NCBI GenBank assembly: GCA_022564295.1
Contig: JADFLR010000018.1
Span: 1 to 64,000, forward strand
DNA from: Bacteroidota bacterium
Lineage (GTDB): Bacteria; Bacteroidota; Ignavibacteria; Ignavibacteriales; Ignavibacteriaceae
Direction: 5' to 3'
DNA length: 64,000 nucleotides
Numbering within the stretch: position 1 is the stretch's first letter; each line of letters opens with the position of its first letter. Shown here piece by piece: positions 1 through 64,000 of this stretch. A program made the position numbers and the translations under genes. Below the pieces are notes generated by a model. That model searched no databases and had not been told where the DNA came from. It saw only the letters and a program-made list of their open reading frames with translations.

Positions 1-197
1 TTGCAAATTCTGAGTTTGTTAATCTATCAATTTTCAATTCACTTGGAGAAAAGGTAGCCGAGTAGGTAAACCAAAGCAAACCGGCAGGTGAATATACTGT
101 TACATTTGATGCTGGTAATTTTTCGTCGGGCGTTTACATTGCAAGATTAACTGCCGGCTCATTCGTTAAAATAATCAAAATGAATTTATTAAAATAA
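1..197 (+). pseudogene. 3' end of a T9SS-sorted secreted protein gene, interrupted by an in-frame stop
   Basis: This stretch is the last 197 nt of a gene that enters from the left edge. It aligns without gaps to 1989-2185, the end of the next gene, with about 12 differences, so it encodes the end of a type A T9SS C-terminal sorting domain. In the shared frame codon 63-65 is TAG where the paralogue has CTG; the frame then stays open to TAA at 195-197. The product would lose the last 43 residues of its sorting signal and probably could not be exported and anchored. It may be a real nonsense mutation or a base-calling error. Confidence 0.75.
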
Positions 198-226
198 CTT
201 AAATAATAATTAATTAAGAGGAAATA

Positions 227-2185
227 ATGATTAGGAAAACACTTCTTTTTCTGTTCTTTTTTGGAGCATCTCTATTAGCTCAAACTAATATTGAACTGAT
301 AAGTAATTTGGATGAACATAATGTAGGATATAATGATATCTGGGGATATGTTGACCCTTCCGGCAACGAATACGCATTACTTGGTGTGCGTGATGGAACA
401 TCCATTATAAGTCTTGCAGACCCATCAAACCCATTTGAAATTGCATTTATACCTGGCACTCTGACATGTTGTAGAGATATAAAAGTTCACGGTGAATATG
501 CATACGTAGTATCAAGTACCACATCCGATGGATTGCAGATAATAGATCTTACACAATTACCAGACACTGCAACATTAGCGAATCAAACTTTTGCCTTTTT
601 TGATGGAGCGCATAACATTTTTATTGAAAATGGATACGCGTATGTAGTAGGTACAAATAATTTTTCAGGTGGTATGCACATACTCGATCTTTCAAATCCA
701 ACCAATCCAACCAGAACTGCGACATATACCGCAAGTGGAATTATTCACGATGTATATGTGTGGGATGATACAGTGGTAGTTTGTGCCGGTACTTCCGGCG
801 AATACCATCTTGTAGATGTAACTAATAAAACAAATCCACAGTTCATAAGCGCCAGTGCTCCAATTCCGGGTATTTTTCCACATAGCGGCTGGATGACTGA
901 AGATAAGAGATACTTTTATGGAACCGAAGAATCGGGTAACACTGATATAACTGTCTGGGATTTAATAGACAGATCTTCATGGGACCTTGTCATTCCATCC
1001 TGGGAGACACAGTCAGAGGCAACAGTACATAATTTATTCATTCTGGGCAATTATGCACATATTTCTTATTACGCAGATGGATATGTTGTTCTCGATATTT
1101 CAGATCCGCTTTCACCATTCTTGGTGGGAGAGTATGATACGAGCCCTGTTAATCAAGCTACTTTTACAGGTGCGTGGGGAGCTTACCCATATCTGCCATC
1201 CAGATTAACAATCATCTCGGATATTGAAACAGGATTATATGTCTTTCAATTTACTCCGGGTGATGTACCCCCAGTAATAATTCATACGGAAATTAGTGAT
1301 ATTCTTAACAATGATCCGATTCCGATCACCGCAAATATAACCGATAACGAACAAGTGATAGATGCCAATTTGCACTACCGAACTACTTTTGATGGCAATA
1401 CAAGCGACTGGTTTCTAATTAACGATCTCAATGGACCGACGAATAACTTATATGAATTTGAAATACCGGGGCAGGAGCATTTAACAACAATTGAATACTA
1501 TCTTGCTGCGGTAGATAATAATGATAATGTTTCTACTTTACCGGCAGGGGGTTCCGGTATAAATCCTCCTGGCAGTACACCACCTCCTGATTTCTTTTCC
1601 TTTAAAGTTGTAATACCTGGAACCCTTATAATACAGTCCTTCTTTCCATTGGGCGATACAACAATTCAGAAGAATGGGGAGATTGATTTTATGGTAAATG
1701 CAATAGACACAAGTGGGTTGGAACTTACTTATCAATGGTTTAAAAATGATGTTTTAGTTGGGGCTAATAGCAATACATATCATTACAGGCATTCTTCATT
1801 TGATCCGCCGCCGCACACCGATGTGATTAAAGTTAATATTTCTAATGGCTATATTATTACGGATAAAACCTGGAATGTATTTGTAGAACCGACAACTGCT
1901 GTTGAAGATGAAAATAATCCGAGATCCTATTCTTTAAAACAAAACTACCCGAATCCATTTAATCCTTCAACACAAATTCGGTATAGCATTGCAAATTCTG
2001 AGTTTGTTAATCTATCAATTTTCAATTCACTTGGAGAAAAAGTAGCCGAGCTGGTAAACCAAAGCAAACCGGCTGGTGAATATACTGTTACATTTGATGC
2101 TGGTAATTTTTCTTCGGGCGTTTACATTGCAAGAATAACTGCCGGCTCATTCATTAAAATAATTAAAATGACGTTACTCAAATAA
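227..2185 (+). CDS. Secreted choice-of-anchor B family protein with T9SS type A sorting domain
   Basis: The 652-residue protein starts with a signal peptide (about residues 1-19, ending LLAQ). The N-terminal half (about 20-345) matches the choice-of-anchor B family, with the opening VGYNDIWGYVDPSGNEYALL and repeated LVIVD-type strands such as MHILDLSNPTNP and YVVLDISDPLSPF, a beta-propeller-like fold. Two Ig-like segments follow (about 350-460 and 470-565). The C-terminal 80 residues are a type A sorting domain with NYPNPFNPSTQIRYSI and a terminal KIIKMTLLK. It is expected to cross the outer membrane by T9SS and stay at the surface. The ligand is unknown. Its tail is nearly identical to the broken gene just upstream, suggesting recent duplication. 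Confidence 0.85.
   Translation: MIRKTLLFLFFFGASLLAQTNIELISNLDEHNVGYNDIWGYVDPSGNEYALLGVRDGTSIISLADPSNPFEIAFIPGTLTCCRDIKVHGEYAYVVSSTTSDGLQIIDLTQLPDTATLANQTFAFFDGAHNIFIENGYAYVVGTNNFSGGMHILDLSNPTNPTRTATYTASGIIHDVYVWDDTVVVCAGTSGEYHLVDVTNKTNPQFISASAPIPGIFPHSGWMTEDKRYFYGTEESGNTDITVWDLIDRSSWDLVIPSWETQSEATVHNLFILGNYAHISYYADGYVVLDISDPLSPFLVGEYDTSPVNQATFTGAWGAYPYLPSRLTIISDIETGLYVFQFTPGDVPPVIIHTEISDILNNDPIPITANITDNEQVIDANLHYRTTFDGNTSDWFLINDLNGPTNNLYEFEIPGQEHLTTIEYYLAAVDNNDNVSTLPAGGSGINPPGSTPPPDFFSFKVVIPGTLIIQSFFPLGDTTIQKNGEIDFMVNAIDTSGLELTYQWFKNDVLVGANSNTYHYRHSSFDPPPHTDVIKVNISNGYIITDKTWNVFVEPTTAVEDENNPRSYSLKQNYPNPFNPSTQIRYSIANSEFVNLSIFNSLGEKVAELVNQSKPAGEYTVTFDAGNFSSGVYIARITAGSFIKIIKMTLLK
1989..2185 (+). 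repeat. Second copy of the duplicated sorting-domain sequence (partner of 1-197)
   Basis: This 197-nt segment inside the preceding gene repeats 1-197. The first 52 nt are identical and about 185 of 197 positions agree overall. The copies are about 1.8 kb apart in direct orientation, a configuration that allows unequal recombination or gene conversion between neighbouring surface-protein genes. Confidence 0.85.
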
Positions 2186-2240
2186 TCTGAAATTGAATGT
2201 TTATTAATTCTGTAAAATTGAAGATATAATTATATTCATC

Positions 2241-2275
2241 AAAGCCCGCTAAATTAACAGCGGGCTTTAATATTT
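2241..2275 (+). terminator. Rho-independent terminator after the choice-of-anchor B gene
   Basis: AAAGCCCGCT (2241-2250) pairs perfectly with AGCGGGCTTT (2259-2268) around an 8-nt AT-rich loop and is followed by an A/T-rich tail. It lies 55 nt after the stop codon and is one of the few GC-rich stems in an AT-rich background. The T tract is short and broken. Confidence 0.7.
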
Positions 2276-2339
2276 TAAAATTTCATTCTATTCATAGAAT
2301 TTTTATATTTAGAAAAACCTTTAACATTTGTTGAGAAAA

Positions 2340-2816
2340 ATGCATATAGTAATGTACCCCGGCACATTCGATCCTGTAACAAACGGACATATTGATGTTA
2401 TAAGAAGAGCGGTGGAATTGTTTTCATCAGTTGTTGTTACTGTTGCAATTAACACGGGTAAGGAACCCCTGTTTTCTACCGATGAACGCGTTGAAATGTT
2501 AAAAGAAAGCTTAAAAGATTTCAACAATGTTTCTGTTGATTCATTTGATGGATTGGTGGTTGATCATGCTAAAGCTGTGGGAGCAAAAGGAATCATCAGA
2601 GGTTTGAGAGCTGTGAGTGATTTTGAATATGAGTTCCAGATGGCACTGATGAACAGAAAACTTGCAGGTAATATTTCCACAATATTTTTAATGCCTCACG
2701 AAAAGTACACTTATTTGAATTCCACAATAGTAAGGAACCTTGCAAGTCTTCACAGCGATGTAAGTGAATTTGTTCCGCCGATTGTACAAAGAGCATTAAA
2801 GAAAAAATTTCAATGA
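2340..2816 (+). CDS. coaD: Phosphopantetheine adenylyltransferase
   Basis: CoaD transfers AMP from ATP to 4'-phosphopantetheine, giving dephospho-CoA, the penultimate step of coenzyme A synthesis in the cytosol. The protein opens MHIVMYPGTFDPVTNGH, with the nucleotidyltransferase GTFDP...TNGH signature, then RGLRAVSDFEYEFQMALMN and NSTIVRNLASLHSDVSEFVP, all typical of bacterial CoaD. The ATG at 2340 gives 158 residues, the usual length. An in-frame TTG at 2328 or 2331 would add three or four residues without family support. It follows a terminator, so it is probably transcribed separately. Confidence 0.95.
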   Translation: MHIVMYPGTFDPVTNGHIDVIRRAVELFSSVVVTVAINTGKEPLFSTDERVEMLKESLKDFNNVSVDSFDGLVVDHAKAVGAKGIIRGLRAVSDFEYEFQMALMNRKLAGNISTIFLMPHEKYTYLNSTIVRNLASLHSDVSEFVPPIVQRALKKKFQ

Positions 2817-2840
2817 ATACTTATTTTTTTCAATAAATAT

Positions 2841-2973
2841 TTTTATAGAGATTTCTGAAAAATGACATTTAGATAAACCTGTCATTTTGAATTTATTTCA
2901 AAATCTCAAAAAAGATGCTGAAATGAATTCAGCATGACTCTAATGATTGAAATTTTCATAAGTCTCTATAAAA
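2841..2973. repeat. 133-bp MITE-like element with 21-bp terminal inverted repeats
   Basis: The ends 2841-2861 and 2953-2973 are inverted repeats matching at 19 of 21 positions (TTTTATAGAGA...TGAAAA). The interior holds two nested small palindromes, TTTTGAA-TTTA-TTTCAAAA and ATGCTGAA...TTCAGCAT, flanked by TGTCAT and ATGAC. It fills most of the gap between coaD and the dipeptidase gene. No transposase is encoded. A non-autonomous element or a dispersed structured intergenic repeat would both fit; I see no clear target-site duplication. Confidence 0.6.
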
Positions 2974-3000
2974 TTGTTCAGCAACATTTCAGGATTCATT

Positions 3001-4236
3001 ATGAATTTATTATATCTTGTCCTCTTAACCCTATTTTTATTTGTATCAGCTTGTGAAAATAAAACATCCTTAAATAATGAAATGACGGATGAACAATTAA
3101 AAATCAAAGCCAACGAACTTGCTCATAAGCTTTTGATTATTGATACACATGTTGATGTTCCATACCGGCTTGAGAGCAAGTGGGAAGATATATCTCAATC
3201 AACTGAGAAAGGACACTTCGATTATCCAAGAGCGAAGGATGGTGGACTTGATGCACCATTTATGTCAATCTACATTCCTGCTAAATATGAAAAAACCGGG
3301 GGCGGAAGAGAATTCGCAAACAAGTTGATTGATATGGTTGAGGGAATTGCAAATGAACATCCGGATAAGTTTGCTGTTGCAGCATCAGTAGATGCAGTAA
3401 TTGAAAATTTTAAGAACGGAATTATTTCCTTCCCAATGGGAATGGAAAACGGAACACCGATTGAAGGAGATCTTAAAAATCTAAAATACTTTTATGATAG
3501 AGGAATCAGATACATAACTTTGACACATTCAAAAAGTAATCATATTAGTGATTCATCCTATGATGAGGAAATCCAGTGGAACGGGTTAAGCCCTTTTGGC
3601 GGGAAAGTAGTTGCAGAAATGAACAGGTTAGGAATGATGGTGGATGTTAGTCATCTTTCCGATAGTTCGTTCTATGATGTGATTCAAATTTCCAACGCAC
3701 CTGTAATTGCTTCTCATTCTTCCTGCAGGTATTTTACTCCGGAATGGGAAAGAAATATGAATGACGAAATGATAAAAACCCTTGCGGATCACCAGGGAGT
3801 TATTATGATTAGTTTCGGCTCTTCTTTTATAAACGGAAAAGTTAGAGTAGAAAACAGCAAACACTGGAAATATATTGCTAACTGGCTGGAGGAGAATAAT
3901 CTTTCATCCGGTGACACGGAAGCTGAAAAATTTAAGGATGATTATTTTGCTAAAGTCGATTTAGAAGAAGTAACTGTTTCACAGGTTGCAGATCACATTG
4001 ATAGGGTTGTTGAGTTAACCGGAATTGATTATGTTGGCTTTGGATCCGATTTTGACGGAGTTCGTTCGGTTCCTGTTGGTTTGAGTGATGTTTCGATGTA
4101 TCCCAACCTGATATTTGAATTATTAAAGAGAGATTATTCGGAAGAAGATATTGAAAAAATCTGCTCAGGAAATTTGTTACGGGTTTGGAAAGAAGTTGAG
4201 GAAACAGCAAACCGGCTTCAATTGGTGGAGGATTAA
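3001..4236 (+). CDS. Lipoprotein membrane dipeptidase, peptidase family M19
   Basis: The M19 family are zinc dipeptidases, related to renal dipeptidase, that hydrolyse dipeptides including some with D-residues. The ATG at 3001 gives a lipoprotein signal (LFLFVSAC, lipid-modified Cys18), so an in-frame TTG at 2974 is unlikely to be the start. The binuclear zinc ligands are visible: HxD in DTHVDV (His50, Asp52), Glu149 in MGMENG, His218 in VSHLSD, His239 in ASHSS, and an Asp in GFGSDFDG. It is 411 residues and probably faces the periplasm. A cupin gene starts 3 nt after its stop, so the two are likely cotranscribed. Confidence 0.9.
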   Translation: MNLLYLVLLTLFLFVSACENKTSLNNEMTDEQLKIKANELAHKLLIIDTHVDVPYRLESKWEDISQSTEKGHFDYPRAKDGGLDAPFMSIYIPAKYEKTGGGREFANKLIDMVEGIANEHPDKFAVAASVDAVIENFKNGIISFPMGMENGTPIEGDLKNLKYFYDRGIRYITLTHSKSNHISDSSYDEEIQWNGLSPFGGKVVAEMNRLGMMVDVSHLSDSSFYDVIQISNAPVIASHSSCRYFTPEWERNMNDEMIKTLADHQGVIMISFGSSFINGKVRVENSKHWKYIANWLEENNLSSGDTEAEKFKDDYFAKVDLEEVTVSQVADHIDRVVELTGIDYVGFGSDFDGVRSVPVGLSDVSMYPNLIFELLKRDYSEEDIEKICSGNLLRVWKEVEETANRLQLVED

Positions 4237-4239
4237 AAA

Positions 4240-4560
4240 GTGAATAAAATAGAATTAAATAGCATCGATGAAAAAGAAATTGTACCCGGATACTTCGCCA
4301 GGTTTGTTCATTCCGAAAATATGACAATTGCTTACTGGAATATTAAAGCTGGTTCTTCCCTTCCGGCACATTCACATCCGCACGAACAAATTTCTTCAAT
4401 GATAAAAGGTGAATTTGAGTTGACTGTTGATGGTACTCCGCATCTTCTCAAAACGAATGATGTATTTATAATTCCCTCCGGCATACCACATTCCGGTAAA
4501 GCAATTACAGATTGCAAAATAATTGATACGTTTTATCCGGTTAGGGAAGATTACACATAG
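4240..4560 (+). CDS. Small cupin-domain protein
   Basis: This 106-residue protein is a single cupin beta-barrel. Motif 1 is HSHPHEQISSMIKGEFELTV, giving His, His and Glu metal ligands, and motif 2 is around FIIPSGIPHSGKA, giving the last His. The start is GTG at 4240, three nucleotides after the dipeptidase stop, so translation may be coupled. Single-domain cupins of this type include dioxygenases, isomerases and sugar-binding or sensor proteins, and nothing here picks a substrate. The coupling to a dipeptidase hints at amino acid or peptide metabolism, as inference only. Confidence 0.85.
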   Translation: MNKIELNSIDEKEIVPGYFARFVHSENMTIAYWNIKAGSSLPAHSHPHEQISSMIKGEFELTVDGTPHLLKTNDVFIIPSGIPHSGKAITDCKIIDTFYPVREDYT

Positions 4561-4764
4561 ATTCTTGATACAGGATGCTGGATGCCGGAAATTGGAAAAA
4601 GTATGATGTATTAGCTTCACGCTTTGTTGAGAACTTTAAATTATTTGCTAAAGATTAATTGCAGGATTTGATATATGGTGTTCCTGTAAGATTGAATAAC
4701 TGATTTCATAATGTGAATATACAGGATTTTAGGAATCCGGTATATCGAAAATAACAGATGGAAT

Positions 4765-5208
4765 ATGCAAGAAATATTATCAAAACTCTTCGAACGCGAT
4801 CTCGAAAAACTAAAAACCGAGATAACTTCCTACAAAGATCCATCAAAGATGTGGCATATCACTGGTGAGATAAAAAACTCTGCTGGAAATTTATGCCTGC
4901 ACAATTGCGATAACCTGCAGCATTTTATTGGTGCTGTTCTTGGTAATTAAGGTTATAAAAGAAATCGTGATGCAGAATTCAGCAGAAAGAATGTTTCTGT
5001 TGGAGAGCTGATAAAAGAAATTGATAAAACCCTGGAAATTGTAACAGAAACACTTAAGAATTTTGAAGAAGAAAAACTTAGTAAAATATATCCAATCAAT
5101 GTCTTCGGAAATGAAATGACTATAGGGTTTTTCCTTGCACATCTAACAACACATCTTAACTATCACCAGGGACAAATTAATTATCATAGAAGACTACTTG
5201 ATGCTTAA
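4765..5208 (+). pseudogene. DinB/DUF1572-like gene broken by an internal stop codon
   Basis: The frame from ATG 4765 stops at TAA 4948-4950 after 61 residues but continues open in the same frame to 5208, totalling 147 codons. The two parts read as one DinB-superfamily four-helix protein: LHNCDNLQHFIGAVLG before the stop, and GYKRNRDAEFSRK and HLTTHLNYHQGQINYHRRLL after it. The His in LHNC/LQHF and the HxxxHxxxH-like C-terminal cluster fit the family's metal-binding triad. No frameshift is needed, only one changed codon. The family includes bacillithiol S-transferase-type enzymes. The break may be a true pseudogene or a sequence error. Confidence 0.7.
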
Positions 5209-5437
5209 CTGGAAATTCCAACAACAATAGTTTACCTTCTTTCAGCACCCTCATTATAAAGTTCATCAATAATTTACACCGTCTATCAATACTTCATTTT
5301 ATCTTCTTATCAAATTGATTACTATTGTTATAACTAGAAGGCCAATAAATTAAAAGTAAGAAATATTTTAGATGGTGAAGGGTTTTATAGCGATAAAGAG
5401 TATGAAAATAATCCACATAATTAGGAGTGAAAAGAAA

Positions 5438-5644
5438 ATGGAAACAAAAATGTCTTTGGGAGATTGTCTTGGTTGGGGAATTGGTCTTGGAAGTATTGCC
5501 GGTACAATAGTTGGAATATTGATAGAGAACCCAGGTGCCGGAGGGCTACTGGGGATGATTTCCGGTGCTACTATGGGATTAATCTTTAGCAGAATACAAA
5601 CTATAAGACTGCCGATCAATCATCAAAATAAGAATACACACTAA
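5438..5644 (+). CDS. Small glycine-rich membrane protein of unknown function
   Basis: The likely start is ATG 5438, preceded at a good distance by the ribosome-binding sequence AGGAG near 5423; upstream in-frame ATGs at 5372 and 5402 lack such a site. The 68-residue product contains a Gly-rich hydrophobic stretch with GxxxG spacing (GWGIGLGSIAGTIVGIL and GAGGLLGMISGATMG), a glycine-zipper-like pair of membrane helices. It ends in a short hydrophilic tail. I do not recognise a family. It stands alone between the broken DinB-like gene and a lipoprotein gene. Confidence 0.55.
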   Translation: METKMSLGDCLGWGIGLGSIAGTIVGILIENPGAGGLLGMISGATMGLIFSRIQTIRLPINHQNKNTH

Positions 5645-5757
5645 ACTAAATGTTAGTTTTCTTTGCTTGATTCTGCACCACTAAAAATATAGCTTTAAAA
5701 CCTCAAATTTTACTATTTGTTAACCAACAATATAAACTAACAACGCAAAAATCGTGT

Positions 5758-6261
5758 ATGAATAAAATCTTTATACTCATATTTATTTCACTAATATTAT
5801 TTTTTATTTCCTGCGGGAAACAAGAATATACTGAAAAAGGGATAAGCGAGATTGTTCAGAGAACAGATTCATTACTTATTAATTTAGCCGGACAAAAATA
5901 CGATTGGGCTTCAGCAAAAGCATATTCAACTGTACTCGCATTTTATCCGGAACCCGATATCATTTTTTTAAACGAAGATTTAACTTATAGGAGAGCTGCC
6001 GAAGCATTCAATCTCTATTATTATAAAGATGGTCATCTCATCCATTTTATAGGAAAGAAGCTTGAGTATTTTCCTAAAAAGGTAAAGAAGACAAAAAAAA
6101 AGATGACAAAGCTTAAGCTTAATCTGGACTCTGATGGTGATGTAATAAGTTATCAAAAATTTGTTAATGGCGAACTGTTGAGTTTAGATGACCCTGAATT
6201 GGAAGATGTACTAATACACGCAGAAGAATTATATAAACTGGTTGGCGATAAGGAAGAATAG
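5758..6261 (+). CDS. Hypothetical lipoprotein
   Basis: The 167-residue protein begins with a lipoprotein signal (ISLILFFISCG, Cys near residue 20). The mature part is charged and contains a lysine-rich run (KKVKKTKKKMTKLKL) between predicted strands. The HLIHFIGKKLEYF and DGDVISYQKFVNGELL segments recall small repeated beta units, but I cannot assign a family. It converges on the outer-membrane protein gene, with only 5 nt between the two stop codons. Confidence 0.7.
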   Translation: MNKIFILIFISLILFFISCGKQEYTEKGISEIVQRTDSLLINLAGQKYDWASAKAYSTVLAFYPEPDIIFLNEDLTYRRAAEAFNLYYYKDGHLIHFIGKKLEYFPKKVKKTKKKMTKLKLNLDSDGDVISYQKFVNGELLSLDDPELEDVLIHAEELYKLVGDKEE

Positions 6262-6266
6262 TACTT

Positions 6267-6920
6267 TTAAAAACTACTTCTACTTAAATAATATCTTACA
6301 CCAAACGTAAAATTCAAGTTATTCAGTGCTGTGGGATGATATGGTGCATCGCTCTGTAAAAAATTATACTGAGCTTCGATAAAAGTTGTAACATTTTTAT
6401 CTTCCCAATATTTTTCCACCATCGCTCCTCCAAAGTATCCCCATATTGTTTCATTATCAACGTTGGAAATTACGTGACCGCCGAGCAGTTTAGCTTCCTG
6501 GTTTATAACTGCAAATGTAGCTCCCCCGCTTATACCAAGCGCAAATTCATCAGATAAATTAAAACTGTAAAGAAGTCCCCCGTTAAACAGCAGTTGAGAA
6601 AAAGATGAATTCACTTCAACAAACTGATCAGAAAACTGAATTTGCGATGAAAGGTATGATGTGTTATAGAACGATTGAAAATTTGATTTTGAAGTGAACG
6701 ACCCTCTTGTATATAGAAAAAGATTTTTCGTAATGGGGATTCCAAAACTTCCGCCAAAAGAAATTGCAACAGGATTTTCACTTCCGTTATTTGAATTACT
6801 TATTTGCGCACCGCCGATTAATCCTGAAACAAAAGCTGATTTTTTACGAAAATTTTGTGCGGAAATATCACATACAGAAAACAAAACGAATAAAGTTAAA
6901 AGTAAAGTAATGGTTTTCAT
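6267..6920 (-). CDS. Outer-membrane beta-barrel protein, small
   Basis: The 217-residue protein has a signal peptide (MKTITLLLTLFVLFSVCDISAQ) and alternating hydrophobic strands with Gly and aromatic residues (ISFGGSFGIPITKNLFLYTRGS, then FALGISGGATFAVINQ). It ends NFTFGVRYYLSRSSF, with an aromatic C-terminal residue as in many outer-membrane proteins. It resembles eight-stranded barrels of the OmpA-like or PorT-like type, with no OmpA peptidoglycan domain. A promoter of the local TTG-N20-TAnnTTT type lies upstream. The function is unknown. Confidence 0.75.
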   Translation of the reverse strand: MKTITLLLTLFVLFSVCDISAQNFRKKSAFVSGLIGGAQISNSNNGSENPVAISFGGSFGIPITKNLFLYTRGSFTSKSNFQSFYNTSYLSSQIQFSDQFVEVNSSFSQLLFNGGLLYSFNLSDEFALGISGGATFAVINQEAKLLGGHVISNVDNETIWGYFGGAMVEKYWEDKNVTTFIEAQYNFLQSDAPYHPTALNNLNFTFGVRYYLSRSSF

Positions 6921-6947
6921 ATCTCATCTTAGTTTTGATGATAAATT

Positions 6948-6978
6948 AAAAATTATTATGAGTATTGTCAACTGTCAA
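6948..6978 (-). promoter_or_regulatory. Candidate promoter for the outer-membrane protein gene
   Basis: Read on the minus strand, TTG (6978-6976) is followed by exactly 20 nt and then TAATTTTT (6955-6948), seven of eight positions of the Bacteroidota -7 element TAnnTTTG. The predicted transcript would have a short leader before the ATG at 6920. Confidence 0.45.
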
Positions 6979-7100
6979 AAATATACCCATTGATTTTCTT
7001 CTGCAACTAAGTTGATATTTTCAATATCATCAATCTCATATTATATTGTATTGAGAATTAAATAAATGTTTTACTAATTTAATAACCAGACTGAATTTCT

Positions 7101-8279
7101 ATGTTAGCGGATAGAGTAAAAAAAATAGTAACCTCAGCAACTATGCAGGTTTCTGAACAGGCAAAAAAATTAAAAGCTGAAGGTGCGGATGTAATTAATT
7201 TAAGTGTTGGCGAACTGGATTTCCCTACTCCCGATAATATTAAAGAGGCAGGTAAGAAAGGAATTGACGCTAACAAAACCCGATATACGGTAACACCGGG
7301 AACTTTAGAACTTAGAAATGCAATTGCATCAAAATTTAAAAGGGATAACAATCTTGATTACAGTGTTAATGAAATAACTGTAGCAAGCGGTGCCAAGCAA
7401 TCTTTATTTAATGCAATAATGGCATTGGTTAATCCCGGTGATGAAGTTATTTTTAGCTCGCCTTACTGGGTTTCATATCCTGAGATGGTTTCGTTGGCCG
7501 AAGGTAAATCGGTTATTATAGAAACAAATACTGAAGATGGATTCCGTATTTCAGGCAAGAAGCTCGAAGATGCAATTACTGATAAAACAAAATTGTTTAT
7601 TTTATGCAATCCTTCTAATCCAACCGGAGCAGCATATAATAAAGATGAGTTGGAAGAACTTGCGGAAGTGATTATTAAACATGATCTGTATGTGCTTTCC
7701 GATGAGATATATGAAAAATTAGTTTACGATGACTTTAAATTTTACAGCTTCGCACAAATTATACCTGAAATTAAAGATAGAGTATTAATTGTAAACGGTT
7801 TATCAAAATCTTATTCGATGACCGGATGGAGACTTGGTTATGCGGCGGGGGATCAAAAAATTATCGCGGCAATGAATAAAATACAAAGTCATACAACTTC
7901 TCATGCTTCATCCATTTCACAGGAAGCCGCTGTTGAAGCTCTGAACGGTCCTCAGATTATGTTGGAAAAAATGTTAAGTGAATTGATTGAAAGACGAAAT
8001 TATCTATACAATGAATTAATTTCCATTAGCGGGATAAAATGTCATAAGTCGGAAGGAGCATTTTATCTTTTCCCCAAAATAACTTCTTTATATAACAAAC
8101 AATTAAAAATAGATTCCTCTTTAGATTTAGCAATGTATCTTTTAAAGGAAGCCCTTATTGCTGTTGTGCCAGGGAGTGCGTTTGGTGCTGAAGGTTATAT
8201 CCGCATTTCTTACGCAACATCGATGGATAATTTAAAGGAAACTATTTACAGGTTAAAGAAAACTTTGAAGAAATTTTAG
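7101..8279 (+). CDS. aspC: PLP-dependent aminotransferase, class I (aspartate aminotransferase-like)
   Basis: This 392-residue fold-type I aminotransferase probably transfers the amino group between aspartate and 2-oxoglutarate. It shows the N-terminal VINLSVGELDFPTP, the substrate-loop SPYWVSYPEM, the NPSNPTGA segment, the cofactor Asp in LYVLSDEIYE, and the Schiff-base lysine in NGLSKSYSMTGWRLGY. The length is normal. In related genomes the same subgroup sometimes uses aromatic amino acids or glutamate/prephenate, so substrate range is uncertain. It converges with aroE with four nucleotides between stops, which may be coincidental or reflect aromatic amino acid metabolism. Confidence 0.88.
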   Translation: MLADRVKKIVTSATMQVSEQAKKLKAEGADVINLSVGELDFPTPDNIKEAGKKGIDANKTRYTVTPGTLELRNAIASKFKRDNNLDYSVNEITVASGAKQSLFNAIMALVNPGDEVIFSSPYWVSYPEMVSLAEGKSVIIETNTEDGFRISGKKLEDAITDKTKLFILCNPSNPTGAAYNKDELEELAEVIIKHDLYVLSDEIYEKLVYDDFKFYSFAQIIPEIKDRVLIVNGLSKSYSMTGWRLGYAAGDQKIIAAMNKIQSHTTSHASSISQEAAVEALNGPQIMLEKMLSELIERRNYLYNELISISGIKCHKSEGAFYLFPKITSLYNKQLKIDSSLDLAMYLLKEALIAVVPGSAFGAEGYIRISYATSMDNLKETIYRLKKTLKKF

Positions 8280-8283
8280 TGAC

Positions 8284-9156
8284 TTATGATGTAATCATCA
8301 GTTCTAAAGAGTCAGATAAATTTTCAACAGGAAGTTCTTCTCCCGTCCATAATTCAAAAGATTTAGCTGCCTGATACACCAGCATTTTTAGTCCTCCCAA
8401 TGTGGCTGCACCTTGCTGTTTTGCTAAATTTAATAACTTCGTTTCGGTCGGATTATAGATCATATCAAATACCAACTGATCTTTGTGAAATGATTCCGTT
8501 AAATCTGTAGGACTATCATCCACATCAGGAAACATTCCAACAGGTGTTGAGTTAACAATTAATTCTGAGCTGTGAAAGGTTTCAATCAAATCAGGTGGGA
8601 AGAGATCTGCTGTTTTGAAATTATCGAATCTCATCTTCTCACTGAAATAACTATGTAATGTATCAGCACGCTGGATTGTTCTGTTTATGATAGTTATTTG
8701 TTCAGGTTTAAAATATCTTATCAACGTGTAAATAACAGCCCTTGCACCTCCTCCTGTACCGATCACACATACTTTCGAACCTGTAATGAAATCTTTAAAT
8801 TCCGTTAAACTCTCTAACAATCCGTTTATATCGGTATTGTATCCTTTTAATTTCCCGTGTTCATTTACAATTGTATTTACTGCACCAATCATTGCAGCAT
8901 CTTCGGAGAGTTCATCAAGATATTTTATGATTTTCTCTTTATGAGGAATTGTAACGTTCAATCCTCTAATTCCAAGAGCAACAACTCCTTTAAGAGCATT
9001 TTCAAGATCATCCGACACTACATCAAACGGCAAATAGATAAAATCGATGTTCTTTAATTGAGCTGCGACATTGTGAATGAACGGTGAATAGGATTGCTTT
9101 ATCGGATGCCCGATTAACCCAATCAATTTTGTATTAACATAAAAAGAATTTTGCAT
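8284..9156 (-). CDS. aroE: Shikimate dehydrogenase
   Basis: AroE reduces 3-dehydroshikimate to shikimate with NADPH in the cytosol. The 290-residue protein has the substrate-binding KQSYSPFIHN, the catalytic lysine in NVTIPHKEKI, NTDINGL, the NADP-binding GTGGGARAVIYTL and the C-terminal GLKMLVYQAAKSFELWTG. All are diagnostic of AroE rather than the quinate dehydrogenase relatives, though dual activity cannot be excluded. The start ATG at 9156 gives the normal N-terminus. A candidate promoter lies 26-54 nt upstream. Confidence 0.94.
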   Translation of the reverse strand: MQNSFYVNTKLIGLIGHPIKQSYSPFIHNVAAQLKNIDFIYLPFDVVSDDLENALKGVVALGIRGLNVTIPHKEKIIKYLDELSEDAAMIGAVNTIVNEHGKLKGYNTDINGLLESLTEFKDFITGSKVCVIGTGGGARAVIYTLIRYFKPEQITIINRTIQRADTLHSYFSEKMRFDNFKTADLFPPDLIETFHSSELIVNSTPVGMFPDVDDSPTDLTESFHKDQLVFDMIYNPTETKLLNLAKQQGAATLGGLKMLVYQAAKSFELWTGEELPVENLSDSLELMITS

Positions 9157-9181
9157 GTTATTAATTTCGGATGATCTTCTT

Positions 9182-9210
9182 CAAAAATACTAAATTAACC
9201 ATTATAGCAA
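9182..9210 (-). promoter_or_regulatory. Candidate promoter for aroE
   Basis: On the minus strand, TTTG containing TTG at 9210-9208 precedes by 18 nt a perfect TAnnTTTG element, TATTTTTG, at 9189-9182. The spacing is two nucleotides shorter than in the other candidates of this window. Confidence 0.42.
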
Positions 9211-9226
9211 AGATTATGGTGAGAGG

Positions 9227-10642
9227 TTAATTTTCCCCTAAAAGTTTTTTAAAAAGTTTTGATGACTTTATCTCAGGATATTCATTGGTAAATTCCTGTT
9301 TGATTTCAGGATCGATAGCAAACGCATTTTTCAAACATTCAAGAGCATCCCGGGTTCTTCTTAAAAGAAAATTTACTTTTGCCATGCCGTACATTGAATT
9401 TGCGTCATCAGGTTTTATTCTCAAGCATTCATTAAACGCATTAAGTGCATCAAGCCAATTGCCAATTTCAAAATAAGTCTCTGCCAAACTAAACCATATT
9501 TGATGATTATTAGGAGTGATTTTTAAAGCAGCCATGTAACTTTTAACCGATTCCTGTAATCTTCCAATAGAATATTCCAGATCTGCTTTGGCAAACCAAG
9601 CTTCCATATTATCCGAAGAAATTGTTATAGCTTTATTGAAATCTCTTAAAGCAAGATGATACTTGCCGATAGAATCGTAACAATAACCGCGGGAAAGATA
9701 TGCTTCGTAATATTCATCGTTAATTTTTATTGCTTCCGAAAAATATTTTATCGCATTTATAAGGTCTTCCTGCTGCTCATACAGATTTCCAATATTAAAG
9801 CAGGTTGATTCATCATAATTATCTATCTGATATGCTTTCTTAAAACTTTGTAATGCTTCGTTAGCCCGTCCAAGTTCTGAAAGTACATTGCCCCTGTTAA
9901 ACCAAGCACTTAGAAAATCATCATTTAATGCAACTGCAAGATCATAGCTATTAACAGACTGTTCAAGTTTATTTAATTTAGATAATGCAACTCCTCTGTT
10001 ATACCAGCCGTTTGAGTTGTACGGATCAAACTCTAAAAATTTATCATATATTTCAACAGCTTTACAGTATTCGTTAAGATTTTCGTAACAGTATCCAAGT
10101 TCATAAAACGCTTCATAATAGGTTGGATCTTGCTTAATTACTTTCTCGAAATAATGAATAGCTTTTTCAAAATTTTCTCTTCTCTGATTTAACAAACCAA
10201 GACTAAAGAGGGCATCTTCATTGTTTGGTTCATTGCTAAGTACTGAGTTTAAAGTTTCTTCAGCTTGAGAAAAATTTCCAAGATTTTCTTCAATGGCGGA
10301 TTTATCAATTAAGGTATCTAAATCCCCCGGGTTTAGTGACAACGATTTGTCAATGCACTCAATTGCTTGTTCAAAATTTCCGGCAGAATTTAGAAGCAAT
10401 CCCTTCTTATTCCATAATTCTGAGTTGTAAGGTGAGATTTCAAGCAAATAGTTTACGAAGTACATCCCATCGGTTATATATCCGTAATCGAGGCATTGAT
10501 TTATTACATCCTCAACTCTTTCAATTGAGTTGTAAAGCATATTACTCTCAATTAAGTTTCGGCATGCATTAATTTCTTCATTTACATGATTACTATCATC
10601 TTCAGGATTTACATCATTAAAATGAGAATTGTAAATAGACAT
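9227..10642 (-). CDS. TPR-repeat protein
   Basis: The 471-residue protein is almost entirely tetratricopeptide repeats, about twelve 34-residue units, with repeated features such as AIECIDKSLSLNPGDLD, AIHYFEKVIKQDPTYYEAFYELG and ALRDFNKAITISSDNMEAWF. There is no signal peptide, so it should be cytoplasmic. TPR arrays form curved scaffolds that bind peptides; no enzymatic domain is attached and the partner is unknown. The acidic N-terminus (residues 1-30) is not repeat-like. It sits downstream of sucC on the same strand but is separated by a hairpin. Confidence 0.88.
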   Translation of the reverse strand: MSIYNSHFNDVNPEDDSNHVNEEINACRNLIESNMLYNSIERVEDVINQCLDYGYITDGMYFVNYLLEISPYNSELWNKKGLLLNSAGNFEQAIECIDKSLSLNPGDLDTLIDKSAIEENLGNFSQAEETLNSVLSNEPNNEDALFSLGLLNQRRENFEKAIHYFEKVIKQDPTYYEAFYELGYCYENLNEYCKAVEIYDKFLEFDPYNSNGWYNRGVALSKLNKLEQSVNSYDLAVALNDDFLSAWFNRGNVLSELGRANEALQSFKKAYQIDNYDESTCFNIGNLYEQQEDLINAIKYFSEAIKINDEYYEAYLSRGYCYDSIGKYHLALRDFNKAITISSDNMEAWFAKADLEYSIGRLQESVKSYMAALKITPNNHQIWFSLAETYFEIGNWLDALNAFNECLRIKPDDANSMYGMAKVNFLLRRTRDALECLKNAFAIDPEIKQEFTNEYPEIKSSKLFKKLLGEN

Positions 10643-10756
10643 TAAGTTCTCCGTAAACCGATTATTACTTTAAATTAGTTAATACTATAAATTATAAAAA
10701 CAATTTGAAATCAACTTGATAATTAAAAAAATTTTTATAATATCATAAAATACAAA

Positions 10757-10779
10757 TGCCGTGCCACAAGAACACGGCA
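10757..10779 (-). terminator. Hairpin terminator downstream of sucC
   Basis: TGCCGTG (10757-10763) pairs perfectly with CACGGCA (10773-10779) over a 9-nt loop. It lies 31 nt beyond the sucC stop. On the minus strand the following tract is TTTGTATTTT; on the plus strand five T follow, so it could act in either direction. Confidence 0.6.
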
Positions 10780-10809
10780 ATTTTTAATTACACTACCAAA
10801 TTTGATGAA

Positions 10810-11976
10810 TTAGTTCTTTAAAACAGCCGTAACTTTTTCTGCTGCATCTTTGAAACTTGATGCAACTTCAAAGTTGAGCTCAGATTCATTTAATAAAACA
10901 CGGGCTTCTTTGGCATTTGTTCCTTCAAGACGAACTACAATTGGTATATTTACATGCATCCATTTAGTTGCATCGATAACTCCCTGTGCAACTCTGTCAC
11001 ATCTAACAATACCACCAAAAATATTTATTAAGATAGCTTTAACATTCGCATCGGAAAGAATTATTTTGAATCCATTTGCAACCGTATCTTTATCAGCACC
11101 TCCGCCTACATCTAAAAAGTTAGCCGGTTCACCGCCGGCGAGTTTTATTATATCCATAGTTGCCATAGCCAAACCTGCACCGTTCACCATGCATCCTACA
11201 TTGCCGTCAAGTTTTATATAATTAAGATTATATTTTGATGCTTCAACTTCCAAAGCATCTTCTTCATCCAGATCGCGGTATTCCGCTATATCTTTAAGAC
11301 GGTAAAGAGCATTATCATCAAAATTCATTTTTGCATCAAGTGCGATAATATCACCTTCTTTTGTAACCACTAAAGGATTTATTTCAACAAGTGATGCATC
11401 GGTTTTTTCATAAACATTGTAAAGAGCCATTAAGAATTTAACTGCTTTCTTGTGCTGATCACCTTCAAAACCCAAAACGAAAGCTAATTTCCTTGCCTGG
11501 TACGGCTGCATTCCTAATTCAGGTTCTATTATTTCCTTAATTATCTTCTCAGGGGTTTCGGCTGCGACTTTTTCAATTTCAATACCGCCTTCTGTAGAAA
11601 CCATCATAACATTTTTAGATTGCGCCCTATCCAAAGTAATTCCAATATAAAATTCATTATCGATGTTTATGCCTTCCTCAATAAGAAGTCTCTTCACTAC
11701 GTTGCCTTCAGGTCCTGTTTGATGAGTAACCAAATTCATTCCGATAATCTGACTTGCGAATTCCCAAACCTCATGCAGACTTTTCGCAACTTTTACACCC
11801 CCTCCTTTACCACGCCCTCCAGCATGAATCTGTGCTTTAACGACCCAAATATCTCCGCCAAGCTCTTCTTTTGCTATTTTCACCGCTTCTTCACCTGAAA
11901 ATACAACTCCGCCTCTTGGCACCGGGACATTAAATTTTCTTAATATTTCTTTTCCTTGATATTCATGAATTTTCAT
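10810..11976 (-). CDS. sucC: Succinyl-CoA ligase (ADP-forming) beta subunit
   Basis: SucC is the ATP-grasp beta subunit of succinyl-CoA synthetase, converting succinyl-CoA to succinate with substrate-level phosphorylation in the TCA cycle. The 388-residue protein has the N-terminal [20 protein letters not shown], the nucleotide loop [13 protein letters not shown], the metal-binding VEINPLVV, and the [18 protein letters not shown] and FLDVGGGAD segments of the C-terminal CoA-ligase-like domain. The alpha subunit gene sucD is not adjacent and must be elsewhere. The nucleotide specificity is not certain from sequence. Confidence 0.95.
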
Positions 11977-12039
11977 TTAACTACCTTGATTTATTCATTT
12001 TTATCTTGCTAAACGTTCTTTGTTAAGCCCGCATTTAAA

Positions 12040-13587
12040 TTATATTTTTTCACTCATTGTTTTTCCTTGCAGGAACAGAAGCAAGTAATCTCTTCCACCC
12101 GCTTTTGAATCGGTTCCCGACATATTAAAACCTCCAAACGGATGAGCACCAACAAATGCACCGGTACATTTACGGTTGAAATAAAGATTGCCGATTAATA
12201 ACTGTTCTTTTGCAGCATTAATTTTCTTACGATTTCTTGTATAAACTGCACCGGTTAAACCATAAATACTATCGTTTGCAATTTTAAGACTCTGCTCAAA
12301 ATTATTGGATTTTAATACAGCTAACACAGGTCCGAATATTTCTTCCTGCGCGATTCGATGTTGAGGTTTGATATCGATAAAAACAGTTGGTTCGATATAA
12401 TAACCATTGCCTTTAGCTTTTTTACCGCCAACTAAAAGTTTGCCTTCCCGTTTACCTATTCTTATATAGTTAAGAATGTTCTTTTGCGCTTTTTCATTAA
12501 TAACAGCACCCATATAATAATCTTCATTACCTGGACCAACCCGAATTTTTTCTACTTCGGTCTTCAACTTACTTACAAACTTCGAGTAAACTGATTTATC
12601 TACTATTACTCTTGAACAGGCAGAACACTTTTGACCCTGAAATCCAAATGATGATACAACGACGCCTTTTACGGCATCATCAATATTTGTTTCCTTATCA
12701 ACAATGATACAATCCTTTCCGCCCATTTCGGTAACAACTCGTTTTAACCAAATTTGATTCGGTTGAACTATTGAAGCTAATTCATTAATATGTAATCCAA
12801 CTTCCATCGAACCGGTAAATGTAATGAATCTGACTTTAGGATGTGCAACTAAAGAATCACCAACTTCACCTCCTGAACCCGGAAGGAAATTTATAACACC
12901 ATCCGGTAATCCGGCTTCTTTCATAATATCATAAAATATTTTTCCCATCATCGGAGAATCGCTGGAGGGTTTTAGAACAACTGTATTACCGGCAACTACT
13001 GCTGCCGATGTCATTCCAACTAAAATAGCAAAAGGGAAATTCCATGGTGGAATAGTAACACCAACACCCAACGGAATATATACTAATTCATTCCTTTCAC
13101 CTTTAACCGCTGTAATTGGTTGTTTTGAAGCATACCTCAACATCTCTCTGCCGTAAAATTCAAGAAAATCTATTGCTTCGGCAGTATCCGCATCTGCTTG
13201 AAGATAGTTCTTTCCTGTTTCGTAAATCATCCATGCATTAATTTCAAATCTTCTTTTCCTTGCAATTGAAGCTGCCTTAAATAAATAACTTGCTCTTTTT
13301 TCTGCCGGGACGAATTTCCATTCATCAAACTTTTTAAAAGCTGTTTCAACAGCGCGGTTCACTATTTCTTTAGTGCCTTTATAAAATTTTGCAACAACTT
13401 CATCTTTTTCTGAAGGGTTATAGGATATGATCCTTCCGTTCGATCTTACCTTTTTACCACCAATTATCATTTCATATGTTTTGCCCAATTGTTTCTTTAC
13501 GGAAGCAAGAGCCTTTTGTTGTTTTACAAAGTTTGATTTTTTTGAAAAATCAGTAAAAGATTCGATGCGGAAAGGTTTAACTGACAT
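12040..13587 (-). CDS. pruA: L-glutamate gamma-semialdehyde dehydrogenase (1-pyrroline-5-carboxylate dehydrogenase)
   Basis: This aldehyde dehydrogenase oxidises glutamate semialdehyde, in equilibrium with pyrroline-5-carboxylate, to glutamate with NAD, the second step of proline breakdown. At 515 residues it is the stand-alone RocA/PruA type, without the proline dehydrogenase domain of PutA. Visible are VTIPPWNFPFAILVGMTSAA, the general-base Glu in VVTEMGGKDCIIVD and the nucleophilic Cys in GFQGQKCSACSRVIVD, the last a hallmark of the P5C subfamily. No proline dehydrogenase gene is nearby. A strong candidate promoter precedes it. Confidence 0.93.
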   Translation of the reverse strand: MSVKPFRIESFTDFSKKSNFVKQQKALASVKKQLGKTYEMIIGGKKVRSNGRIISYNPSEKDEVVAKFYKGTKEIVNRAVETAFKKFDEWKFVPAEKRASYLFKAASIARKRRFEINAWMIYETGKNYLQADADTAEAIDFLEFYGREMLRYASKQPITAVKGERNELVYIPLGVGVTIPPWNFPFAILVGMTSAAVVAGNTVVLKPSSDSPMMGKIFYDIMKEAGLPDGVINFLPGSGGEVGDSLVAHPKVRFITFTGSMEVGLHINELASIVQPNQIWLKRVVTEMGGKDCIIVDKETNIDDAVKGVVVSSFGFQGQKCSACSRVIVDKSVYSKFVSKLKTEVEKIRVGPGNEDYYMGAVINEKAQKNILNYIRIGKREGKLLVGGKKAKGNGYYIEPTVFIDIKPQHRIAQEEIFGPVLAVLKSNNFEQSLKIANDSIYGLTGAVYTRNRKKINAAKEQLLIGNLYFNRKCTGAFVGAHPFGGFNMSGTDSKAGGRDYLLLFLQGKTMSEKI

Positions 13588-13624
13588 TAATGATCTCCTG
13601 ACAAAATAATAAAAAATAGTTTTT

Positions 13625-13655
13625 AAAAATTAACGTTTTTGATTTTGATAAACAA
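13625..13655 (-). promoter_or_regulatory. Candidate promoter for pruA
   Basis: On the minus strand TTG (13655-13653), 20 nt, then TAATTTTT (13632-13625), seven of eight matches to TAnnTTTG. The spacing equals that of several other promoters here, and the start codon lies about 37 nt downstream of the element. Confidence 0.45.
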
Positions 13656-13858
13656 TTTGTAGAAGTTCAATAATTGAAAGTGATTCATAAGGTTTTGCAT
13701 AAACATCTTTTAAATGATAAACTTTTGGTTTTAATCTAATGATGTTATATTATTTTATATGAATATTTACAACTTGCTAAATGGTAATTCTTCGAGGGAA
13801 TTTAACCGATGACAGTATCAAGAATTAATTTTAATAATTATATTACCGGGAGACGGAA

Positions 13859-15682
13859 ATGGCATTACTAAAAGCATGCGATACAATTACTGAAGTTTAT
13901 CGTTTTTTAACAGAGGAATACGGGAAAACTGTAGATAAAGATTTACTAAGGTATAAATTCAATAACAATTATACAGGCGTCTCTTATTCAAAATTTAAAG
14001 AAGAAACAGACGCATTTGCATTTGGTCTTGCATCACTCGGTATAAAACGGGAAGATAAGGTTGCGATAATGGCTGAGAACCGCCCTGAATGGGTTTATAC
14101 TGATATGGCTGCACTTGCATTAGGTGCAATAGATGTACCGCTTTATCCATCTCTTACTGCTGCTTCGGTTGAGTTTATTCTAAATAATTCGGAATCGAAA
14201 TGCATTGTTGTCTCAAATAAATTTCAGTTGAACAAGGTGCTGAAAATTCTTAACAAATGTAAGTATTTGAAATTTATTATTGTCATGAATGAAAATGATT
14301 TCGATCCGTCAGTGAAAAATCTTCATTCATTTAATCAAGTGCAGGAAATAGGTAATGAATATAAAAACATGAAACCCGATTTGCTCAAAAATAGTATGAG
14401 CACGGTTAAGGGAAACGACGTCTGCACAATTATTTATACCTCAGGCACAACCGGCGTACCAAAAGGTGTTGTATTAACTCACAAGAATATCATGTCGAAT
14501 GTTACAAGTGCATTAACAGCATTCCCCATCACCGAAGATGATGTGTTTTTATCATTCCTTCCTTTGTGTCACATCTTTGAAAGAATGGCTGGATATTATA
14601 CAGCATTTGCTGCCGGCGGTACGGTTTGTTATGCCGAAAGCATAGAAAAAATTTCAACCAATTTAGCTGAGATAAATCCAACTATAATGACTTCAGTTCC
14701 ACGTTTGTTCGAAAGGATTTATTCAAGAATTATAAGGAACGTTGAAAGCCAACCGGAAAAGAAACAGAAAATATTTTACTGGGCAATGGAAACGGGGAGA
14801 CAATATGCTAATGCAAAAAGAGAAGGTAAAATACCAATTGCACTTTCCATAAAACATAAAGTGGCAGATAAGCTAGTATTCAAAAAACTAAGAGGACGAT
14901 TTGGAGGTAAAATAAGATTCTTTATCTCTGGAGGTGCAGCACTTCCACGGGAATTGGGAGAATTTTTTGAGGCATTCGGAGTCATAGTTATTGAAGGGTA
15001 TGGATTAACTGAATCATCCCCGGTTTTAGCTGCAAACAGACCGGACGACTACAAATTTGGGTCAGTTGGTAAACCGTTTCCCGGAGTAGAAATTAAAATA
15101 GCTCCTGATGGTGAAATTCTTGCAAGAGGTCCGAATATTATGCAAGGTTATTATAAAAATAAAAAGGAAACAAGCGCTGCAATAAAAGACGGTTGGCTTT
15201 ACACGGGTGATATTGGTGTATTTGATACAGACGGTTTCTTGTTGATTACAGATAGGAAAAAACACTTATTTAAAACATCGGCTGGTAAATATATTGCTCC
15301 TACTCCTATTGAAAACACATTCCTCGGAAGTAAATACATCGATCAGTTTGTTTTGATTGGAGACAGGAGAATGTTCCTCAGTGCACTTATTGTACCAGAT
15401 TATGAAGCCGTAAAAGAATATGCTGATGCTCATAATATACCGTATGCTGATGAAAAAGATCTTGCACAGAATGATGAGATCTATAAATTACTTGAAAAGG
15501 ATATGGTACAGTTTCAGAAAAAGTTGGCAAACTACGAACGTGTTAGAAAATTCGTATTGCTAGATAATCCGTTTACTATTGATTCCGGTGAAATTACACC
15601 AAGCTTAAAAATTAAGCGCAAAGTAGTTGAAGAAAAATACAGCGAACTTATAAACAGGATGTATGAACGTCTTTCAAATTAG
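13859..15682 (+). CDS. Long-chain fatty acid-CoA ligase (AMP-forming)
   Basis: This 607-residue ANL-superfamily enzyme activates a fatty acid with ATP to acyl-AMP and then acyl-CoA. The AMP-binding loop is YTSGTTGVPKGVVLTHKN, followed by SFLPLCHIFERMAGYY, the adenine motif EGYGLTESSPV and the hinge region YTGDIGVFDTDGFLLITDRK. The C-terminal lysine-containing region is near LKIKRKVVEEKY. The LPLCHIFER and HLFKTSAGKYIAP segments mark the eukaryote-like long-chain (FadD15/FAA) group. The last part of the gene converges on the inositol monophosphatase gene. It supports fatty acid uptake, membrane turnover or beta-oxidation. Confidence 0.92.
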   Translation: MALLKACDTITEVYRFLTEEYGKTVDKDLLRYKFNNNYTGVSYSKFKEETDAFAFGLASLGIKREDKVAIMAENRPEWVYTDMAALALGAIDVPLYPSLTAASVEFILNNSESKCIVVSNKFQLNKVLKILNKCKYLKFIIVMNENDFDPSVKNLHSFNQVQEIGNEYKNMKPDLLKNSMSTVKGNDVCTIIYTSGTTGVPKGVVLTHKNIMSNVTSALTAFPITEDDVFLSFLPLCHIFERMAGYYTAFAAGGTVCYAESIEKISTNLAEINPTIMTSVPRLFERIYSRIIRNVESQPEKKQKIFYWAMETGRQYANAKREGKIPIALSIKHKVADKLVFKKLRGRFGGKIRFFISGGAALPRELGEFFEAFGVIVIEGYGLTESSPVLAANRPDDYKFGSVGKPFPGVEIKIAPDGEILARGPNIMQGYYKNKKETSAAIKDGWLYTGDIGVFDTDGFLLITDRKKHLFKTSAGKYIAPTPIENTFLGSKYIDQFVLIGDRRMFLSALIVPDYEAVKEYADAHNIPYADEKDLAQNDEIYKLLEKDMVQFQKKLANYERVRKFVLLDNPFTIDSGEITPSLKIKRKVVEEKYSELINRMYERLSN

Positions 15683-15696
15683 AAATGGAAATTTGA

Positions 15697-16470
15697 TTAG
15701 TTATTAATCTTTTCCATTACCTCAATAATCTGTTTATGAATTTGATTGTTAGTAGATAGTATTTTCTTCGAGAAGATACTTATTGAATTGCCGTCAAAGT
15801 CGGTAACTATTCCACCGGCTTCTTCAGCAATCAGTTTCCCGGCGCATATATCCCATGGATACAGATGGACCTCCCAGAAACCATCGAATACACCTGAAGC
15901 AAGATAGCAAAAATCAATAGCTGCCGAACCGAGCCTTCTAACACCGCGGGCTTTTTTTGTTAAAGTTATAAATCTCTCAAAAGCTCCTTCAGGATTTTCT
16001 GCTACATTATACGGAAATCCTGTAACAAGCAAACTATGTTCAAGTTTATTTACTTTACTTACGTTAATTTTATCTGAGTTTGCGAATGCACCGCTTCCCT
16101 TTTCAGCAGAAAAAACAATATCTCGCATTACATCATAAACAACTCCTGCAATTGTTTCGCCGTTTTTTTGTACACCAATCGATACAGAAAATATTGGCAA
16201 ACCGTGTGCGAAGTTTGTAGTTCCGTCAAGCGGGTCAACAACCCAAAGATATTCGGAATTCTTTCTCACATCTCCTCCTTCTTCAGCAAGTATACTGTGA
16301 GAGGGATATTTTTCTTTTATAAAATTAATAATCAGTTCTTCCGATGCTTTATCAATCTCAGTAACAAGATTACTTTCGTTTGTTTTGTATTCAACTTTAA
16401 ATGAAGTACCGAATCCTTTTTTAATTATTGATCCGGCTCTTTTACTAATTTCTATTATGTCATCTATCAT
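15697..16470 (-). CDS. suhB: Inositol monophosphatase family protein
   Basis: This 257-residue Mg-dependent phosphatase hydrolyses inositol-1-phosphate or related sugar phosphates. The metal site shows ILAEEGGDV and WVVDPLDGTTNFAHGLPIFS, and the second motif is WDICAGKLIAEEAGGIVTD. In Escherichia coli SuhB also takes part in rRNA transcription antitermination; whether that holds here is unknown. The protein has normal length and start. It is divergent from lon, sharing an intergenic region of about 180 nt. Confidence 0.88.
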   Translation of the reverse strand: MIDDIIEISKRAGSIIKKGFGTSFKVEYKTNESNLVTEIDKASEELIINFIKEKYPSHSILAEEGGDVRKNSEYLWVVDPLDGTTNFAHGLPIFSVSIGVQKNGETIAGVVYDVMRDIVFSAEKGSGAFANSDKINVSKVNKLEHSLLVTGFPYNVAENPEGAFERFITLTKKARGVRRLGSAAIDFCYLASGVFDGFWEVHLYPWDICAGKLIAEEAGGIVTDFDGNSISIFSKKILSTNNQIHKQIIEVMEKINN

Positions 16471-16580
16471 AATAATTTGTAAATGTTATAAGTGAAAAAT
16501 TTCTGACCTCGTTAAAATATATGCTGTAAGTATAATTAGCTTAGTTTGATGCAATTAAAATGCTGCCAATTCTAAGTTCC

Positions 16581-16611
16581 TTGAAAGCCCTATGCAATTT
16601 TGGTATATTTT
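16581..16611 (+). promoter_or_regulatory. Candidate promoter for the lon operon
   Basis: TTG (16581-16583), exactly 20 nt, then TATATTTT (16604-16611), seven of eight matches to TAnnTTTG. The predicted transcription start falls near 16619, about 30 nt before the TTG start codon of lon, and supports choosing that downstream start. Confidence 0.5.
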
Positions 16612-16647
16612 GAGTTGGATTATACGCAAAAAAAAGGAGTTTTTTAT

Positions 16648-19089
16648 TTGAATCAGATTAACAAAACTGAAATTCAGACAGCAAGTGAAGGTTCATTTAT
16701 CGATAATATGCCGGATACACTTCCGATTTTACCGCTTCGGGATATAGTTATTTTCCCATATATGATATTTCCCGTACTTGTTGGAAGAGAACTGTCAATC
16801 AGGGCCGCTAATTATGCTACGGAAAATACAAAATATATTTTTCTTTCCACTCAAAAAATATCTACAATTGAAGATCCGAAGAAGGATGATATTTATACTG
16901 ACGGAACAATTGCTAAAATAATTCAGATATTAAAACTTCCAAACGGTTTAATGAAAATTCTGGTTGACGGTTTAATTCAAGCAAAGATTGTTGGGTTTAC
17001 TGATAGAAAAGAATTTTTTGAAGGTAAGTTGGAAATTGTTTTGCCTGAACTTGTAAAAGATCATGAGATGAATGCAATGGAAAGGCAGATGTCTCAATTA
17101 TTTAAAGAGTATGTGAAGATCAGCAGAAATATTCCGGCAGAAACATTAAGTGCTTTTGAAAACATTGTGGAGCCGGACAGAAAGCTATTTTACGTTGCTG
17201 CTAATATAAATCAGCAAATAGATGTTAAGCAGGCAATTCTTCAAAAATACACTTTAAAAGACCAGTTTTACGAAGTAATCAAAATTTTAAATTCTGAAAT
17301 TGACATACTTAAAATAGAAAAAGAAATTGATAACAGGGTTCAGGAAAACATTGCCAAAACGCAACGCAAGTTTATAATACAGGAACAAATAAAAATTTTG
17401 CAGGATGAATTAGGAGAAGATGATGATGCTTCGCCGGAGTTTACCAAGATTAGGCAAAAAATAAAAAAAGCAAAGATGCCTAAAGAAGCTGAGGAGAAAT
17501 CATTAGAAGAATTAACCAAACTTAAAAAAACCCCTCCAATGTCTCCCGAATCTACTGTCATCAGAAATTATCTTGATTGGCTTACCGATGTACCATGGTC
17601 TAAAAAGACAAAAGATAATCTGAACATAAAACATGTGCAGAAAATTTTGGATGAAGACCACTTCGGATTGGAAAAACCGAAGGAAAGAATTATAGAGCAC
17701 ATTGCAGTTCTTAATCTTGTAAAGCAGATAAGAGGGCAGATACTCTGCTTTGTGGGTCCGCCGGGAGTTGGTAAAACATCATTAGGTAAATCTATTGCAA
17801 GGGCTTTAGGCAGAAAATTTGTGCGAATAAGTTTGGGCGGAGTTCGTGATGAAGCTGAGATTAGAGGTCACCGAAGAACATACATCGGCTCAATGCCCGG
17901 CAAAATAATTCAATCTATGAAAAAAGCAGGCACAATAAATCCAATTATCTTATTAGATGAGATTGATAAAATGAGCGTTGATTTCAGAGGGGATCCATCT
18001 TCAGCAATGCTCGAAGTTCTCGATCCTGAACAGAACCATACTTTTAACGATCATTATCTTGAAGTTGATTATGACCTGAAGAATGTTATGTTCATCACTA
18101 CTGCTAATGTTCGTTATAACATTCCCCTTCCACTTCAGGATAGGATGGAAATTATTGAACTGCCCGGTTACCTCGAATATGATAAGTTAGAAATTGCAAA
18201 ACGCCATTTGGTTCCAAAGCAGTTAGAGTCTCATGGCTTGATAAAGAAGAATGTTATAATAAATGATGATGCTATAAAAAAAATTATTAGAGATTATACA
18301 AGAGAAGCCGGTGTTAGAAATCTTGAAAGAGAGTTAGCTTCCATTTGCAGAAAGGTTGCTAAAGATATAGTGGTGAAGGAATCGTCGAACGGAAAATGGA
18401 AAAAGAAAACTAAATATACTATTGATGAAAAGAAGGTTGAAGATTATCTTAAAAATCCAAAATTCAGAACTCCGCGGCATGAAAAAACTGAAAAAATCGG
18501 AAGCGTTACAGGTTTGGCATGGACAAGCGTAGGCGGAGCTTTACTGAATGTTGAAGTTACAATAATGAGTGGTAACGGTAAGCTTAGTCTTACCGGACAA
18601 ATTGGAAATGTAATGAAAGAATCTGCACAGGCAGCATTAAGTTATTTACGCTCTTCGGCAAAAGAACTCGGGCTACGCCATGATTTCTTTAAAGGTAAGG
18701 AAATTCATATTCACGTCCCTGAAGGAGCTATTCCGAAGGATGGACCTTCTGCAGGAATTACAATGGCAATGGCAATGTATTCTGCTATCGGTAAAAAACC
18801 GGCTTCAAATAATGTTGCGATGACAGGCGAAATTACTTTAACCGGTTCTATTCTTGCAATCGGCGGATTGAATGAAAAGCTGCTCGCCGCAAAACGAAAT
18901 AAAATTGAAACGGTTCTTATACCAAAAGAAAATGAGATTGATTTGAATGAAATATCAGATAAAGTTAAAGACGGTCTGAAAATTATTCCGATTGAAAAAG
19001 TAGAGGATGCGATACCATATGTTTTGCCTTCAATAAAACGAAAAAAATCTTCTACAGCAACAACTAAAAAAGTTACAAAAAGGAAATAG
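16648..19089 (+). CDS. lon: ATP-dependent endopeptidase La (Lon)
   Basis: Lon is a cytosolic AAA+ serine-lysine protease that degrades misfolded and regulatory proteins. From the N-terminus come the LonN substrate domain (LPILPLRDIVIFPYM), the coiled-coil region, the AAA+ domain with Walker A GPPGVGKTSLGKS and Walker B IILLDEIDKM, and the protease domain with catalytic Ser in PKDGPSAG and Lys in GGLNEKLLAAKRN. I chose TTG 16648 (813 residues) because a strong AAGGAG ribosome-binding sequence lies 8 nt upstream; the longer frame from TTG 16600 overlaps the promoter. A lysine-rich tail ends the protein. The next gene overlaps by one nucleotide. Confidence 0.95.
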   Translation: MNQINKTEIQTASEGSFIDNMPDTLPILPLRDIVIFPYMIFPVLVGRELSIRAANYATENTKYIFLSTQKISTIEDPKKDDIYTDGTIAKIIQILKLPNGLMKILVDGLIQAKIVGFTDRKEFFEGKLEIVLPELVKDHEMNAMERQMSQLFKEYVKISRNIPAETLSAFENIVEPDRKLFYVAANINQQIDVKQAILQKYTLKDQFYEVIKILNSEIDILKIEKEIDNRVQENIAKTQRKFIIQEQIKILQDELGEDDDASPEFTKIRQKIKKAKMPKEAEEKSLEELTKLKKTPPMSPESTVIRNYLDWLTDVPWSKKTKDNLNIKHVQKILDEDHFGLEKPKERIIEHIAVLNLVKQIRGQILCFVGPPGVGKTSLGKSIARALGRKFVRISLGGVRDEAEIRGHRRTYIGSMPGKIIQSMKKAGTINPIILLDEIDKMSVDFRGDPSSAMLEVLDPEQNHTFNDHYLEVDYDLKNVMFITTANVRYNIPLPLQDRMEIIELPGYLEYDKLEIAKRHLVPKQLESHGLIKKNVIINDDAIKKIIRDYTREAGVRNLERELASICRKVAKDIVVKESSNGKWKKKTKYTIDEKKVEDYLKNPKFRTPRHEKTEKIGSVTGLAWTSVGGALLNVEVTIMSGNGKLSLTGQIGNVMKESAQAALSYLRSSAKELGLRHDFFKGKEIHIHVPEGAIPKDGPSAGITMAMAMYSAIGKKPASNNVAMTGEITLTGSILAIGGLNEKLLAAKRNKIETVLIPKENEIDLNEISDKVKDGLKIIPIEKVEDAIPYVLPSIKRKKSSTATTKKVTKRK

Positions 19090-19589
19090 TGATTTTGAAA
19101 GAAATAGATATACCGGAAGATATTACTTCTTTGGAAGAAAAATATAAACTGTTAATAAAACAGCTTAAAGAATTACTGAATCGGAATGATCATGAACTAT
19201 CCAATCTATCCATCTTAACTTCAGCACTGAAACAAACATTCAGTAAAATCAGTTGGGTAGGTTTCTATCTTTACGATAAAGAGAAATTATTTCTCGGTCC
19301 GTTTCAGGGTAAAGTAGCATGTACAACAATCGAAATAGGCAAGGGAGTTTGTGGAACAGCCGCATCAAAAAAAGAAACTATTGTTGTTCCTGATGTTGCT
19401 AAATTTCCAGGGCATATAACTTGTGATTCAGATTCGAAATCTGAAATTGTACTGCCGATAATTAGCAAAGATGATGAACTCTTCGGAGTGCTTGACCTTG
19501 ACAGCAGTGAATACAATTCGTTTAATGAAACGGATAAAATCTATCTCGAAGAAATTTGTAAATTTTTAGTTGAGGAAATTCTTACTTAA
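19089..19589 (+). CDS. msrC: Free methionine-(R)-sulfoxide reductase, GAF domain
   Basis: This enzyme reduces free L-methionine-(R)-sulfoxide, repairing oxidised methionine. The 166-residue protein is one GAF domain with the diagnostic cysteines: Cys78 in GKVACTT, Cys88 in GVCGTAA and Cys112 in FPGHITCDS. Their 10- and 24-residue spacings equal those of the E. coli YebR enzyme, where these cysteines form the catalytic cycle. It starts at GTG 19089, the last base of the lon stop codon, so translation is probably coupled to lon, linking proteolysis and oxidative-damage repair. The N-terminal 40 residues form an added helix-rich segment. Confidence 0.9.
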   Translation: MILKEIDIPEDITSLEEKYKLLIKQLKELLNRNDHELSNLSILTSALKQTFSKISWVGFYLYDKEKLFLGPFQGKVACTTIEIGKGVCGTAASKKETIVVPDVAKFPGHITCDSDSKSEIVLPIISKDDELFGVLDLDSSEYNSFNETDKIYLEEICKFLVEEILT

Positions 19590-19617
19590 CAATTATTAAT
19601 TATAAGATTTTTACAAA

Positions 19618-21309
19618 ATGGCATATTTGGTGACAGCACGAAAATGGAGACCGCAGTTATTTAAGGATGTAGTCGGGCAGGAACACATAACTGAAACTCT
19701 AAAAAATGCTATAAAAAATAATAGAATTGCACACGCTTATTTGTTTACAGGACCTCGCGGCGTAGGTAAAACAACAACCGCAAGAATTTTTTCAAAAGCA
19801 CTTAACTGTGAAAACCCTGCTGATGCTGAACCATGCAATAAATGTAATATGTGCCTTGATATACAAAACCTTCAATCTATGGATATAATCGAAATAGACG
19901 GTGCTTCAAACAGAGGAATTGATGAAATCAGAACGCTGAGAGAATCGGTGAAATATGCACCAACCCGTGGAAAATACAAAATTTATATCATTGATGAAGT
20001 TCACATGTTAACAAAGGAATCGTTCAATGCATTCCTTAAAACTTTGGAAGAACCGCCTGAACATACAATATTTATTTTCGCAACAACTGATGTTCATAAA
20101 GTTCCGCTCACAATAATTTCACGCTGCCAGCGATTTGACTTTCGCAGAATTCAGATGGATACAATTAAAGGAACACTTGCCAAAATAGCAGAAGCCGAAA
20201 AAATTAAAATCGATGATAAAACATTAACTATTATTGCAAAAAAAGCAGATGGAGCTTTGCGTGATGCTGAAAGTTATTTCGATCAGATAGTTTCATTCTG
20301 CGGGGATGATATTGATGCTGAAATAGTTGCTAAAATGCTTAACCTGATTGGAGAGGAAGTTTACTTTAAGATTTCTGATTCAATATTAAATAAGGCATTC
20401 AAAACAGTTTTTGAAGTAACGAACATTATTTACGAAAACGGTTGGGATTTTATCGATTTTAATAATGGACTGGTTGAACATTTTAGAAACATAATGACTG
20501 TTATCCTTACCGAAAATACTTCGCTGATAGAAACGGCTGATATCTATAAAGAACAGTATCTTAATTACTTGGGCAAATTCTCAAAAGGTGATTTATTACG
20601 TGCGATGAACTATTTAAACAAAGTACAGCAAGAATTGCGGTTTTCCCAGAATCAAAAACTTAAAATAGAAATTGCACTTACACATTTGATTGGGCTTGAG
20701 AAATCTCAAACAATGACAGATTTAATTTCACAATTAAATTCTGCAAACGATGAAAAAAAAAGCCTTCTGAATGAACCTTCTGATATTTCCTATACCGCAA
20801 AATCAGAAACATTAAGTCTAACAACAGATAACATTCAAAAGACCAAAATTAAAAAATCAGAACCAAGCGGATCTAAACTAAAAAGCAAAGAAGTTGTAAT
20901 AACCATTACAGCCAAGGAACGAAATGGTGAGATTGATTTTGATAGAATAATAAGTAAATGGGGGTATTTTATTGATGAAGTTTCGGGTGAAAAAGGATTG
21001 ACTCTCGGTCCTGCAATCAAATCGCTGCAGGTGCAGTCTCTCTCGGGTAATAAGCTTAACGTTTTTTCCGATTATTCTGAAATTCAAAAAACCATCGAGC
21101 TAAATAATAAATACCTGGAAATCAAATCTGAAGCAATTTTTGGAAAACGGTTGATATTTCAAATTTCTAATCAATTTGATGCAAATAAACAGGCAGTTAA
21201 TCATTCCATTCCAAAAAGCAAAAACACAACCAATGAGGAACAAAAAAAGTTTGATGACCCTTATGAACAAATAATTGTAAACGAACTCGGCGGGATAAAG
21301 ATTAATTAG
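19618..21309 (+). CDS. dnaX: DNA polymerase III subunit gamma/tau
   Basis: DnaX is the clamp-loader ATPase that loads the sliding clamp and couples the replisome. The 563-residue protein shows RKWRPQLFKDVVGQEH, Walker A GPRGVGKTTTAR, a zinc module with Cys residues in CENPADAEPCNKCNMC, Walker B IYIIDEVHML and the sensor/arginine finger region IISRCQRFDFRRI. The C-terminal part after about residue 370 is variable, as usual for tau. I see no obvious frameshift signal for making a short gamma form. It lies 28 nt after msrC in the same direction. Confidence 0.95.
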   Translation: MAYLVTARKWRPQLFKDVVGQEHITETLKNAIKNNRIAHAYLFTGPRGVGKTTTARIFSKALNCENPADAEPCNKCNMCLDIQNLQSMDIIEIDGASNRGIDEIRTLRESVKYAPTRGKYKIYIIDEVHMLTKESFNAFLKTLEEPPEHTIFIFATTDVHKVPLTIISRCQRFDFRRIQMDTIKGTLAKIAEAEKIKIDDKTLTIIAKKADGALRDAESYFDQIVSFCGDDIDAEIVAKMLNLIGEEVYFKISDSILNKAFKTVFEVTNIIYENGWDFIDFNNGLVEHFRNIMTVILTENTSLIETADIYKEQYLNYLGKFSKGDLLRAMNYLNKVQQELRFSQNQKLKIEIALTHLIGLEKSQTMTDLISQLNSANDEKKSLLNEPSDISYTAKSETLSLTTDNIQKTKIKKSEPSGSKLKSKEVVITITAKERNGEIDFDRIISKWGYFIDEVSGEKGLTLGPAIKSLQVQSLSGNKLNVFSDYSEIQKTIELNNKYLEIKSEAIFGKRLIFQISNQFDANKQAVNHSIPKSKNTTNEEQKKFDDPYEQIIVNELGGIKIN

Positions 21310-21313
21310 GAAA

Positions 21314-21341
21314 ATCTTATAAATAGGCATTATTATAAGAT
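21314..21341. repeat. 9-bp inverted repeat between dnaX and cmk
   Basis: ATCTTATAA (21314-21322) and TTATAAGAT (21333-21341) are perfect inverted copies around a 10-nt loop, five nucleotides after the dnaX stop. The stem is AT-rich and no T tract follows, so it is a weak attenuator or RNA-processing site at best. Confidence 0.4.
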
Positions 21342-21398
21342 CCCGGTTAATATTCCGTTCATTTGATTAATATTAATTTATGGTTATTTTTGTGTTCT

Positions 21399-22100
21399 AT
21401 GTCAAAAAATCTTATCATCGCCATAGATGGTCCTGCAGGTTCGGGCAAAAGTACAACTGCTCAATTAGTAGCCCAAAAGTTAGATTTTGTTTACATTGAT
21501 ACGGGAGCAATGTATCGTGCAATAACTTATCTTGCAATAAGAAATAATGCATTGGGTAACAAAGATAAAATAATTGAACTTGCAGCAAACAGCAATATTG
21601 ATTTGAAATTTGAAAATGGTGTTACGTGCATAAGCATAAATAAGGAAGATTTGACTAATAAAATCCGCACGTTAGATGTAAATAAAAATGTGAGCGATGT
21701 AAGCAAAATTGAAGAAGTGCGAAGAATATTGGTAAGAAAACAGCGCGATATTGGTAGTAAAACAACAGGTGTTGTAATGGAAGGAAGAGACATTGCTACT
21801 GTAGTGTTTCCTAATGCCGATATAAAAATATTTCTTACAGCCACAATAGATAAGCGGGCTAAAAGACGTGCAAAAGAATATGCGGAAAACGGGATTGAAA
21901 TTCCTGTTACTGAGATAAAAGAAAATCTGAAAAATAGAGATCAAATCGATTCTAACAGAGAAGTAAGTCCTTTAGTAAAGGCAGAAGATGCAATTGTAGT
22001 AGATACAAGTTATGTTTCAATTGAAGAACAGGTTAATATAATTCTAAACAAAGTTAAAAAAACCGCCGATAACTTAGGTATTGATGTTAAAATAAATTGA
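21399..22100 (+). CDS. cmk: (d)CMP kinase
   Basis: Cmk phosphorylates CMP and dCMP with ATP for nucleic acid synthesis. The protein opens MSKNLIIAIDGPAGSGKSTT with its P-loop, then DTGAMYRAITYLA, the CMP-specific MEGRDIATVVFPNADIKIFL and RDQIDSNREVSPL. ATG 21399 gives 233 residues, normal for the family; an in-frame TTG at 21363 would add a non-homologous hydrophobic extension and is less likely. The cmk-rpsA order is conserved in many bacteria and is kept here. Confidence 0.95.
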   Translation: MSKNLIIAIDGPAGSGKSTTAQLVAQKLDFVYIDTGAMYRAITYLAIRNNALGNKDKIIELAANSNIDLKFENGVTCISINKEDLTNKIRTLDVNKNVSDVSKIEEVRRILVRKQRDIGSKTTGVVMEGRDIATVVFPNADIKIFLTATIDKRAKRRAKEYAENGIEIPVTEIKENLKNRDQIDSNREVSPLVKAEDAIVVDTSYVSIEEQVNIILNKVKKTADNLGIDVKIN

Positions 22101-22209
22101 GAATTTGAAAAGCCAAAGCAAACAAAAATGTTAAACTAAATAATGACCTGTGTTATTGTATTTCATTGGCTTTATCGATAATGCAGAAAGTATACTATTA
22201 GGAGGATGA

Positions 22210-24051
22210 ATGTCCGAAGAAACTAAAGAAGAAAAGAAGAAGGTATTTGCCACTATAGACGACTACGAAAAAGCAAAAACCAAATTTGATCGTGTGGAGT
22301 ATTCCGAAGAGGAATTTTTTGAATTAGCTAATTTATATGCAGACTCATTTCACGATGTGAAGGAAGGTGAACCTGTTAAAGGTACTATTGTAGGTATTCA
22401 GGATGATTATGTTATTGTTGATGTTGGTTTTAAATCCGAAGGTTCAATTCACATTTTCGAATTCGGTGAAGACCCGCAATTAACAATTGGTGATGAAATT
22501 GAAGTGGTGCTCGAAAGTGTTGAAGACCACGACGGCAATCTTGTATTGAGCAAACAAAGAGCTGACTTCCTTAAAAACTGGAAAAGAGTTATGGATGCTT
22601 ACGAAACCGGTGAAATTCTTGAAGGTAAAATTATTAAAAGAATTAAAGGTGGAATGGTTGTCGATCTTTTCGGTATGGAAGCCTTCCTTCCTGGTTCACA
22701 AATTGATGTTAGACCAATAAGAGACTTTGATGCTTTTGTTGGACAGACTATGGACTTTAAAGTTGTTAAAGTTAACGTTCCTACCGAGAATGTTGTTGTA
22801 TCGCATAAAGTTCTTGTTGAAGAAGAAATCAGCGATCAAAGAAATGCTATTCTCGAAGGATTGGAAAAAGGACAGATCCTCGAAGGTATTGTAAAGGCGA
22901 TTACTGACTTTGGTGTATTTGTTGACCTCGGTGGTGTTGATGGTTTAATTCATATTACTGACCTTAGCTGGGGAAGAATTAATCATCCAAATGAAATAGT
23001 TAAACTTGACGAAACTATAAAGGTTGTTGTTACCGATTTTGATGAAGAGAAGAAACGGATCTCTTTAAGCTTGAAAAAACTTATGGCTCATCCGTGGGAA
23101 AATATCGAAGCCAGATATTCTGTTAAAGATAAGGTTTCCGGAAGAGTTGTTTCGCTTACAGATTACGGCGCTTTCATTGAAATTGAAAAAGGTATTGAAG
23201 GACTTATACATAATTCTGAAATGAGCTGGACTCAGCATATTAAACATCCATCACAGATTGTTGCAATGGGTCAAGTTATTGAGGCAGTTATTTTAAGTCT
23301 GGATAAAGATGAAAAGAAAATTTCTCTTGGTATAAAACAGTTAGAGCCGGATCCATGGGAATCCCTAATGCAAAAATACCCTGATGGATCAAAACATTCC
23401 GGCGTTGCCCGTAATTTAACAAACTTCGGTGTGTTTGTAGAACTCGAGCCGGGAGTTGACGGGCTTGTTCACATTTCCGATCTTTCGTGGACAAAGAAAA
23501 TCCGCCATCCCGGAGAAGTTGTTAAAAAAGGTGAGACAATTGATGTAATTGTGCTTGGTGTTGATGTGGAACAACGTAAAATTTCTCTCGGTCATAAACA
23601 AATTCTCGAAAACCCTTGGGATACTTTCGAAAAGACATATTCTGTAGGATCTCTTACAGAAGGTAAGGTTGTTAGAATTATTGAAAAAGGATTAATCGCT
23701 GAATTACCTGATCAGGTAGATGGTTTTGTACCCGGGACTCAATTATCAACCTCAAGAATCAAAAACATTGCAAATCACTTCCCTATCGATGATGTTATAC
23801 CTCTAAAGGTTTTAGAATTTGATAAAGAAAACAAGAAAATAGTTCTAAGTGTAATTACTGCACTCAAAGAAAAATCTGAAGAGGAAATACAGGAATACTT
23901 AAATAAACATAAATTTGATAGAGTTTCGGTTCAAAGTATTAAAGCTGCTGATACTGCTGCAATTGATTCTTCTGAATTTCCCATATTTGAAGTTACAGAA
24001 AATGTATCGCCTCAGCAGCCAAAAACTGAACCTAAAAGTGAAGAAGAATAA
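22210..24051 (+). CDS. rpsA: 30S ribosomal protein S1
   Basis: S1 binds mRNA on the 30S subunit and helps initiation. The 613-residue protein has six S1 (OB-fold) domains at about 54-121, 139-204, 225-295, 310-380, 395-465 and 480-550. The first two are divergent ribosome-binding domains, while domains 3-5 carry the canonical GVFVDLGGVDGLIHITDLSW pattern. Both termini are acidic and outside the domains. The start ATG 22210 follows GGAGG by a short spacer. It is preceded by cmk and followed by a terminator. Confidence 0.95.
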   Translation: MSEETKEEKKKVFATIDDYEKAKTKFDRVEYSEEEFFELANLYADSFHDVKEGEPVKGTIVGIQDDYVIVDVGFKSEGSIHIFEFGEDPQLTIGDEIEVVLESVEDHDGNLVLSKQRADFLKNWKRVMDAYETGEILEGKIIKRIKGGMVVDLFGMEAFLPGSQIDVRPIRDFDAFVGQTMDFKVVKVNVPTENVVVSHKVLVEEEISDQRNAILEGLEKGQILEGIVKAITDFGVFVDLGGVDGLIHITDLSWGRINHPNEIVKLDETIKVVVTDFDEEKKRISLSLKKLMAHPWENIEARYSVKDKVSGRVVSLTDYGAFIEIEKGIEGLIHNSEMSWTQHIKHPSQIVAMGQVIEAVILSLDKDEKKISLGIKQLEPDPWESLMQKYPDGSKHSGVARNLTNFGVFVELEPGVDGLVHISDLSWTKKIRHPGEVVKKGETIDVIVLGVDVEQRKISLGHKQILENPWDTFEKTYSVGSLTEGKVVRIIEKGLIAELPDQVDGFVPGTQLSTSRIKNIANHFPIDDVIPLKVLEFDKENKKIVLSVITALKEKSEEEIQEYLNKHKFDRVSVQSIKAADTAAIDSSEFPIFEVTENVSPQQPKTEPKSEEE

Positions 24052-24082
24052 TAAATCCTGATATTCTTAGTCCTTAATTATT

Positions 24083-24110
24083 GAGCGGGATACTCTCCCG
24101 CTCTTCTTTT
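24083..24110 (+). terminator. Rho-independent terminator after rpsA
   Basis: GAGCGGGA (24083-24090) and TCCCGCTC (24096-24103) form a perfect 8-bp stem with a 5-nt loop, followed by TTCTTTT. It lies 31 nt after the rpsA stop and 16 nt before mtaB, so mtaB depends on read-through or on its own promoter. Confidence 0.85.
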
Positions 24111-24125
24111 ATCAACAAGAATAAT

Positions 24126-25457
24126 ATGAACAGTAAAGTTGCATTACATACATTGGGCTGCAAACTAAACTTCTCCGAGACTTCAACAATTGGCAAACAA
24201 TTTTTATCTAACGGGTTTGAAATTGTTGACTTTAAAGACAAAGCAGATGTTTATGTATTTAACACCTGCACCGTTACTCAAAATGCAGAAAGAGAATGCA
24301 GACAATTAGTTCGGAGAGTGCTAAGAAAAAATCCGGAGGCATTTGTTGTTGTTACAGGATGTTATGCTCAGTTACGTCCCCAAGAAATTAGTGATATTCC
24401 TGGTGTTGATGCAGTGCTTGGCAGCAATGAAAAATTTAATCTTTTTAATATCCTAAATGATTTTAAAAAATCTGAACTCGCTTGCATTTACGTTGGCTCT
24501 TTGAATAACGTAACGGATTTCGGTGAAGCACATTCTACAGATGCAGACAGCCGTACAAGAGCATATTTCAAAATACAGGATGGGTGCGATTATAAATGCA
24601 CATTTTGTACAATCCCGCTCGCCCGCGGCTCAAGCAGAAGTATGAACCCACAATATGCAGTAGATGAGTTTAAAAGATTAATCGATCAGGGTTATAAGGA
24701 AATTATTTTAACGGGTGTAAATGTTGGAGATTACGGGAAATCATTCGGTTATAATTTTTTTCAGCTTCTCACAAAGCTTATAAACATTAATGGTGATTTC
24801 CGAATTAGGATAAGCTCCATAGAACCGAACTTGCTCACTGAAGATATAATTGATTTGATCTCCGGAGAAAAGAAACTCTGCAATCATTTGCACATTCCTC
24901 TTCAAAGCGGCAGCCAGGATATTCTTAAAGCAATGCAAAGAAGATATTCTGTAAAAGATTATGAGAAGATAATATTTAATGCGAATGAGAAAATTGAATA
25001 TCTCGGCGTAGGAGTAGATGTAATAGTTGGTTTCCCAGGCGAAACAGAAAATCATTTTATTGAAACATATAATTTCCTTCGCGATCTGCCAATTTCATAT
25101 TTGCATGTTTTCACTTACTCTGAAAGACCCGATACGAAAGCGATAAATCTGACTGGCAAAGTTGAAATAACGGAGAAAAAAAGACGCAACAAGATTCTTA
25201 GAACTTTAAGTGAAAAGAAAAAACATCAGTTCTATAAACAAATGCTGGGAAGAGATTTAGATGTATTATTTGAAGATGAATTGATTGATAATAAAATGAA
25301 AGGATTTACATCAAATTATGTAAGGGTTATAAATGAATATGATCAATCTTTTATTAATGAACTTACTTCCGTCAATCTCAATAGAATAACAGCAGAGGGA
25401 ATTTGTACAGGTAATATTTTAGATACTAAAAATTCAATTGAATTAATTTTAATATAA
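24126..25457 (+). CDS. mtaB: tRNA (N6-L-threonylcarbamoyladenosine(37)-C(2))-methylthiotransferase
   Basis: MtaB is a radical SAM enzyme that adds a methylthio group to t6A37 of tRNAs. The N-terminal UPF0004 domain binds a second 4Fe-4S cluster through Cys in ALHTLGCKLNFSET, NTCTVT and VTGCYAQL. The radical SAM cluster is CDYKCTFC, and a TRAM RNA-binding domain ends the protein (about residues 375-443). HTLGCKLN points to MtaB rather than MiaB or RimO. ATG 24126 gives 443 residues; an earlier TTG at 24081 falls inside the terminator and is rejected. Confidence 0.92.
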   Translation: MNSKVALHTLGCKLNFSETSTIGKQFLSNGFEIVDFKDKADVYVFNTCTVTQNAERECRQLVRRVLRKNPEAFVVVTGCYAQLRPQEISDIPGVDAVLGSNEKFNLFNILNDFKKSELACIYVGSLNNVTDFGEAHSTDADSRTRAYFKIQDGCDYKCTFCTIPLARGSSRSMNPQYAVDEFKRLIDQGYKEIILTGVNVGDYGKSFGYNFFQLLTKLININGDFRIRISSIEPNLLTEDIIDLISGEKKLCNHLHIPLQSGSQDILKAMQRRYSVKDYEKIIFNANEKIEYLGVGVDVIVGFPGETENHFIETYNFLRDLPISYLHVFTYSERPDTKAINLTGKVEITEKKRRNKILRTLSEKKKHQFYKQMLGRDLDVLFEDELIDNKMKGFTSNYVRVINEYDQSFINELTSVNLNRITAEGICTGNILDTKNSIELILI

Positions 25458-25479
25458 AGTTAATATAAAATTAAAAAAT

Positions 25480-26220
25480 ATGAAATTATCTGCACTTCTT
25501 ATTCTCGCAATTGCATCATCTGTTTTTTCACAACAACAATCATCATTTTCAATTTTACTATTGGAACAAGAAATTAAATCATCCGCTTCTGAATATTCCT
25601 CAGCAAATTTGAATTTTTCTAATGACATTGAAACAGCAAAAAAAAGTGGCGGATTGGCAATTTTATATTCGCTTTTATTACCCGGCATGGGTGAACTTTA
25701 TGCAGATGGATATGAAAGCGGAAAATATTTTACAATTGCCGAAGGTGTCTTATTGGGAACGTATATTGGGATGAGTGTTTATGCAAGCAATCAGGAAGAT
25801 AATTATAAAGCTTATGCAACAACTAATGCTTCTATAAATACCATCGGTAAAGATGATGATTACTTTGCAACCATCGGGCAATATCAAAACATCGATAATT
25901 TCAACGATCAAAAAGCACTTGAAAGAAATTTTAATCAAATGTACGATACGGAAACATTTTTCTGGAAATGGCAAAGCACTGAAGACAGACGTGCATACAG
26001 AAGTATGTGGTCTTCAAGTGAGCAAACTTATAACGACTTACGTTTCATTGTAGGTGCGATGATTTTGAACAGAGTTGTAAGTGCAATTAATGCGGTTCGC
26101 CTTGTTTCAGCATACAACAATCGCATTGAAGAAGAATTAAGCTGGAATGTTTCTATAGGATTAAAACAAACGGCTAATCTTCCAACAAGTTTAAATTTTT
26201 ACTTTCAAACAGCATTTTAA
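25480..26220 (+). CDS. Hypothetical membrane or exported protein (DUF5683-like)
   Basis: The 246-residue protein starts with a signal peptide (MKLSALLILAIASSVFSQ). A hydrophobic Gly/Pro-containing region, LAILYSLLLPGMGELYADGYESG, and a following helix, FTIAEGVLLGTYIGMSVYA, resemble DUF5683-type proteins common in Bacteroidota. A second hydrophobic helix lies near RFIVGAMILNRVVSAINAV. The C-terminus has beta-strand character and ends in Phe. The role is unknown. It begins 22 nt after mtaB and probably shares its transcript. Confidence 0.7.
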   Translation: MKLSALLILAIASSVFSQQQSSFSILLLEQEIKSSASEYSSANLNFSNDIETAKKSGGLAILYSLLLPGMGELYADGYESGKYFTIAEGVLLGTYIGMSVYASNQEDNYKAYATTNASINTIGKDDDYFATIGQYQNIDNFNDQKALERNFNQMYDTETFFWKWQSTEDRRAYRSMWSSSEQTYNDLRFIVGAMILNRVVSAINAVRLVSAYNNRIEEELSWNVSIGLKQTANLPTSLNFYFQTAF

Positions 26221-26586
26221 AGTAAATGCTTGTTTAGATTGTTGTAGTCTTCTTTCCTGAACCATCATACTTATAATCCATTTTTAATTATCTGATTAAT
26301 ATCATTGTCTTACATATAAAACTATTACGATAGAAAACGTAATAATTAAATTTTACAGATACATTAATTTGTAATTTGTACAGTAATTTTCTAACTAAGC
26401 AAAATATTGAAAACATACCATTTTTTAATATATTTGCCTTACAAAATTGCTTCTGATTTAACCTTTTTCACTTCGCAATTTTACCCCTGCTCAAAATAAG
26501 CTCTTTAGTAATGCTTGATATAAATCAGCAGATTTAATTCATAATTATTATTTATTTAAATTGGTTTTAAAATTAACGGGAACAAA
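26221..26586. other. 366-nt gap before the amide-ligase cluster: one promoter-like site and a weak palindrome
   Basis: No open frame with coding character was seen. The gap is very AT-rich. It contains a 7-bp stem around ATTACG (26324-26329) and CGTAAT (26338-26343) that could be an operator, and the promoter-like site at 26407-26436. From that site to the ATG at 26587 there would be a leader of about 140 nt in which I see no convincing riboswitch fold. Confidence 0.5.
26407..26436 (+). promoter_or_regulatory. Candidate promoter for the ATP-grasp/GCS2 cluster
   Basis: TTG (26407-26409), 19 nt, then TATATTTG (26429-26436), a perfect TAnnTTTG element. It is the best promoter-like site in the gap and points into the four-gene cluster, leaving an untranslated leader of roughly 140 nt. 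Confidence 0.42.
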
Positions 26587-27546
26587 ATGAAAAAGATCGG
26601 AATTTTATTCGGACAGGAAAAATCCTTTCCTCCTGCATTTATTGAAAGAGTAAACTCAAAAAATGAAGATGAGATAACTGCTGAGTTTGTAAAGATAGAT
26701 AAAGTAATACAGGGAGAACTGTGTGGATATGATGTGATAATCGATCGTATTTCGCAGGATGTCCCCTTCTATCGTTCATACCTTAAAAACGCTGCTGTAA
26801 GCGGAACTGCGGTTATTAATAACCCTTTTTGGTGGAGTGCCGATGAGAAATTTTTCAACAATGCTTTAATGACAAAATTAAATATTGCCGTACCGAAAAC
26901 TGTTTTGCTTCCGTCAAACCAGAATCCTGACGATACTGATTCTAATTCGTTCAGAAATTTATCCTTCCCGATGGATTGGGATTCTATTTTCGATTATGTA
27001 GGATTTCCTGCATTCTTCAAACCATTTGCCGGTGGTGGATGGAAAAATGTTTACCGGCTTGAAAACCCCGATGACTTTTTTAAAGCATATAATGAAACCG
27101 GACAGCTTGTGATGATGCTGCAGGAAGAAATTGATTTTACCGAATACTTTCGTATTTACTGTTTGGATAGATCTGATGTTCACATAATGAGATACGCTCC
27201 TAAAGAACCGCACCATAAAAGATATGTTCAGAATCCGGAACCGATTGAAAGAGAGCTGCTTGTAAAGTTAACCGAAACTGTTCTGAGTATAAACTTTGCA
27301 CTCGGTTATGATTTTAACACCGTGGAACTTGCAATAAGGGACGGGGTTCCTTACGCAATTGATTTTTGCAATCCCGCTCCCGATGCTGAAATAAATTCCG
27401 TTGGTAAAGAAAATTTTGAATGGATTGTTGAAGCTGCTGTAAATATGGCAATAAGAAGGGCAAAGCAGCATAAACTAAACCAAAATAACCTTACCTGGGG
27501 AAGTTTTATAACTCAATTTGCAAAGAATAAGGGTATAGCATATTAA
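26587..27546 (+). CDS. ATP-grasp domain protein, first gene of a putative amide-ligase cluster
   Basis: The 319-residue cytoplasmic protein looks like an RimK/glutathione-synthetase-like ATP-grasp ligase. The ATP-binding lysine is probably Lys145 in FFKPFAGGGWKNVYRL, adenine contacts lie near MMLQEEIDF (about 176-184), and the metal-binding residues near Glu247, Asp259 and Asn262 (TVELAIRDGV, AIDFCNPAPDAE). ATP-grasp enzymes join a carboxylate to an amine through an acyl phosphate. The substrate is unknown. It begins a same-strand group with a GCS2-type ligase 18 nt downstream, which suggests sequential ligations on one small molecule. Confidence 0.75.
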   Translation: MKKIGILFGQEKSFPPAFIERVNSKNEDEITAEFVKIDKVIQGELCGYDVIIDRISQDVPFYRSYLKNAAVSGTAVINNPFWWSADEKFFNNALMTKLNIAVPKTVLLPSNQNPDDTDSNSFRNLSFPMDWDSIFDYVGFPAFFKPFAGGGWKNVYRLENPDDFFKAYNETGQLVMMLQEEIDFTEYFRIYCLDRSDVHIMRYAPKEPHHKRYVQNPEPIERELLVKLTETVLSINFALGYDFNTVELAIRDGVPYAIDFCNPAPDAEINSVGKENFEWIVEAAVNMAIRRAKQHKLNQNNLTWGSFITQFAKNKGIAY

Positions 27547-27564
27547 ACAAAATGGATAGCAATA

Positions 27565-28683
27565 ATGACTGACCCAGGACTTTTTACTTTAGGTATTGAA
27601 GAAGAATTTCAGATTGTTGATCCTGAAACGGGAGAGCTTCGTTCACGTGTTCAGGAAATATTGGAAGATGGTAAAGTTATACTTGCCGAAAGGGTGAAAT
27701 CTGAAATGCACCAATCTGTTGTAGAAATGGGAACAGATATTTGCCGTGATATTCATGATGCTCGCGAACAAGTAATTGATTTAAGAACCAAATTAGCTAT
27801 GCTGGCAAGGAAAAACGGACTAGCAATTGCAGCCGCCGGGACACATCCGTTCTCTCATTGGAAAGACCAAAAGATAACCGATCAGCCGCATTATCATGAG
27901 ATAATTGCAAATATGCAGCAGGTTGCAAGAGCAAATCTTATCTTTGGTCTGCACGTTCACGTTGGTGTTGAAGACCGCGAAATTGCTTTGCATATTATGA
28001 ATGCCGCAAGATATTTTCTTCCGCACATTTTTGCACTTTCTACAAACTCACCTTTTTGGTTAGGCAGAAATACCGGTTTTAAATCGTACCGTAGTAAAGT
28101 ATTCGATAGATTCCCGCGAACAGGAATTCCCGATTACTTCAGCAGCATTGCCGAATACGATAATTTTATCAAACTATTAATTAAAACCAAATGCATAGAC
28201 AGCGCTAAAAAAATATGGTGGGATATACGAGCACATCCCGTTTTTAAAACACTTGAATTTAGAATTTGCGATTTGCCAATGCGTGTGGATGAAACTATTT
28301 GCCTTGCAGCATTAATACAGGCAATAGTTGCAAAATTACATAAACTTATAAAACAAAATCTTGGTTTTCGTTTATACAGAAGAGCACTGATAGCCGAGAA
28401 TAAATGGAGAGCAGCACGATACGGTATACAAGGTAAACTGATAGATTTTGGTAAACAGGAAGAAGTTGATTTTAGATTATTAGCCAAAGAGTTATGCGAA
28501 TTTGTTGATGATGTTGTTGATGAATTGGGTTCACGCGAGGAAGTAAGTTATATAAACAAAATATTAGAAACAGGGACAGGAGCAGACAGGCAGCTTAAAG
28601 TTTGGGAAGAAACAAAAGATTTTAAAAAACTTATGGATTACATCATCGAAGAAACTCATCAGGGTCTTTCTGTTTTAAAATAA
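27565..28683 (+). CDS. Carboxylate-amine ligase, GCS2/YbdK family
   Basis: The 372-residue protein is a full-length member of the YbdK-type glutamate-cysteine ligase 2 family. It shows LGIEEEFQIVDPETGEL, HQSVVEMGTDIC, AAAGTHPFSHW, GLHVHVGVEDRE and WWDIRAHPVFKTLEFRICD, which hold the ATP, metal and substrate residues. Family members form a gamma-glutamyl amide or similar bond from ATP, a carboxylate and an amine; some make gamma-glutamylcysteine weakly, and EgtA in ergothioneine synthesis is related. The real substrate is not known. Its neighbours are two ATP-grasp proteins and a GATase, all on the same strand. Confidence 0.88.
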   Translation: MTDPGLFTLGIEEEFQIVDPETGELRSRVQEILEDGKVILAERVKSEMHQSVVEMGTDICRDIHDAREQVIDLRTKLAMLARKNGLAIAAAGTHPFSHWKDQKITDQPHYHEIIANMQQVARANLIFGLHVHVGVEDREIALHIMNAARYFLPHIFALSTNSPFWLGRNTGFKSYRSKVFDRFPRTGIPDYFSSIAEYDNFIKLLIKTKCIDSAKKIWWDIRAHPVFKTLEFRICDLPMRVDETICLAALIQAIVAKLHKLIKQNLGFRLYRRALIAENKWRAARYGIQGKLIDFGKQEEVDFRLLAKELCEFVDDVVDELGSREEVSYINKILETGTGADRQLKVWEETKDFKKLMDYIIEETHQGLSVLK

Positions 28684-28803
28684 TCTTTCTCAATAACTCA
28701 CAATATGCAAATACGCCACTAAGATCAGAAAGCAATAAATATCTTTATACAAAAAATAAAAATAGCAACAATAGATTTATACAATAACGAACGCAATGAA
28801 GGT

Positions 28804-29577
28804 ATGCGCTGTATAGGTGAAATAGTTGAAGAGACAAAGAAAAAGTTCAACGATTTAGATATATCTTATAATGTTTACGAAACAAGATTTAAAGAAGATA
28901 TTCCTGGTATTGATTCTGATATTTTTATTTCTTCCGGTGGACCGGGCAGCCCTTTTGATGGCAAAGGGAAAAAATGGGAAAAGGATTATTTTAATTTGAT
29001 TGAAAAGATTTATTCCCATAATCAAACAAATACCGATAAGAAAAAATATATATTCTTTATTTGTCATTCTTTTCAGATGATGGCAAGATTTTTTGAGTTC
29101 GGTAAAGTAAATAAACGTAATTCAAAATCAATTGGCGTAATGCCTTTTGAAAAAACCGAATCAGGTAAAACAAATATTATCTTAGAACAATTACCGAATC
29201 CCTTTTATGCTGCAGATATAAGAGAATACCAGGTTACAAATCCAAATAAAAAAGTTATTAATGATATGCGAGCAAATATTTTATCATACGAAATTCTTGA
29301 TGATAACGCAGTGGGCGAATCTGCAATAGCAGCAGTTAGAATAAGTAACGAGATAGTCGGCACACAATTTCATCCCGAAGCAGATCCGGAAAGTATGCTT
29401 TATCATTTTAACAGACCTGATGAGAAGAAACAGATTATTGATTCTTACGGTGAAGAAAAATACAATCGGATGTTAGAAATATTACAGGAACCAAATGCAG
29501 TAAAACTAACACGCAAAACCGTTATCCCTAATTTCTTAAATAAGGCAATTGATGAATTAAATAAGGTATTAAATTAA
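28804..29577 (+). CDS. Class I glutamine amidotransferase-like protein; true start probably upstream
   Basis: The protein is a class I GATase with a likely triad of Cys87 (FICHSFQMM), His190 and Glu192 (TQFHPEADPES), numbered from ATG 28804. It should release ammonia from glutamine or hydrolyse a gamma-glutamyl amide, as PuuD does. The nucleophile elbow lacks the usual GxC. In-frame codons 28756-28803 read IKIATIDLYNNERNEG, the expected first beta strand, but no ATG, GTG or TTG lies between the stop at 28720 and 28804. ATA 28756 stands where a start would be expected. Either ATA is used, the start has mutated, or the base is an error. The next gene starts 5 nt after the stop. Confidence 0.8.
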   Translation: MRCIGEIVEETKKKFNDLDISYNVYETRFKEDIPGIDSDIFISSGGPGSPFDGKGKKWEKDYFNLIEKIYSHNQTNTDKKKYIFFICHSFQMMARFFEFGKVNKRNSKSIGVMPFEKTESGKTNIILEQLPNPFYAADIREYQVTNPNKKVINDMRANILSYEILDDNAVGESAIAAVRISNEIVGTQFHPEADPESMLYHFNRPDEKKQIIDSYGEEKYNRMLEILQEPNAVKLTRKTVIPNFLNKAIDELNKVLN

Positions 29578-29582
29578 ATTTT

Positions 29583-30761
29583 ATGATTCCAGAATTAAGA
29601 AAGAAGTTCAACTCTGAATTTACTGTTCATAAATACGACACATTCCTTAATGAACTGAACTCTTCTTTTCAATATCCCCCAGATTTCAGGGTTGCAGAAA
29701 CACCAATATTTCTACCGGCTGAAATAAAAGATGAATTGATAAATGCCTGCAATGATATTTTAGTACAAATACAAAACGATGAGTTCAAAAATAGATCCGA
29801 AAACGCAATCCCGAAAGACCTTGTTGTTCCAAATGAAAGTGCTCATCCCGAATTTTTACAAATTGATTTTGCTATTTGTGAAAACCCGGATGGCTCTTTC
29901 TTGCCTAAATTGATTGAGCTTCAGGGATTCCCAACCGTTTACGGTTACCAGTTTTTTCTTGCACGGCTCATTAAAAAACACTTTAATATTGAAGATGGTT
30001 TCACTCCATTTTTCAGTTCATTAGATGAGCAAGGATACGTTTCGGAACTACGAAATTTAATTGTTGGAGAAAGTGATCCTGAAAATGTAATCTTGCTTGA
30101 AATCCAACCTGAGAAACAAAAAACCAAAATTGATTTTTCAGCTACAGAAAAATTATTAGGAATAACAACCGTATGCATTTCAGATGTTGTTCAGGAAGGT
30201 AGAAAGCTCTTTTATAAAAATAACGGAAAAGCAATTCCGATTGAAAGAATGTATAACAGGGTAATTTTTGATGACTTAAAGAGAAACGATATAGCTTTCA
30301 ATTTTAATTATAAGGATGAACTTGATGTAAAGTGGATTTCACATCCAAATTGGTTTTTTAAGATCAGTAAATATTCTTTGCCGTTACTAAAAGGCAAGTA
30401 TGTACCCGAATGTTATTTCCTGAATGAACTATCCGGCTTTTCTGATGATTTAAGTAATTACGTTTTAAAACCTCTCTTTTCATTCGCCGGTCACGGTGTT
30501 GAAGTTGATCTGAACAAAAATATTTTGGATGCTATTGAAGACCCCGATAATTATATACTTCAGAAGAAAATTGAGTATGCCCCAATCATTAAAACACCTG
30601 ATGAAAACTCAAAAGTAGAAATAAGGATGATGTTTTTATGGGATGAAAAACCGCTGCTTGTAAATAACCTGGTAAGAATGAGTAAAGGTAAAATGATGGG
30701 AGTGGATTTCAATAAAAATAAAACATGGGTTGGTTCAACTCTTGCTTTTCATGAAGAATGA
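29583..30761 (+). CDS. ATP-grasp-like protein, fourth gene of the putative amide-ligase cluster
   Basis: The 392-residue protein has no signal peptide. It shows a putative ATP-grasp lysine in YVLKPLFSFAGHGVEVD (about residues 290-305) and metal/substrate residues in VEIRMMFLWDEKPLLVNNLV (about 345-365). The N-terminal half contains LPKLIELQGFPTVYGYQFF, conserved-looking and perhaps a substrate-binding region. I cannot name the family. It starts 5 nt after the GATase, and the four genes probably form one operon. A paired-palindrome repeat follows its stop. Confidence 0.65.
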   Translation: MIPELRKKFNSEFTVHKYDTFLNELNSSFQYPPDFRVAETPIFLPAEIKDELINACNDILVQIQNDEFKNRSENAIPKDLVVPNESAHPEFLQIDFAICENPDGSFLPKLIELQGFPTVYGYQFFLARLIKKHFNIEDGFTPFFSSLDEQGYVSELRNLIVGESDPENVILLEIQPEKQKTKIDFSATEKLLGITTVCISDVVQEGRKLFYKNNGKAIPIERMYNRVIFDDLKRNDIAFNFNYKDELDVKWISHPNWFFKISKYSLPLLKGKYVPECYFLNELSGFSDDLSNYVLKPLFSFAGHGVEVDLNKNILDAIEDPDNYILQKKIEYAPIIKTPDENSKVEIRMMFLWDEKPLLVNNLVRMSKGKMMGVDFNKNKTWVGSTLAFHEE

Positions 30762-30812
30762 AGTTATTCATCCGCTTATCGGGACTTAAATAAATGAGTC
30801 TTCTAAAAAAAT

Positions 30813-30882
30813 GTCATTTCCGTGAAAACGGGAATCTATAAACTTCAGATTTTGAAGGGATTCCCACTTGCGTGGGAATGAC
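30813..30882. repeat. Paired ATTCCC-N8-GGGAAT palindromes, copy 1
   Basis: The 70-bp element begins GTCATTTCC and ends GGGAATGAC. It contains two hairpins, ATTTCC-N8-GGGAAT (30816-30835, one mismatch) and ATTCCC-N8-GGGAAT (30860-30879), and is itself an imperfect dyad. A second copy lies at 50252-50320. The unit matches the dRS3 repeat pattern described in Neisseria. It sits between the convergent amide-ligase and ggt genes, where it may also act as a bidirectional terminator. Confidence 0.85.
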
Positions 30883-30944
30883 AGATAATTTAATAATGTT
30901 TTTCGAGTGAACTCACAAATAATTATTTAACAATAGCCTGTATA

Positions 30945-32681
30945 TCAAAAACCTTCAGCCGAACCGTTCCCTCTTGAATCGGATGCACCGTAGATAATCT
31001 TATTGTTTTGATCAATCATTATTCCCTGTACTAAACCGATAGTGGTAATACGATCATTCATATCGGAAAAGTCATAGCCCATTTTAACTAGATTTTCCAT
31101 CGCATCTTTATTTATTGCAAACTTCTCAAAATAAATTTTATCAGGCATCCATTGATGATGAATCCTTGGCATATCAACTGCTTCCTGTATGTTCATATTA
31201 AAATCAATACAATTCATAAGGACCTGCAACACTGTTGTAATTATCATTGATCCACCGGGAGAACCCAAGATTAAATATGGTTTATTGTCTTTTAATACAA
31301 TTGTGGGCGTCATAGAGCTAAGCATCCTTTTCCCCGGTTCTATTGCATTTGCATCTGTGCCTAACAAACCAAACTGGTTTGAGACTCCCGGCTTTTCACT
31401 AAAGTCATTCATTTCATTATTAAGCAAAAAACCTGCTCCCTCCACAACTACTTTAGAACCAAATGCGGAATTCAAAGTTGTGGTTACGCTTACTGCATTA
31501 CCCAGATTATCGTAAACAGAATAATGTGTTGTTTCCGTACTCTCGTAATATCTTAATGAATCGCCGGTAAATATTTCTGCAGAAGGAACGGCATTATCTT
31601 TTATTCTCTCAAAAATTGTTTTAGCATATTCTTTTGAAATTAAGTCATCAATTGGTACGGGATAAAAATCGGCATCACCTAAATGGTATGTTCTATCTAC
31701 AAAAACATATTTCATTGCTTCCACTATTCGATGTAGATACTGGCTGCTTCCCCATTCATCTTTTTCAAAATTGAAATTCTCTAAAATGTTTAATAGCTGT
31801 ATAAGTGCAATTCCTCCGGAACTTGGCGGCGCCATAGAAATGATTTTATATTCTCTGTAACTTCCAATAATTGGTTCTCTCTCAACAGGTTCATATTTCT
31901 CGAGATCAGCGTGTGTTATAAACCCTCCCATATCCATCATCTGCTGAACAAAAAGATCGGAAACTTTTCCTTTATAAAAACCATCTAATCCTCTATCTCT
32001 TATTTGCTTTAAAGTCCATGCAAGTTCAGGTTGTTTAAATAAATCTCCTTCTTTATATGGCACACCGTTATTTGTAAAAATCCTTAATGAAGAGGGATAC
32101 TTACTAAACACTTCCAAAAATTTGTAAAATGATTCGGCATCTTGACTCTCCAAAGTCCAGCCGTTATCTGCCAGATCAATCGCAGGTTGAATCACTTTTG
32201 AAAGTTTCATGGTTCCGTATCTTTCGAGTGCATAAATTAAACCCGACACACTTCCGGGGACACCAACTGATGCTGCACCTTCCAAACTCATGTTTTCAAT
32301 TACGTTTCCATATTTATCGAGATACATATCCCTGTATGCTGTAAATGGAGCTCTTTCCCTGAAATCAATAGTGGTGTTATTCCCTTCTTGCAAATGAATT
32401 ACCATAAAACCGCCGCCGCCAATGTTTCCAGCGTAAGGGTAAGTAACTGCTAAAGCAAAACCTACTGCAACTGCCGCATCTACAGCATTTCCGCCAGCTT
32501 TAAGAATTTCAACTCCCACCTTAGAAGCAATTTTATTTGCAGAAACAACCATTCCGTTTTTTGATTTAAAAGGTTTTGATGCTGCAGTTATGTTAAATTG
32601 AATTATGGAAAAAATTGAAAGAATAAGGATTAAATATATTTTTGCGAAAATTGAGATAAGCCCTGCTTTATTTGAAATCAT
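30945..32681 (-). CDS. ggt: Gamma-glutamyltranspeptidase
   Basis: GGT hydrolyses or transfers the gamma-glutamyl group of glutathione-like compounds and acts in the periplasm. The 578-residue precursor has an N-terminal hydrophobic signal segment (about 10-35). It should self-cleave before Thr384 in ESTETTHYSVYDN, the new N-terminal nucleophile of the small subunit. Other family segments are NAVDAAVAVGFALAVT, NIGGGGFMVIH, IDFRERAP and ILGSPGGSMIITTVLQV. It converges on the amide-ligase cluster, which makes it a candidate turnover enzyme for the cluster's product, as inference. Otherwise it is an ordinary GGT. Confidence 0.92.
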   Translation of the reverse strand: MISNKAGLISIFAKIYLILILSIFSIIQFNITAASKPFKSKNGMVVSANKIASKVGVEILKAGGNAVDAAVAVGFALAVTYPYAGNIGGGGFMVIHLQEGNNTTIDFRERAPFTAYRDMYLDKYGNVIENMSLEGAASVGVPGSVSGLIYALERYGTMKLSKVIQPAIDLADNGWTLESQDAESFYKFLEVFSKYPSSLRIFTNNGVPYKEGDLFKQPELAWTLKQIRDRGLDGFYKGKVSDLFVQQMMDMGGFITHADLEKYEPVEREPIIGSYREYKIISMAPPSSGGIALIQLLNILENFNFEKDEWGSSQYLHRIVEAMKYVFVDRTYHLGDADFYPVPIDDLISKEYAKTIFERIKDNAVPSAEIFTGDSLRYYESTETTHYSVYDNLGNAVSVTTTLNSAFGSKVVVEGAGFLLNNEMNDFSEKPGVSNQFGLLGTDANAIEPGKRMLSSMTPTIVLKDNKPYLILGSPGGSMIITTVLQVLMNCIDFNMNIQEAVDMPRIHHQWMPDKIYFEKFAINKDAMENLVKMGYDFSDMNDRITTIGLVQGIMIDQNNKIIYGASDSRGNGSAEGF

Positions 32682-32840
32682 ACTTTAAACCAATATATTT
32701 TATTTAGATTTTATTAGGCTTAAATTGATTTTATAATTTAATATTTTAGTATTAATATTCAATTGAATTTTGCACTTAAATATTTATCTTCTTTATAATT
32801 TAAAACTATCTTAACCTTATTTAGAGCATACAATTTTGAT

Positions 32841-35800
32841 ATGACAAATCACGATTTCCACATATCCAAATCTACGAGAATAAAATACAAGTTTGATGAT
32901 TCGTTTTATTCCTTGAAAGGTAATTTAATTATTGCCAATTCTCAAGCTGCTCGTTATATATCAGATAAGATTAACGGGGTAAGAAAAAATGAAGGAGCTT
33001 TTGATCAGTTAACCACAGCAGGTGAGATAAATGCATTAGGCATTTTACATGAGGTTTATCATTATTTAATAAATCATTATGTACAAAAGGAAAATCCCGG
33101 TGTAATTAAGCGAAGTATCGATTTTCTTAAATCAGCACTTAACGAAGAAAAACTAAATAAGGTTCTTCTCAAATTCGTTGAAGAATTTCCACCGCTTGAT
33201 GTTTATAAAGGAAAAATTAAAACCGAAGAATATCTTAATGGAAAGACCGGGAATAAATCAAACAAAGAATTGATCCTCGAAGAGTTGATCATTCTGCACT
33301 TTGAAAATACTAATCCTGCCGCCACAAGGTTAAATGAGTTATTCTCAGATAAAATTTTAAAAGAAAATACTCTTTACAATGAATTAATAAAAAGAACAGA
33401 AGAATTTTTCGATAAAGAAAACCCAACAGGATTTGGTGGATTACACCTGTTTTCCGTGCTTCGCAAACCGATAACAAGCAACCCGTACAATTTGGAAGAA
33501 CAACTTCTCTTCATTAAAAATGAATGGGGATTGATACTTGATGATATGCTTTTGAGCAGACTGCTTAAAGGTACAGATTTGATTAGAGAAGATTACAAAC
33601 TTTTTGTAAAACATGGCGGCGGTGAAAAGGCAACTCCTCCTGTTCCTGAATACAGACACGAAACCGATTCGCTAAAATCATTAAGTAAAGAAAAAGATGC
33701 TGCAATCAGTTTGGAAGAAACCGAACAATTTACCGATGACACACATTGGATGCCCGAAGTTGTGATGATAGCTAAAAATATTTATGTGTGGATGCATCAG
33801 CTTTCAGAAAAATATGGATACAAGATTAAAAGACTGAATGAAATTCCGGATGCAGAATTAGATACTCTTGCGGAGTGGAATTTTACTTCACTCTGGTTAA
33901 TTGGTATTTGGGAAAGAAGCAGTGCAAGTAAAAAAATAAAACAGCTAACCGGTAATCCCGAAGCTGCTGCATCAGCTTATTCTTTATATGATTATGTTAT
34001 TGCAAACGAACTTGGCGGTGAAGATGCGTTTAATGATCTTAAACATCGTGCAGGAATACGAGGAATAAAATTAGCGAGCGATATAGTACCTAATCATACT
34101 GGTATTTATTCAAAATGGGTAGTTGAAAAACCGGACTATTTTATTCGTACAAGTATTCCGCCTTATCACAATTACTCCTTTACAGGTGTCAATCTTTCTG
34201 AGGATGAACGCGTTGAGATAAGGATTGAAGATAAATACTATACACGTGAAGATGCTGCAGTTGTGTTAGAAAGAAAAGACAACTACACCGGGGAAAAAGT
34301 TTATATTTACCACGGCAACGACGGCACAAATATGCCATGGAATGACACTGCGCAATTAAACCTATTAAATCCGGAAGTAAGAGAAGCACTCATTCAAACA
34401 ATTAAACACGTTGCACAAAAAACACCTATCATCCGGTTTGATGCTGCTATGACTTTAACACAAAAGCATTACCAGCGCTTATGGTTTCCCGAACCAGGAA
34501 AAGGTGGGGCAATTCCATCACGCTCCGATTATTCTCTGACCAAAAAAGAATTTCATGAACAGATGCCTGTTGAATTCTGGAGAGAAGTTGTTGACAGAAT
34601 AAATGAGGAGATGCCGAATACATTGCTGCTTGCCGAAGCATTCTGGCTGATGGAAGGTTACTTTGTAAGAACGTTAGGAATGCACCGTGTTTACAACAGT
34701 GCATTTATGCATATGCTTATGAAGGAAGAAAATGACAAGTACAGAAAACTCATATCCAATACACTCGAATTTAATCCTGAAATATTAAAACGCTACGTTA
34801 ATTTTATGAGCAACCCTGATGAAGAAACCGCAGTTAACCAATTTGGCAAAGGCGATAAATATTTTGGTGTTGCTGTGATGATGGTTACTTTGCCGGGGCT
34901 TCCTATGTTTGGTCACGGACAGATTGAGGGTTTTTCTGAAAAATACGGTATGGAATACAAACGGGCTTATTATGACGAAGTAATTGATGATCATCTTGTG
35001 TGGAGACATAAAAGAGAAATTTTTCCTTTGTTGAAAATGCGTCATCTATTCAGCCAGGTTGATAACTTTGAGCTTTACGATTATATAAACACAAACGAAC
35101 AATTAAATGAAAATGTTTTTGCCTACAGCAATAAATCCGGAAACGAAACAGCATTTGTAATCTACAATAACTCGTACGAAACTTGCGAAGGAAAGATCAA
35201 ATATTCGAATCCAAAGTCAACAAATGGTAATATTAAACCTCCCAAAGATATTGCTGCTATACTTAGTTTTAAAGCTGATCCCTTTTATTACTACATTTAC
35301 ACAGACCACAGAACGCAACTACAATTTCTTTTATCGGGAAAAGAAGTAAACCAAGATGGCTTCAAAATTAAATTATTCGGATATCAGTACAGAATTTGCC
35401 TTAATTTCAGAGAAGTGTATGATGAAAACGGTGCATATAAAAAATTGCTTGAATACCTGAACGGTAAAGGCGTTGCATCTATTGATGAAGCTTTGCTTGA
35501 AATGGAAATGATACCGCTTCACAGTGCATTGGAAGAATTTTTAGCTCCGCCGAACATCCGCGAAATAAGGAATTATGTTTTCCAATCAGAAGTAAAAGAA
35601 AAAACCCGAAGGAAAAAGAAGAGTCCGCAAATTTCACCATCAATACAAGATGGAATGTCATCCTTAATGAAGGAGACGCTTAAGTATAATAAGAAAATTC
35701 CTGAGGATGATGTTGAAACTAAATCGTTTTTTGAAATATTAGAAAATGTAAAAGATTTTTATGAATTGTGGTGGCGTTACAATAAAAGAAAAACAGTTCC

Positions 35801-36533
35801 CCGGTGGATGAAGGAAGCTGAGACGTTTTTACCTCTAAGTGCAAAAAAAGAAAGTAATAATAAATTTTGTATTTACTCATCCTTCCTAACAGTTGATAAT
35901 ATACTAACAAACCACACTGCAAATAGATTAATTAATTTTGATAGATTTCTTCTTGCTAAACCAATTATTCAAATTTTAACTCAACATGCAGATGAAGATG
36001 AAGCTCGTGCAAACACTCAACTGATTAAATCATTGATCGTTTTTAATGATGAATTGAAAAGTATTAAAATAAAGATCAAGAAGAAAAAGAATGAAGGTAT
36101 AACTCAGGTTAAGAAATATCGTTCACCATTGAATAAAATACCTTTTTCTGAATTGCTTATCAATCAAAACGTAAGTAACTTTTTACAACTAAATAAGTTT
36201 GGTGATATCACTTATTTCAATAAAGAAAGATTTGAAAACCTAATTGAATGGCTGTACCAGTTAGTAGCTATCCAATCCTTTTCATCATACAAAAAAACCC
36301 TTAAAGAATTAAAAGATAAGAATACCAAAAAGGGCAAAACGAAAAAGAAATTAACTAAGCAGGATTTAGAAAGAGAATTAATAAATTCAATTAAAGGTAG
36401 TTTTCTATCTGCAAAAAACTTAAAGTGGCTTGCTGAAGAATCAGGTTATGATTTAACAAAACTTAGCAGCAGTCTGATAAATATTAAAAAGAGAAATAAT
36501 AAACACAAGAAGGAAGAAAGTAGTGAGATATAA
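32841..36533 (+). CDS. Very long GH13 (alpha-amylase superfamily) protein
   Basis: The 1230-residue protein has no signal peptide. The central (beta/alpha)8 domain (roughly residues 310-780) shows conserved region I SDIVPNHTG (about 415), the nucleophile Asp in IIRFDAAMT (about 530) and the acid/base Glu in LLLAEAFWLM (about 595). It should act on alpha-glucosidic bonds or transfer glucosyl groups. About 300 N-terminal and 400 C-terminal residues match nothing I recognise; the latter are Lys/Glu-rich. The N-terminal part contains LHEVYHYL, an HExxH match near residue 70 that may be chance. It overlaps the following gene by 11 nt. Confidence 0.85.
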   Translation: MTNHDFHISKSTRIKYKFDDSFYSLKGNLIIANSQAARYISDKINGVRKNEGAFDQLTTAGEINALGILHEVYHYLINHYVQKENPGVIKRSIDFLKSALNEEKLNKVLLKFVEEFPPLDVYKGKIKTEEYLNGKTGNKSNKELILEELIILHFENTNPAATRLNELFSDKILKENTLYNELIKRTEEFFDKENPTGFGGLHLFSVLRKPITSNPYNLEEQLLFIKNEWGLILDDMLLSRLLKGTDLIREDYKLFVKHGGGEKATPPVPEYRHETDSLKSLSKEKDAAISLEETEQFTDDTHWMPEVVMIAKNIYVWMHQLSEKYGYKIKRLNEIPDAELDTLAEWNFTSLWLIGIWERSSASKKIKQLTGNPEAAASAYSLYDYVIANELGGEDAFNDLKHRAGIRGIKLASDIVPNHTGIYSKWVVEKPDYFIRTSIPPYHNYSFTGVNLSEDERVEIRIEDKYYTREDAAVVLERKDNYTGEKVYIYHGNDGTNMPWNDTAQLNLLNPEVREALIQTIKHVAQKTPIIRFDAAMTLTQKHYQRLWFPEPGKGGAIPSRSDYSLTKKEFHEQMPVEFWREVVDRINEEMPNTLLLAEAFWLMEGYFVRTLGMHRVYNSAFMHMLMKEENDKYRKLISNTLEFNPEILKRYVNFMSNPDEETAVNQFGKGDKYFGVAVMMVTLPGLPMFGHGQIEGFSEKYGMEYKRAYYDEVIDDHLVWRHKREIFPLLKMRHLFSQVDNFELYDYINTNEQLNENVFAYSNKSGNETAFVIYNNSYETCEGKIKYSNPKSTNGNIKPPKDIAAILSFKADPFYYYIYTDHRTQLQFLLSGKEVNQDGFKIKLFGYQYRICLNFREVYDENGAYKKLLEYLNGKGVASIDEALLEMEMIPLHSALEEFLAPPNIREIRNYVFQSEVKEKTRRKKKSPQISPSIQDGMSSLMKETLKYNKKIPEDDVETKSFFEILENVKDFYELWWRYNKRKTVPRWMKEAETFLPLSAKKESNNKFCIYSSFLTVDNILTNHTANRLINFDRFLLAKPIIQILTQHADEDEARANTQLIKSLIVFNDELKSIKIKIKKKKNEGITQVKKYRSPLNKIPFSELLINQNVSNFLQLNKFGDITYFNKERFENLIEWLYQLVAIQSFSSYKKTLKELKDKNTKKGKTKKKLTKQDLERELINSIKGSFLSAKNLKWLAEESGYDLTKLSSSLINIKKRNNKHKKEESSEI

Positions 36534-38550
36534 GTTGATACTATCATTTTTTATTTCGTTATTGATCGCGTCAAATATACGTGCCCAATTTTCTTTGGAA
36601 AATGCATTTCCTAACTTATCATTTAACGATCCGCTTGATCTTCAAAATTCAGGTGATGGTACAGACAGAATTTTTGTTGTTGAGCGTGCAGGCAGAATAA
36701 AAGTATTCCCAAATTCTTCCTCTGTTACTTCATTAAAAACTTATCTTGACATTACAGACAGAGTGTCTGCCGGCGGTGAGATGGGTCTTCTCGGTTTGGC
36801 TTTTCATCCTGATTACAAAAATAACGGATACTTTTACGTTAATTACACGGTTTCAAATCCGCGCAAAACAAGAATTTCCCGTTTCCAGGTATCATCTGAA
36901 AATCCTGATTCAGCTGATAAAAACACTGAGGTAATATTATTAACATTCAATCAGCCGTTTGGAAACCATAACGGAGGATGGATTGGGTTCGGACCTGATG
37001 ATGGTTATTTTTACATAGGAACAGGTGACGGCGGTTCTGGTGGTGATCCTCAGAATAATGGTCAAAGCATCACGACATTTCTTGGAAAGATCTTAAGAAT
37101 TGATATTGATAACCAGGATCCCGGTTTGGAATATGCAATTCCCCCCAATAATCCATTTGTAGACAGCACCGGAAGTGTTGTAAAAGAAATTTATGCATGG
37201 GGTATGCGTAATCCCTGGCGCAATAGTTTCGATCCTGTTACCGGATGGTTATGGTGTGCCGATGTAGGACAAAGTGCCTGGGAAGAAATTGATATTATCG
37301 AAAATGGAAAAAATTATGGTTGGCGGTGTTACGAAGGCAATCATTCGTTTAACATGTCAGGCTGTGATTACCCCGAATATATTTTCCCAATCTGGGAATA
37401 TAGCCACGGGCAGGGTTGTTCGATTACGGGCGGCTATGTTTACCGCGGTCCAACTGTACCGGAACTAACAGGAAAATATATTTATGCTGACCTTTGTACA
37501 GGAACAGTTTGGTCACTCGAATACGATAGTATTAATCCACCTGATAACCAAACACTATTAACTGCTCCCGGTAATGTAACTTCTTTTGGTGTGGATGAAT
37601 GCAACGAATTGTATATAGTTACATTCAGTCCGGATAGGATCTATCGTTTTACTCCAACTGTTCCAATTGTTGCTCCTTCAGGATTGGATGGTATGGCAGG
37701 CATTACACTGGGTAATCCTATACGGGTTATCGTCAATCTATGGTGGAATGATAATTCAAATAATGAAGATGGATTCATCATTGAAAGAAAAACAAATAAC
37801 GGTAAATTTCAAGTGATCGACTCTGTAGAATCAAATGTAACCGGATATACAGATTGGAGTGTAATAGATACAACTACTTATACTTACAGAGTAAAAGCTT
37901 TTAATGCAACAAATACTTCCGGATACAGCAATGAATTTACTGTTATAACACCACTAAGGGAAGTTGAAGCGCCTTCTGATCTCGTTGCAACCGCAATCGG
38001 TCCAAATGAAATCGAGTTAAACTGGGCAGATAATGATTTCCAGGAAGAGGGATATAAAATAGAAAGGAAAACGGGTGCGCAGGGCATTTATGCTATAATT
38101 GATTCTGTGGTTGAAAATGTTATCAGTTATCTCGACCAATCGGTTGAAGTAAATACATTATACTATTACAGGGTTTTTGCATTTATAGAACAAGTTGTAT
38201 CTGATTATAGTAATGAAGATTCAGCCAAAACACCCAATCCAACAGGAGTTGAAGATTCACGTATCCCCAATGAATATAAACTTGAACAGAACTATCCGAA
38301 TCCGTTTAACCCGAGTACCGGGATACAGTTCAGTCTATCTGAAACAAGCAACGTTAATATCAGAATTTATAACTCGCTTGGTAAAACTATTGATACAATT
38401 TCCGGTGGTGTTATGCAGGCAGGAATATATGGGCGGATATGGAATGCACAGAGTTATGCATCGGGTATTTATTATTTGAAGATGACAGCGGAATCAATTA
38501 ACTCGGATAAGGTTTATTCGAATGTTATTAAGATGATTTATCTCAAGTGA
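36523..38550 (+). CDS. Secreted PQQ-type sugar dehydrogenase (Gdh/sorbosone family) with fibronectin III and T9SS sorting domains
   Basis: The 675-residue protein has a signal peptide (LILSFFISLLIASNIRAQ). A glucose/sorbosone dehydrogenase beta-propeller (about 25-380) follows, with RIFVVERAGRIKVF, MGLLGLAFHPDY, NHNGGWIGFGPDDGYFYIGT and GMRNPWRNSFDP. Members oxidise aldoses with pyrroloquinoline quinone, or are hedgehog-interacting-protein-like without activity. Two fibronectin III domains (about 385-480, 485-575) and a type A sorting domain (NYPNPFNPSTGIQFSL) follow. It starts at GTG 36523 inside the end of the GH13 gene, so translation is likely coupled, an odd pairing of a cytosolic and a surface protein. 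Confidence 0.85.
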   Translation: MRYKLILSFFISLLIASNIRAQFSLENAFPNLSFNDPLDLQNSGDGTDRIFVVERAGRIKVFPNSSSVTSLKTYLDITDRVSAGGEMGLLGLAFHPDYKNNGYFYVNYTVSNPRKTRISRFQVSSENPDSADKNTEVILLTFNQPFGNHNGGWIGFGPDDGYFYIGTGDGGSGGDPQNNGQSITTFLGKILRIDIDNQDPGLEYAIPPNNPFVDSTGSVVKEIYAWGMRNPWRNSFDPVTGWLWCADVGQSAWEEIDIIENGKNYGWRCYEGNHSFNMSGCDYPEYIFPIWEYSHGQGCSITGGYVYRGPTVPELTGKYIYADLCTGTVWSLEYDSINPPDNQTLLTAPGNVTSFGVDECNELYIVTFSPDRIYRFTPTVPIVAPSGLDGMAGITLGNPIRVIVNLWWNDNSNNEDGFIIERKTNNGKFQVIDSVESNVTGYTDWSVIDTTTYTYRVKAFNATNTSGYSNEFTVITPLREVEAPSDLVATAIGPNEIELNWADNDFQEEGYKIERKTGAQGIYAIIDSVVENVISYLDQSVEVNTLYYYRVFAFIEQVVSDYSNEDSAKTPNPTGVEDSRIPNEYKLEQNYPNPFNPSTGIQFSLSETSNVNIRIYNSLGKTIDTISGGVMQAGIYGRIWNAQSYASGIYYLKMTAESINSDKVYSNVIKMIYLK

Positions 38551-38586
38551 TTCCGCTTCAGTAATACTTGGAAGTTTGTAGATTGT

Positions 38587-38615
38587 AAAAGATCTTGCAG
38601 GGACGGATCTTTTTA
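38587..38615 (+). terminator. Terminator-like hairpin after the sugar dehydrogenase gene
   Basis: AAAAGATC (38587-38594) pairs with GATCTTTT (38605-38612) around a 10-nt loop, followed by TTAAT. It lies 37 nt after the stop. The stem is partly A/U so the stability is modest. Confidence 0.5.
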
Positions 38616-38694
38616 ATGGCGATAATATATTATTAGGTGATTTTAGTAATTATTAGTGCTCTTAATAATCTAACCAATCGAATGCGAGGTTTTT

Positions 38695-40617
38695 ATGAAA
38701 AAGTTCTTTACTGTTTTTATTTTCTTCTTTCTAATGTATCCACTTTCATCTTTTGCTCAGGAAGAAAAGCAAAGCATTTTTGACTCTCCCCACGAGTTAA
38801 ACCTTGAAAGATGGTTACAAAAATTTCCTCATTCCTTTACGCCCCTTAATCCACCAGGCAGTAACCCAGAATTCATAACAGATTTTCTTAATGTAAATAT
38901 TTCCAACGATCCATTCCCACAGAATGAACCTTCTGTAAAGATAAGCAGAAGTGACCCAAACCGGGTAGTTGCTGCGTGGAGAGATTTTCGAACAGGAGTG
39001 AATCCTCCGTTACGACGTGTTGGATTTAGTTTATCAACTGACGGAGGTGAAACCTGGTCAGTTAGTGAGCTATTACCACAAATTATTCCCGGTGCAGATT
39101 TAAGCAGCGATCCGGTTGTTGGAGTCGATCTTTCCGGTAATTTTTATGTTTACACAGTTTCATTAAATAATAACAACGGTAACGGAGAATTATGGGTATT
39201 TAAATCTACCGACCAAGGGGAAACATTCGACCAGGTTTATCAAATGACCAACACAACCGGGTTTGAAGATAAGGAATGGGCTGCAACTGATTTAAATCCT
39301 GCAAGCCCTTTTGCCAACAACCTTTATTGCAGCTGGACAAGATTTTCTGCCGGTACTGAGATACTCTTAGTTAGATCGACCGATGAAGGAATTAGCTGGA
39401 GTAATCCCGTTTCTGTTAGTGATGAATCGAGTGTTCAGGGTTCATTTCCGGCAGTTGGTCCAAATGGAGAGTTGTACGTAGTATGGCGTCACAGTGGTCA
39501 GATGATGTTCGATAAATCTACCGACGGTGGAGTCACTTTTGGAACAGATATAATTGTCAGTAATGCACCAAGTTCCTGGTTTCCACATATGGCAGTTGAT
39601 TTAAGTGGAGGACCGAGAAACGGGTATATTTATGTCACCTGGAACGATGAAAGAAACGGTGATGATGATGCCTTTGTATGTTATAGCTCAGATGGCGGAG
39701 ATACCTGGTCCACTCCAATCAGGGTAAACAACGACCCCGTTGGAAATGGCAAAATACAATATTGGCCCTCTGTTGCAATAAGTGAACATGGTGAAATTTC
39801 AATACTTTTTTACGATACAAGAAACACTCCCAGCAATAGCTTTATCGAAGCATATATTGCCAGATCAATAGATGGTTTAAATTTTACAAATGAATTGTTG
39901 AGTTCGGAACCATCACCTACCAATATTCCGAATGGCGATGTAAGGTTTGGTGACTACATAACAATAGATGCTTACGGCGGTAATGTAGTTACCGTATGGA
40001 CTGATGAGAGAGCCGGAGGTGTTGATATGGATATTTATACTGCAGTTGTAAATCCGATTGTTCCGGTGGAGCTAACAAACTTTACTGCAAGAGTATCCGG
40101 TGGAAATACCATCCTGGAGTGGAGTACAGCAACTGAACTAAACAATCTTGGTTTTGAAATTGAACGCTCTTTGAATCAGGAAACCTGGTTAACAATTGGT
40201 TTTGTTGAAGGGCACGGTACTACAACAGAACCACAAAATTATTCGTTTACCGATAACGGTATTGGCGGAACAATTTATTACAGATTAAAACAAATTGATT
40301 TTGATGGAACTTATGAATTTTCATATGTTATAGAAGTTAACTCAGCATCCGTTACTACCATGGATTTAGAACAAAATTATCCCAACCCGTTTAATCCAAA
40401 TACAAATATAAAATACCAGGTCGGCAACGATGGATTTGTAAGTCTAGAAGTGTTTAATTCTTTGGGAGAAGTTATTGCAACTTTAGTTAATGAATTCAAA
40501 CAAGCCGGCACTTATCGAATGTCTTTCAATGGCATAAATCTGCCGAGTGGTGTTTATGTCTATATTTTGAAATCCGGTAATTTTATTCAATCAAAGAAAA
40601 TGATTTTGTTAAAGTGA
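38695..40617 (+). CDS. Secreted BNR/Asp-box (sialidase-fold) protein with T9SS sorting domain
   Basis: The 640-residue protein has a signal peptide (VFIFFFLMYPLSSFAQ). Residues about 65-455 form a six-bladed sialidase-like propeller with five Asp boxes: SLSTDGGETWSV, KSTDQGETFD, RSTDEGISWS, KSTDGGVTFG and SSDGGDTWS. The full sialidase catalytic set (arginine triad, Tyr/Glu pair) cannot be confirmed, so substrate binding without hydrolysis is possible. A beta domain (about 460-560) of the WSTATELNNLGFEIERS type precedes the type A sorting domain (NYPNPFNPNTNIKYQV). It is probably a surface glycan- or protein-binding protein. Confidence 0.8.
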   Translation: MKKFFTVFIFFFLMYPLSSFAQEEKQSIFDSPHELNLERWLQKFPHSFTPLNPPGSNPEFITDFLNVNISNDPFPQNEPSVKISRSDPNRVVAAWRDFRTGVNPPLRRVGFSLSTDGGETWSVSELLPQIIPGADLSSDPVVGVDLSGNFYVYTVSLNNNNGNGELWVFKSTDQGETFDQVYQMTNTTGFEDKEWAATDLNPASPFANNLYCSWTRFSAGTEILLVRSTDEGISWSNPVSVSDESSVQGSFPAVGPNGELYVVWRHSGQMMFDKSTDGGVTFGTDIIVSNAPSSWFPHMAVDLSGGPRNGYIYVTWNDERNGDDDAFVCYSSDGGDTWSTPIRVNNDPVGNGKIQYWPSVAISEHGEISILFYDTRNTPSNSFIEAYIARSIDGLNFTNELLSSEPSPTNIPNGDVRFGDYITIDAYGGNVVTVWTDERAGGVDMDIYTAVVNPIVPVELTNFTARVSGGNTILEWSTATELNNLGFEIERSLNQETWLTIGFVEGHGTTTEPQNYSFTDNGIGGTIYYRLKQIDFDGTYEFSYVIEVNSASVTTMDLEQNYPNPFNPNTNIKYQVGNDGFVSLEVFNSLGEVIATLVNEFKQAGTYRMSFNGINLPSGVYVYILKSGNFIQSKKMILLK

Positions 40618-40627
40618 TCGGCATTTT

Positions 40628-40660
40628 AGATATGCTATATCTTTAAGATATAGCATATCT
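40628..40660. repeat. Perfect 15-bp inverted repeat between convergent genes
   Basis: AGATATGCTATATCT (40628-40642) and AGATATAGCATATCT (40646-40660) are exact inverted copies around a 3-nt loop TTA. It lies 10 nt after the stop of the Asp-box protein and reaches the stop of the oppositely directed oxidoreductase. It could be a bidirectional terminator, but it is AT-rich and without T tracts, so a protein-binding or processing site is also possible. Confidence 0.75.
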
Positions 40661-42215
40661 ATCTAATATTAAAATACCGGGATACTGCATCCGCACAATT
40701 CTCGCCATCAATTGCGGCGGAAACAATTCCACCTGCATAACCAGCACCCTCACCCGATGGAAACAATCCTTTTATATCTTCGTGCATTAAGGCTTTTTTA
40801 TTACGCGGAATTCTAATCGGTGAGCTGGTTCTTGTTTCTGCTGCTACAATTTGTGCTTCTTCAGTGTAGTACCCTTTCATCTTTTTATTAAATATATATA
40901 ACGCTTTTTTAATTCGTCCTGTTATGTACGATGGTAATTCTTCATCCAATCTTACTGAAGTTAAGCCGGGAATATATGATGTATTCGGAAGCTTCTGAGA
41001 AAATCTACCCTCAACAAAATCAGTTACTCTTTGTGCAGGTGCTGATTGGCTATCGTTTGCAAGTTTAAATGCAAGATGTTCAATCTCCTGCTGCAATTTA
41101 AGTCCGTTGAAAGGATAGTGATCATTATATTTTTCCCATTCATTTTCTCCAACGCTCACCACTATACCCGAATTTGCATAAGGAGAATTTCTGCGCGATA
41201 ACGACATTCCATTTACAACAATCTCTTCCGGTGCCGTTGCTGCAGGAACAATAATTCCCCCCGGACACATGCAAAATGAGTACACCCCTCTGCCATCAAC
41301 ATTACAAGATAAATTATAACTTGCTGCAGGAAGATTTTCAAACTTTCCTTTTGAATGATATTGAATTTCATTTATCAATGGCTGCGGATGTTCTATTCTT
41401 ACACCCATCGCAAACGGTTTTGGTTCGATTTTTATATTAAGCTTATATAATAAATAATATATATCTCTTGCAGAATGACCTGTTGCTAATATTACAGCAT
41501 CACCAAAAATCTCTTCTTTATCGTTTGCAATCACTCCTTTTAATTCATCTTGAACAATTATAAAGTCCGTAACTTTCGAGTCAAAATAAATTTCACCGCC
41601 ATTATCAATAATAATCTGCCTGATGCTTGAAACAACTTTCGGAAGAATATTTGAACCGATATGCGGATGTGAATCAATTAAAATATCTTTGCTTGCACCG
41701 TGTTGAACAAATATTTCTAAAACTTTTTTAACATTGCCTCTTTTATTTGAGCGTGTGTATAATTTTCCATCACTGTACGCTCCCGCACCACCTTCTCCAA
41801 AACAATAATTTGAATCGGGGTTAACAATATGTTCTTGTTGTAAAGCACGAATATCTCTTCTTCTTTTCTGTACATCCTTTCCACGTTCTACAATTATTGG
41901 TTTAATTCCTAATTCAATTAATCTAAGAGCAGCAAACATTCCAGCCGGACCAAAACCGATAATTAAAACTTTTTTCTTGCTGCTAACAGGAATGTAATTG
42001 AGCTTATCAATGCTTTTTTTTGATTTTTCGCCAACATAAACTTCAATTGCAAGTCTGTATACCGGCTTCTTGCGTGCATCTAATGATCTGCGAATGATGT
42101 TAAATGATGTGACTTGAACTGGAGTTAGTTTTAGTCTTTTTGATGCTTTACTAATGATGTACTTTTCATCATTAATATATTCGGGCAAGATGTTTATTTC
42201 TATATTGTATTTCAT
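40659..42215 (-). CDS. FAD-dependent oxidoreductase (NAD(P)/FAD-dependent dehydrogenase)
   Basis: The 518-residue cytosolic flavoprotein has the dinucleotide fold in VLIIGFGPAGMFAALRL and PIIVERGKDVQKRRRDIR, CFGEGGAGAYSDGKLYTR, and the C-terminal GLFPSGEGAGYAGGIVSA that closes the FAD site. This matches the COG2509-type group of predicted FAD-dependent dehydrogenases. The substrate is unknown. An N-terminal extension (residues 1-85), without the Rossmann motif, includes KLTPVQVTSFNIIRRSLDAR. It is upstream of nothing on its strand and follows an SDR gene. Confidence 0.85.
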   Translation of the reverse strand: MKYNIEINILPEYINDEKYIISKASKRLKLTPVQVTSFNIIRRSLDARKKPVYRLAIEVYVGEKSKKSIDKLNYIPVSSKKKVLIIGFGPAGMFAALRLIELGIKPIIVERGKDVQKRRRDIRALQQEHIVNPDSNYCFGEGGAGAYSDGKLYTRSNKRGNVKKVLEIFVQHGASKDILIDSHPHIGSNILPKVVSSIRQIIIDNGGEIYFDSKVTDFIIVQDELKGVIANDKEEIFGDAVILATGHSARDIYYLLYKLNIKIEPKPFAMGVRIEHPQPLINEIQYHSKGKFENLPAASYNLSCNVDGRGVYSFCMCPGGIIVPAATAPEEIVVNGMSLSRRNSPYANSGIVVSVGENEWEKYNDHYPFNGLKLQQEIEHLAFKLANDSQSAPAQRVTDFVEGRFSQKLPNTSYIPGLTSVRLDEELPSYITGRIKKALYIFNKKMKGYYTEEAQIVAAETRTSSPIRIPRNKKALMHEDIKGLFPSGEGAGYAGGIVSAAIDGENCADAVSRYFNIR

Positions 42216-42262
42216 TATGTCCTCTGTTTATGAGGAAAAGAAATTTAATGTTAGATAAAGAG

Positions 42263-43054
42263 CTAAAATAATCCTTTTGTAAAACCACCGTCAACCTGTA
42301 TAGTATTGCCAGTAACAAAGCTTGCCTGCTTTGATGCGAGGAACAAAGCTACAGATGCTATTTCTTCGGGTCTGCCGAGACGATTGATGGGAACCCGCTT
42401 TGCCATTTCCACAAGAATTTCTTCGTGAGATTTGCTTTTTTCTTTTGCTTCGATGACTGCAAGCTCATAAAGCCGGTTAGTTAAGGTTAATCCTGGTGCA
42501 ACATTGTTGACTGTTATATTATGCTTTGCTACCTCATTACTTAACGATTTTGCAAATCCTGTAACTCCCGCTCTTAGTGAATTTGATAGCATTAAATTAT
42601 CCACCGGCTGCTTTACTGAAATGGAAGTAATATTAATTATTCTACCCCATTTATTTTTTACCATTTGAGGAATTACTAATTTTGAAAATCTTACTACACT
42701 CATGAGTACTTGTTCATAGGCATGATTCCAATCATTTTCATCAAGTTCTAAAAAATATCCGGGCACAGGACCTCCGCAGTTATTAACAAGAATATCCACT
42801 GAACCATATTCCTTTATAACCGCTTCGAATGTAGTCTGAATATCAGAACTTTTATTAAGATCGCATATACACCAAAGCGGAACGACATCATACTTTTCTC
42901 TCATTTCTTCGGATACTTCTATCAAATCAATTTTTGTACGGGAGCAAATAGCAACGTTACATCCTTCGGATGCAAAGGCTTCTGCCACTGCTTTCCCGAT
43001 TCCCTTACTTGATGCAGTTATTAAAGCTGTTTTTCTTTTTAGACCTAAGTTCAT
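42263..43054 (-). CDS. SDR-family oxidoreductase with a degenerate catalytic motif
   Basis: The 263-residue protein has an SDR Rossmann fold with ALITASSKGIGKAVAEAFA, DILVNNCGGP and the C-terminal FVTGNTIQVDGG, and resembles 3-oxoacyl-ACP reductases. The catalytic Ser is kept in INITSISV, but the YxxxK position reads LSNSLRAG, so both Tyr and Lys are missing. A BKR-like SDR subgroup with this degenerate tetrad is known. It may be a different enzyme or non-catalytic. No other nearby gene explains it. Confidence 0.85.
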   Translation of the reverse strand: MNLGLKRKTALITASSKGIGKAVAEAFASEGCNVAICSRTKIDLIEVSEEMREKYDVVPLWCICDLNKSSDIQTTFEAVIKEYGSVDILVNNCGGPVPGYFLELDENDWNHAYEQVLMSVVRFSKLVIPQMVKNKWGRIINITSISVKQPVDNLMLSNSLRAGVTGFAKSLSNEVAKHNITVNNVAPGLTLTNRLYELAVIEAKEKSKSHEEILVEMAKRVPINRLGRPEEIASVALFLASKQASFVTGNTIQVDGGFTKGLF

Positions 43055-43136
43055 ATCTACCTCAAGGATAAAATGATATTCCGTAGTTAAAATACAATGT
43101 TAAATAATTTATAGGAGGAAAATCTCCCGTCTAAAA

Positions 43137-43958
43137 TTAAAAATCTTTTCTTCTGAACAAAGAAACAGAAAAACCTAATATAAATATTAGGAACAATAAA
43201 GATGTTATAATAGGTTGAAAATTTATTATACCCTTTCCCATTGCCAGGTCAATCATTATTCTACCCATTAGTTCAGCAGTTTGGGGAACTATAAAGTAAA
43301 ACCCAACCAATATTGTGTCAATTAATTCGCTTGTAACAAATTCATTTAATTTTTCCTTATACAATAAAAGTAACGGACTGATAATGAGAAAAATAAGATA
43401 CGCAATCATCATTCCGAGTATGGAATTTTTTGTGATAACACCAAACAGCATAATAAGTGCGTATAATACTGCGAATGCAAAAGTAATAACAAAAGCGAGT
43501 GTTAAAAACGATGCATCCCAATAAGAAAATTTAATCGAGATTATTAACCAAACACCGAATACAAAGAAAAATATATTCAGGAATACGAATAGCACAACAC
43601 CAAAATATTTTCCTAATAGTAGCTGTGCTCTCGAAATCGGTTTGGATAATAACAGATCGATATTTCCCTTTTCAAGCATAATAGGGATAAAACTTGCACT
43701 TGAAAAAATTGCAAGCAGCAAACCGAGGTTTGCAAGCGGCGTTACAATTAATAATTCCAATGAACTTACAATTTCCCGCGTCATAATATTTTGCCCTGAT
43801 TGGTTAGCCGCTGAAGTGAGTGTATTTATATCAACAAGCCCGAATACAAGTAGTGTACCGACTAAAACAAACAAAATAATTGCTCCGAAAAAAATAAAAA
43901 CTTTTCTTGCTAAAGCTTCTCTTATTGTAAATTGTATTATTTGAAAAATGTTATTCAT
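43137..43958 (-). CDS. ABC-2 type transporter permease
   Basis: The 273-residue integral membrane protein has about six predicted transmembrane helices. It has a long N-terminal first helix (IIQFTIREALARKVFIFFGAIILF), then GNIDLLLSKPISRAQLLLGKYFG, typical of ABC-2 permeases. It overlaps the stop and start of the upstream ATPase gene by 4 nt, so the two form one exporter, substrate unknown. It ends FSVSLFRRKDF. Confidence 0.9.
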   Translation of the reverse strand: MNNIFQIIQFTIREALARKVFIFFGAIILFVLVGTLLVFGLVDINTLTSAANQSGQNIMTREIVSSLELLIVTPLANLGLLLAIFSSASFIPIMLEKGNIDLLLSKPISRAQLLLGKYFGVVLFVFLNIFFFVFGVWLIISIKFSYWDASFLTLAFVITFAFAVLYALIMLFGVITKNSILGMMIAYLIFLIISPLLLLYKEKLNEFVTSELIDTILVGFYFIVPQTAELMGRIMIDLAMGKGIINFQPIITSLLFLIFILGFSVSLFRRKDF

Positions 43959-44893
43959 TCTTTTCCCCCTTTTTCTTCCCGGTTGATGAGAGAGATGAAC
44001 ATCTCTTCAAGTGTATTCTTCTGAAGAACAATTTCTTTTATCAAAATATTTTCACCTCTCAGTTTATCAACAAGAATATTCATTGTTCTAATATCATCAA
44101 CTTTTACAGAATATGATCCATCATGATTTTTTGTGATTATCAAATTATCATCGGCAAACTTATTCAATTCAGGTAACTCATCATTTAGGATTAATTTATA
44201 CTCTTCTTTCCGTTCTGTTAACTCTTTAACAGTTCCTTCTCTTAGTAATTTACCTTTATTCAGTATCCCCACCCTGTCCGTAATTAATTCAACTTCCGAT
44301 AAAAGATGACTGTTAAGGAAGATAGTTTTTGAACGGCCCTTTAACTCCAAAAGTATATCTCTAATTTCTTTTCTGCCGATTGGATCAACACCGTCTGTCG
44401 GTTCATCAAGAAAGATCAGTTCGGGATCATTGATTAAAGACTGGGCTAAACCCAATCGTTGCGTCATTCCCTTTGAATACGATTTAACTTTTGTCTTTTT
44501 CCATTTGGAAAGGTTTACTAATTCAAGGAGTTCATCAATTCTTTTATCCAAGGTTGTTCCGTTTAATCCACTTAATCTCCCGAAGAATTTTAGAACCTCT
44601 CCACCTGTTAAATAGGGAGGATATTTGTGGTCTTCGGGCAGATAACCAATTCGTTTTTTTAACTCGTAATTACCAATATCCTCACCCATTAGTTTAGCTG
44701 TACCGAACGTAGGAAAAATTATCTGAAGTAAAAGTTTTACCAACGTTGTTTTACCGGCACCGTTCGGACCAAGCAACCCAAATATTGTTCCTTTGTTAAT
44801 TGTAAGGTTTAGTTCATTCAGCGCTCTAACTTTATTTTTGCCAAAAGATGATGTATAAACTTTTGATAATGAGTTTGTTTCTATAGCAATCAT
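43955..44893 (-). CDS. ABC transporter ATP-binding protein
   Basis: This 312-residue ATPase has Walker A LLGPNGAGKTTLVKLL, the signature SYSKGMTQRLGLAQSL, Walker B LIFLDEPTDGVDP and the switch His in LNSHLLSE. It is of the drug/Na/gliding-type ABCA-like exporter subfamily and pairs with the ABC-2 permease whose start overlaps its end by 4 nt. The C-terminal 90 residues are the usual extra domain after the switch region. The exported substrate is unknown. Confidence 0.92.
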   Translation of the reverse strand: MIAIETNSLSKVYTSSFGKNKVRALNELNLTINKGTIFGLLGPNGAGKTTLVKLLLQIIFPTFGTAKLMGEDIGNYELKKRIGYLPEDHKYPPYLTGGEVLKFFGRLSGLNGTTLDKRIDELLELVNLSKWKKTKVKSYSKGMTQRLGLAQSLINDPELIFLDEPTDGVDPIGRKEIRDILLELKGRSKTIFLNSHLLSEVELITDRVGILNKGKLLREGTVKELTERKEEYKLILNDELPELNKFADDNLIITKNHDGSYSVKVDDIRTMNILVDKLRGENILIKEIVLQKNTLEEMFISLINREEKGGKE

Positions 44894-45058
44894 TTATTAT
44901 CTCTTAAATAAATCGGTATTAATAATATAGGTGTATTACTTAAAATTCTATTAATTTAAACTTTGTTATAATTATATTTTAAAATACTATTGAGAAAATG
45001 AATATTCAAATTTGTTATCCTTTATTATATCCGTTATAACTTATTTTGGTCGTAATTA

Positions 45059-47650
45059 ATGCAAAACTTACAAAACAAATTAAATAAATATTTTGGTCAT
45101 ACTGAATTTCGTTACGGGCAAGATGAAATAATCTCTTCAATACTTAACGGCGAGCAGGTTATTGCAGTACTTCCAACAGGTGCCGGAAAATCATTATGCT
45201 ATCAGCTCCCAGCGCTTATCTCGGAAAATTTTTCAATAGTAATCTCACCACTTATTGCACTAATGAAGGATCAGGTAGATAATCTCAATAAAGAGAATGA
45301 AGTAGCTGCGTTTATTAACAGCACTATGGATTTTATTGAAACTGAAGAAGTTCTTCAAAAAATATCTTACGGAAAAATCAAACTTCTTTACGTTGCTCCC
45401 GAACGATTGGACAATAAAAAATTTGCCGATAGAATAGTCACATTAAATCCTAATTTTCTTTTTGTTGATGAAGCACATTGCATCAGTGAGTGGGGTCATA
45501 ATTTCAGACCAAGCTTTGCAAAAATAAATGAGTTTATAAATTACTGCTCAATTAAGAATGTTTCCGCATTTACTGCTACCGCAACACCCGAAGTAGTAAA
45601 AGATATAGGCATGCAATTAAAATTCAAAAATCCTAAAATATTTGTAAAAGGATTTGAACGAGAAAACCTACATCTAAATGTTCACCTAAATGTTAATAAA
45701 AACAGGAAATGCCAGGAACTTTTATCTGTTATTGATGGTTCCGCTATAATTTATACTTCATCCAGAAAAAAAACTGAAGAGGCAGCAGAATTTTTAACGA
45801 TGAAAGGATTTAACTGCGGTTATTATCATGCTGGATTAAACGCTATTGAAAGAAGAAGAATACAGGATGATTTTATTAATGATGAACTAAGAGTGATTTG
45901 CGCCACAAACGCATTCGGTATGGGGATTGATAAAAAAGATATCCGATTGATTATTCATTATAACATGCCCGGCTCGATAGAAAATTATTACCAGGAAATC
46001 GGGAGAGCAGGAAGAGATAATAAAAATTCGCATATACATATGTTGTATGTAGATAATGATATAAACATTCAAAATTATTTTATTTCAAATTCACATCCTA
46101 CCAAAGAACTGATACAAAATATTTATAATGCAATTAACGATTTTAATCAGATTGAAATTGGAAGCCAGCCAGAACATGAATTAATTATTGATCCCGAATA
46201 CATCTCAAACTATACAGGAATGCACATCAGCAGGGGTTTAATGCATTCTTCACTTAAGTTTTTAGAAGCAGCAGGTTATTTAAAGCTTATTTCTGAACTT
46301 GAGAAAAAAGATACTATCCAAATTTTAATGAGCAGAAATAGAATTGAAGAATTTGTAAAAAGAACATCAAATGCAGAAATCAAAAACAGTTTATTAATTC
46401 TTCTGCGTGAATTTGGAAGCAAACTTTTTACCGAGCGCAAACAGGTTTCAATTGCGAAAATATCGAAGTTGTTAGGTGTTTCAGAAGATATATTATTCGA
46501 ATCGCTGATAACACTCGATAACCTTGGTGTTATATCATTCCTACCCTCTATCGGAAAAGAAACAATTTATCTTACCGCACAACGAACTGAGAAAGAACGA
46601 CTTAAACTTAATTACAAAAAAATAAACGAGAGTTATCTAAACTCAAAACAAAAATTAGATAAGATAATTGATTACACTTTCACAAATGACTGCCGTTTTA
46701 AGTTTATACTTGGTTATTTTGGTGAAAATATTGATAGCTACAAATGCGGAAAGTGTGATATTTGTACCGCAAGTGACAGAATATCAGATACAACTTCCGA
46801 TTATTTATCGGAAATGATTTTAAAGACCCTTGCAGAAGCTGATAACTCGCTCCCGGAAAAATCAATAATAAATATTCTTAAAGGTGAAAGAGAAAAGGAA
46901 AGTTTTGCAGATTTCGAGAGTTTTGGTACCGCTGTAAATTACGATAAAGGTGAGATCAAAATAATCTTTCAACATCTTATCTCTAAAAAGCTTGTAACAC
47001 GAATGGAAGGTAAAAACCGACAACTGGAGATTACTAATACAGGTTTAAAAAAGGTTGATGATATTTTTACGCCGGTTCAAAAAACCGATAATTATGAGAA
47101 AGATCTTGAGTTATATCATATTCTGCGAACGATAAGAAAAATAACATCGGAAAGATTTATGCAAACTCAATACCTGCTTTGCCCGGATGAAGTACTGCGC
47201 AGTGTAGTAAAAAGTAAACCTCTAACTAAAGCAGAACTATTAAATATTTCTTCATTCAACAACCGAATGTTCAATAAAATTGGCAATGATTTTCTTGCAG
47301 CAGTAAAAAGTTATGCTGAAAAGAACAAAGAAGTAAAACGCAAAGGCGAGGTGCCTTCATCTATTAAAGAAACATATAAATTATTGCTAAAAAATTACAG
47401 CTTAAAGGAGATTGCACAGTTACGCAAATTAACTGAGCCAGTAGTTTCAATGCAGATAGAAACAATACTTGAATACTATCCGCAATGTAAGATTGATTTT
47501 CTATTTGATCCGGATTCTTATAATAAAATTAATGATGAAATAAAGAAAGGATATTCTTCATTAAAAGAAATAAAAGAACGGCTGCCTAATAAAATTACTT
47601 ACGCCCAAATTAGAATAGCAGTTGCAAAGAACAAGGTTACTGCTCCTTAG
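45059..47650 (+). CDS. recQ: ATP-dependent DNA helicase RecQ
   Basis: RecQ unwinds DNA during recombination and repair. The 863-residue protein has Walker A LPTGAGKSLCYQLPAL, the box DEAH in LFVDEAHCISEWG, helicase motif VI YYQEIGRAGRDN, the zinc cysteines in YKCGKCDIC, an RQC winged helix, an HRDC domain around FMQTQYLLCPDEVLRSVV and a C-terminal helix-turn-helix domain (about 770-860). The total is longer than the 610-residue E. coli form because of that extra domain. It overlaps the DUF4296 lipoprotein gene on the other strand by 14 nt at their 3' ends. Confidence 0.94.
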   Translation: MQNLQNKLNKYFGHTEFRYGQDEIISSILNGEQVIAVLPTGAGKSLCYQLPALISENFSIVISPLIALMKDQVDNLNKENEVAAFINSTMDFIETEEVLQKISYGKIKLLYVAPERLDNKKFADRIVTLNPNFLFVDEAHCISEWGHNFRPSFAKINEFINYCSIKNVSAFTATATPEVVKDIGMQLKFKNPKIFVKGFERENLHLNVHLNVNKNRKCQELLSVIDGSAIIYTSSRKKTEEAAEFLTMKGFNCGYYHAGLNAIERRRIQDDFINDELRVICATNAFGMGIDKKDIRLIIHYNMPGSIENYYQEIGRAGRDNKNSHIHMLYVDNDINIQNYFISNSHPTKELIQNIYNAINDFNQIEIGSQPEHELIIDPEYISNYTGMHISRGLMHSSLKFLEAAGYLKLISELEKKDTIQILMSRNRIEEFVKRTSNAEIKNSLLILLREFGSKLFTERKQVSIAKISKLLGVSEDILFESLITLDNLGVISFLPSIGKETIYLTAQRTEKERLKLNYKKINESYLNSKQKLDKIIDYTFTNDCRFKFILGYFGENIDSYKCGKCDICTASDRISDTTSDYLSEMILKTLAEADNSLPEKSIINILKGEREKESFADFESFGTAVNYDKGEIKIIFQHLISKKLVTRMEGKNRQLEITNTGLKKVDDIFTPVQKTDNYEKDLELYHILRTIRKITSERFMQTQYLLCPDEVLRSVVKSKPLTKAELLNISSFNNRMFNKIGNDFLAAVKSYAEKNKEVKRKGEVPSSIKETYKLLLKNYSLKEIAQLRKLTEPVVSMQIETILEYYPQCKIDFLFDPDSYNKINDEIKKGYSSLKEIKERLPNKITYAQIRIAVAKNKVTAP

Positions 47651-47960
47651 TAGCTTTCAATTCCTGGACTTGCTTTATTGCACCTTCAAAAAAATTTTCC
47701 CACTTATCCGGATTATAATTATAATACTCTATTGTTTTTGTATAAATGGAATCGGTTACATTATACTTTTGTAGTATTAATGTTTTTAAAGAATCATTAG
47801 AGATAGAGTTATCAGTAAGTGTATCCTGCGCAACCAAAATATCTATATATATTTTTGTAAACTTATCTTCAGGAATGATATCGTCTTTTGAACAACTAAA
47901 AATAAATACAGACAGCAAGAAGATAATTGTGATAATTTTAGTTTCAGTTAACAAGATCAA
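47637..47960 (-). CDS. DUF4296-type lipoprotein
   Basis: The 107-residue protein has a lipoprotein signal (FLLSVFIFSCSKDD). The mature part has a helical pattern FTKIYIDILVAQDTL, LILQKYNVTDSIY and YYNYNPDKW, which fits DUF4296, a small family found mostly in Bacteroidota and relatives. The start appears to be TTG 47960, which overlaps the stop codon of the upstream rhomboid gene in the form TTGA, so translation is coupled. The function is unknown. Confidence 0.75.
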   Translation of the reverse strand: MILLTETKIITIIFLLSVFIFSCSKDDIIPEDKFTKIYIDILVAQDTLTDNSISNDSLKTLILQKYNVTDSIYTKTIEYYNYNPDKWENFFEGAIKQVQELKATKEQ

Positions 47961-48886
47961 TTCATCTTTTTACTTGCTTCAAAAAGAATTTTCTTTTCTC
48001 TCTCCGATAAATTCTCGTAACCAGACTGACTTATTTTATCAAGTATTCTGTCAATCTCTTCCTGGGAGATCTGCTCATTACTCCTATCCTTTATATCGTG
48101 ATATTTTGCATCTTCAATATTATTTCTTCCTTTATTTAAGTTTTTACCAAGATTTTTAAACAGATTTGTAAAACTGCTTCCGGATGAATAGTAATGTGAG
48201 CCCATTAATTTTCGTTTAATGGGTGAGTCAATTGACTTATCGAACATAATAAAAAGAAAGCCGGCAAGTGCACCACCAAGATGAGCTAAATGTGCAACGT
48301 TACTTCCAGCACTGTCTACGAGTAAAAATTCCAATATGATTAAAAAGCCAATTAAGTATTTAGCCCGCACCGGAATTAAAAAGTAAAGATAAATTTGTCT
48401 ATCAGGGAAAAGCATTCCGAAAGCGATTAGCACACCATAAACAGCACCCGAAGCACCGATTGTAACTGCAGCACTTCCTCCCAATATAGGTGTGAAGAAA
48501 AGCTGAAACAATCCGGCAGCAAAACCAGCAAGAAGATAGTAATAAAGAAATTTTTTCGTGCCCCATAAATTTTCTATCTCCATACCGAACATCCATAAAG
48601 CAAACATATTAAAAAGAATATGACTAAAACTTCCATGCATGAACATATAAGTAAATAACTGCCAAACCTGGAAATTAAATGGTTGTCCTGCGGGGTCAAC
48701 CCCGGAAAGTGGATTAAGAGCAAACCATCTGTTTAAAATATACCAACCCGGTAATCCTCCAATAACCACTTCAGCCAATATAATTTGGAGGAAGTAAATC
48801 GCGCCATTAATTATTAATAGGTTTTTTATAATTGGGGGGAAAACACTAAATCCGCCGAATCCTCGTGGTCTATAATATCCGTTCAA
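47957..48886 (-). CDS. Rhomboid-family intramembrane serine protease
   Basis: Rhomboids cleave membrane proteins inside the bilayer. The 309-residue protein has the six-helix core (about residues 15-215) with the catalytic Ser in GASGAVYGVLIAFG, the His in AHLAHLGGALAGF and the helix-1 WR-like segment. After the core a cytosolic tail of about 90 residues is charged and ends EKKILFEASKKMN. The substrate is unknown. It is downstream of pgk by 21 nt and is coupled to the DUF4296 lipoprotein gene. Confidence 0.9.
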   Translation of the reverse strand: MNGYYRPRGFGGFSVFPPIIKNLLIINGAIYFLQIILAEVVIGGLPGWYILNRWFALNPLSGVDPAGQPFNFQVWQLFTYMFMHGSFSHILFNMFALWMFGMEIENLWGTKKFLYYYLLAGFAAGLFQLFFTPILGGSAAVTIGASGAVYGVLIAFGMLFPDRQIYLYFLIPVRAKYLIGFLIILEFLLVDSAGSNVAHLAHLGGALAGFLFIMFDKSIDSPIKRKLMGSHYYSSGSSFTNLFKNLGKNLNKGRNNIEDAKYHDIKDRSNEQISQEEIDRILDKISQSGYENLSEREKKILFEASKKMN

Positions 48887-48907
48887 AGCATGTTCCTTAT
48901 TAAATAT

Positions 48908-50104
48908 TTAAACATCATTTAAAGCTGCAACTCCCGGAAGAATTTTTCCTTCAAGAAATTCGAGTGAAGCGCCGCCGCCCGTTGAAACGTGAGATACTTT
49001 ATCTTCCAATCCTGCTTTGCTTATTGCAGCTACAGAATCGCCACCGCCAACAACGGTTACTGCACCTTTCTCAGTTGCTTTAACAAGTGCTTGTGCAATT
49101 GCAATTGTGCCTTTAGCAAAATTATCCATCTCGAACACTCCCATTGGTCCGTTCCAAACAATTGTATTAGATTTCAACAATTCATCTTTAAACAATTTAA
49201 TTGTTTCAAGGCCTATATCCAATCCCATTTTGCTGGCAGGAATATTTTCCACAGAAACGGTCTCAAACGCTGAATCGTTAGTAAACTCTTCCGCGACAAC
49301 AACATCAACAGGAAGTAAAAATTTTGCTTTAGAATTTTTAAGCTTTGCAAGTATATCCACTGCCATTTCCAATTTTTCTTCTTCCAATAAGGATTTCCCT
49401 ATCTCTTTTCCCTGCGCTTTTAAAAATGTAAACGCCATTCCTCCGCCAACAATAAGAGTATCAACTTTATTCATCAAATTATTGATAACATCAATCTTTC
49501 CCGAAATTTTTGCGCCACCAAGAATAGCACAATATGGTCTTCCTGGATTTGCCAAAGCTGATCCAAGATAATCTATCTCTTTTTCCATCAAATAACCTGC
49601 AGCACATCTTTCGATGAATCTTGTAACACCTTCTGTAGACGCATGCGCACGATGAGCACTTCCGAATGCATCGTTGATATAAATATCGCCAAGTTGTGCA
49701 AGCTGTTTTGCAAAATCAGGATCGTTTTTTGTTTCACCATTATGAAACCGAACATTTTCTAAAACAAGCACATCACCTAGTTTCATTCTGTTTACTGCTG
49801 ATTCAACTTCTTCACCTATACAATCATCTACAAACAAGACTTCCTTACCGAGCAATTCTCCTAATCTAACAGCCGCAGGTTTTAGACTGAACTCCTGCTT
49901 TCTTTCACCTTTCGGTCTTCCAAGATGGCTCATTAATATTACTTTGCCGCCATCATTAATTATTTTATTAATGGTTGGAAGAGACGCTTTGATCCTTATA
50001 TCATTTGTGATATTTTGGTTTTCATCAAGCGGAACGTTGAAATCCACTCTAACCAAAACTCTTTTATCTTTCAGATCAAAATTATCAATTGTTAGTTTTT
50101 TCAT
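48908..50104 (-). CDS. pgk: Phosphoglycerate kinase
   Basis: Pgk transfers a phosphate from 1,3-bisphosphoglycerate to ADP in glycolysis. The 398-residue protein shows KRVLVRVDFNVPLDENQNI, LMSHLGRPKGERK, LLENVRFHNGETKNDPDFA, the nucleotide-site YCAILGGAKISGKI, TIVWNGPMGVFEMDNFA and the C-terminal VSTGGGASLEFLEGK. All are canonical. It follows gap, separated by a structured intergenic repeat, so the two may not be fully cotranscribed. Confidence 0.96.
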   Translation of the reverse strand: MKKLTIDNFDLKDKRVLVRVDFNVPLDENQNITNDIRIKASLPTINKIINDGGKVILMSHLGRPKGERKQEFSLKPAAVRLGELLGKEVLFVDDCIGEEVESAVNRMKLGDVLVLENVRFHNGETKNDPDFAKQLAQLGDIYINDAFGSAHRAHASTEGVTRFIERCAAGYLMEKEIDYLGSALANPGRPYCAILGGAKISGKIDVINNLMNKVDTLIVGGGMAFTFLKAQGKEIGKSLLEEEKLEMAVDILAKLKNSKAKFLLPVDVVVAEEFTNDSAFETVSVENIPASKMGLDIGLETIKLFKDELLKSNTIVWNGPMGVFEMDNFAKGTIAIAQALVKATEKGAVTVVGGGDSVAAISKAGLEDKVSHVSTGGGASLEFLEGKILPGVAALNDV

Positions 50105-50251
50105 TTTTTAATTTCAGGTTTTATATTTCCCATAATCCCGATATCAACAGTAATATTAATAAAAGGGAAGAAGAATATTGCTATTCAATAAGAAGAAATT
50201 CAACCGTCGTTATGTTGAATCTAGAGATCTTCTCAAAAGTATTGTAATTTT

Positions 50252-50320
50252 GTCATTCCCGTGGAAACGGGAATCTAAAATCTTTATTGCAATTTAGATT
50301 CCCACTTTAGTGGGAATGAC
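50252..50320. repeat. Paired ATTCCC-N8-GGGAAT palindromes, copy 2
   Basis: The 69-bp element starts GTCATTCCC and ends GGGAATGAC. It contains two perfect hairpins, ATTCCC-N8-GGGAAT at 50255-50274 and 50298-50317. The inner arms GGGAATCTAAA and TTTAGATTCCC are also inverted copies, so the whole element can form one long dyad. It is the counterpart of 30813-30882 and lies between gap and pgk, where it could terminate or attenuate the gap transcript. Confidence 0.88.
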
Positions 50321-50383
50321 AAGACAGTAAAAACTACTTATAAGAGAACCTCACAAAATTAAATCACTACCATTATTAAATAA

Positions 50384-51379
<996 letters not shown>

Positions 51380-51424
51380 TTATCTCCTTTGATAAATATT
51401 GATTTTCTTTATATAAGTAATTTG

Positions 51425-51455
51425 TAAAATTACTCAAAGGTGTAAGTAATTTCAA
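51425..51455 (-). promoter_or_regulatory. Candidate promoter for gap
   Basis: On the minus strand TTG (51455-51453), 20 nt, then TAATTTTA (51432-51425), seven of eight matches to TAnnTTTG. It lies 48 nt upstream of the start codon. Confidence 0.45.
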
Positions 51456-51581
51456 TTCTGAAGCATCTGTAGGTTTGCTTTTATGAGGAATCCGAAAATA
51501 AAACCTACTGCTAATAATAAATTTTATTGTTTTGTTTAGCGAGAAAGAGCTCTATTTAGATTAACTGATATACATTTTTTA

Positions 51582-51589
51582 TATATTTG
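51582..51589 (+). promoter_or_regulatory. -7 element of the ferritin gene promoter
   Basis: TATATTTG is a perfect match to TAnnTTTG, 46 nt upstream of the ferritin start. No TTG is found at the usual distance upstream, so only the -7 element is supported. Confidence 0.35.
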
Positions 51590-51635
51590 TAATATTAACA
51601 ATTAAATTAATTTAGGAATAAATACGAGGATTAAA

Positions 51636-52130
51636 ATGATATTGAAAAAAATTCAGGATGCACTTAATACACAATTAAATGCAGAATTTTACTCATCATA
51701 TTTTTATTTATCGATGTCTACATACTTCGAGTCAAAAGATCTTCAGGGATTTGCAAGGTGGTTCAGAGTTCAGGCAAATGAGGAATATGAACACGCAATG
51801 AAAATATTTGATTACATTTATCAGATTGGCGGCGAGGTAAAGTTAATGCAGATTGATGGACCTAAAACCGATTGGGAATCATTTCTCGAAGTATTCCAGG
51901 ATACTTTTGAGCACGAACAAAAAATAACAAAAAGTATTAATGAGCTTCTTGATCTGGCAATCATTGAAAAAGATCATGCTACTGTAAACTTCTTGCAATG
52001 GTTTGTAAGCGAGCAGGTTGAAGAAGAAGCAACTTCACAACAAAACGTAAAGAAGATGGAAATGATTGGTGATAGCAAAAGTGGCTTGTTTATGCTCGAT
52101 AGAGAATTAGGCAGCAGGGTTAATCAATAA
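51636..52130 (+). CDS. ftnA: Non-heme ferritin
   Basis: Ferritin stores iron and detoxifies ferrous iron. The 164-residue protein is a four-helix bundle with NTQLNAEFYSSYFYLSMSTY, ARWFRVQANEEYEHAMKIF (the ferroxidase-site Glu and ExxH) and FLQWFVSEQVEEEATSQQNV. Tyr/Glu residues expected at the ferroxidase site are present by eye. It is convergent with nuoF and has its own promoter element. Confidence 0.94.
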   Translation: MILKKIQDALNTQLNAEFYSSYFYLSMSTYFESKDLQGFARWFRVQANEEYEHAMKIFDYIYQIGGEVKLMQIDGPKTDWESFLEVFQDTFEHEQKITKSINELLDLAIIEKDHATVNFLQWFVSEQVEEEATSQQNVKKMEMIGDSKSGLFMLDRELGSRVNQ

Positions 52131-52245
52131 TAAACCCTAATAGTTTTTCCTTCGGGGCGCAAATCATTTTACATTTTGAAAAATACAAATACCGATACCT
52201 GATTACTTTTTAAATGACTTGCACATTTACATAATGTTTGTGATT

Positions 52246-53568
52246 TTAATCCGTAATATCATCAAGAGGGAAAGCAGTTTGTCTCATTGAGTGAACTTTG
52301 TTTTTAACAGTAATCATAACCTCTTTCTTAACTCTTTCCTCAAAGTAATCTCTGAATCTTGTTATCATATATCTGACAGGCCAGGCAGCAGCTTCTCCTA
52401 AAGCACAGATAGTATTTCCTTCGATATTATTTGCAATTGAGATGAGCAAATCAAGATCGCCGTATGAACCTTCATCATTTAGAATCCTATTAAGAACCTT
52501 TTCCATCCACCCGGTTCCTTCACGGCAGGGTGTACATAGTCCACAGGATTCGTGATGATAAAATTGAGTTATTCTTGCCAAAACTTTCACAAGATCCGTA
52601 TCCTCATCCATTACCATTATGCCTGCAGTACCTATTGCAGAGCCAACCTCCTTAAGTGATTCAGCATCCATCTTTACTCCTTCAATCTGATCGCCTCTTA
52701 ACGGAGGCATAGAAGAGCCGCCAGGAATAACACAAAGGATTTTTTTATTTCCGGGCACTCCTCCAGCATAATTATAAATAATATCGGTTAAAAGAGTCCC
52801 GCTTGGTAATTCATAAATACCTGGTTTGTTCACGTGTCCGCTCACACCAAAAAGAATTGTACCGGGATGTTTTGGTTCACCGATAGCCGCAAACCACTCC
52901 CAACCGTTTTCAATTATTTTAGGAATGTTAGTAATTGTTTCAATATTATTTATTGTAGTTGGATTTCCCCACAGACCGTTCTGTGCAGGAAATGGAGGTT
53001 TGATTCTTGGATATCCACGCTTTCCTTCAAGAGAATTCATCAATGATGATTCCTCGCCGCAAATGTACGCGCCGGCACCCTTATGAATATAAATATCACA
53101 ATAAAAATTAGTACCGAAAGTTTCTTTCATCCCTTCGCCAACAAAACCCTTTTCATATGCATCATTAATGGCTTTTTGCATCAGCTTTATCCATTTGTGA
53201 TATTCACCGCGGATATAAACATAGGCAACCTTCGCACCAATTGCGTAACAAGTTATTAATGTACCTTCAATTAATTGGTGAGGATTATCTTCAAATATTT
53301 GTCTGTCTTTAAATGAACCGGGCTCACTTTCATCGCCATTAACACAAAGATATTTTGGTTTATCAGTTGTCTTCGGCATAAAACTCCACTTTAACCCTGC
53401 CGAGAAAGCAGCGCCGCCTCTTCCTCTTAAACCTGATTTTTTAACCTGGTCAATTATATCATCGGATGATTGCTCAAAAGCCTTTTTTGCAGCTTTATAA
53501 CCACCTTGTTCAACATAAACATCTATTTGATGAAAGTTTTCTATTTCAGGGAGAACAATCTTTTCCAT
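52246..53568 (-). CDS. nuoF: NADH-quinone oxidoreductase subunit F
   Basis: NuoF binds NADH, FMN and the first 4Fe-4S cluster (N3) of complex I. The 440-residue protein has the FMN/NADH-binding GLRGRGGAAFSAGLKWSF, the ADDESEPGSFKDR-like NGDESEPGSFKDR and the cluster cysteines SCGLCTPCREGTGW and NTICALGEAAAWP. It is the last visible gene of nuoABCDEF, and nuoG is not downstream: ferritin converges from the other side. Confidence 0.95.
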   Translation of the reverse strand: MEKIVLPEIENFHQIDVYVEQGGYKAAKKAFEQSSDDIIDQVKKSGLRGRGGAAFSAGLKWSFMPKTTDKPKYLCVNGDESEPGSFKDRQIFEDNPHQLIEGTLITCYAIGAKVAYVYIRGEYHKWIKLMQKAINDAYEKGFVGEGMKETFGTNFYCDIYIHKGAGAYICGEESSLMNSLEGKRGYPRIKPPFPAQNGLWGNPTTINNIETITNIPKIIENGWEWFAAIGEPKHPGTILFGVSGHVNKPGIYELPSGTLLTDIIYNYAGGVPGNKKILCVIPGGSSMPPLRGDQIEGVKMDAESLKEVGSAIGTAGIMVMDEDTDLVKVLARITQFYHHESCGLCTPCREGTGWMEKVLNRILNDEGSYGDLDLLISIANNIEGNTICALGEAAAWPVRYMITRFRDYFEERVKKEVMITVKNKVHSMRQTAFPLDDITD

Positions 53569-54051
53569 TTAATTTGTTTGTTTTAAGGATTCCAAAATTT
53601 CTTCTACCTTTTCTTTACTCAGGTTTTCATAGTAATCTTCATTAACAGCAATCATAGGCGCAGTACCACAGCTTCCCATACATTCAACTTCTTCAAGAGA
53701 GAATATGCTGTCTTCGGTTACTTCCATATTTTCAATACCTAATTTTTCCTTTACATTATCCCAAATTTCATAGCCGCCGCGAAGCATACAAGATACATTT
53801 GTGCAAATCTGGATATGATATTTACCCATCGGTTTTTGATGATACATTGTGTAAAAGGTAACCACTCCCAAAACTTCCTCGGAGGGCATTTCAAGCAGAT
53901 TGGCAACTTCTTTTATCACTTCATTTGAAATGTAACCGTTCTGTTCCTGCCCAATGTACAATGCCTTCATTACCACAGGTTGTTTTTCAGGATATTTTTT
54001 GAACTCCTGTTTTATTCTTTCCAGATTTTCTTGGGTGAATTTAAATTCCAT
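53569..54051 (-). CDS. nuoE: NADH-quinone oxidoreductase subunit E
   Basis: NuoE carries the N1a 2Fe-2S cluster of the NADH-oxidising module. The 160-residue protein has a helical N-terminus and a thioredoxin-like domain with cysteines in CTNVSC and CMGSC. It follows nuoD by 9 nt and runs directly into nuoF with no gap between stop and start. Confidence 0.94.
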   Translation of the reverse strand: MEFKFTQENLERIKQEFKKYPEKQPVVMKALYIGQEQNGYISNEVIKEVANLLEMPSEEVLGVVTFYTMYHQKPMGKYHIQICTNVSCMLRGGYEIWDNVKEKLGIENMEVTEDSIFSLEEVECMGSCGTAPMIAVNEDYYENLSKEKVEEILESLKQTN

Positions 54052-54060
54052 TATCTGCCT

Positions 54061-55311
54061 TTACTTATCTGCTTCACCCATGATTGGATCAATGCTTCCG
54101 ATGATTGCCACTACATCTGAAATCATGTGCCCGACAACCAGTTTTGACAAAGATTGAAGATTGTTAAATGAAGGTGAGCGTATCTTACACTTCCATGGAT
54201 GACCTTCACCTTTACTTACAAGATAAAATCCTAACTCACCTTTTGATCCTTCAATGGAGTGGTAGATTTCTCCTGCAGGAGGATTGATTCCGAAATTAAC
54301 TATCATAAAATCGTGAATAAGCTCTTCCATCTTTGTATAAACTTCAGTTTTATGCGGAAGAACTTTTTTAGGTTTATTCAGAATTATTTCACCTTCGGGC
54401 ATTTTTTCCAAAACTTGTCGTACTATCTTAGTACTCTCTCTCATTTCATCCAATCTAACAAAATAACGTGCTAAACTATCCCCTTCCGTATAAACAGGTA
54501 TCTTAAAATCAATATCATCATAATTCAGATATGGTTGTGCTCTTCTTATATCAAATTCGACACCGCTTGCTCTTAAGTTAGGTCCGGAAAAGCCAAGATC
54601 GATTGCTTCTTCTTTACTGATAACGCCAACACCATCAATTCTTTCTACAAAAATTCTGTTTGTGTTAATAAGTTTTTCACACTCGGTTAAGTTATCCTCA
54701 AACTGATCTATGAACCATTTTATTTTTGCTAATGCATCGGGTGGAATATCATTAGCAACACCACCTATTCGAGTATAACTGTTTGTAAATCTTGCACCGC
54801 AAAGCATATCCCAAATATCCATCACTTTTTCTCTTTCCCGAAGATTCCAGAGAAATATGGTTAATGCACCAACATCCATAGCGAGCGCACCAATTGCAAC
54901 GAGGTGGGATGTAATTCTTGCAAGCTCAGCAACCATCATTCTAATATACTGCGCTCTTGGCGGTGCTTCTATTCCAGCAAGCTTTTCAACTGCAAGTACC
55001 CACGCAACATTGTTAGCCATCGGAGATATGTAATCGAGACGATCAGTGTGAGGAATAAACTCATAATAGGTCATGTTTTCAGCAAGTTTTTCATAACCTC
55101 TGTGTAAATAACCCAATTCAGGAACACAAGCAACAACAGTTTCGCCGTCAAGTCGTAATACTAAACGCAAAACCCCATGAGTTGCAGGATGCTGCGGACC
55201 CATATTAAGGATCATTTCATTTTCTAATGCATCCTCAACAGTTATATCCGTATCAGCATCTAAAAGCGCCTGTATAATTTTTGGATGAACTTCTTTTAAA
55301 TCACGGTCCAT
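54061..55311 (-). CDS. nuoD: NADH-quinone oxidoreductase subunit D
   Basis: NuoD is the 49-kDa quinone-site subunit of complex I. The 416-residue protein opens near NMGPQHPATHGVLRLVLRLD, has LGYLHRGYEKLAE, YLDYISPMANN-like RLDYISPMANNVAW, PNLRASGVEFDIRRAQPY and ends IIGSIDPIMGEADK. The N-terminus has an extra acidic segment. It lies 7 nt after nuoC. Confidence 0.95.
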   Translation of the reverse strand: MDRDLKEVHPKIIQALLDADTDITVEDALENEMILNMGPQHPATHGVLRLVLRLDGETVVACVPELGYLHRGYEKLAENMTYYEFIPHTDRLDYISPMANNVAWVLAVEKLAGIEAPPRAQYIRMMVAELARITSHLVAIGALAMDVGALTIFLWNLREREKVMDIWDMLCGARFTNSYTRIGGVANDIPPDALAKIKWFIDQFEDNLTECEKLINTNRIFVERIDGVGVISKEEAIDLGFSGPNLRASGVEFDIRRAQPYLNYDDIDFKIPVYTEGDSLARYFVRLDEMRESTKIVRQVLEKMPEGEIILNKPKKVLPHKTEVYTKMEELIHDFMIVNFGINPPAGEIYHSIEGSKGELGFYLVSKGEGHPWKCKIRSPSFNNLQSLSKLVVGHMISDVVAIIGSIDPIMGEADK

Positions 55312-55318
55312 AAATTTT

Positions 55319-55828
55319 TTACTTCTTTGGCAAAGGTATTGAACCTGGAATGCCCATTAAGGGAAAATCTTTTCTTAACGGATAATACTCAAAATCTTCC
55401 GGCATATACATTCTTCTTAAATCGGGATGATTGTTAAATATTATCCCGTACATATCATAAGTTTCTCTTTCCTGCCAGTTAGCTCCTTTCCATACCGATG
55501 TTACAGAATCAATCGAACAATCTGCTTTATCAGCAGCCGGGTCAGATTCATCGACGTCTGCTTTTAATCTTAACCTAAAATTATTTTTAAAGGAATAGAT
55601 ATGATAAACAACCGTAAACCTGTTTTTTCTTTTTGCCCAATCTATTGCCGTAAGATCCTGACAAAGCAAAAATTCAAGATCAGAATCTTTCTTTAAAAAC
55701 TCACAAACCTTTACAATATGTTCTTTTGGCAGCTTAATCGTGAGCTCATCAAGGTACTCTGATACTTCAAAGTCTATTTCGTTGAATTGTTCTTTAAGTT
55801 TTTTGGGGACTAATTCTCTAATATCCAT
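55319..55828 (-). CDS. nuoC: NADH-quinone oxidoreductase subunit C
   Basis: NuoC is the 30-kDa connecting subunit of complex I. The 169-residue protein has [21 protein letters not shown] and the family signature [20 protein letters not shown] followed by [10 protein letters not shown]. It is separate from nuoD, unlike the fused NuoCD of E. coli. It lies 4 nt after nuoB. Confidence 0.93.
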
Positions 55829-55832
55829 AAAA

Positions 55833-56354
55833 TCAATTATTCTGAATTACGTTAAGATCAGGAAGCTTTGAATTTTTAAAATCGGAGACTTTAGTTCTTC
55901 CTATTTTATCCTGAATTTGTATTAAAGCATTAAGTAGATTATCAGGACGAGGAGGACAACCGGCAACATAAAGATCCACCGGAAGGAACTGATCAATACC
56001 CTGGACTACGGAATAAGTTCTGTAAATTCCTCCGGAAGCTGTACAAGCACCCATTGCAATTACCCATTTTGGATCCGGCATTTGATCATAAATTTTTCTA
56101 ACAACAGGCGCCATCTTATAAGTAACTGTTCCTGCAACAATCATTAAATCGCATTGTCTTGGTGTAAACCTCATCACTTCGGAACCAAAACGGGCTATAT
56201 CATATTTCGGATCACCGGCAGCCATCATTTCGATAGCACAGCATGAAATTCCCATTGGCATTGGCCAAACCGAACTTTTTCTTGCCCATGCAGCAATTGC
56301 ATCAACCGTTGTTGTAATAAATCCATCGCCTTTTAATAATGATTCTAATCCCAT
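55833..56354 (-). CDS. nuoB: NADH-quinone oxidoreductase subunit B
   Basis: NuoB carries the N2 4Fe-4S cluster next to the quinone site. The 173-residue protein has the tandem cysteines in [11 protein letters not shown], then [12 protein letters not shown] and [16 protein letters not shown], giving the four ligands. It overlaps the end of nuoA by 10 nt, so it is translationally coupled to it. Confidence 0.95.
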
Positions 56355-56713
56355 TCAAAACCACCTTTCTTATACGCATAGAGATAACCTAACTCAAATA
56401 CAACGAGAAAAATAAACATTGAAATGAAAATTGATATACCGAATTCAGCAAACAGCTTTTTAAACTGAACAGCCCAAGGATAAATAAACAGCACTTCCAA
56501 ATCAAAAATTATGAATAACATTGCCACTAAATAATATTTAATGGAAATCCTTTCCCTAGTGGTGCCGACTGGTTTCATACCGCTTTCATACGTTGAGAGC
56601 TTTTCTTTGTTAGGTCTTTGAGGACCTAAAAGCATAGATGAAAACGTTATGCCCAATGCAATGACAGTCGCGAAGAACATTACTATAAATATAGGAATGT
56701 AAGATTCAAGCAT
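56345..56713 (-). CDS. nuoA: NADH-quinone oxidoreductase subunit A
   Basis: NuoA is a small three-helix membrane subunit at the quinone end of complex I. The 122-residue protein has the conserved [20 protein letters not shown] loop between helices 1 and 2, then [14 protein letters not shown]. It is first in the nuoA-F order with a candidate promoter 25-55 nt upstream. Confidence 0.94.
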
Positions 56714-56737
56714 AAAAAATATTTAATTTATTGATTT

Positions 56738-56768
56738 GAAAATTATCCAAAAAATGCATGATTGTCAA
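56738..56768 (-). promoter_or_regulatory. Candidate promoter for nuoABCDEF
   Basis: On the minus strand TTG (56768-56766), 20 nt, then TAATTTTC (56745-56738), seven of eight matches to TAnnTTTG. It is the only promoter-like site seen ahead of the nuo genes. Confidence 0.45.
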
Positions 56769-56865
56769 TTTAAATAATATTCAACAAAATTCTTTCATTG
56801 ATATTCAACTAGATTGATGAATATAGGTTGTAGCCATAGTATTCCCTTTCTACTAATGAGCATAT

Positions 56866-57588
56866 TCATATTATTTTAATTGCTATTTGCAAATAATTAT
56901 TGATAGCTCCTAATAGTTCATACCTGAGATTATAGGATGAAACGATATCATTGAATGCCCGGAATTCGTGAGTCGGGACACCAAATTCATCAAAAATAAT
57001 GATGTCATCTTTTTCTAGAAAAGGAAAGAGATTTGTCAACACAAAAAGAGTTGAAGAATATAAATCTGCATCCATATGGATAACTTTTTTCCTTTGGGGT
57101 TTGTAGTCATGTAGAAATACTGGAAGTGAATCTTGAAATAAACCTTTTATAAAAGTAACCCGATCATCCTGAATCTTTGGTGTTTGTCCGGCAGTATCAT
57201 AATGTTGTTTCTTCATTACCCCAAAATCTTCCGGTAAACCAGTGAAAACATCAAAACCAAAAAATCTACTTTCAGGATTATTATTCTTTTCAACCCACCA
57301 TTTGAAAGCTATACCGCTTGCAACGCCAAACTCCAGATAATCTATGGATTGGTTTTGTATTTCCTCTTTGATTACAAACTCATGCAATTTAAACCTATCT
57401 GTGTAATTAACTTTTTTATTGTAATAATCATTAAACTTTCCTTTTGGAGTTTTATCAATCCAACGTGATAATTTTGAAAGATATACAACATTTAAAAAGA
57501 AATTCTCGAATGGTAAAAATAATATATGCAACCTCAGTCTTGAAAATATTGCTTTAATTTTTCGAAATAAGAAAAGTTTGAAATGCAT
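56866..57588 (-). CDS. TylF-like class I SAM methyltransferase
   Basis: The 240-residue protein resembles the TylF/MycF macrocin O-methyltransferase family. The SAM-binding region is YLEFGVASGIAFKWW, followed by FFGFDVFTGLPEDF, the acidic metal/substrate region KVIHMDADLYSSTLFVL and IIIFDEFGVP. In surface-polysaccharide loci such enzymes methylate sugars. A membrane glycosyltransferase gene lies upstream on the same strand, which fits cell-surface glycan modification, as inference. Confidence 0.82.
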   Translation of the reverse strand: MHFKLFLFRKIKAIFSRLRLHILFLPFENFFLNVVYLSKLSRWIDKTPKGKFNDYYNKKVNYTDRFKLHEFVIKEEIQNQSIDYLEFGVASGIAFKWWVEKNNNPESRFFGFDVFTGLPEDFGVMKKQHYDTAGQTPKIQDDRVTFIKGLFQDSLPVFLHDYKPQRKKVIHMDADLYSSTLFVLTNLFPFLEKDDIIIFDEFGVPTHEFRAFNDIVSSYNLRYELLGAINNYLQIAIKII

Positions 57589-57723
57589 CTTTAACTCAAT
57601 AATTGATTATTAAATCTCTAATGTTAAATTAAATAATCAGGAATTTATTAACAATCATTTGCTTGTAAGAACTTCAGGTACTTAACTTTTTAGAATTACA
57701 TACTTCAATGTTAATGTTACTAA

Positions 57724-59367
57724 TCAATTGTATATTATCCTATAAAGCACAGCGGGTGGATTATTAAAATAAACTACAACTTTAAGTCCGGGATGGCTAG
57801 ATTTAGGATTTAACAGGGCTTGAAATTCCCTTCTCATAGCAGCTTCAATAGGACTGAAATAAAGATAATCAACATTATTTTGATGTAGTTTTTCAATTAA
57901 CTCTTCGTAGCTGTTTGCCATTGGTAGTAAAACGAAATCCATTCCCAAATAGTATGCAACGTGTGCTTTTCTTGCGGCAATTTTATTTCCTCTTTCTGAT
58001 TCCGGGATATTCGTATCATACCAATCCTGAAGTACCAGCAGTTCTTTTGGTCCCGAATTAATTCTGGAACTGTTAAATGAAATTGATTGAGCAAGAGTAA
58101 CTGCGACAAGTGAAATCACAATAAAATAACCAACCTTTAAATGAATGCGTTTATTAACAGCAAACTTCTCTCTGAAAAATGGTTGAATAGTAATTACACT
58201 ATAAAACGAAATAAGAAAAATGGAAAACCTTTCACTGTAGAAAACCAGAGTTAGCAATGCAAAGAAAAACAGATTCGATAAATAATAACCGGTTTCCCTG
58301 CTTTTCCAGTTCTTAAAAGGATTTGAAATTAATAGTAATATCAAACCTAATATAATGAATACTCCCACATACCAACCCATCAGCCGTTCCATATCCAATA
58401 AGAAATGTTCACCGATGTTTCCAATTGTGGTTGATAAGAACAACAAAGGGTCTCTGCCAATAACATCGAACAATGATGTAAAACTGCTGCTTTCATTAAA
58501 CCAAAACTGATCCCAGGAAATTTTTCCTTTTCCGTAAAGTTCGTAGGCTATATTTTTATAGTTTTCATTGTAGAAGAAACTCCCCTTTTTACTTAAACAG
58601 TAAATTCCCCACGGAGTAAAAGTTAAGATGAATATTGCAACAAAAACAGTTGAAGATTTTAAACGCTGTAACCAGTTGTTGTTCCAGTAATTTACAAACA
58701 GGATTATGAAAACAAATCCAAGTAAAAATACACCGTTATACCGTGTCAGGTATGACAATCCTCCAAGCACCGCAGCAATTAAAAGATTTTTATAATACAA
58801 TTTTTTATCCTTAAAGAAGAAGAATAAAGTTGCAGCAGCAAGTACGTTGAACATCATATCAGTTCCGGCACTGTAAGTGTACTGCACAAAAATTGGATTG
58901 GATGCAAGCAGCAAAGAAACGAAAAAAGAAACTGCGGGCGAGAATATTCTTTTAACTAACTCAAATGTGAGAAATATGAAAATCGATGCAGAGAGCACAC
59001 CAATGATGATACCGGAATAAAAATAATTTGAAATTATAAGATTAACCAAACCCAAAACCATTGGATATAGTGGTCCTCTGAATGGATCAATTTGAAGGTC
59101 GCCGTTGATAAAACTTTTTGCGTTAGGCACATAACCCCAAAAGAAATCAGTTTCTATTCCGTAGTCTCCAACCTTGTGGTATAACAAACTTACAATCAAT
59201 AATATTACAAAGTATAAAACAGCAATTACCAAACCGAGATGACGAAATTGAAAAAATTTGTTAAGAGATTCTTCTAACGACACCTTACTTTTTTTTGTTT
59301 GTAACTTTTTATTAGATTTTCTTTTGGATTTCATCTTTTGCATAGAACTTTGCTCTTGAAAAATCAA
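57724..59367 (-). CDS. Membrane glycosyltransferase, GT39/ArnT-like
   Basis: The 547-residue protein has a Lys-rich cytosolic N-terminus (about 1-40) and about a dozen transmembrane helices. The first extracytoplasmic loop has the acidic EIETDFFWG-like YGIETDFFWGYVPNAKSF and DPFRGPLYPMVLG, typical of the PMT/ArnT superfamily that transfers sugars from polyprenyl carriers at the outer face of the inner membrane. The C-terminal about 120 residues are a soluble periplasmic domain. The substrate is unknown. Confidence 0.78.
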   Translation of the reverse strand: MIFQEQSSMQKMKSKRKSNKKLQTKKSKVSLEESLNKFFQFRHLGLVIAVLYFVILLIVSLLYHKVGDYGIETDFFWGYVPNAKSFINGDLQIDPFRGPLYPMVLGLVNLIISNYFYSGIIIGVLSASIFIFLTFELVKRIFSPAVSFFVSLLLASNPIFVQYTYSAGTDMMFNVLAAATLFFFFKDKKLYYKNLLIAAVLGGLSYLTRYNGVFLLGFVFIILFVNYWNNNWLQRLKSSTVFVAIFILTFTPWGIYCLSKKGSFFYNENYKNIAYELYGKGKISWDQFWFNESSSFTSLFDVIGRDPLLFLSTTIGNIGEHFLLDMERLMGWYVGVFIILGLILLLISNPFKNWKSRETGYYLSNLFFFALLTLVFYSERFSIFLISFYSVITIQPFFREKFAVNKRIHLKVGYFIVISLVAVTLAQSISFNSSRINSGPKELLVLQDWYDTNIPESERGNKIAARKAHVAYYLGMDFVLLPMANSYEELIEKLHQNNVDYLYFSPIEAAMRREFQALLNPKSSHPGLKVVVYFNNPPAVLYRIIYN

Positions 59368-59557
59368 ATAATGACATATAATATAATTATTTTTTTTGAA
59401 GTAGATGATTTGTGATTGTTAAATTTAACTAAAGTATGAGTTTAATATTTAATTTGGTGGCATAAATAATTACTTTTATTGCATGACAATTCTTTTTAAT
59501 TTTATCCTGAAAATCTTGTTCAAGATAATAGTATTATTATAAAAAGAGATTATTTGA

Positions 59558-61462
59558 TTGAAGATTGCCCTTTTAATATTATTAATTTCATTTATTTCGG
59601 TTTCTCTATCCATTGCACAGAGTTTTGCCGATTCTCTGGAATATCTTGAGCAAAAACAACAAGTCAATTTTCTTTTTTCCAATTTCGATAAACTACTCGA
59701 TACATATTATTTGAGTACAGGTTTTAACCTGAAAGGTAATTACTCTAATATTAGCTTAGGAGTATTTGAAAATTTCAGATCAACTGTATTCAAATCTACC
59801 ACACAAAGCATACGAGATGAACAATATTTAACAATTACAGGTAAATATCAGTTAGCAGAAAATTATAACTTCGGTATCTCTGCAAACAGCACTAATCTTT
59901 CCGATGACAGGAACACTTTACTGAATAAAACTAAGATTAATTATCTAACTTTGTTTAGCGAAGTGCAGCTAACCAACGACATATTAATTTCACCATTCGG
60001 AGGATACTCAACTAATTTGCAAGTAGGTGAAGACGATAACGGACCTGTTTATGGTTTTGAAGGCTCTGCAAATAATCTTTCCTTCCCCGATTTTACCATC
60101 AATTCACTTTTTAAATTCAAGAATGAAGATATTCTTCCAAGACGAAATTTATTGAGATATTTTGATTTATCAGTTAACAATCCATTTAACCCTTCGGTTA
60201 CAAATTTAGTTTCGGGAAGATTTACTAGCAGCAGGAAAGATTTTTATTTCCCCGCCGATTCAATAATTTCCTCCACCTTCGATATAGTTAACAATATCGA
60301 AAGCAGAACTGAGACCAATTATTTTGCGGAAGATAAATTAAGATATCGTAAATTATTTGGTAATGTTGATTTTGAAATTTCTGGTACGATTAACTGGAGA
60401 ACGATTGAAAGAGATAAACGTTACAAAAGCGCCGAAGTTCAATCTCCAACAATTTTCGATACAAACATTGAAGAACTAAGATTGTCTCTTGGTTCAACCT
60501 TGTTTTACAGAACGGGCTCACTTAACAGTTCGTTAAGCTTTAACTTTGGTGAGAGAGATGAAAAACATATAACACAAAACTTTGAAGGAGCAGATCCGAT
60601 CTTTTATGAACAACGTTCGGAACTTGAAAGCAGGAAGAATAATAATTCTACAAGAGCAACGATAGCTTATACCGGTGATTACGATTTTTCACGAACGGAT
60701 AGACTGCTTTTTAGTCTATACTATAATAAACTCCGTTACGATACACCAAGCGAAGATAATGATGATGACAGAGATGAAATACTTTCAATTGCACGGCTGC
60801 GTTATTCTAAAAACCTTTCACCATTCTTTCAGGCATTTATAAATACCGAAGTGACTTTGAGGCATATTGTTTATCTTTTTGCAAGCAGAAGTTCAAATAA
60901 CAACATAAACCGTGTTCTTCGTCTTGCTGCCGGCGGCTATTACCAGGGTACAAATGTTTCTTCGCTAAACACGTTTGAAGTATCGGCTAATTACACCGTT
61001 TATGATTTTGAAGATCTAACTTCCAGTTTAAGAAGTATTTCATTCAGGCAATTCATTGCAACAGACTCATCACGGATTTCTTTAAGTAATAGATTTGCGT
61101 TTGTAATAACCGGTTATATAAAATTATCAGAACAGGCAGATTTAAACTGGGGTGAGTTTGCTGAAAGACCGACAAGATTTTTACAAGAAATATTTGCAAT
61201 TCCAAAGATTATGTTAACTTATAATAGTGCCTGGTTTGGAATTGGTTTAAGATATTTTTCACTTAATACTTTTAAATATGATGAACTAACAAGAATTCCC
61301 GACACAAGGTATTTAAGCTATGGTCCTTTGGTACAAATAATGTATAATGTTATTGGTTCACTTAACCTGTTAATCGATGGCTGGTATGAGTTTATTTCTA
61401 TAAACAACATACCTGGTAGGGAAAGAGCGAACTTTGTAATGAAACTTAACTGGAATTTTTAA
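59558..61462 (+). CDS. Putative outer-membrane beta-barrel protein
   Basis: The 634-residue protein has a signal peptide (IALLILLISFISVSLSIAQ). It consists mostly of alternating beta strands such as YNFGISANSTNLS, FDLSVNNPFNPS, NSSLSFNFGERDEK and FSLYYNKLRYDTP, ending NFVMKLNWNF with the aromatic C-terminal residue of barrels. The likely start is TTG 59558. No known transporter or plug domain is visible, so it is not obviously TonB-dependent. The RsbW-like gene follows 53 nt later. Confidence 0.65.
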   Translation: MKIALLILLISFISVSLSIAQSFADSLEYLEQKQQVNFLFSNFDKLLDTYYLSTGFNLKGNYSNISLGVFENFRSTVFKSTTQSIRDEQYLTITGKYQLAENYNFGISANSTNLSDDRNTLLNKTKINYLTLFSEVQLTNDILISPFGGYSTNLQVGEDDNGPVYGFEGSANNLSFPDFTINSLFKFKNEDILPRRNLLRYFDLSVNNPFNPSVTNLVSGRFTSSRKDFYFPADSIISSTFDIVNNIESRTETNYFAEDKLRYRKLFGNVDFEISGTINWRTIERDKRYKSAEVQSPTIFDTNIEELRLSLGSTLFYRTGSLNSSLSFNFGERDEKHITQNFEGADPIFYEQRSELESRKNNNSTRATIAYTGDYDFSRTDRLLFSLYYNKLRYDTPSEDNDDDRDEILSIARLRYSKNLSPFFQAFINTEVTLRHIVYLFASRSSNNNINRVLRLAAGGYYQGTNVSSLNTFEVSANYTVYDFEDLTSSLRSISFRQFIATDSSRISLSNRFAFVITGYIKLSEQADLNWGEFAERPTRFLQEIFAIPKIMLTYNSAWFGIGLRYFSLNTFKYDELTRIPDTRYLSYGPLVQIMYNVIGSLNLLIDGWYEFISINNIPGRERANFVMKLNWNF

Positions 61463-61515
61463 AATTGAAAACTTAAAAAATTTTATTATCTTATAAATAA
61501 AATTTTGGGAACAAT

Positions 61516-61926
61516 TTGGCTGAAGATAAATACCACCTCGAAATAGAGAGCGATCCTAACAATTTAATTACAGTTGAAGAATTCGTTAATTATTTTTGTA
61601 AAGATGTAAATCTCCCCGATGAGAAACTTACAAACGTTCTCTTAGCGGTAACCGAAGCTACAACTAACGCAATCATCCATGCTAATAAATGCAATAAAAA
61701 TAAAAAAGTAACAATTGATGCCTTGGTTGAAAATTCGAAATTAATAATAAAAATTAAAGATGAGGGAGAAGGCTTTGATCCGAGCAGCATTCCCGACCCA
61801 ACAGAGCCTGAAAATCTCTTGAAAGACTCCGGAAGAGGTATTTATTTAATGAGGGTATATATGGATGACCTGCAATATAACAGAACACCTTCGGGAATGG
61901 AATTCGTTCTTACTGTAAAACTTTAA
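61516..61926 (+). CDS. RsbW/anti-sigma-type serine kinase (HATPase_c_2)
   Basis: The 136-residue protein is a stand-alone GHKL ATPase domain of the RsbW/SpoIIAB group. The N box is AVTEATTNAIIHANK, the G1 box IKDEGEGFDPSS and the G2 region DSGRGIYLMRVYMDDL. Members bind an anti-sigma antagonist or sigma factor and phosphorylate the antagonist. No antagonist or sigma factor is adjacent, so the partner is elsewhere. The start is TTG 61516. Confidence 0.87.
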   Translation: MAEDKYHLEIESDPNNLITVEEFVNYFCKDVNLPDEKLTNVLLAVTEATTNAIIHANKCNKNKKVTIDALVENSKLIIKIKDEGEGFDPSSIPDPTEPENLLKDSGRGIYLMRVYMDDLQYNRTPSGMEFVLTVKL

Positions 61927-62024
61927 TATTACAAACCCTTTTTTAAATTTCTTTTACCACATCTTAAGAATTATTCCTATTTTAATATTCATTAATTTTA
62001 ATAATCTTTAGTGGGAGTCGATAA

Positions 62025-62990
62025 ATGAGCAGAAAAAAAATAACATTAATTGGCGGTGGACAAATTGGCGGAGTTTTAGCACAACTAATCGCACAACGAC
62101 AGCTCGGTGATGTTGTTATGTTCGATATAGTTGAAGATTTGCCGCAGGGAAAAACCCTTGATATTGCAGAAGCATCGCGCATAGGCGGATTTGATACAAA
62201 GGTTGAGGGAACTAACGATTATAGGGATATTGCAGGTTCCGACCTTGTTATTATTACAGCTGGCTTACCTCGCAAACCCGGCATGAGCCGCGACGATCTT
62301 CTTTCAACTAATTCGAAGATCATGAAATCCGTTGCAGAAGGTGTAAAAGCAAATGCTCCTGATACAATTGTAATCATCATTTCCAATCCTCTTGACGCAA
62401 TGGTAACATTGTTTAAGAAAGTTACCGGTTTCCCTCATAACAGGGTTATAGGTCAAGCAGGTGTATTGGATTCTTCAAGATTTTCTTCTTTCATTGCATG
62501 GGAACTTGGTGTATCAGTAAAAGATATCAACACTATGGTATTAGGCGGTCACGGCGATACTATGGTTCCGATTGTTCGCTATGCAAATGTGAATGGCATT
62601 CCCGTAATGGAATTACTTGAAAGAAAATACGGCGATGCTGCAAAAGCAAAAGAAGTAATGGATGCAATGGTTACAAGAACCAAAAAAGCCGGCGGTGAAG
62701 TGCTTGCACTGCTTAAAACCGGTTCGGCATATTATTCACCGGCTTCCTCGGCTATTACGATGGCTGAGGCAATTATTTATGATGAAAAACGACTTTTGCC
62801 TGTTTGCGCATACCTGCAGGGTGAATTTGGTGTAGATGGGTATTATGTTGGCGTGCCTGCTGTACTTGGTGCTACGGGAGTAGAAAAAGTTGTTGAATTT
62901 GCATTAGATGAAGAAGAGCAAAGTGCGCTGGATAATTCAATCAACGCAGTTAAAACTCTCGTTGCTGATATGGAACGATTGGGATTCTAA
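62025..62990 (+). CDS. mdh: Malate dehydrogenase
   Basis: Mdh oxidises malate to oxaloacetate with NAD in the TCA cycle. The 321-residue protein is of the LDH-like (MalDH type 3) group, with the dinucleotide loop [22 protein letters not shown], the substrate Arg residues in [34 protein letters not shown] and the catalytic His in [12 protein letters not shown] bidirectional terminator follows. Confidence 0.95.
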
Positions 62991-63058
62991 TTTCAATTCT
63001 ATTAGGTATAGATATACCAGATCTTAAAGAGCCGGCATATCTTATTTTAGTTTAAACT

Positions 63059-63087
63059 AAAAAACCCTCCAGAGAGGAGGGTTTTTT
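63059..63087. terminator. Bidirectional terminator between mdh and rpmA
   Basis: AAAAAACCCTCC (63059-63070) and GGAGGGTTTTTT (63076-63087) are perfect inverted copies with a 5-nt loop. The A/T tails give a T tract on both strands, so it can end both the mdh and the convergent rplU-rpmA transcripts. Confidence 0.92.
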
Positions 63088-63110
63088 AATATCAAATATT
63101 TCAAATAAAA

Positions 63111-63365
63111 TTATGCAGAATATACATTAACGTATTTTCTGTTCCCTCTTTTAGTCTCAAATTTTACAAAACCATTGGCAACAGCAAATAAAGTATCATC
63201 GCCTCCCTTTTGTACATTAGCACCGGGATGAAATTTTGTGCCTCTTTGCCTTACTAATATATTTCCCGCAATTACTCTCTCCCCGCCGAACTTTTTAACA
63301 CCAAGATATTTTGGATTACTATCACGACCATTTCGGGATGAACCCTGTCCTTTTTTATGAGCCAT
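63111..63365 (-). CDS. rpmA: 50S ribosomal protein L27
   Basis: L27 lies at the peptidyl transferase centre of the 50S subunit. The 84-residue protein starts [20 protein letters not shown], has [18 protein letters not shown] and [15 protein letters not shown]. It has no N-terminal extension of the kind that needs processing. It is second in the rplU-rpmA pair, 12 nt after rplU. Confidence 0.96.
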
Positions 63366-63377
63366 TCTTAATCTCCT

Positions 63378-63686
63378 TTAACCAATCTTTGTTACTTCAA
63401 TTTTTGTTAACTGCTGCCTGTGCCCGTTAAATTTTCTGTAACCTTTTCTGCGTTTCTTTTTGAACACAATTACTTTATCATCTTTCAGGTGTTCTAAAAC
63501 TTTTGCTGTCACCTTTGCACCCTTAATTAGGGGACTGCCAATTTTTATATTCTTATCATCATTTAGAACCAGCACTTCCTTAAAAGTAATATTCTTGTTT
63601 GGTTCTTTAGATAATTTTGGAACGTAATACGTACTATTTTCAGAAACTTTAAATTGTTGTCCGGCAATATTTACAACTGCAAACAT
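63378..63686 (-). CDS. rplU: 50S ribosomal protein L21
   Basis: L21 binds 23S rRNA. The 102-residue protein starts MFAVVNIAGQQFKVSENSTY and has FKKKRRKGYRKFNGHRQQLT, typical of the family. It is first in the conserved rplU-rpmA pair with its own promoter upstream. Confidence 0.96.
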   Translation of the reverse strand: MFAVVNIAGQQFKVSENSTYYVPKLSKEPNKNITFKEVLVLNDDKNIKIGSPLIKGAKVTAKVLEHLKDDKVIVFKKKRRKGYRKFNGHRQQLTKIEVTKIG

Positions 63687-63715
63687 CTTTACCTCTTTGT
63701 TTGAAATTTAGCATA

Positions 63716-63746
63716 CAAATGTAATGAAATGAATTATTTATGTCAA
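63716..63746 (-). promoter_or_regulatory. Promoter of rplU-rpmA
   Basis: On the minus strand TTG (63746-63744), 20 nt, then TACATTTG (63723-63716), a perfect TAnnTTTG element. It is 30 nt ahead of the rplU start and is the cleanest match of this promoter type in the window. Confidence 0.6.
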
Positions 63747-63779
63747 TGCATGTTCAAACCTGGCGGCAACAGTTTTCAA

Positions 63780-64000
63780 TTATTTTTTTATGTTTTTTTC
63801 ATATAATTTTATCCAGTCATTTACAGACATTTTACGCATCAGTTTTCCTATCAAATCATACGGTATTTTATCCATCTTTTTGAAGCGGATACAACTTTTT
63901 CCCATGTCCAATTTCGTATCACTTTGCTTTGGATATTCTTTAACAAACCATTCCAACAATTCCGGGTTTGCATAAATTCCCATATGGTAAAAGCTTATAA
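63780..64000 (-). CDS. DUF1801-type protein, 3' part only (runs off the right edge)
   Basis: The frame is open through 64000, so its 5' end lies outside. The visible 73 residues, including FYHMGIYANPELLEWFVKEY, LDMGKSCIRFKKMD and IPYDLIGKLMRKM, match the C-terminal part of DUF1801/YdhG-type proteins. The ATG at 63983 is probably internal, because codons upstream read FYH, the family's usual residues before MGIY. The function is unknown. Confidence 0.75.
   Translation of the reverse strand, partial: ISFYHMGIYANPELLEWFVKEYPKQSDTKLDMGKSCIRFKKMDKIPYDLIGKLMRKMSVNDWIKLYEKNIKK

Follow-up and report, generated by a model that had tools for sequence, protein, structure and literature searches.

The window analysed is a stretch of 64,000 nucleotides from a member of the Ignavibacteriaceae (Bacteroidota). 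It carries a run of four genes on the forward strand, named G1 to G4 here, and next to them a ggt gene on the opposite strand and a GH13 gene:

26587 to 27546, + strand: G1, ATP-grasp ligase with a predicted RimK/LysX/D-Ala-D-Ala ligase fold, 319 aa
27565 to 28683, + strand: G2, GCS2/YbdK-type carboxylate-amine ligase (PF04107, NF010039), 372 aa
28741 to 29577, + strand: G3, class I GATase-like protein (PF00117); start uncertain, first ATG at 28804
29583 to 30761, + strand: G4, ATP-grasp ligase with the predicted fold of YgiC, glutathionylspermidine synthetase and eukaryotic-type glutathione synthetase, 392 aa
30945 to 32681, - strand: ggt, gamma-glutamyltranspeptidase (TIGR00066), a neighbour judged to lie outside the module
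32841 to 36533, + strand: GH13 alpha-amylase-like protein, 1230 aa (PF00128, 39.2 bits, cut-off 22)

The single-strand arrangement and the gaps given in an earlier note on this DNA were confirmed: 18 nt between G1 and G2, 120 nt between G2 and the ATG at 28804, and 5 nt between G3 and G4. The conserved reading frame of G3 extends 5' of this ATG. In a DNA alignment the start ATG of G3 in three relatives of the same genus falls on ATC at 28741-28743, where the window has no standard start codon. Because the relatives' start aligns at this position, the true G2-G3 gap is probably 57 nt. A signal scan returned 15 promoter-like sites (27.8 expected) and 7 terminator-like sites (3.8 expected, sd 1.7); the latter were not used as evidence because all seven fall inside genes. 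An inverted repeat seemed visible by eye at 30700-30950, and none was reported there.

Folds and conserved residues of the three ligases

G2 passes the cut-offs of the GCS2 family PF04107 (227.9 bits, cut-off 21) and of NCBIfam NF010039 (545.6 bits, cut-off 371), and a profile search of solved structures led to YbdK (1r8g, E 6.9e-56). Its motif G[VI]EEE is present in 54 of 56 relatives from the named loci, which are the best 80 of at least 589 confirmed relatives. According to the accessible part of PMC2588565, the substrate carboxylate in the GCS2 superfamily usually is the gamma-carboxylate of glutamate.

The ATP-grasp nature of G1 and G4 is deduced from predicted folds. Neither protein gave a Pfam match at E 0.1, and single-protein sequence searches of solved structures returned weak matches for both. 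The AlphaFold model of G1 (pLDDT 88.6) shows a RimK/LysX-like ATP-grasp fold; its top structural match was RimK (7qys_E; VIA-align Z 22.5, rmsd 2.8 A, 264 residues), tied with further RimK and LysX/ArgX entries. Against TIGR00768 (rimK_fam) G1 scored 21.9 bits, below the cut-off of 143.4, and the profile search of solved structures pointed to D-Ala ligase (E 0.001). Two motifs are conserved among its 56 relatives in the best-80 named loci, KP[FHY]xGGGW in 53 and [AV]ID[FY]xNPAPD in 52. RimK and LysX/ArgX, the closest solved folds, act on protein carriers. This would suit a protein tagging system in which G1 attaches amino acids to a protein, the remaining ligases lengthen this tag, and G3, or an M29 aminopeptidase-like enzyme, takes it off. 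Such a system is very improbable, as the partners of G1 look like small-molecule ligases (GCS2 and glutathione synthetase/YgiC types) and, among ORFs of at least 80 aa, no ORF cluster with a median length below 150 aa was found in more than 6 of the best-80 named neighbourhoods.

For G4 the AlphaFold model (pLDDT 92.5) was closest to YgiC (7uk8; VIA-align Z 26.3, rmsd 3.5 A, 341 of 392 residues). High Z scores were also obtained for E. coli Gsp synthetase/amidase (2io7_A, 24.4), human GSS (2hgs, 23.4), Cp1B (9cjn, 23.0) and 2vpm_B (22.0), and the top Foldseek match was yeast GSS (1m0w_A, E 1.4e-14). The fold of the glutathionylspermidine synthase family was thus recovered in the predicted structure and not by a Pfam sequence match; in the profile search of solved structures YgiC was matched weakly (E 0.0079, 74 columns). 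E112 and Q114 are invariant across 37 aligned sequences, and the pattern L[IV]E[LMV]Q[GA]FP occurs in 62 of 77 sequences from the best-80 named loci. By motif, the two residues were tentatively paired with the E-x-N pair described for the N-terminal part of Cp1B (E163, N165) in the available text of PMC12568646. The same text cites YgiC and YjfC as peptidylpolyamine synthetases and has Cp1B joining a small dicarboxylic acid to L-amino acids.

Conservation and co-inheritance of the gene cluster

In our family sample of 61 Ignavibacteriaceae genomes, G2 and G4 occur in the identical 36 genomes, and G1 in the same 36 plus G018 and G059. With the threshold set at E < 1e-80, G3 was present in 32 of the 36 cluster genomes and absent from the other 25, a count that leaves out one weak match (G049, E 1.5e-4). 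The contig carrying G3 differs from that of G2 and G4 in 8 of these 32 genomes. Therefore, the association outlasts the loss of linkage.

The phylum sample of 296 Bacteroidota genomes contained G1 in 107, G2 in 92 (after 10 of 102 matches with E above 1e-120 were dropped), G3 in 69 and G4 in 91 genomes. Pairs were formed by G1 and G4 in 88, G2 and G4 in 86, G1 and G2 in 89, and G1 and G3 in 68 genomes. Taken two at a time, the three ligase genes gave Fisher p values from 5.8e-52 to 1.9e-60 over the 296 genomes, far above chance, although kinship among the genomes makes these values overstate the case. All four genes were present in 49 of the 296 genomes, and 28 held G1, G2 and G4 with neither G3 nor the M29 type. 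Given these 28 of the 83 genomes with G1, G2 and G4, the hydrolase may be unneeded or replaced by another protein. The three ligase genes lie apart in some of them, e.g. G087, G119 and G323. G1 and G3 without G4 were found in 15 genomes, from which six regions (L159-L164) were fetched; the protein in the G4 slot was scanned in L160 and L162 and matches CP_ATPgrasp_2 below the cut-off in both. ORF calling recovered neither G1 nor G3 in L159.

Across the best-80 named loci a G4 ORF was called in 79 (the exception is L115), together with G1 in 56, G2 in 56, G3 in 35, an esterase-like gene (EST) in 32, a c5 esterase in 28 and M29 in 19. EST accompanies the cluster in many lineages and is not adjacent to it in the window. 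Loci L141 (Chitinophaga filiformis) and L124 (Spirosoma terrae) are examples with the complete operon. For counts of upstream partners we used the 60 named loci with at least 4.5 kb before G4 and left out 19 with a shorter flank. On the same strand upstream of G4, G1 was found in 47 of the 60, and G3 or M29, never both, in 41; 6 of the 60 had no partner there.

Hence, the four-gene run is a genuine, widely conserved bacterial module and not a chance grouping. The earlier note had read the genes as a cluster of amide-bond enzymes and named absence of linkage elsewhere as its own refutation. Homologues proved to be linked in other genomes, and both co-inheritance and conserved order support one functional module. 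That the genes are chance neighbours with unrelated roles might be suggested by ggt and the GH13 gene, incidental or family-limited neighbours of the cluster; the probability of this is practically negligible, since distant lineages keep the gene order and the genes are co-inherited even where G3 is unlinked.

The ggt product passes TIGR00066 (615.7 bits, cut-off 357.85). A role of ggt in the pathway, as put forward previously, was not borne out. Among 21 family loci compared, ggt adjoins the cluster in the window only (0 of 20 others), and it is near the cluster in none of the best-80 named loci, whose flanks vary in length. It is missing from three cluster genomes of the same genus (G013, G038, G051), and its presence in 31 of 36 family genomes with the cluster and 18 of 25 without it indicates no association (Fisher p = 0.20). 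As a pathway member in the manner of a gamma-glutamyl cycle it was ruled out by this lack of linkage and co-inheritance. The GH13 gene lies 3' of G4 in the window and in 14 of the 20 other family loci that were fetched, and it was found in 3 of the best-80 named loci; it was rejected as a core gene, being a usual neighbour in the family only. An anti-phage defence system was also discarded, as PADLOC matched none of six proteins at E 0.001.

G3 and its exchange for an M29-type protein

G3 passes PF00117 (40.3 bits, cut-off 22.8) and has the Cys-His-Glu triad of class I glutamine amidotransferases; C103, H206 and E208 (numbering from 28756) are invariant in 14 family sequences. The GGPG loop is retained, and FHPEAD is found in 34 of 35 relatives from the best-80 named loci. 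The profile search of solved structures gave no match for G3 at E 0.01.

Class I GATases usually free ammonia from glutamine for a partner ligase. With its triad and GGPG loop kept, and its end 5 nt before G4, of which it usually lies directly upstream where linked, G3 might be a true glutaminase subunit that supplies a ligase, most likely G4, so that the product would be a primary carboxamide. We consider this unlikely. The usual nucleophile turn of class I GATases, C-x-G-x-Q, was found in 1 of the 35 G3 relatives in the best-80 named loci, whereas 29 carry C-H-S-[FY]. Moreover, G3 is on a separate contig in the 8 of 32 family genomes mentioned above, and in several lineages its slot is occupied by an M29 aminopeptidase-like enzyme, an unlikely source of ammonia. 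We rather favour an amide hydrolase.

The M29-type protein matched AmpS (E 1e-5) in the profile search of solved structures. Its gene lies between G2 and G4 in 4 of the 36 family cluster genomes, all without G3 (loci L037, L038, L042 and L081, the coordinates of the last being those of genome G033). In the phylum sample the M29 type (E <= 1e-60) was found in 6 of 296 genomes, every one positive for G1, G2 and G4, and in none together with G3. Among the genomes with the three ligases, 0 of 49 with G3 and 6 of 34 without G3 carry it (p 0.0036). This swap of a GATase-like for a metallo-aminopeptidase-like protein in one slot is a clue that some proteins annotated as 'glutamine amidotransferase' are amide hydrolases.

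Proposed pathway and related systems

The module probably forms and trims amide bonds so as to build a small molecule of peptide-like nature. By analogy, a logic like that of glutathione and glutathionylspermidine is the best reading of how a pseudopeptide would be made and trimmed. With about even confidence we infer a cytoplasmic module of non-ribosomal amide synthesis, in which ATP-dependent amide ligases and an exchangeable amide hydrolase would yield a small gamma-glutamyl pseudopeptide, the inference extending to substrates, order and direction of the steps, and product. G2 would phosphorylate a carboxylate and couple an amine, resulting in gamma-Glu-X. G1, with its RimK/LysX fold, would add one more amino acid via ATP-driven acyl-phosphate chemistry, and G4, with its glutathione synthetase/glutathionylspermidine synthetase fold, would attach another amino acid or an amine to the growing chain. 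One amide bond would be hydrolysed by G3 or, in other lineages, by the M29 aminopeptidase-like enzyme. This cut may remove a gamma-glutamyl protecting residue or recycle the product, like the amidase half of glutathionylspermidine synthetase/amidase.

Some lineages have no linked G2, and the Saprospiraceae loci L112, L121 and L142 with G1-G3-G4 are examples; a strong G2 is absent from 5 of the 91 phylum genomes with G4; a first step to gamma-Glu-X therefore cannot be universal. In the accessible portion of PMC12506659, YgiC reportedly does not share the activity of Gsp. As YgiC is the nearest fold to G4, this counts against our best explanation. So do the missing standard start codon of G3 in the window, the 28 phylum genomes that have the three ligases with neither G3 nor the M29 type, the 15 genomes with G1 and G3 but no G4, and the 6 named loci with no partner upstream of G4.

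A thiol was among the products suggested in the earlier note. GCS2 plus a ligase of the glutathione synthetase fold is the glutathione recipe, and the cluster might thus provide a low-molecular-weight thiol replacing glutathione or bacillithiol. However, gamma-Glu-Cys-Gly needs no further ligase and no hydrolase. BshC, the marker used, occurs in 33 of 36 cluster genomes, the window genome included, and in 22 of the 25 others (p = 0.68), which weakens the suggestion. A role as main thiol is not favoured because the presence of bshC does not depend on that of the cluster, and we regard a replacement thiol as quite improbable, although a thiol for a special purpose may be made. Substitution for bacillithiol was likewise not favoured, as the cluster does not complement a missing bshC in the 61 family genomes.

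The gamma-glutamyl pseudopeptide reading has its nearest counterparts in glutathionylspermidine synthetase/amidase and trypanothione synthetase, which together with YgiC/YjfC have the G4 fold. Glutathionylspermidine synthetase/amidase, like the cluster, combines a ligase with a protein resembling an amide hydrolase. There the hydrolase is a fused domain, whereas the cluster encodes a separate GATase-like or M29 protein and two further ligases, and its G4 has no Pfam match at E 0.1. The glutathione pathway uses GCS2-family and glutathione-synthetase-fold ligases, likewise adjacent in the cluster. In contrast to this pathway, the cluster adds a RimK-fold ligase, a GATase or M29 hydrolase and often an esterase, and bshC is present in the same genomes. 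The amidoligase operons of Iyer and others from 2009 reportedly link ATP-grasp and GCS2 ligases with peptidases of unrelated folds. Neighbourhoods of a ligase and a GATase-like thiol peptidase are predicted in PMC2588565; these belong to proteobacteria and firmicutes and contain ligases of a different family, and the accessible part of the paper names no ATP-grasp pair or M29 exchange. Cp1B of the E-64 pathway shares the G4 fold and stepwise amide synthesis without an NRPS, but it is a fungal enzyme that works with an adenylating amide synthetase, whereas the partners in the cluster are of GCS2 and RimK types (PMC12568646, available text).

Within the partial coverage of our literature search, no description of the G1-G4 gene set was found. 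The cluster may, as a more tentative possibility, represent an unnamed pathway whose product would be a gamma-glutamyl pseudopeptide of a new kind, perhaps carrying an amine cap as glutathionylspermidine does. According to record titles it would extend over at least five bacterial phyla, with three amide-ligase folds and a hydrolase swapped in evolution between two unrelated enzymes, one a thiol hydrolase of the GATase fold and the other an M29 metallopeptidase. Because the order is kept in distant lineages and the genes are co-inherited even with G3 unlinked, the product may be a metabolite that has been overlooked in many environmental Bacteroidota and their relatives. Genera with the cluster and with named strains include Chitinophaga, Spirosoma, Dyadobacter and Gelidibacter.

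Gene layout and protein families

The gene check of the window confirmed four same-strand genes, their spacing and a convergent ggt, as an earlier note had described:

26587-27546, + strand: G1, RimK-fold ATP-grasp protein
27565-28683, + strand: G2, GCS2/YbdK-type ligase
28804 (first ATG)-29577, + strand: G3, class I GATase
29583-30761, + strand: G4, YgiC/glutathione-synthetase-fold ATP-grasp protein
30945-32681, - strand: ggt, gamma-glutamyltranspeptidase, convergent on G1-G4
32841-36533: GH13 alpha-amylase-domain protein (PF00128), 1230 aa, with long flanks of unassigned sequence around the domain

The gaps are 18 nt (G1-G2), 120 nt (G2-G3, to the ATG at 28804) and 5 nt (G3-G4). Only in the window genome, among the 21 family loci compared, does ggt separate G4 from the GH13 gene.

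In profile searches G2 scored above cut-off for Pfam GCS2 and NF010039, G3 for Pfam GATase and ggt for TIGR00066, and no Pfam model matched G1 or G4 at E 0.1. AlphaFold models of the latter two were confident (pLDDT 88.6 and 92.5). By structure comparison, G1 resembles RimK, LysX/ArgX and D-Ala-D-Ala ligases (7qys_E, Z 22.5, 264 residues, rmsd 2.8 A), and G4 resembles YgiC/YjfC, glutathionylspermidine synthetase and eukaryotic-type glutathione synthetase (7uk8, Z 26.3, 341 residues). G4 carries a P-loop-like KPLxSFAGxGV near its C-terminus and an E-x-Q at residues 112-114 that is invariant in the aligned relatives. This motif order together with the fold match suggests a glutathione-synthetase-type ATP-grasp that is circularly permuted.

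The G3 frame is kept 5' of the first ATG, and aligned relatives start about 20 residues earlier. In the DNA alignment the start ATG of three loci of the same genus (L032, L033, L034) aligns with an ATC at 28741-28743 of the window, and no ATG, GTG or TTG is found at the conserved N-terminus (28741-28803). As a start at 28804 would drop this conserved first stretch, the window G3 has a rare ATC start, a lost start codon or a sequence error.

Co-inheritance of the cluster genes

Co-occurrence in family and phylum genomes bore out that the grouping proposed in the earlier note is not due to chance. Among 61 Ignavibacteriaceae genomes G2 and G4 were present in the identical 36, and G1 in these plus G018 and G059. 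G3 was found at E < 1e-80 in 32 of the 36 cluster genomes, and the 25 others had no match once a weak one in G049 (E 1.5e-4) was dropped; in 8 of the 32 it lay on a different contig from G2 and G4 (e.g. G009, G050). The four cluster genomes without G3 (G006, G007, G032, G033) instead carry a 339-aa M29-type, aminopeptidase-like gene between G2 and G4, the placement in G033 being taken from locus L081 with identical coordinates.

In the 296 Bacteroidota genomes G1 was detected in 107, G2 in 92 (after dropping 10 weaker matches), G3 in 69, G4 in 91 and the M29 type in 6. G1 and G4 co-occurred in 88 genomes, G2 and G4 in 86, and G3 was accompanied by G1 in 68 out of 69. All four genes were found in 49 genomes, G1+G2+G4 with M29 in 6, and G1+G2+G4 with neither G3 nor M29 in 28. 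G3 and M29 were mutually exclusive across this sample: among G1+G2+G4 genomes M29 occurred in 0 of 49 with G3 versus 6 of 34 without (p 0.0036). Such p-values overstate independence because genomes share ancestry.

The tie of ggt to the cluster implied in the earlier note did not emerge from the family loci, the named loci or the 61-genome association. The GH13 gene, beyond ggt in the window, is usually found downstream of G4 in the window's family only. The suggested thiol product became less likely: bshC, a bacillithiol gene serving as marker of another thiol pathway, was present in 55 of the 61 family genomes irrespective of the cluster.

Spread and locus variants

A scan of genome contigs yielded at least 589 confirmed G4 relatives; the 80 best of these serve as the named loci, with taxa read from record titles, many of them MAGs. 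By these titles, G1+G2+G4 or more occur together, among the best 80, in Ignavibacteria, Bacteroidetes (Chitinophaga, Spirosoma, Dyadobacter, Gelidibacter), Verrucomicrobia (L127, L149), Calditrichaeota (L089) and Cloacimonetes (L090). In two further records, with the titles Acidobacteria and Thermoanaerobaculia, only G4 (L128) or G2-G4 (L151) is seen. An esterase-like alpha/beta hydrolase (EST; PF00561/PF00756) is present in 32 of these 80 loci.

Upstream partners were tallied in the 60 named loci that extend 4.5 kb or more beyond G4 on its upstream side. EST+G1+G2+G3 was found in 17 and M29+G1+G2 in 11 (2 of these with EST), M29+G2 alone in 1 more; G1 was present in 47 and no partner at all in 6. 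Flavobacteriaceae loci (L123, 12307-15034; L126, L135, L136, L143, L155) encode an extra ATP-grasp_4 protein (c11) and an M17 leucyl aminopeptidase (c16), with a second esterase (c5) beside them on the opposite strand. G4 is missing from fifteen genomes that have both G1 and G3; in two loci of this kind, L160 and L162, its slot is taken by a protein matching CP_ATPgrasp_2 weakly (E 1.8e-5 and 8e-7, below cut-off). At L173:6650-8182 and L178:7726-9228, from the same class as the window, the gene after G1 looks by eye like a histidine/aromatic ammonia-lyase; both genomes carry G4 elsewhere.

Proposed function

Since three ATP-using ligases of three kinds are combined with one amide-hydrolase-like protein, the cluster most likely assembles a small amide compound step by step and trims it. 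G2 would activate the gamma-carboxylate of glutamate, the usual target in the GCS2 superfamily (PMC2588565). G4 may attach an amino acid or polyamine to the end of a peptide or acid, as do YgiC/YjfC and Cp1B, which share its fold: peptidylpolyamine synthetase is the activity cited for YgiC and YjfC, and Cp1B couples amino acids to a dicarboxylic acid (PMC12568646). YgiC reportedly differs in activity from Gsp (PMC12506659). G3 would hydrolyse an amide. Its exchangeability for a metallopeptidase-like enzyme argues for this role, as does the unusual nucleophile turn, which among named loci is C-H-S-[FY] in 29 of 35 relatives versus C-x-G-x-Q in 1 of 35. A single fixed pathway is disfavoured because some lineages are without G2 and 28 genomes are without a detected hydrolase.

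The exact gene set was not found named in the literature searched, at less than full-text depth. Operons of such kind are reportedly covered by Iyer and others in 2009. The G1-G4 set is read here as a variant of the theme of a ligase with a GATase-like peptidase. This kind of system is already known, as glutathione-like peptides have been predicted as the product of a GCS2-sized ligase encoded next to a GATase-like thiol peptidase (PMC2588565).

In four loci (L131, L146, L147, L152) a same-strand class III aminotransferase gene (c17) lies just downstream of G4, which may hint at an amine or amino acid as substrate.
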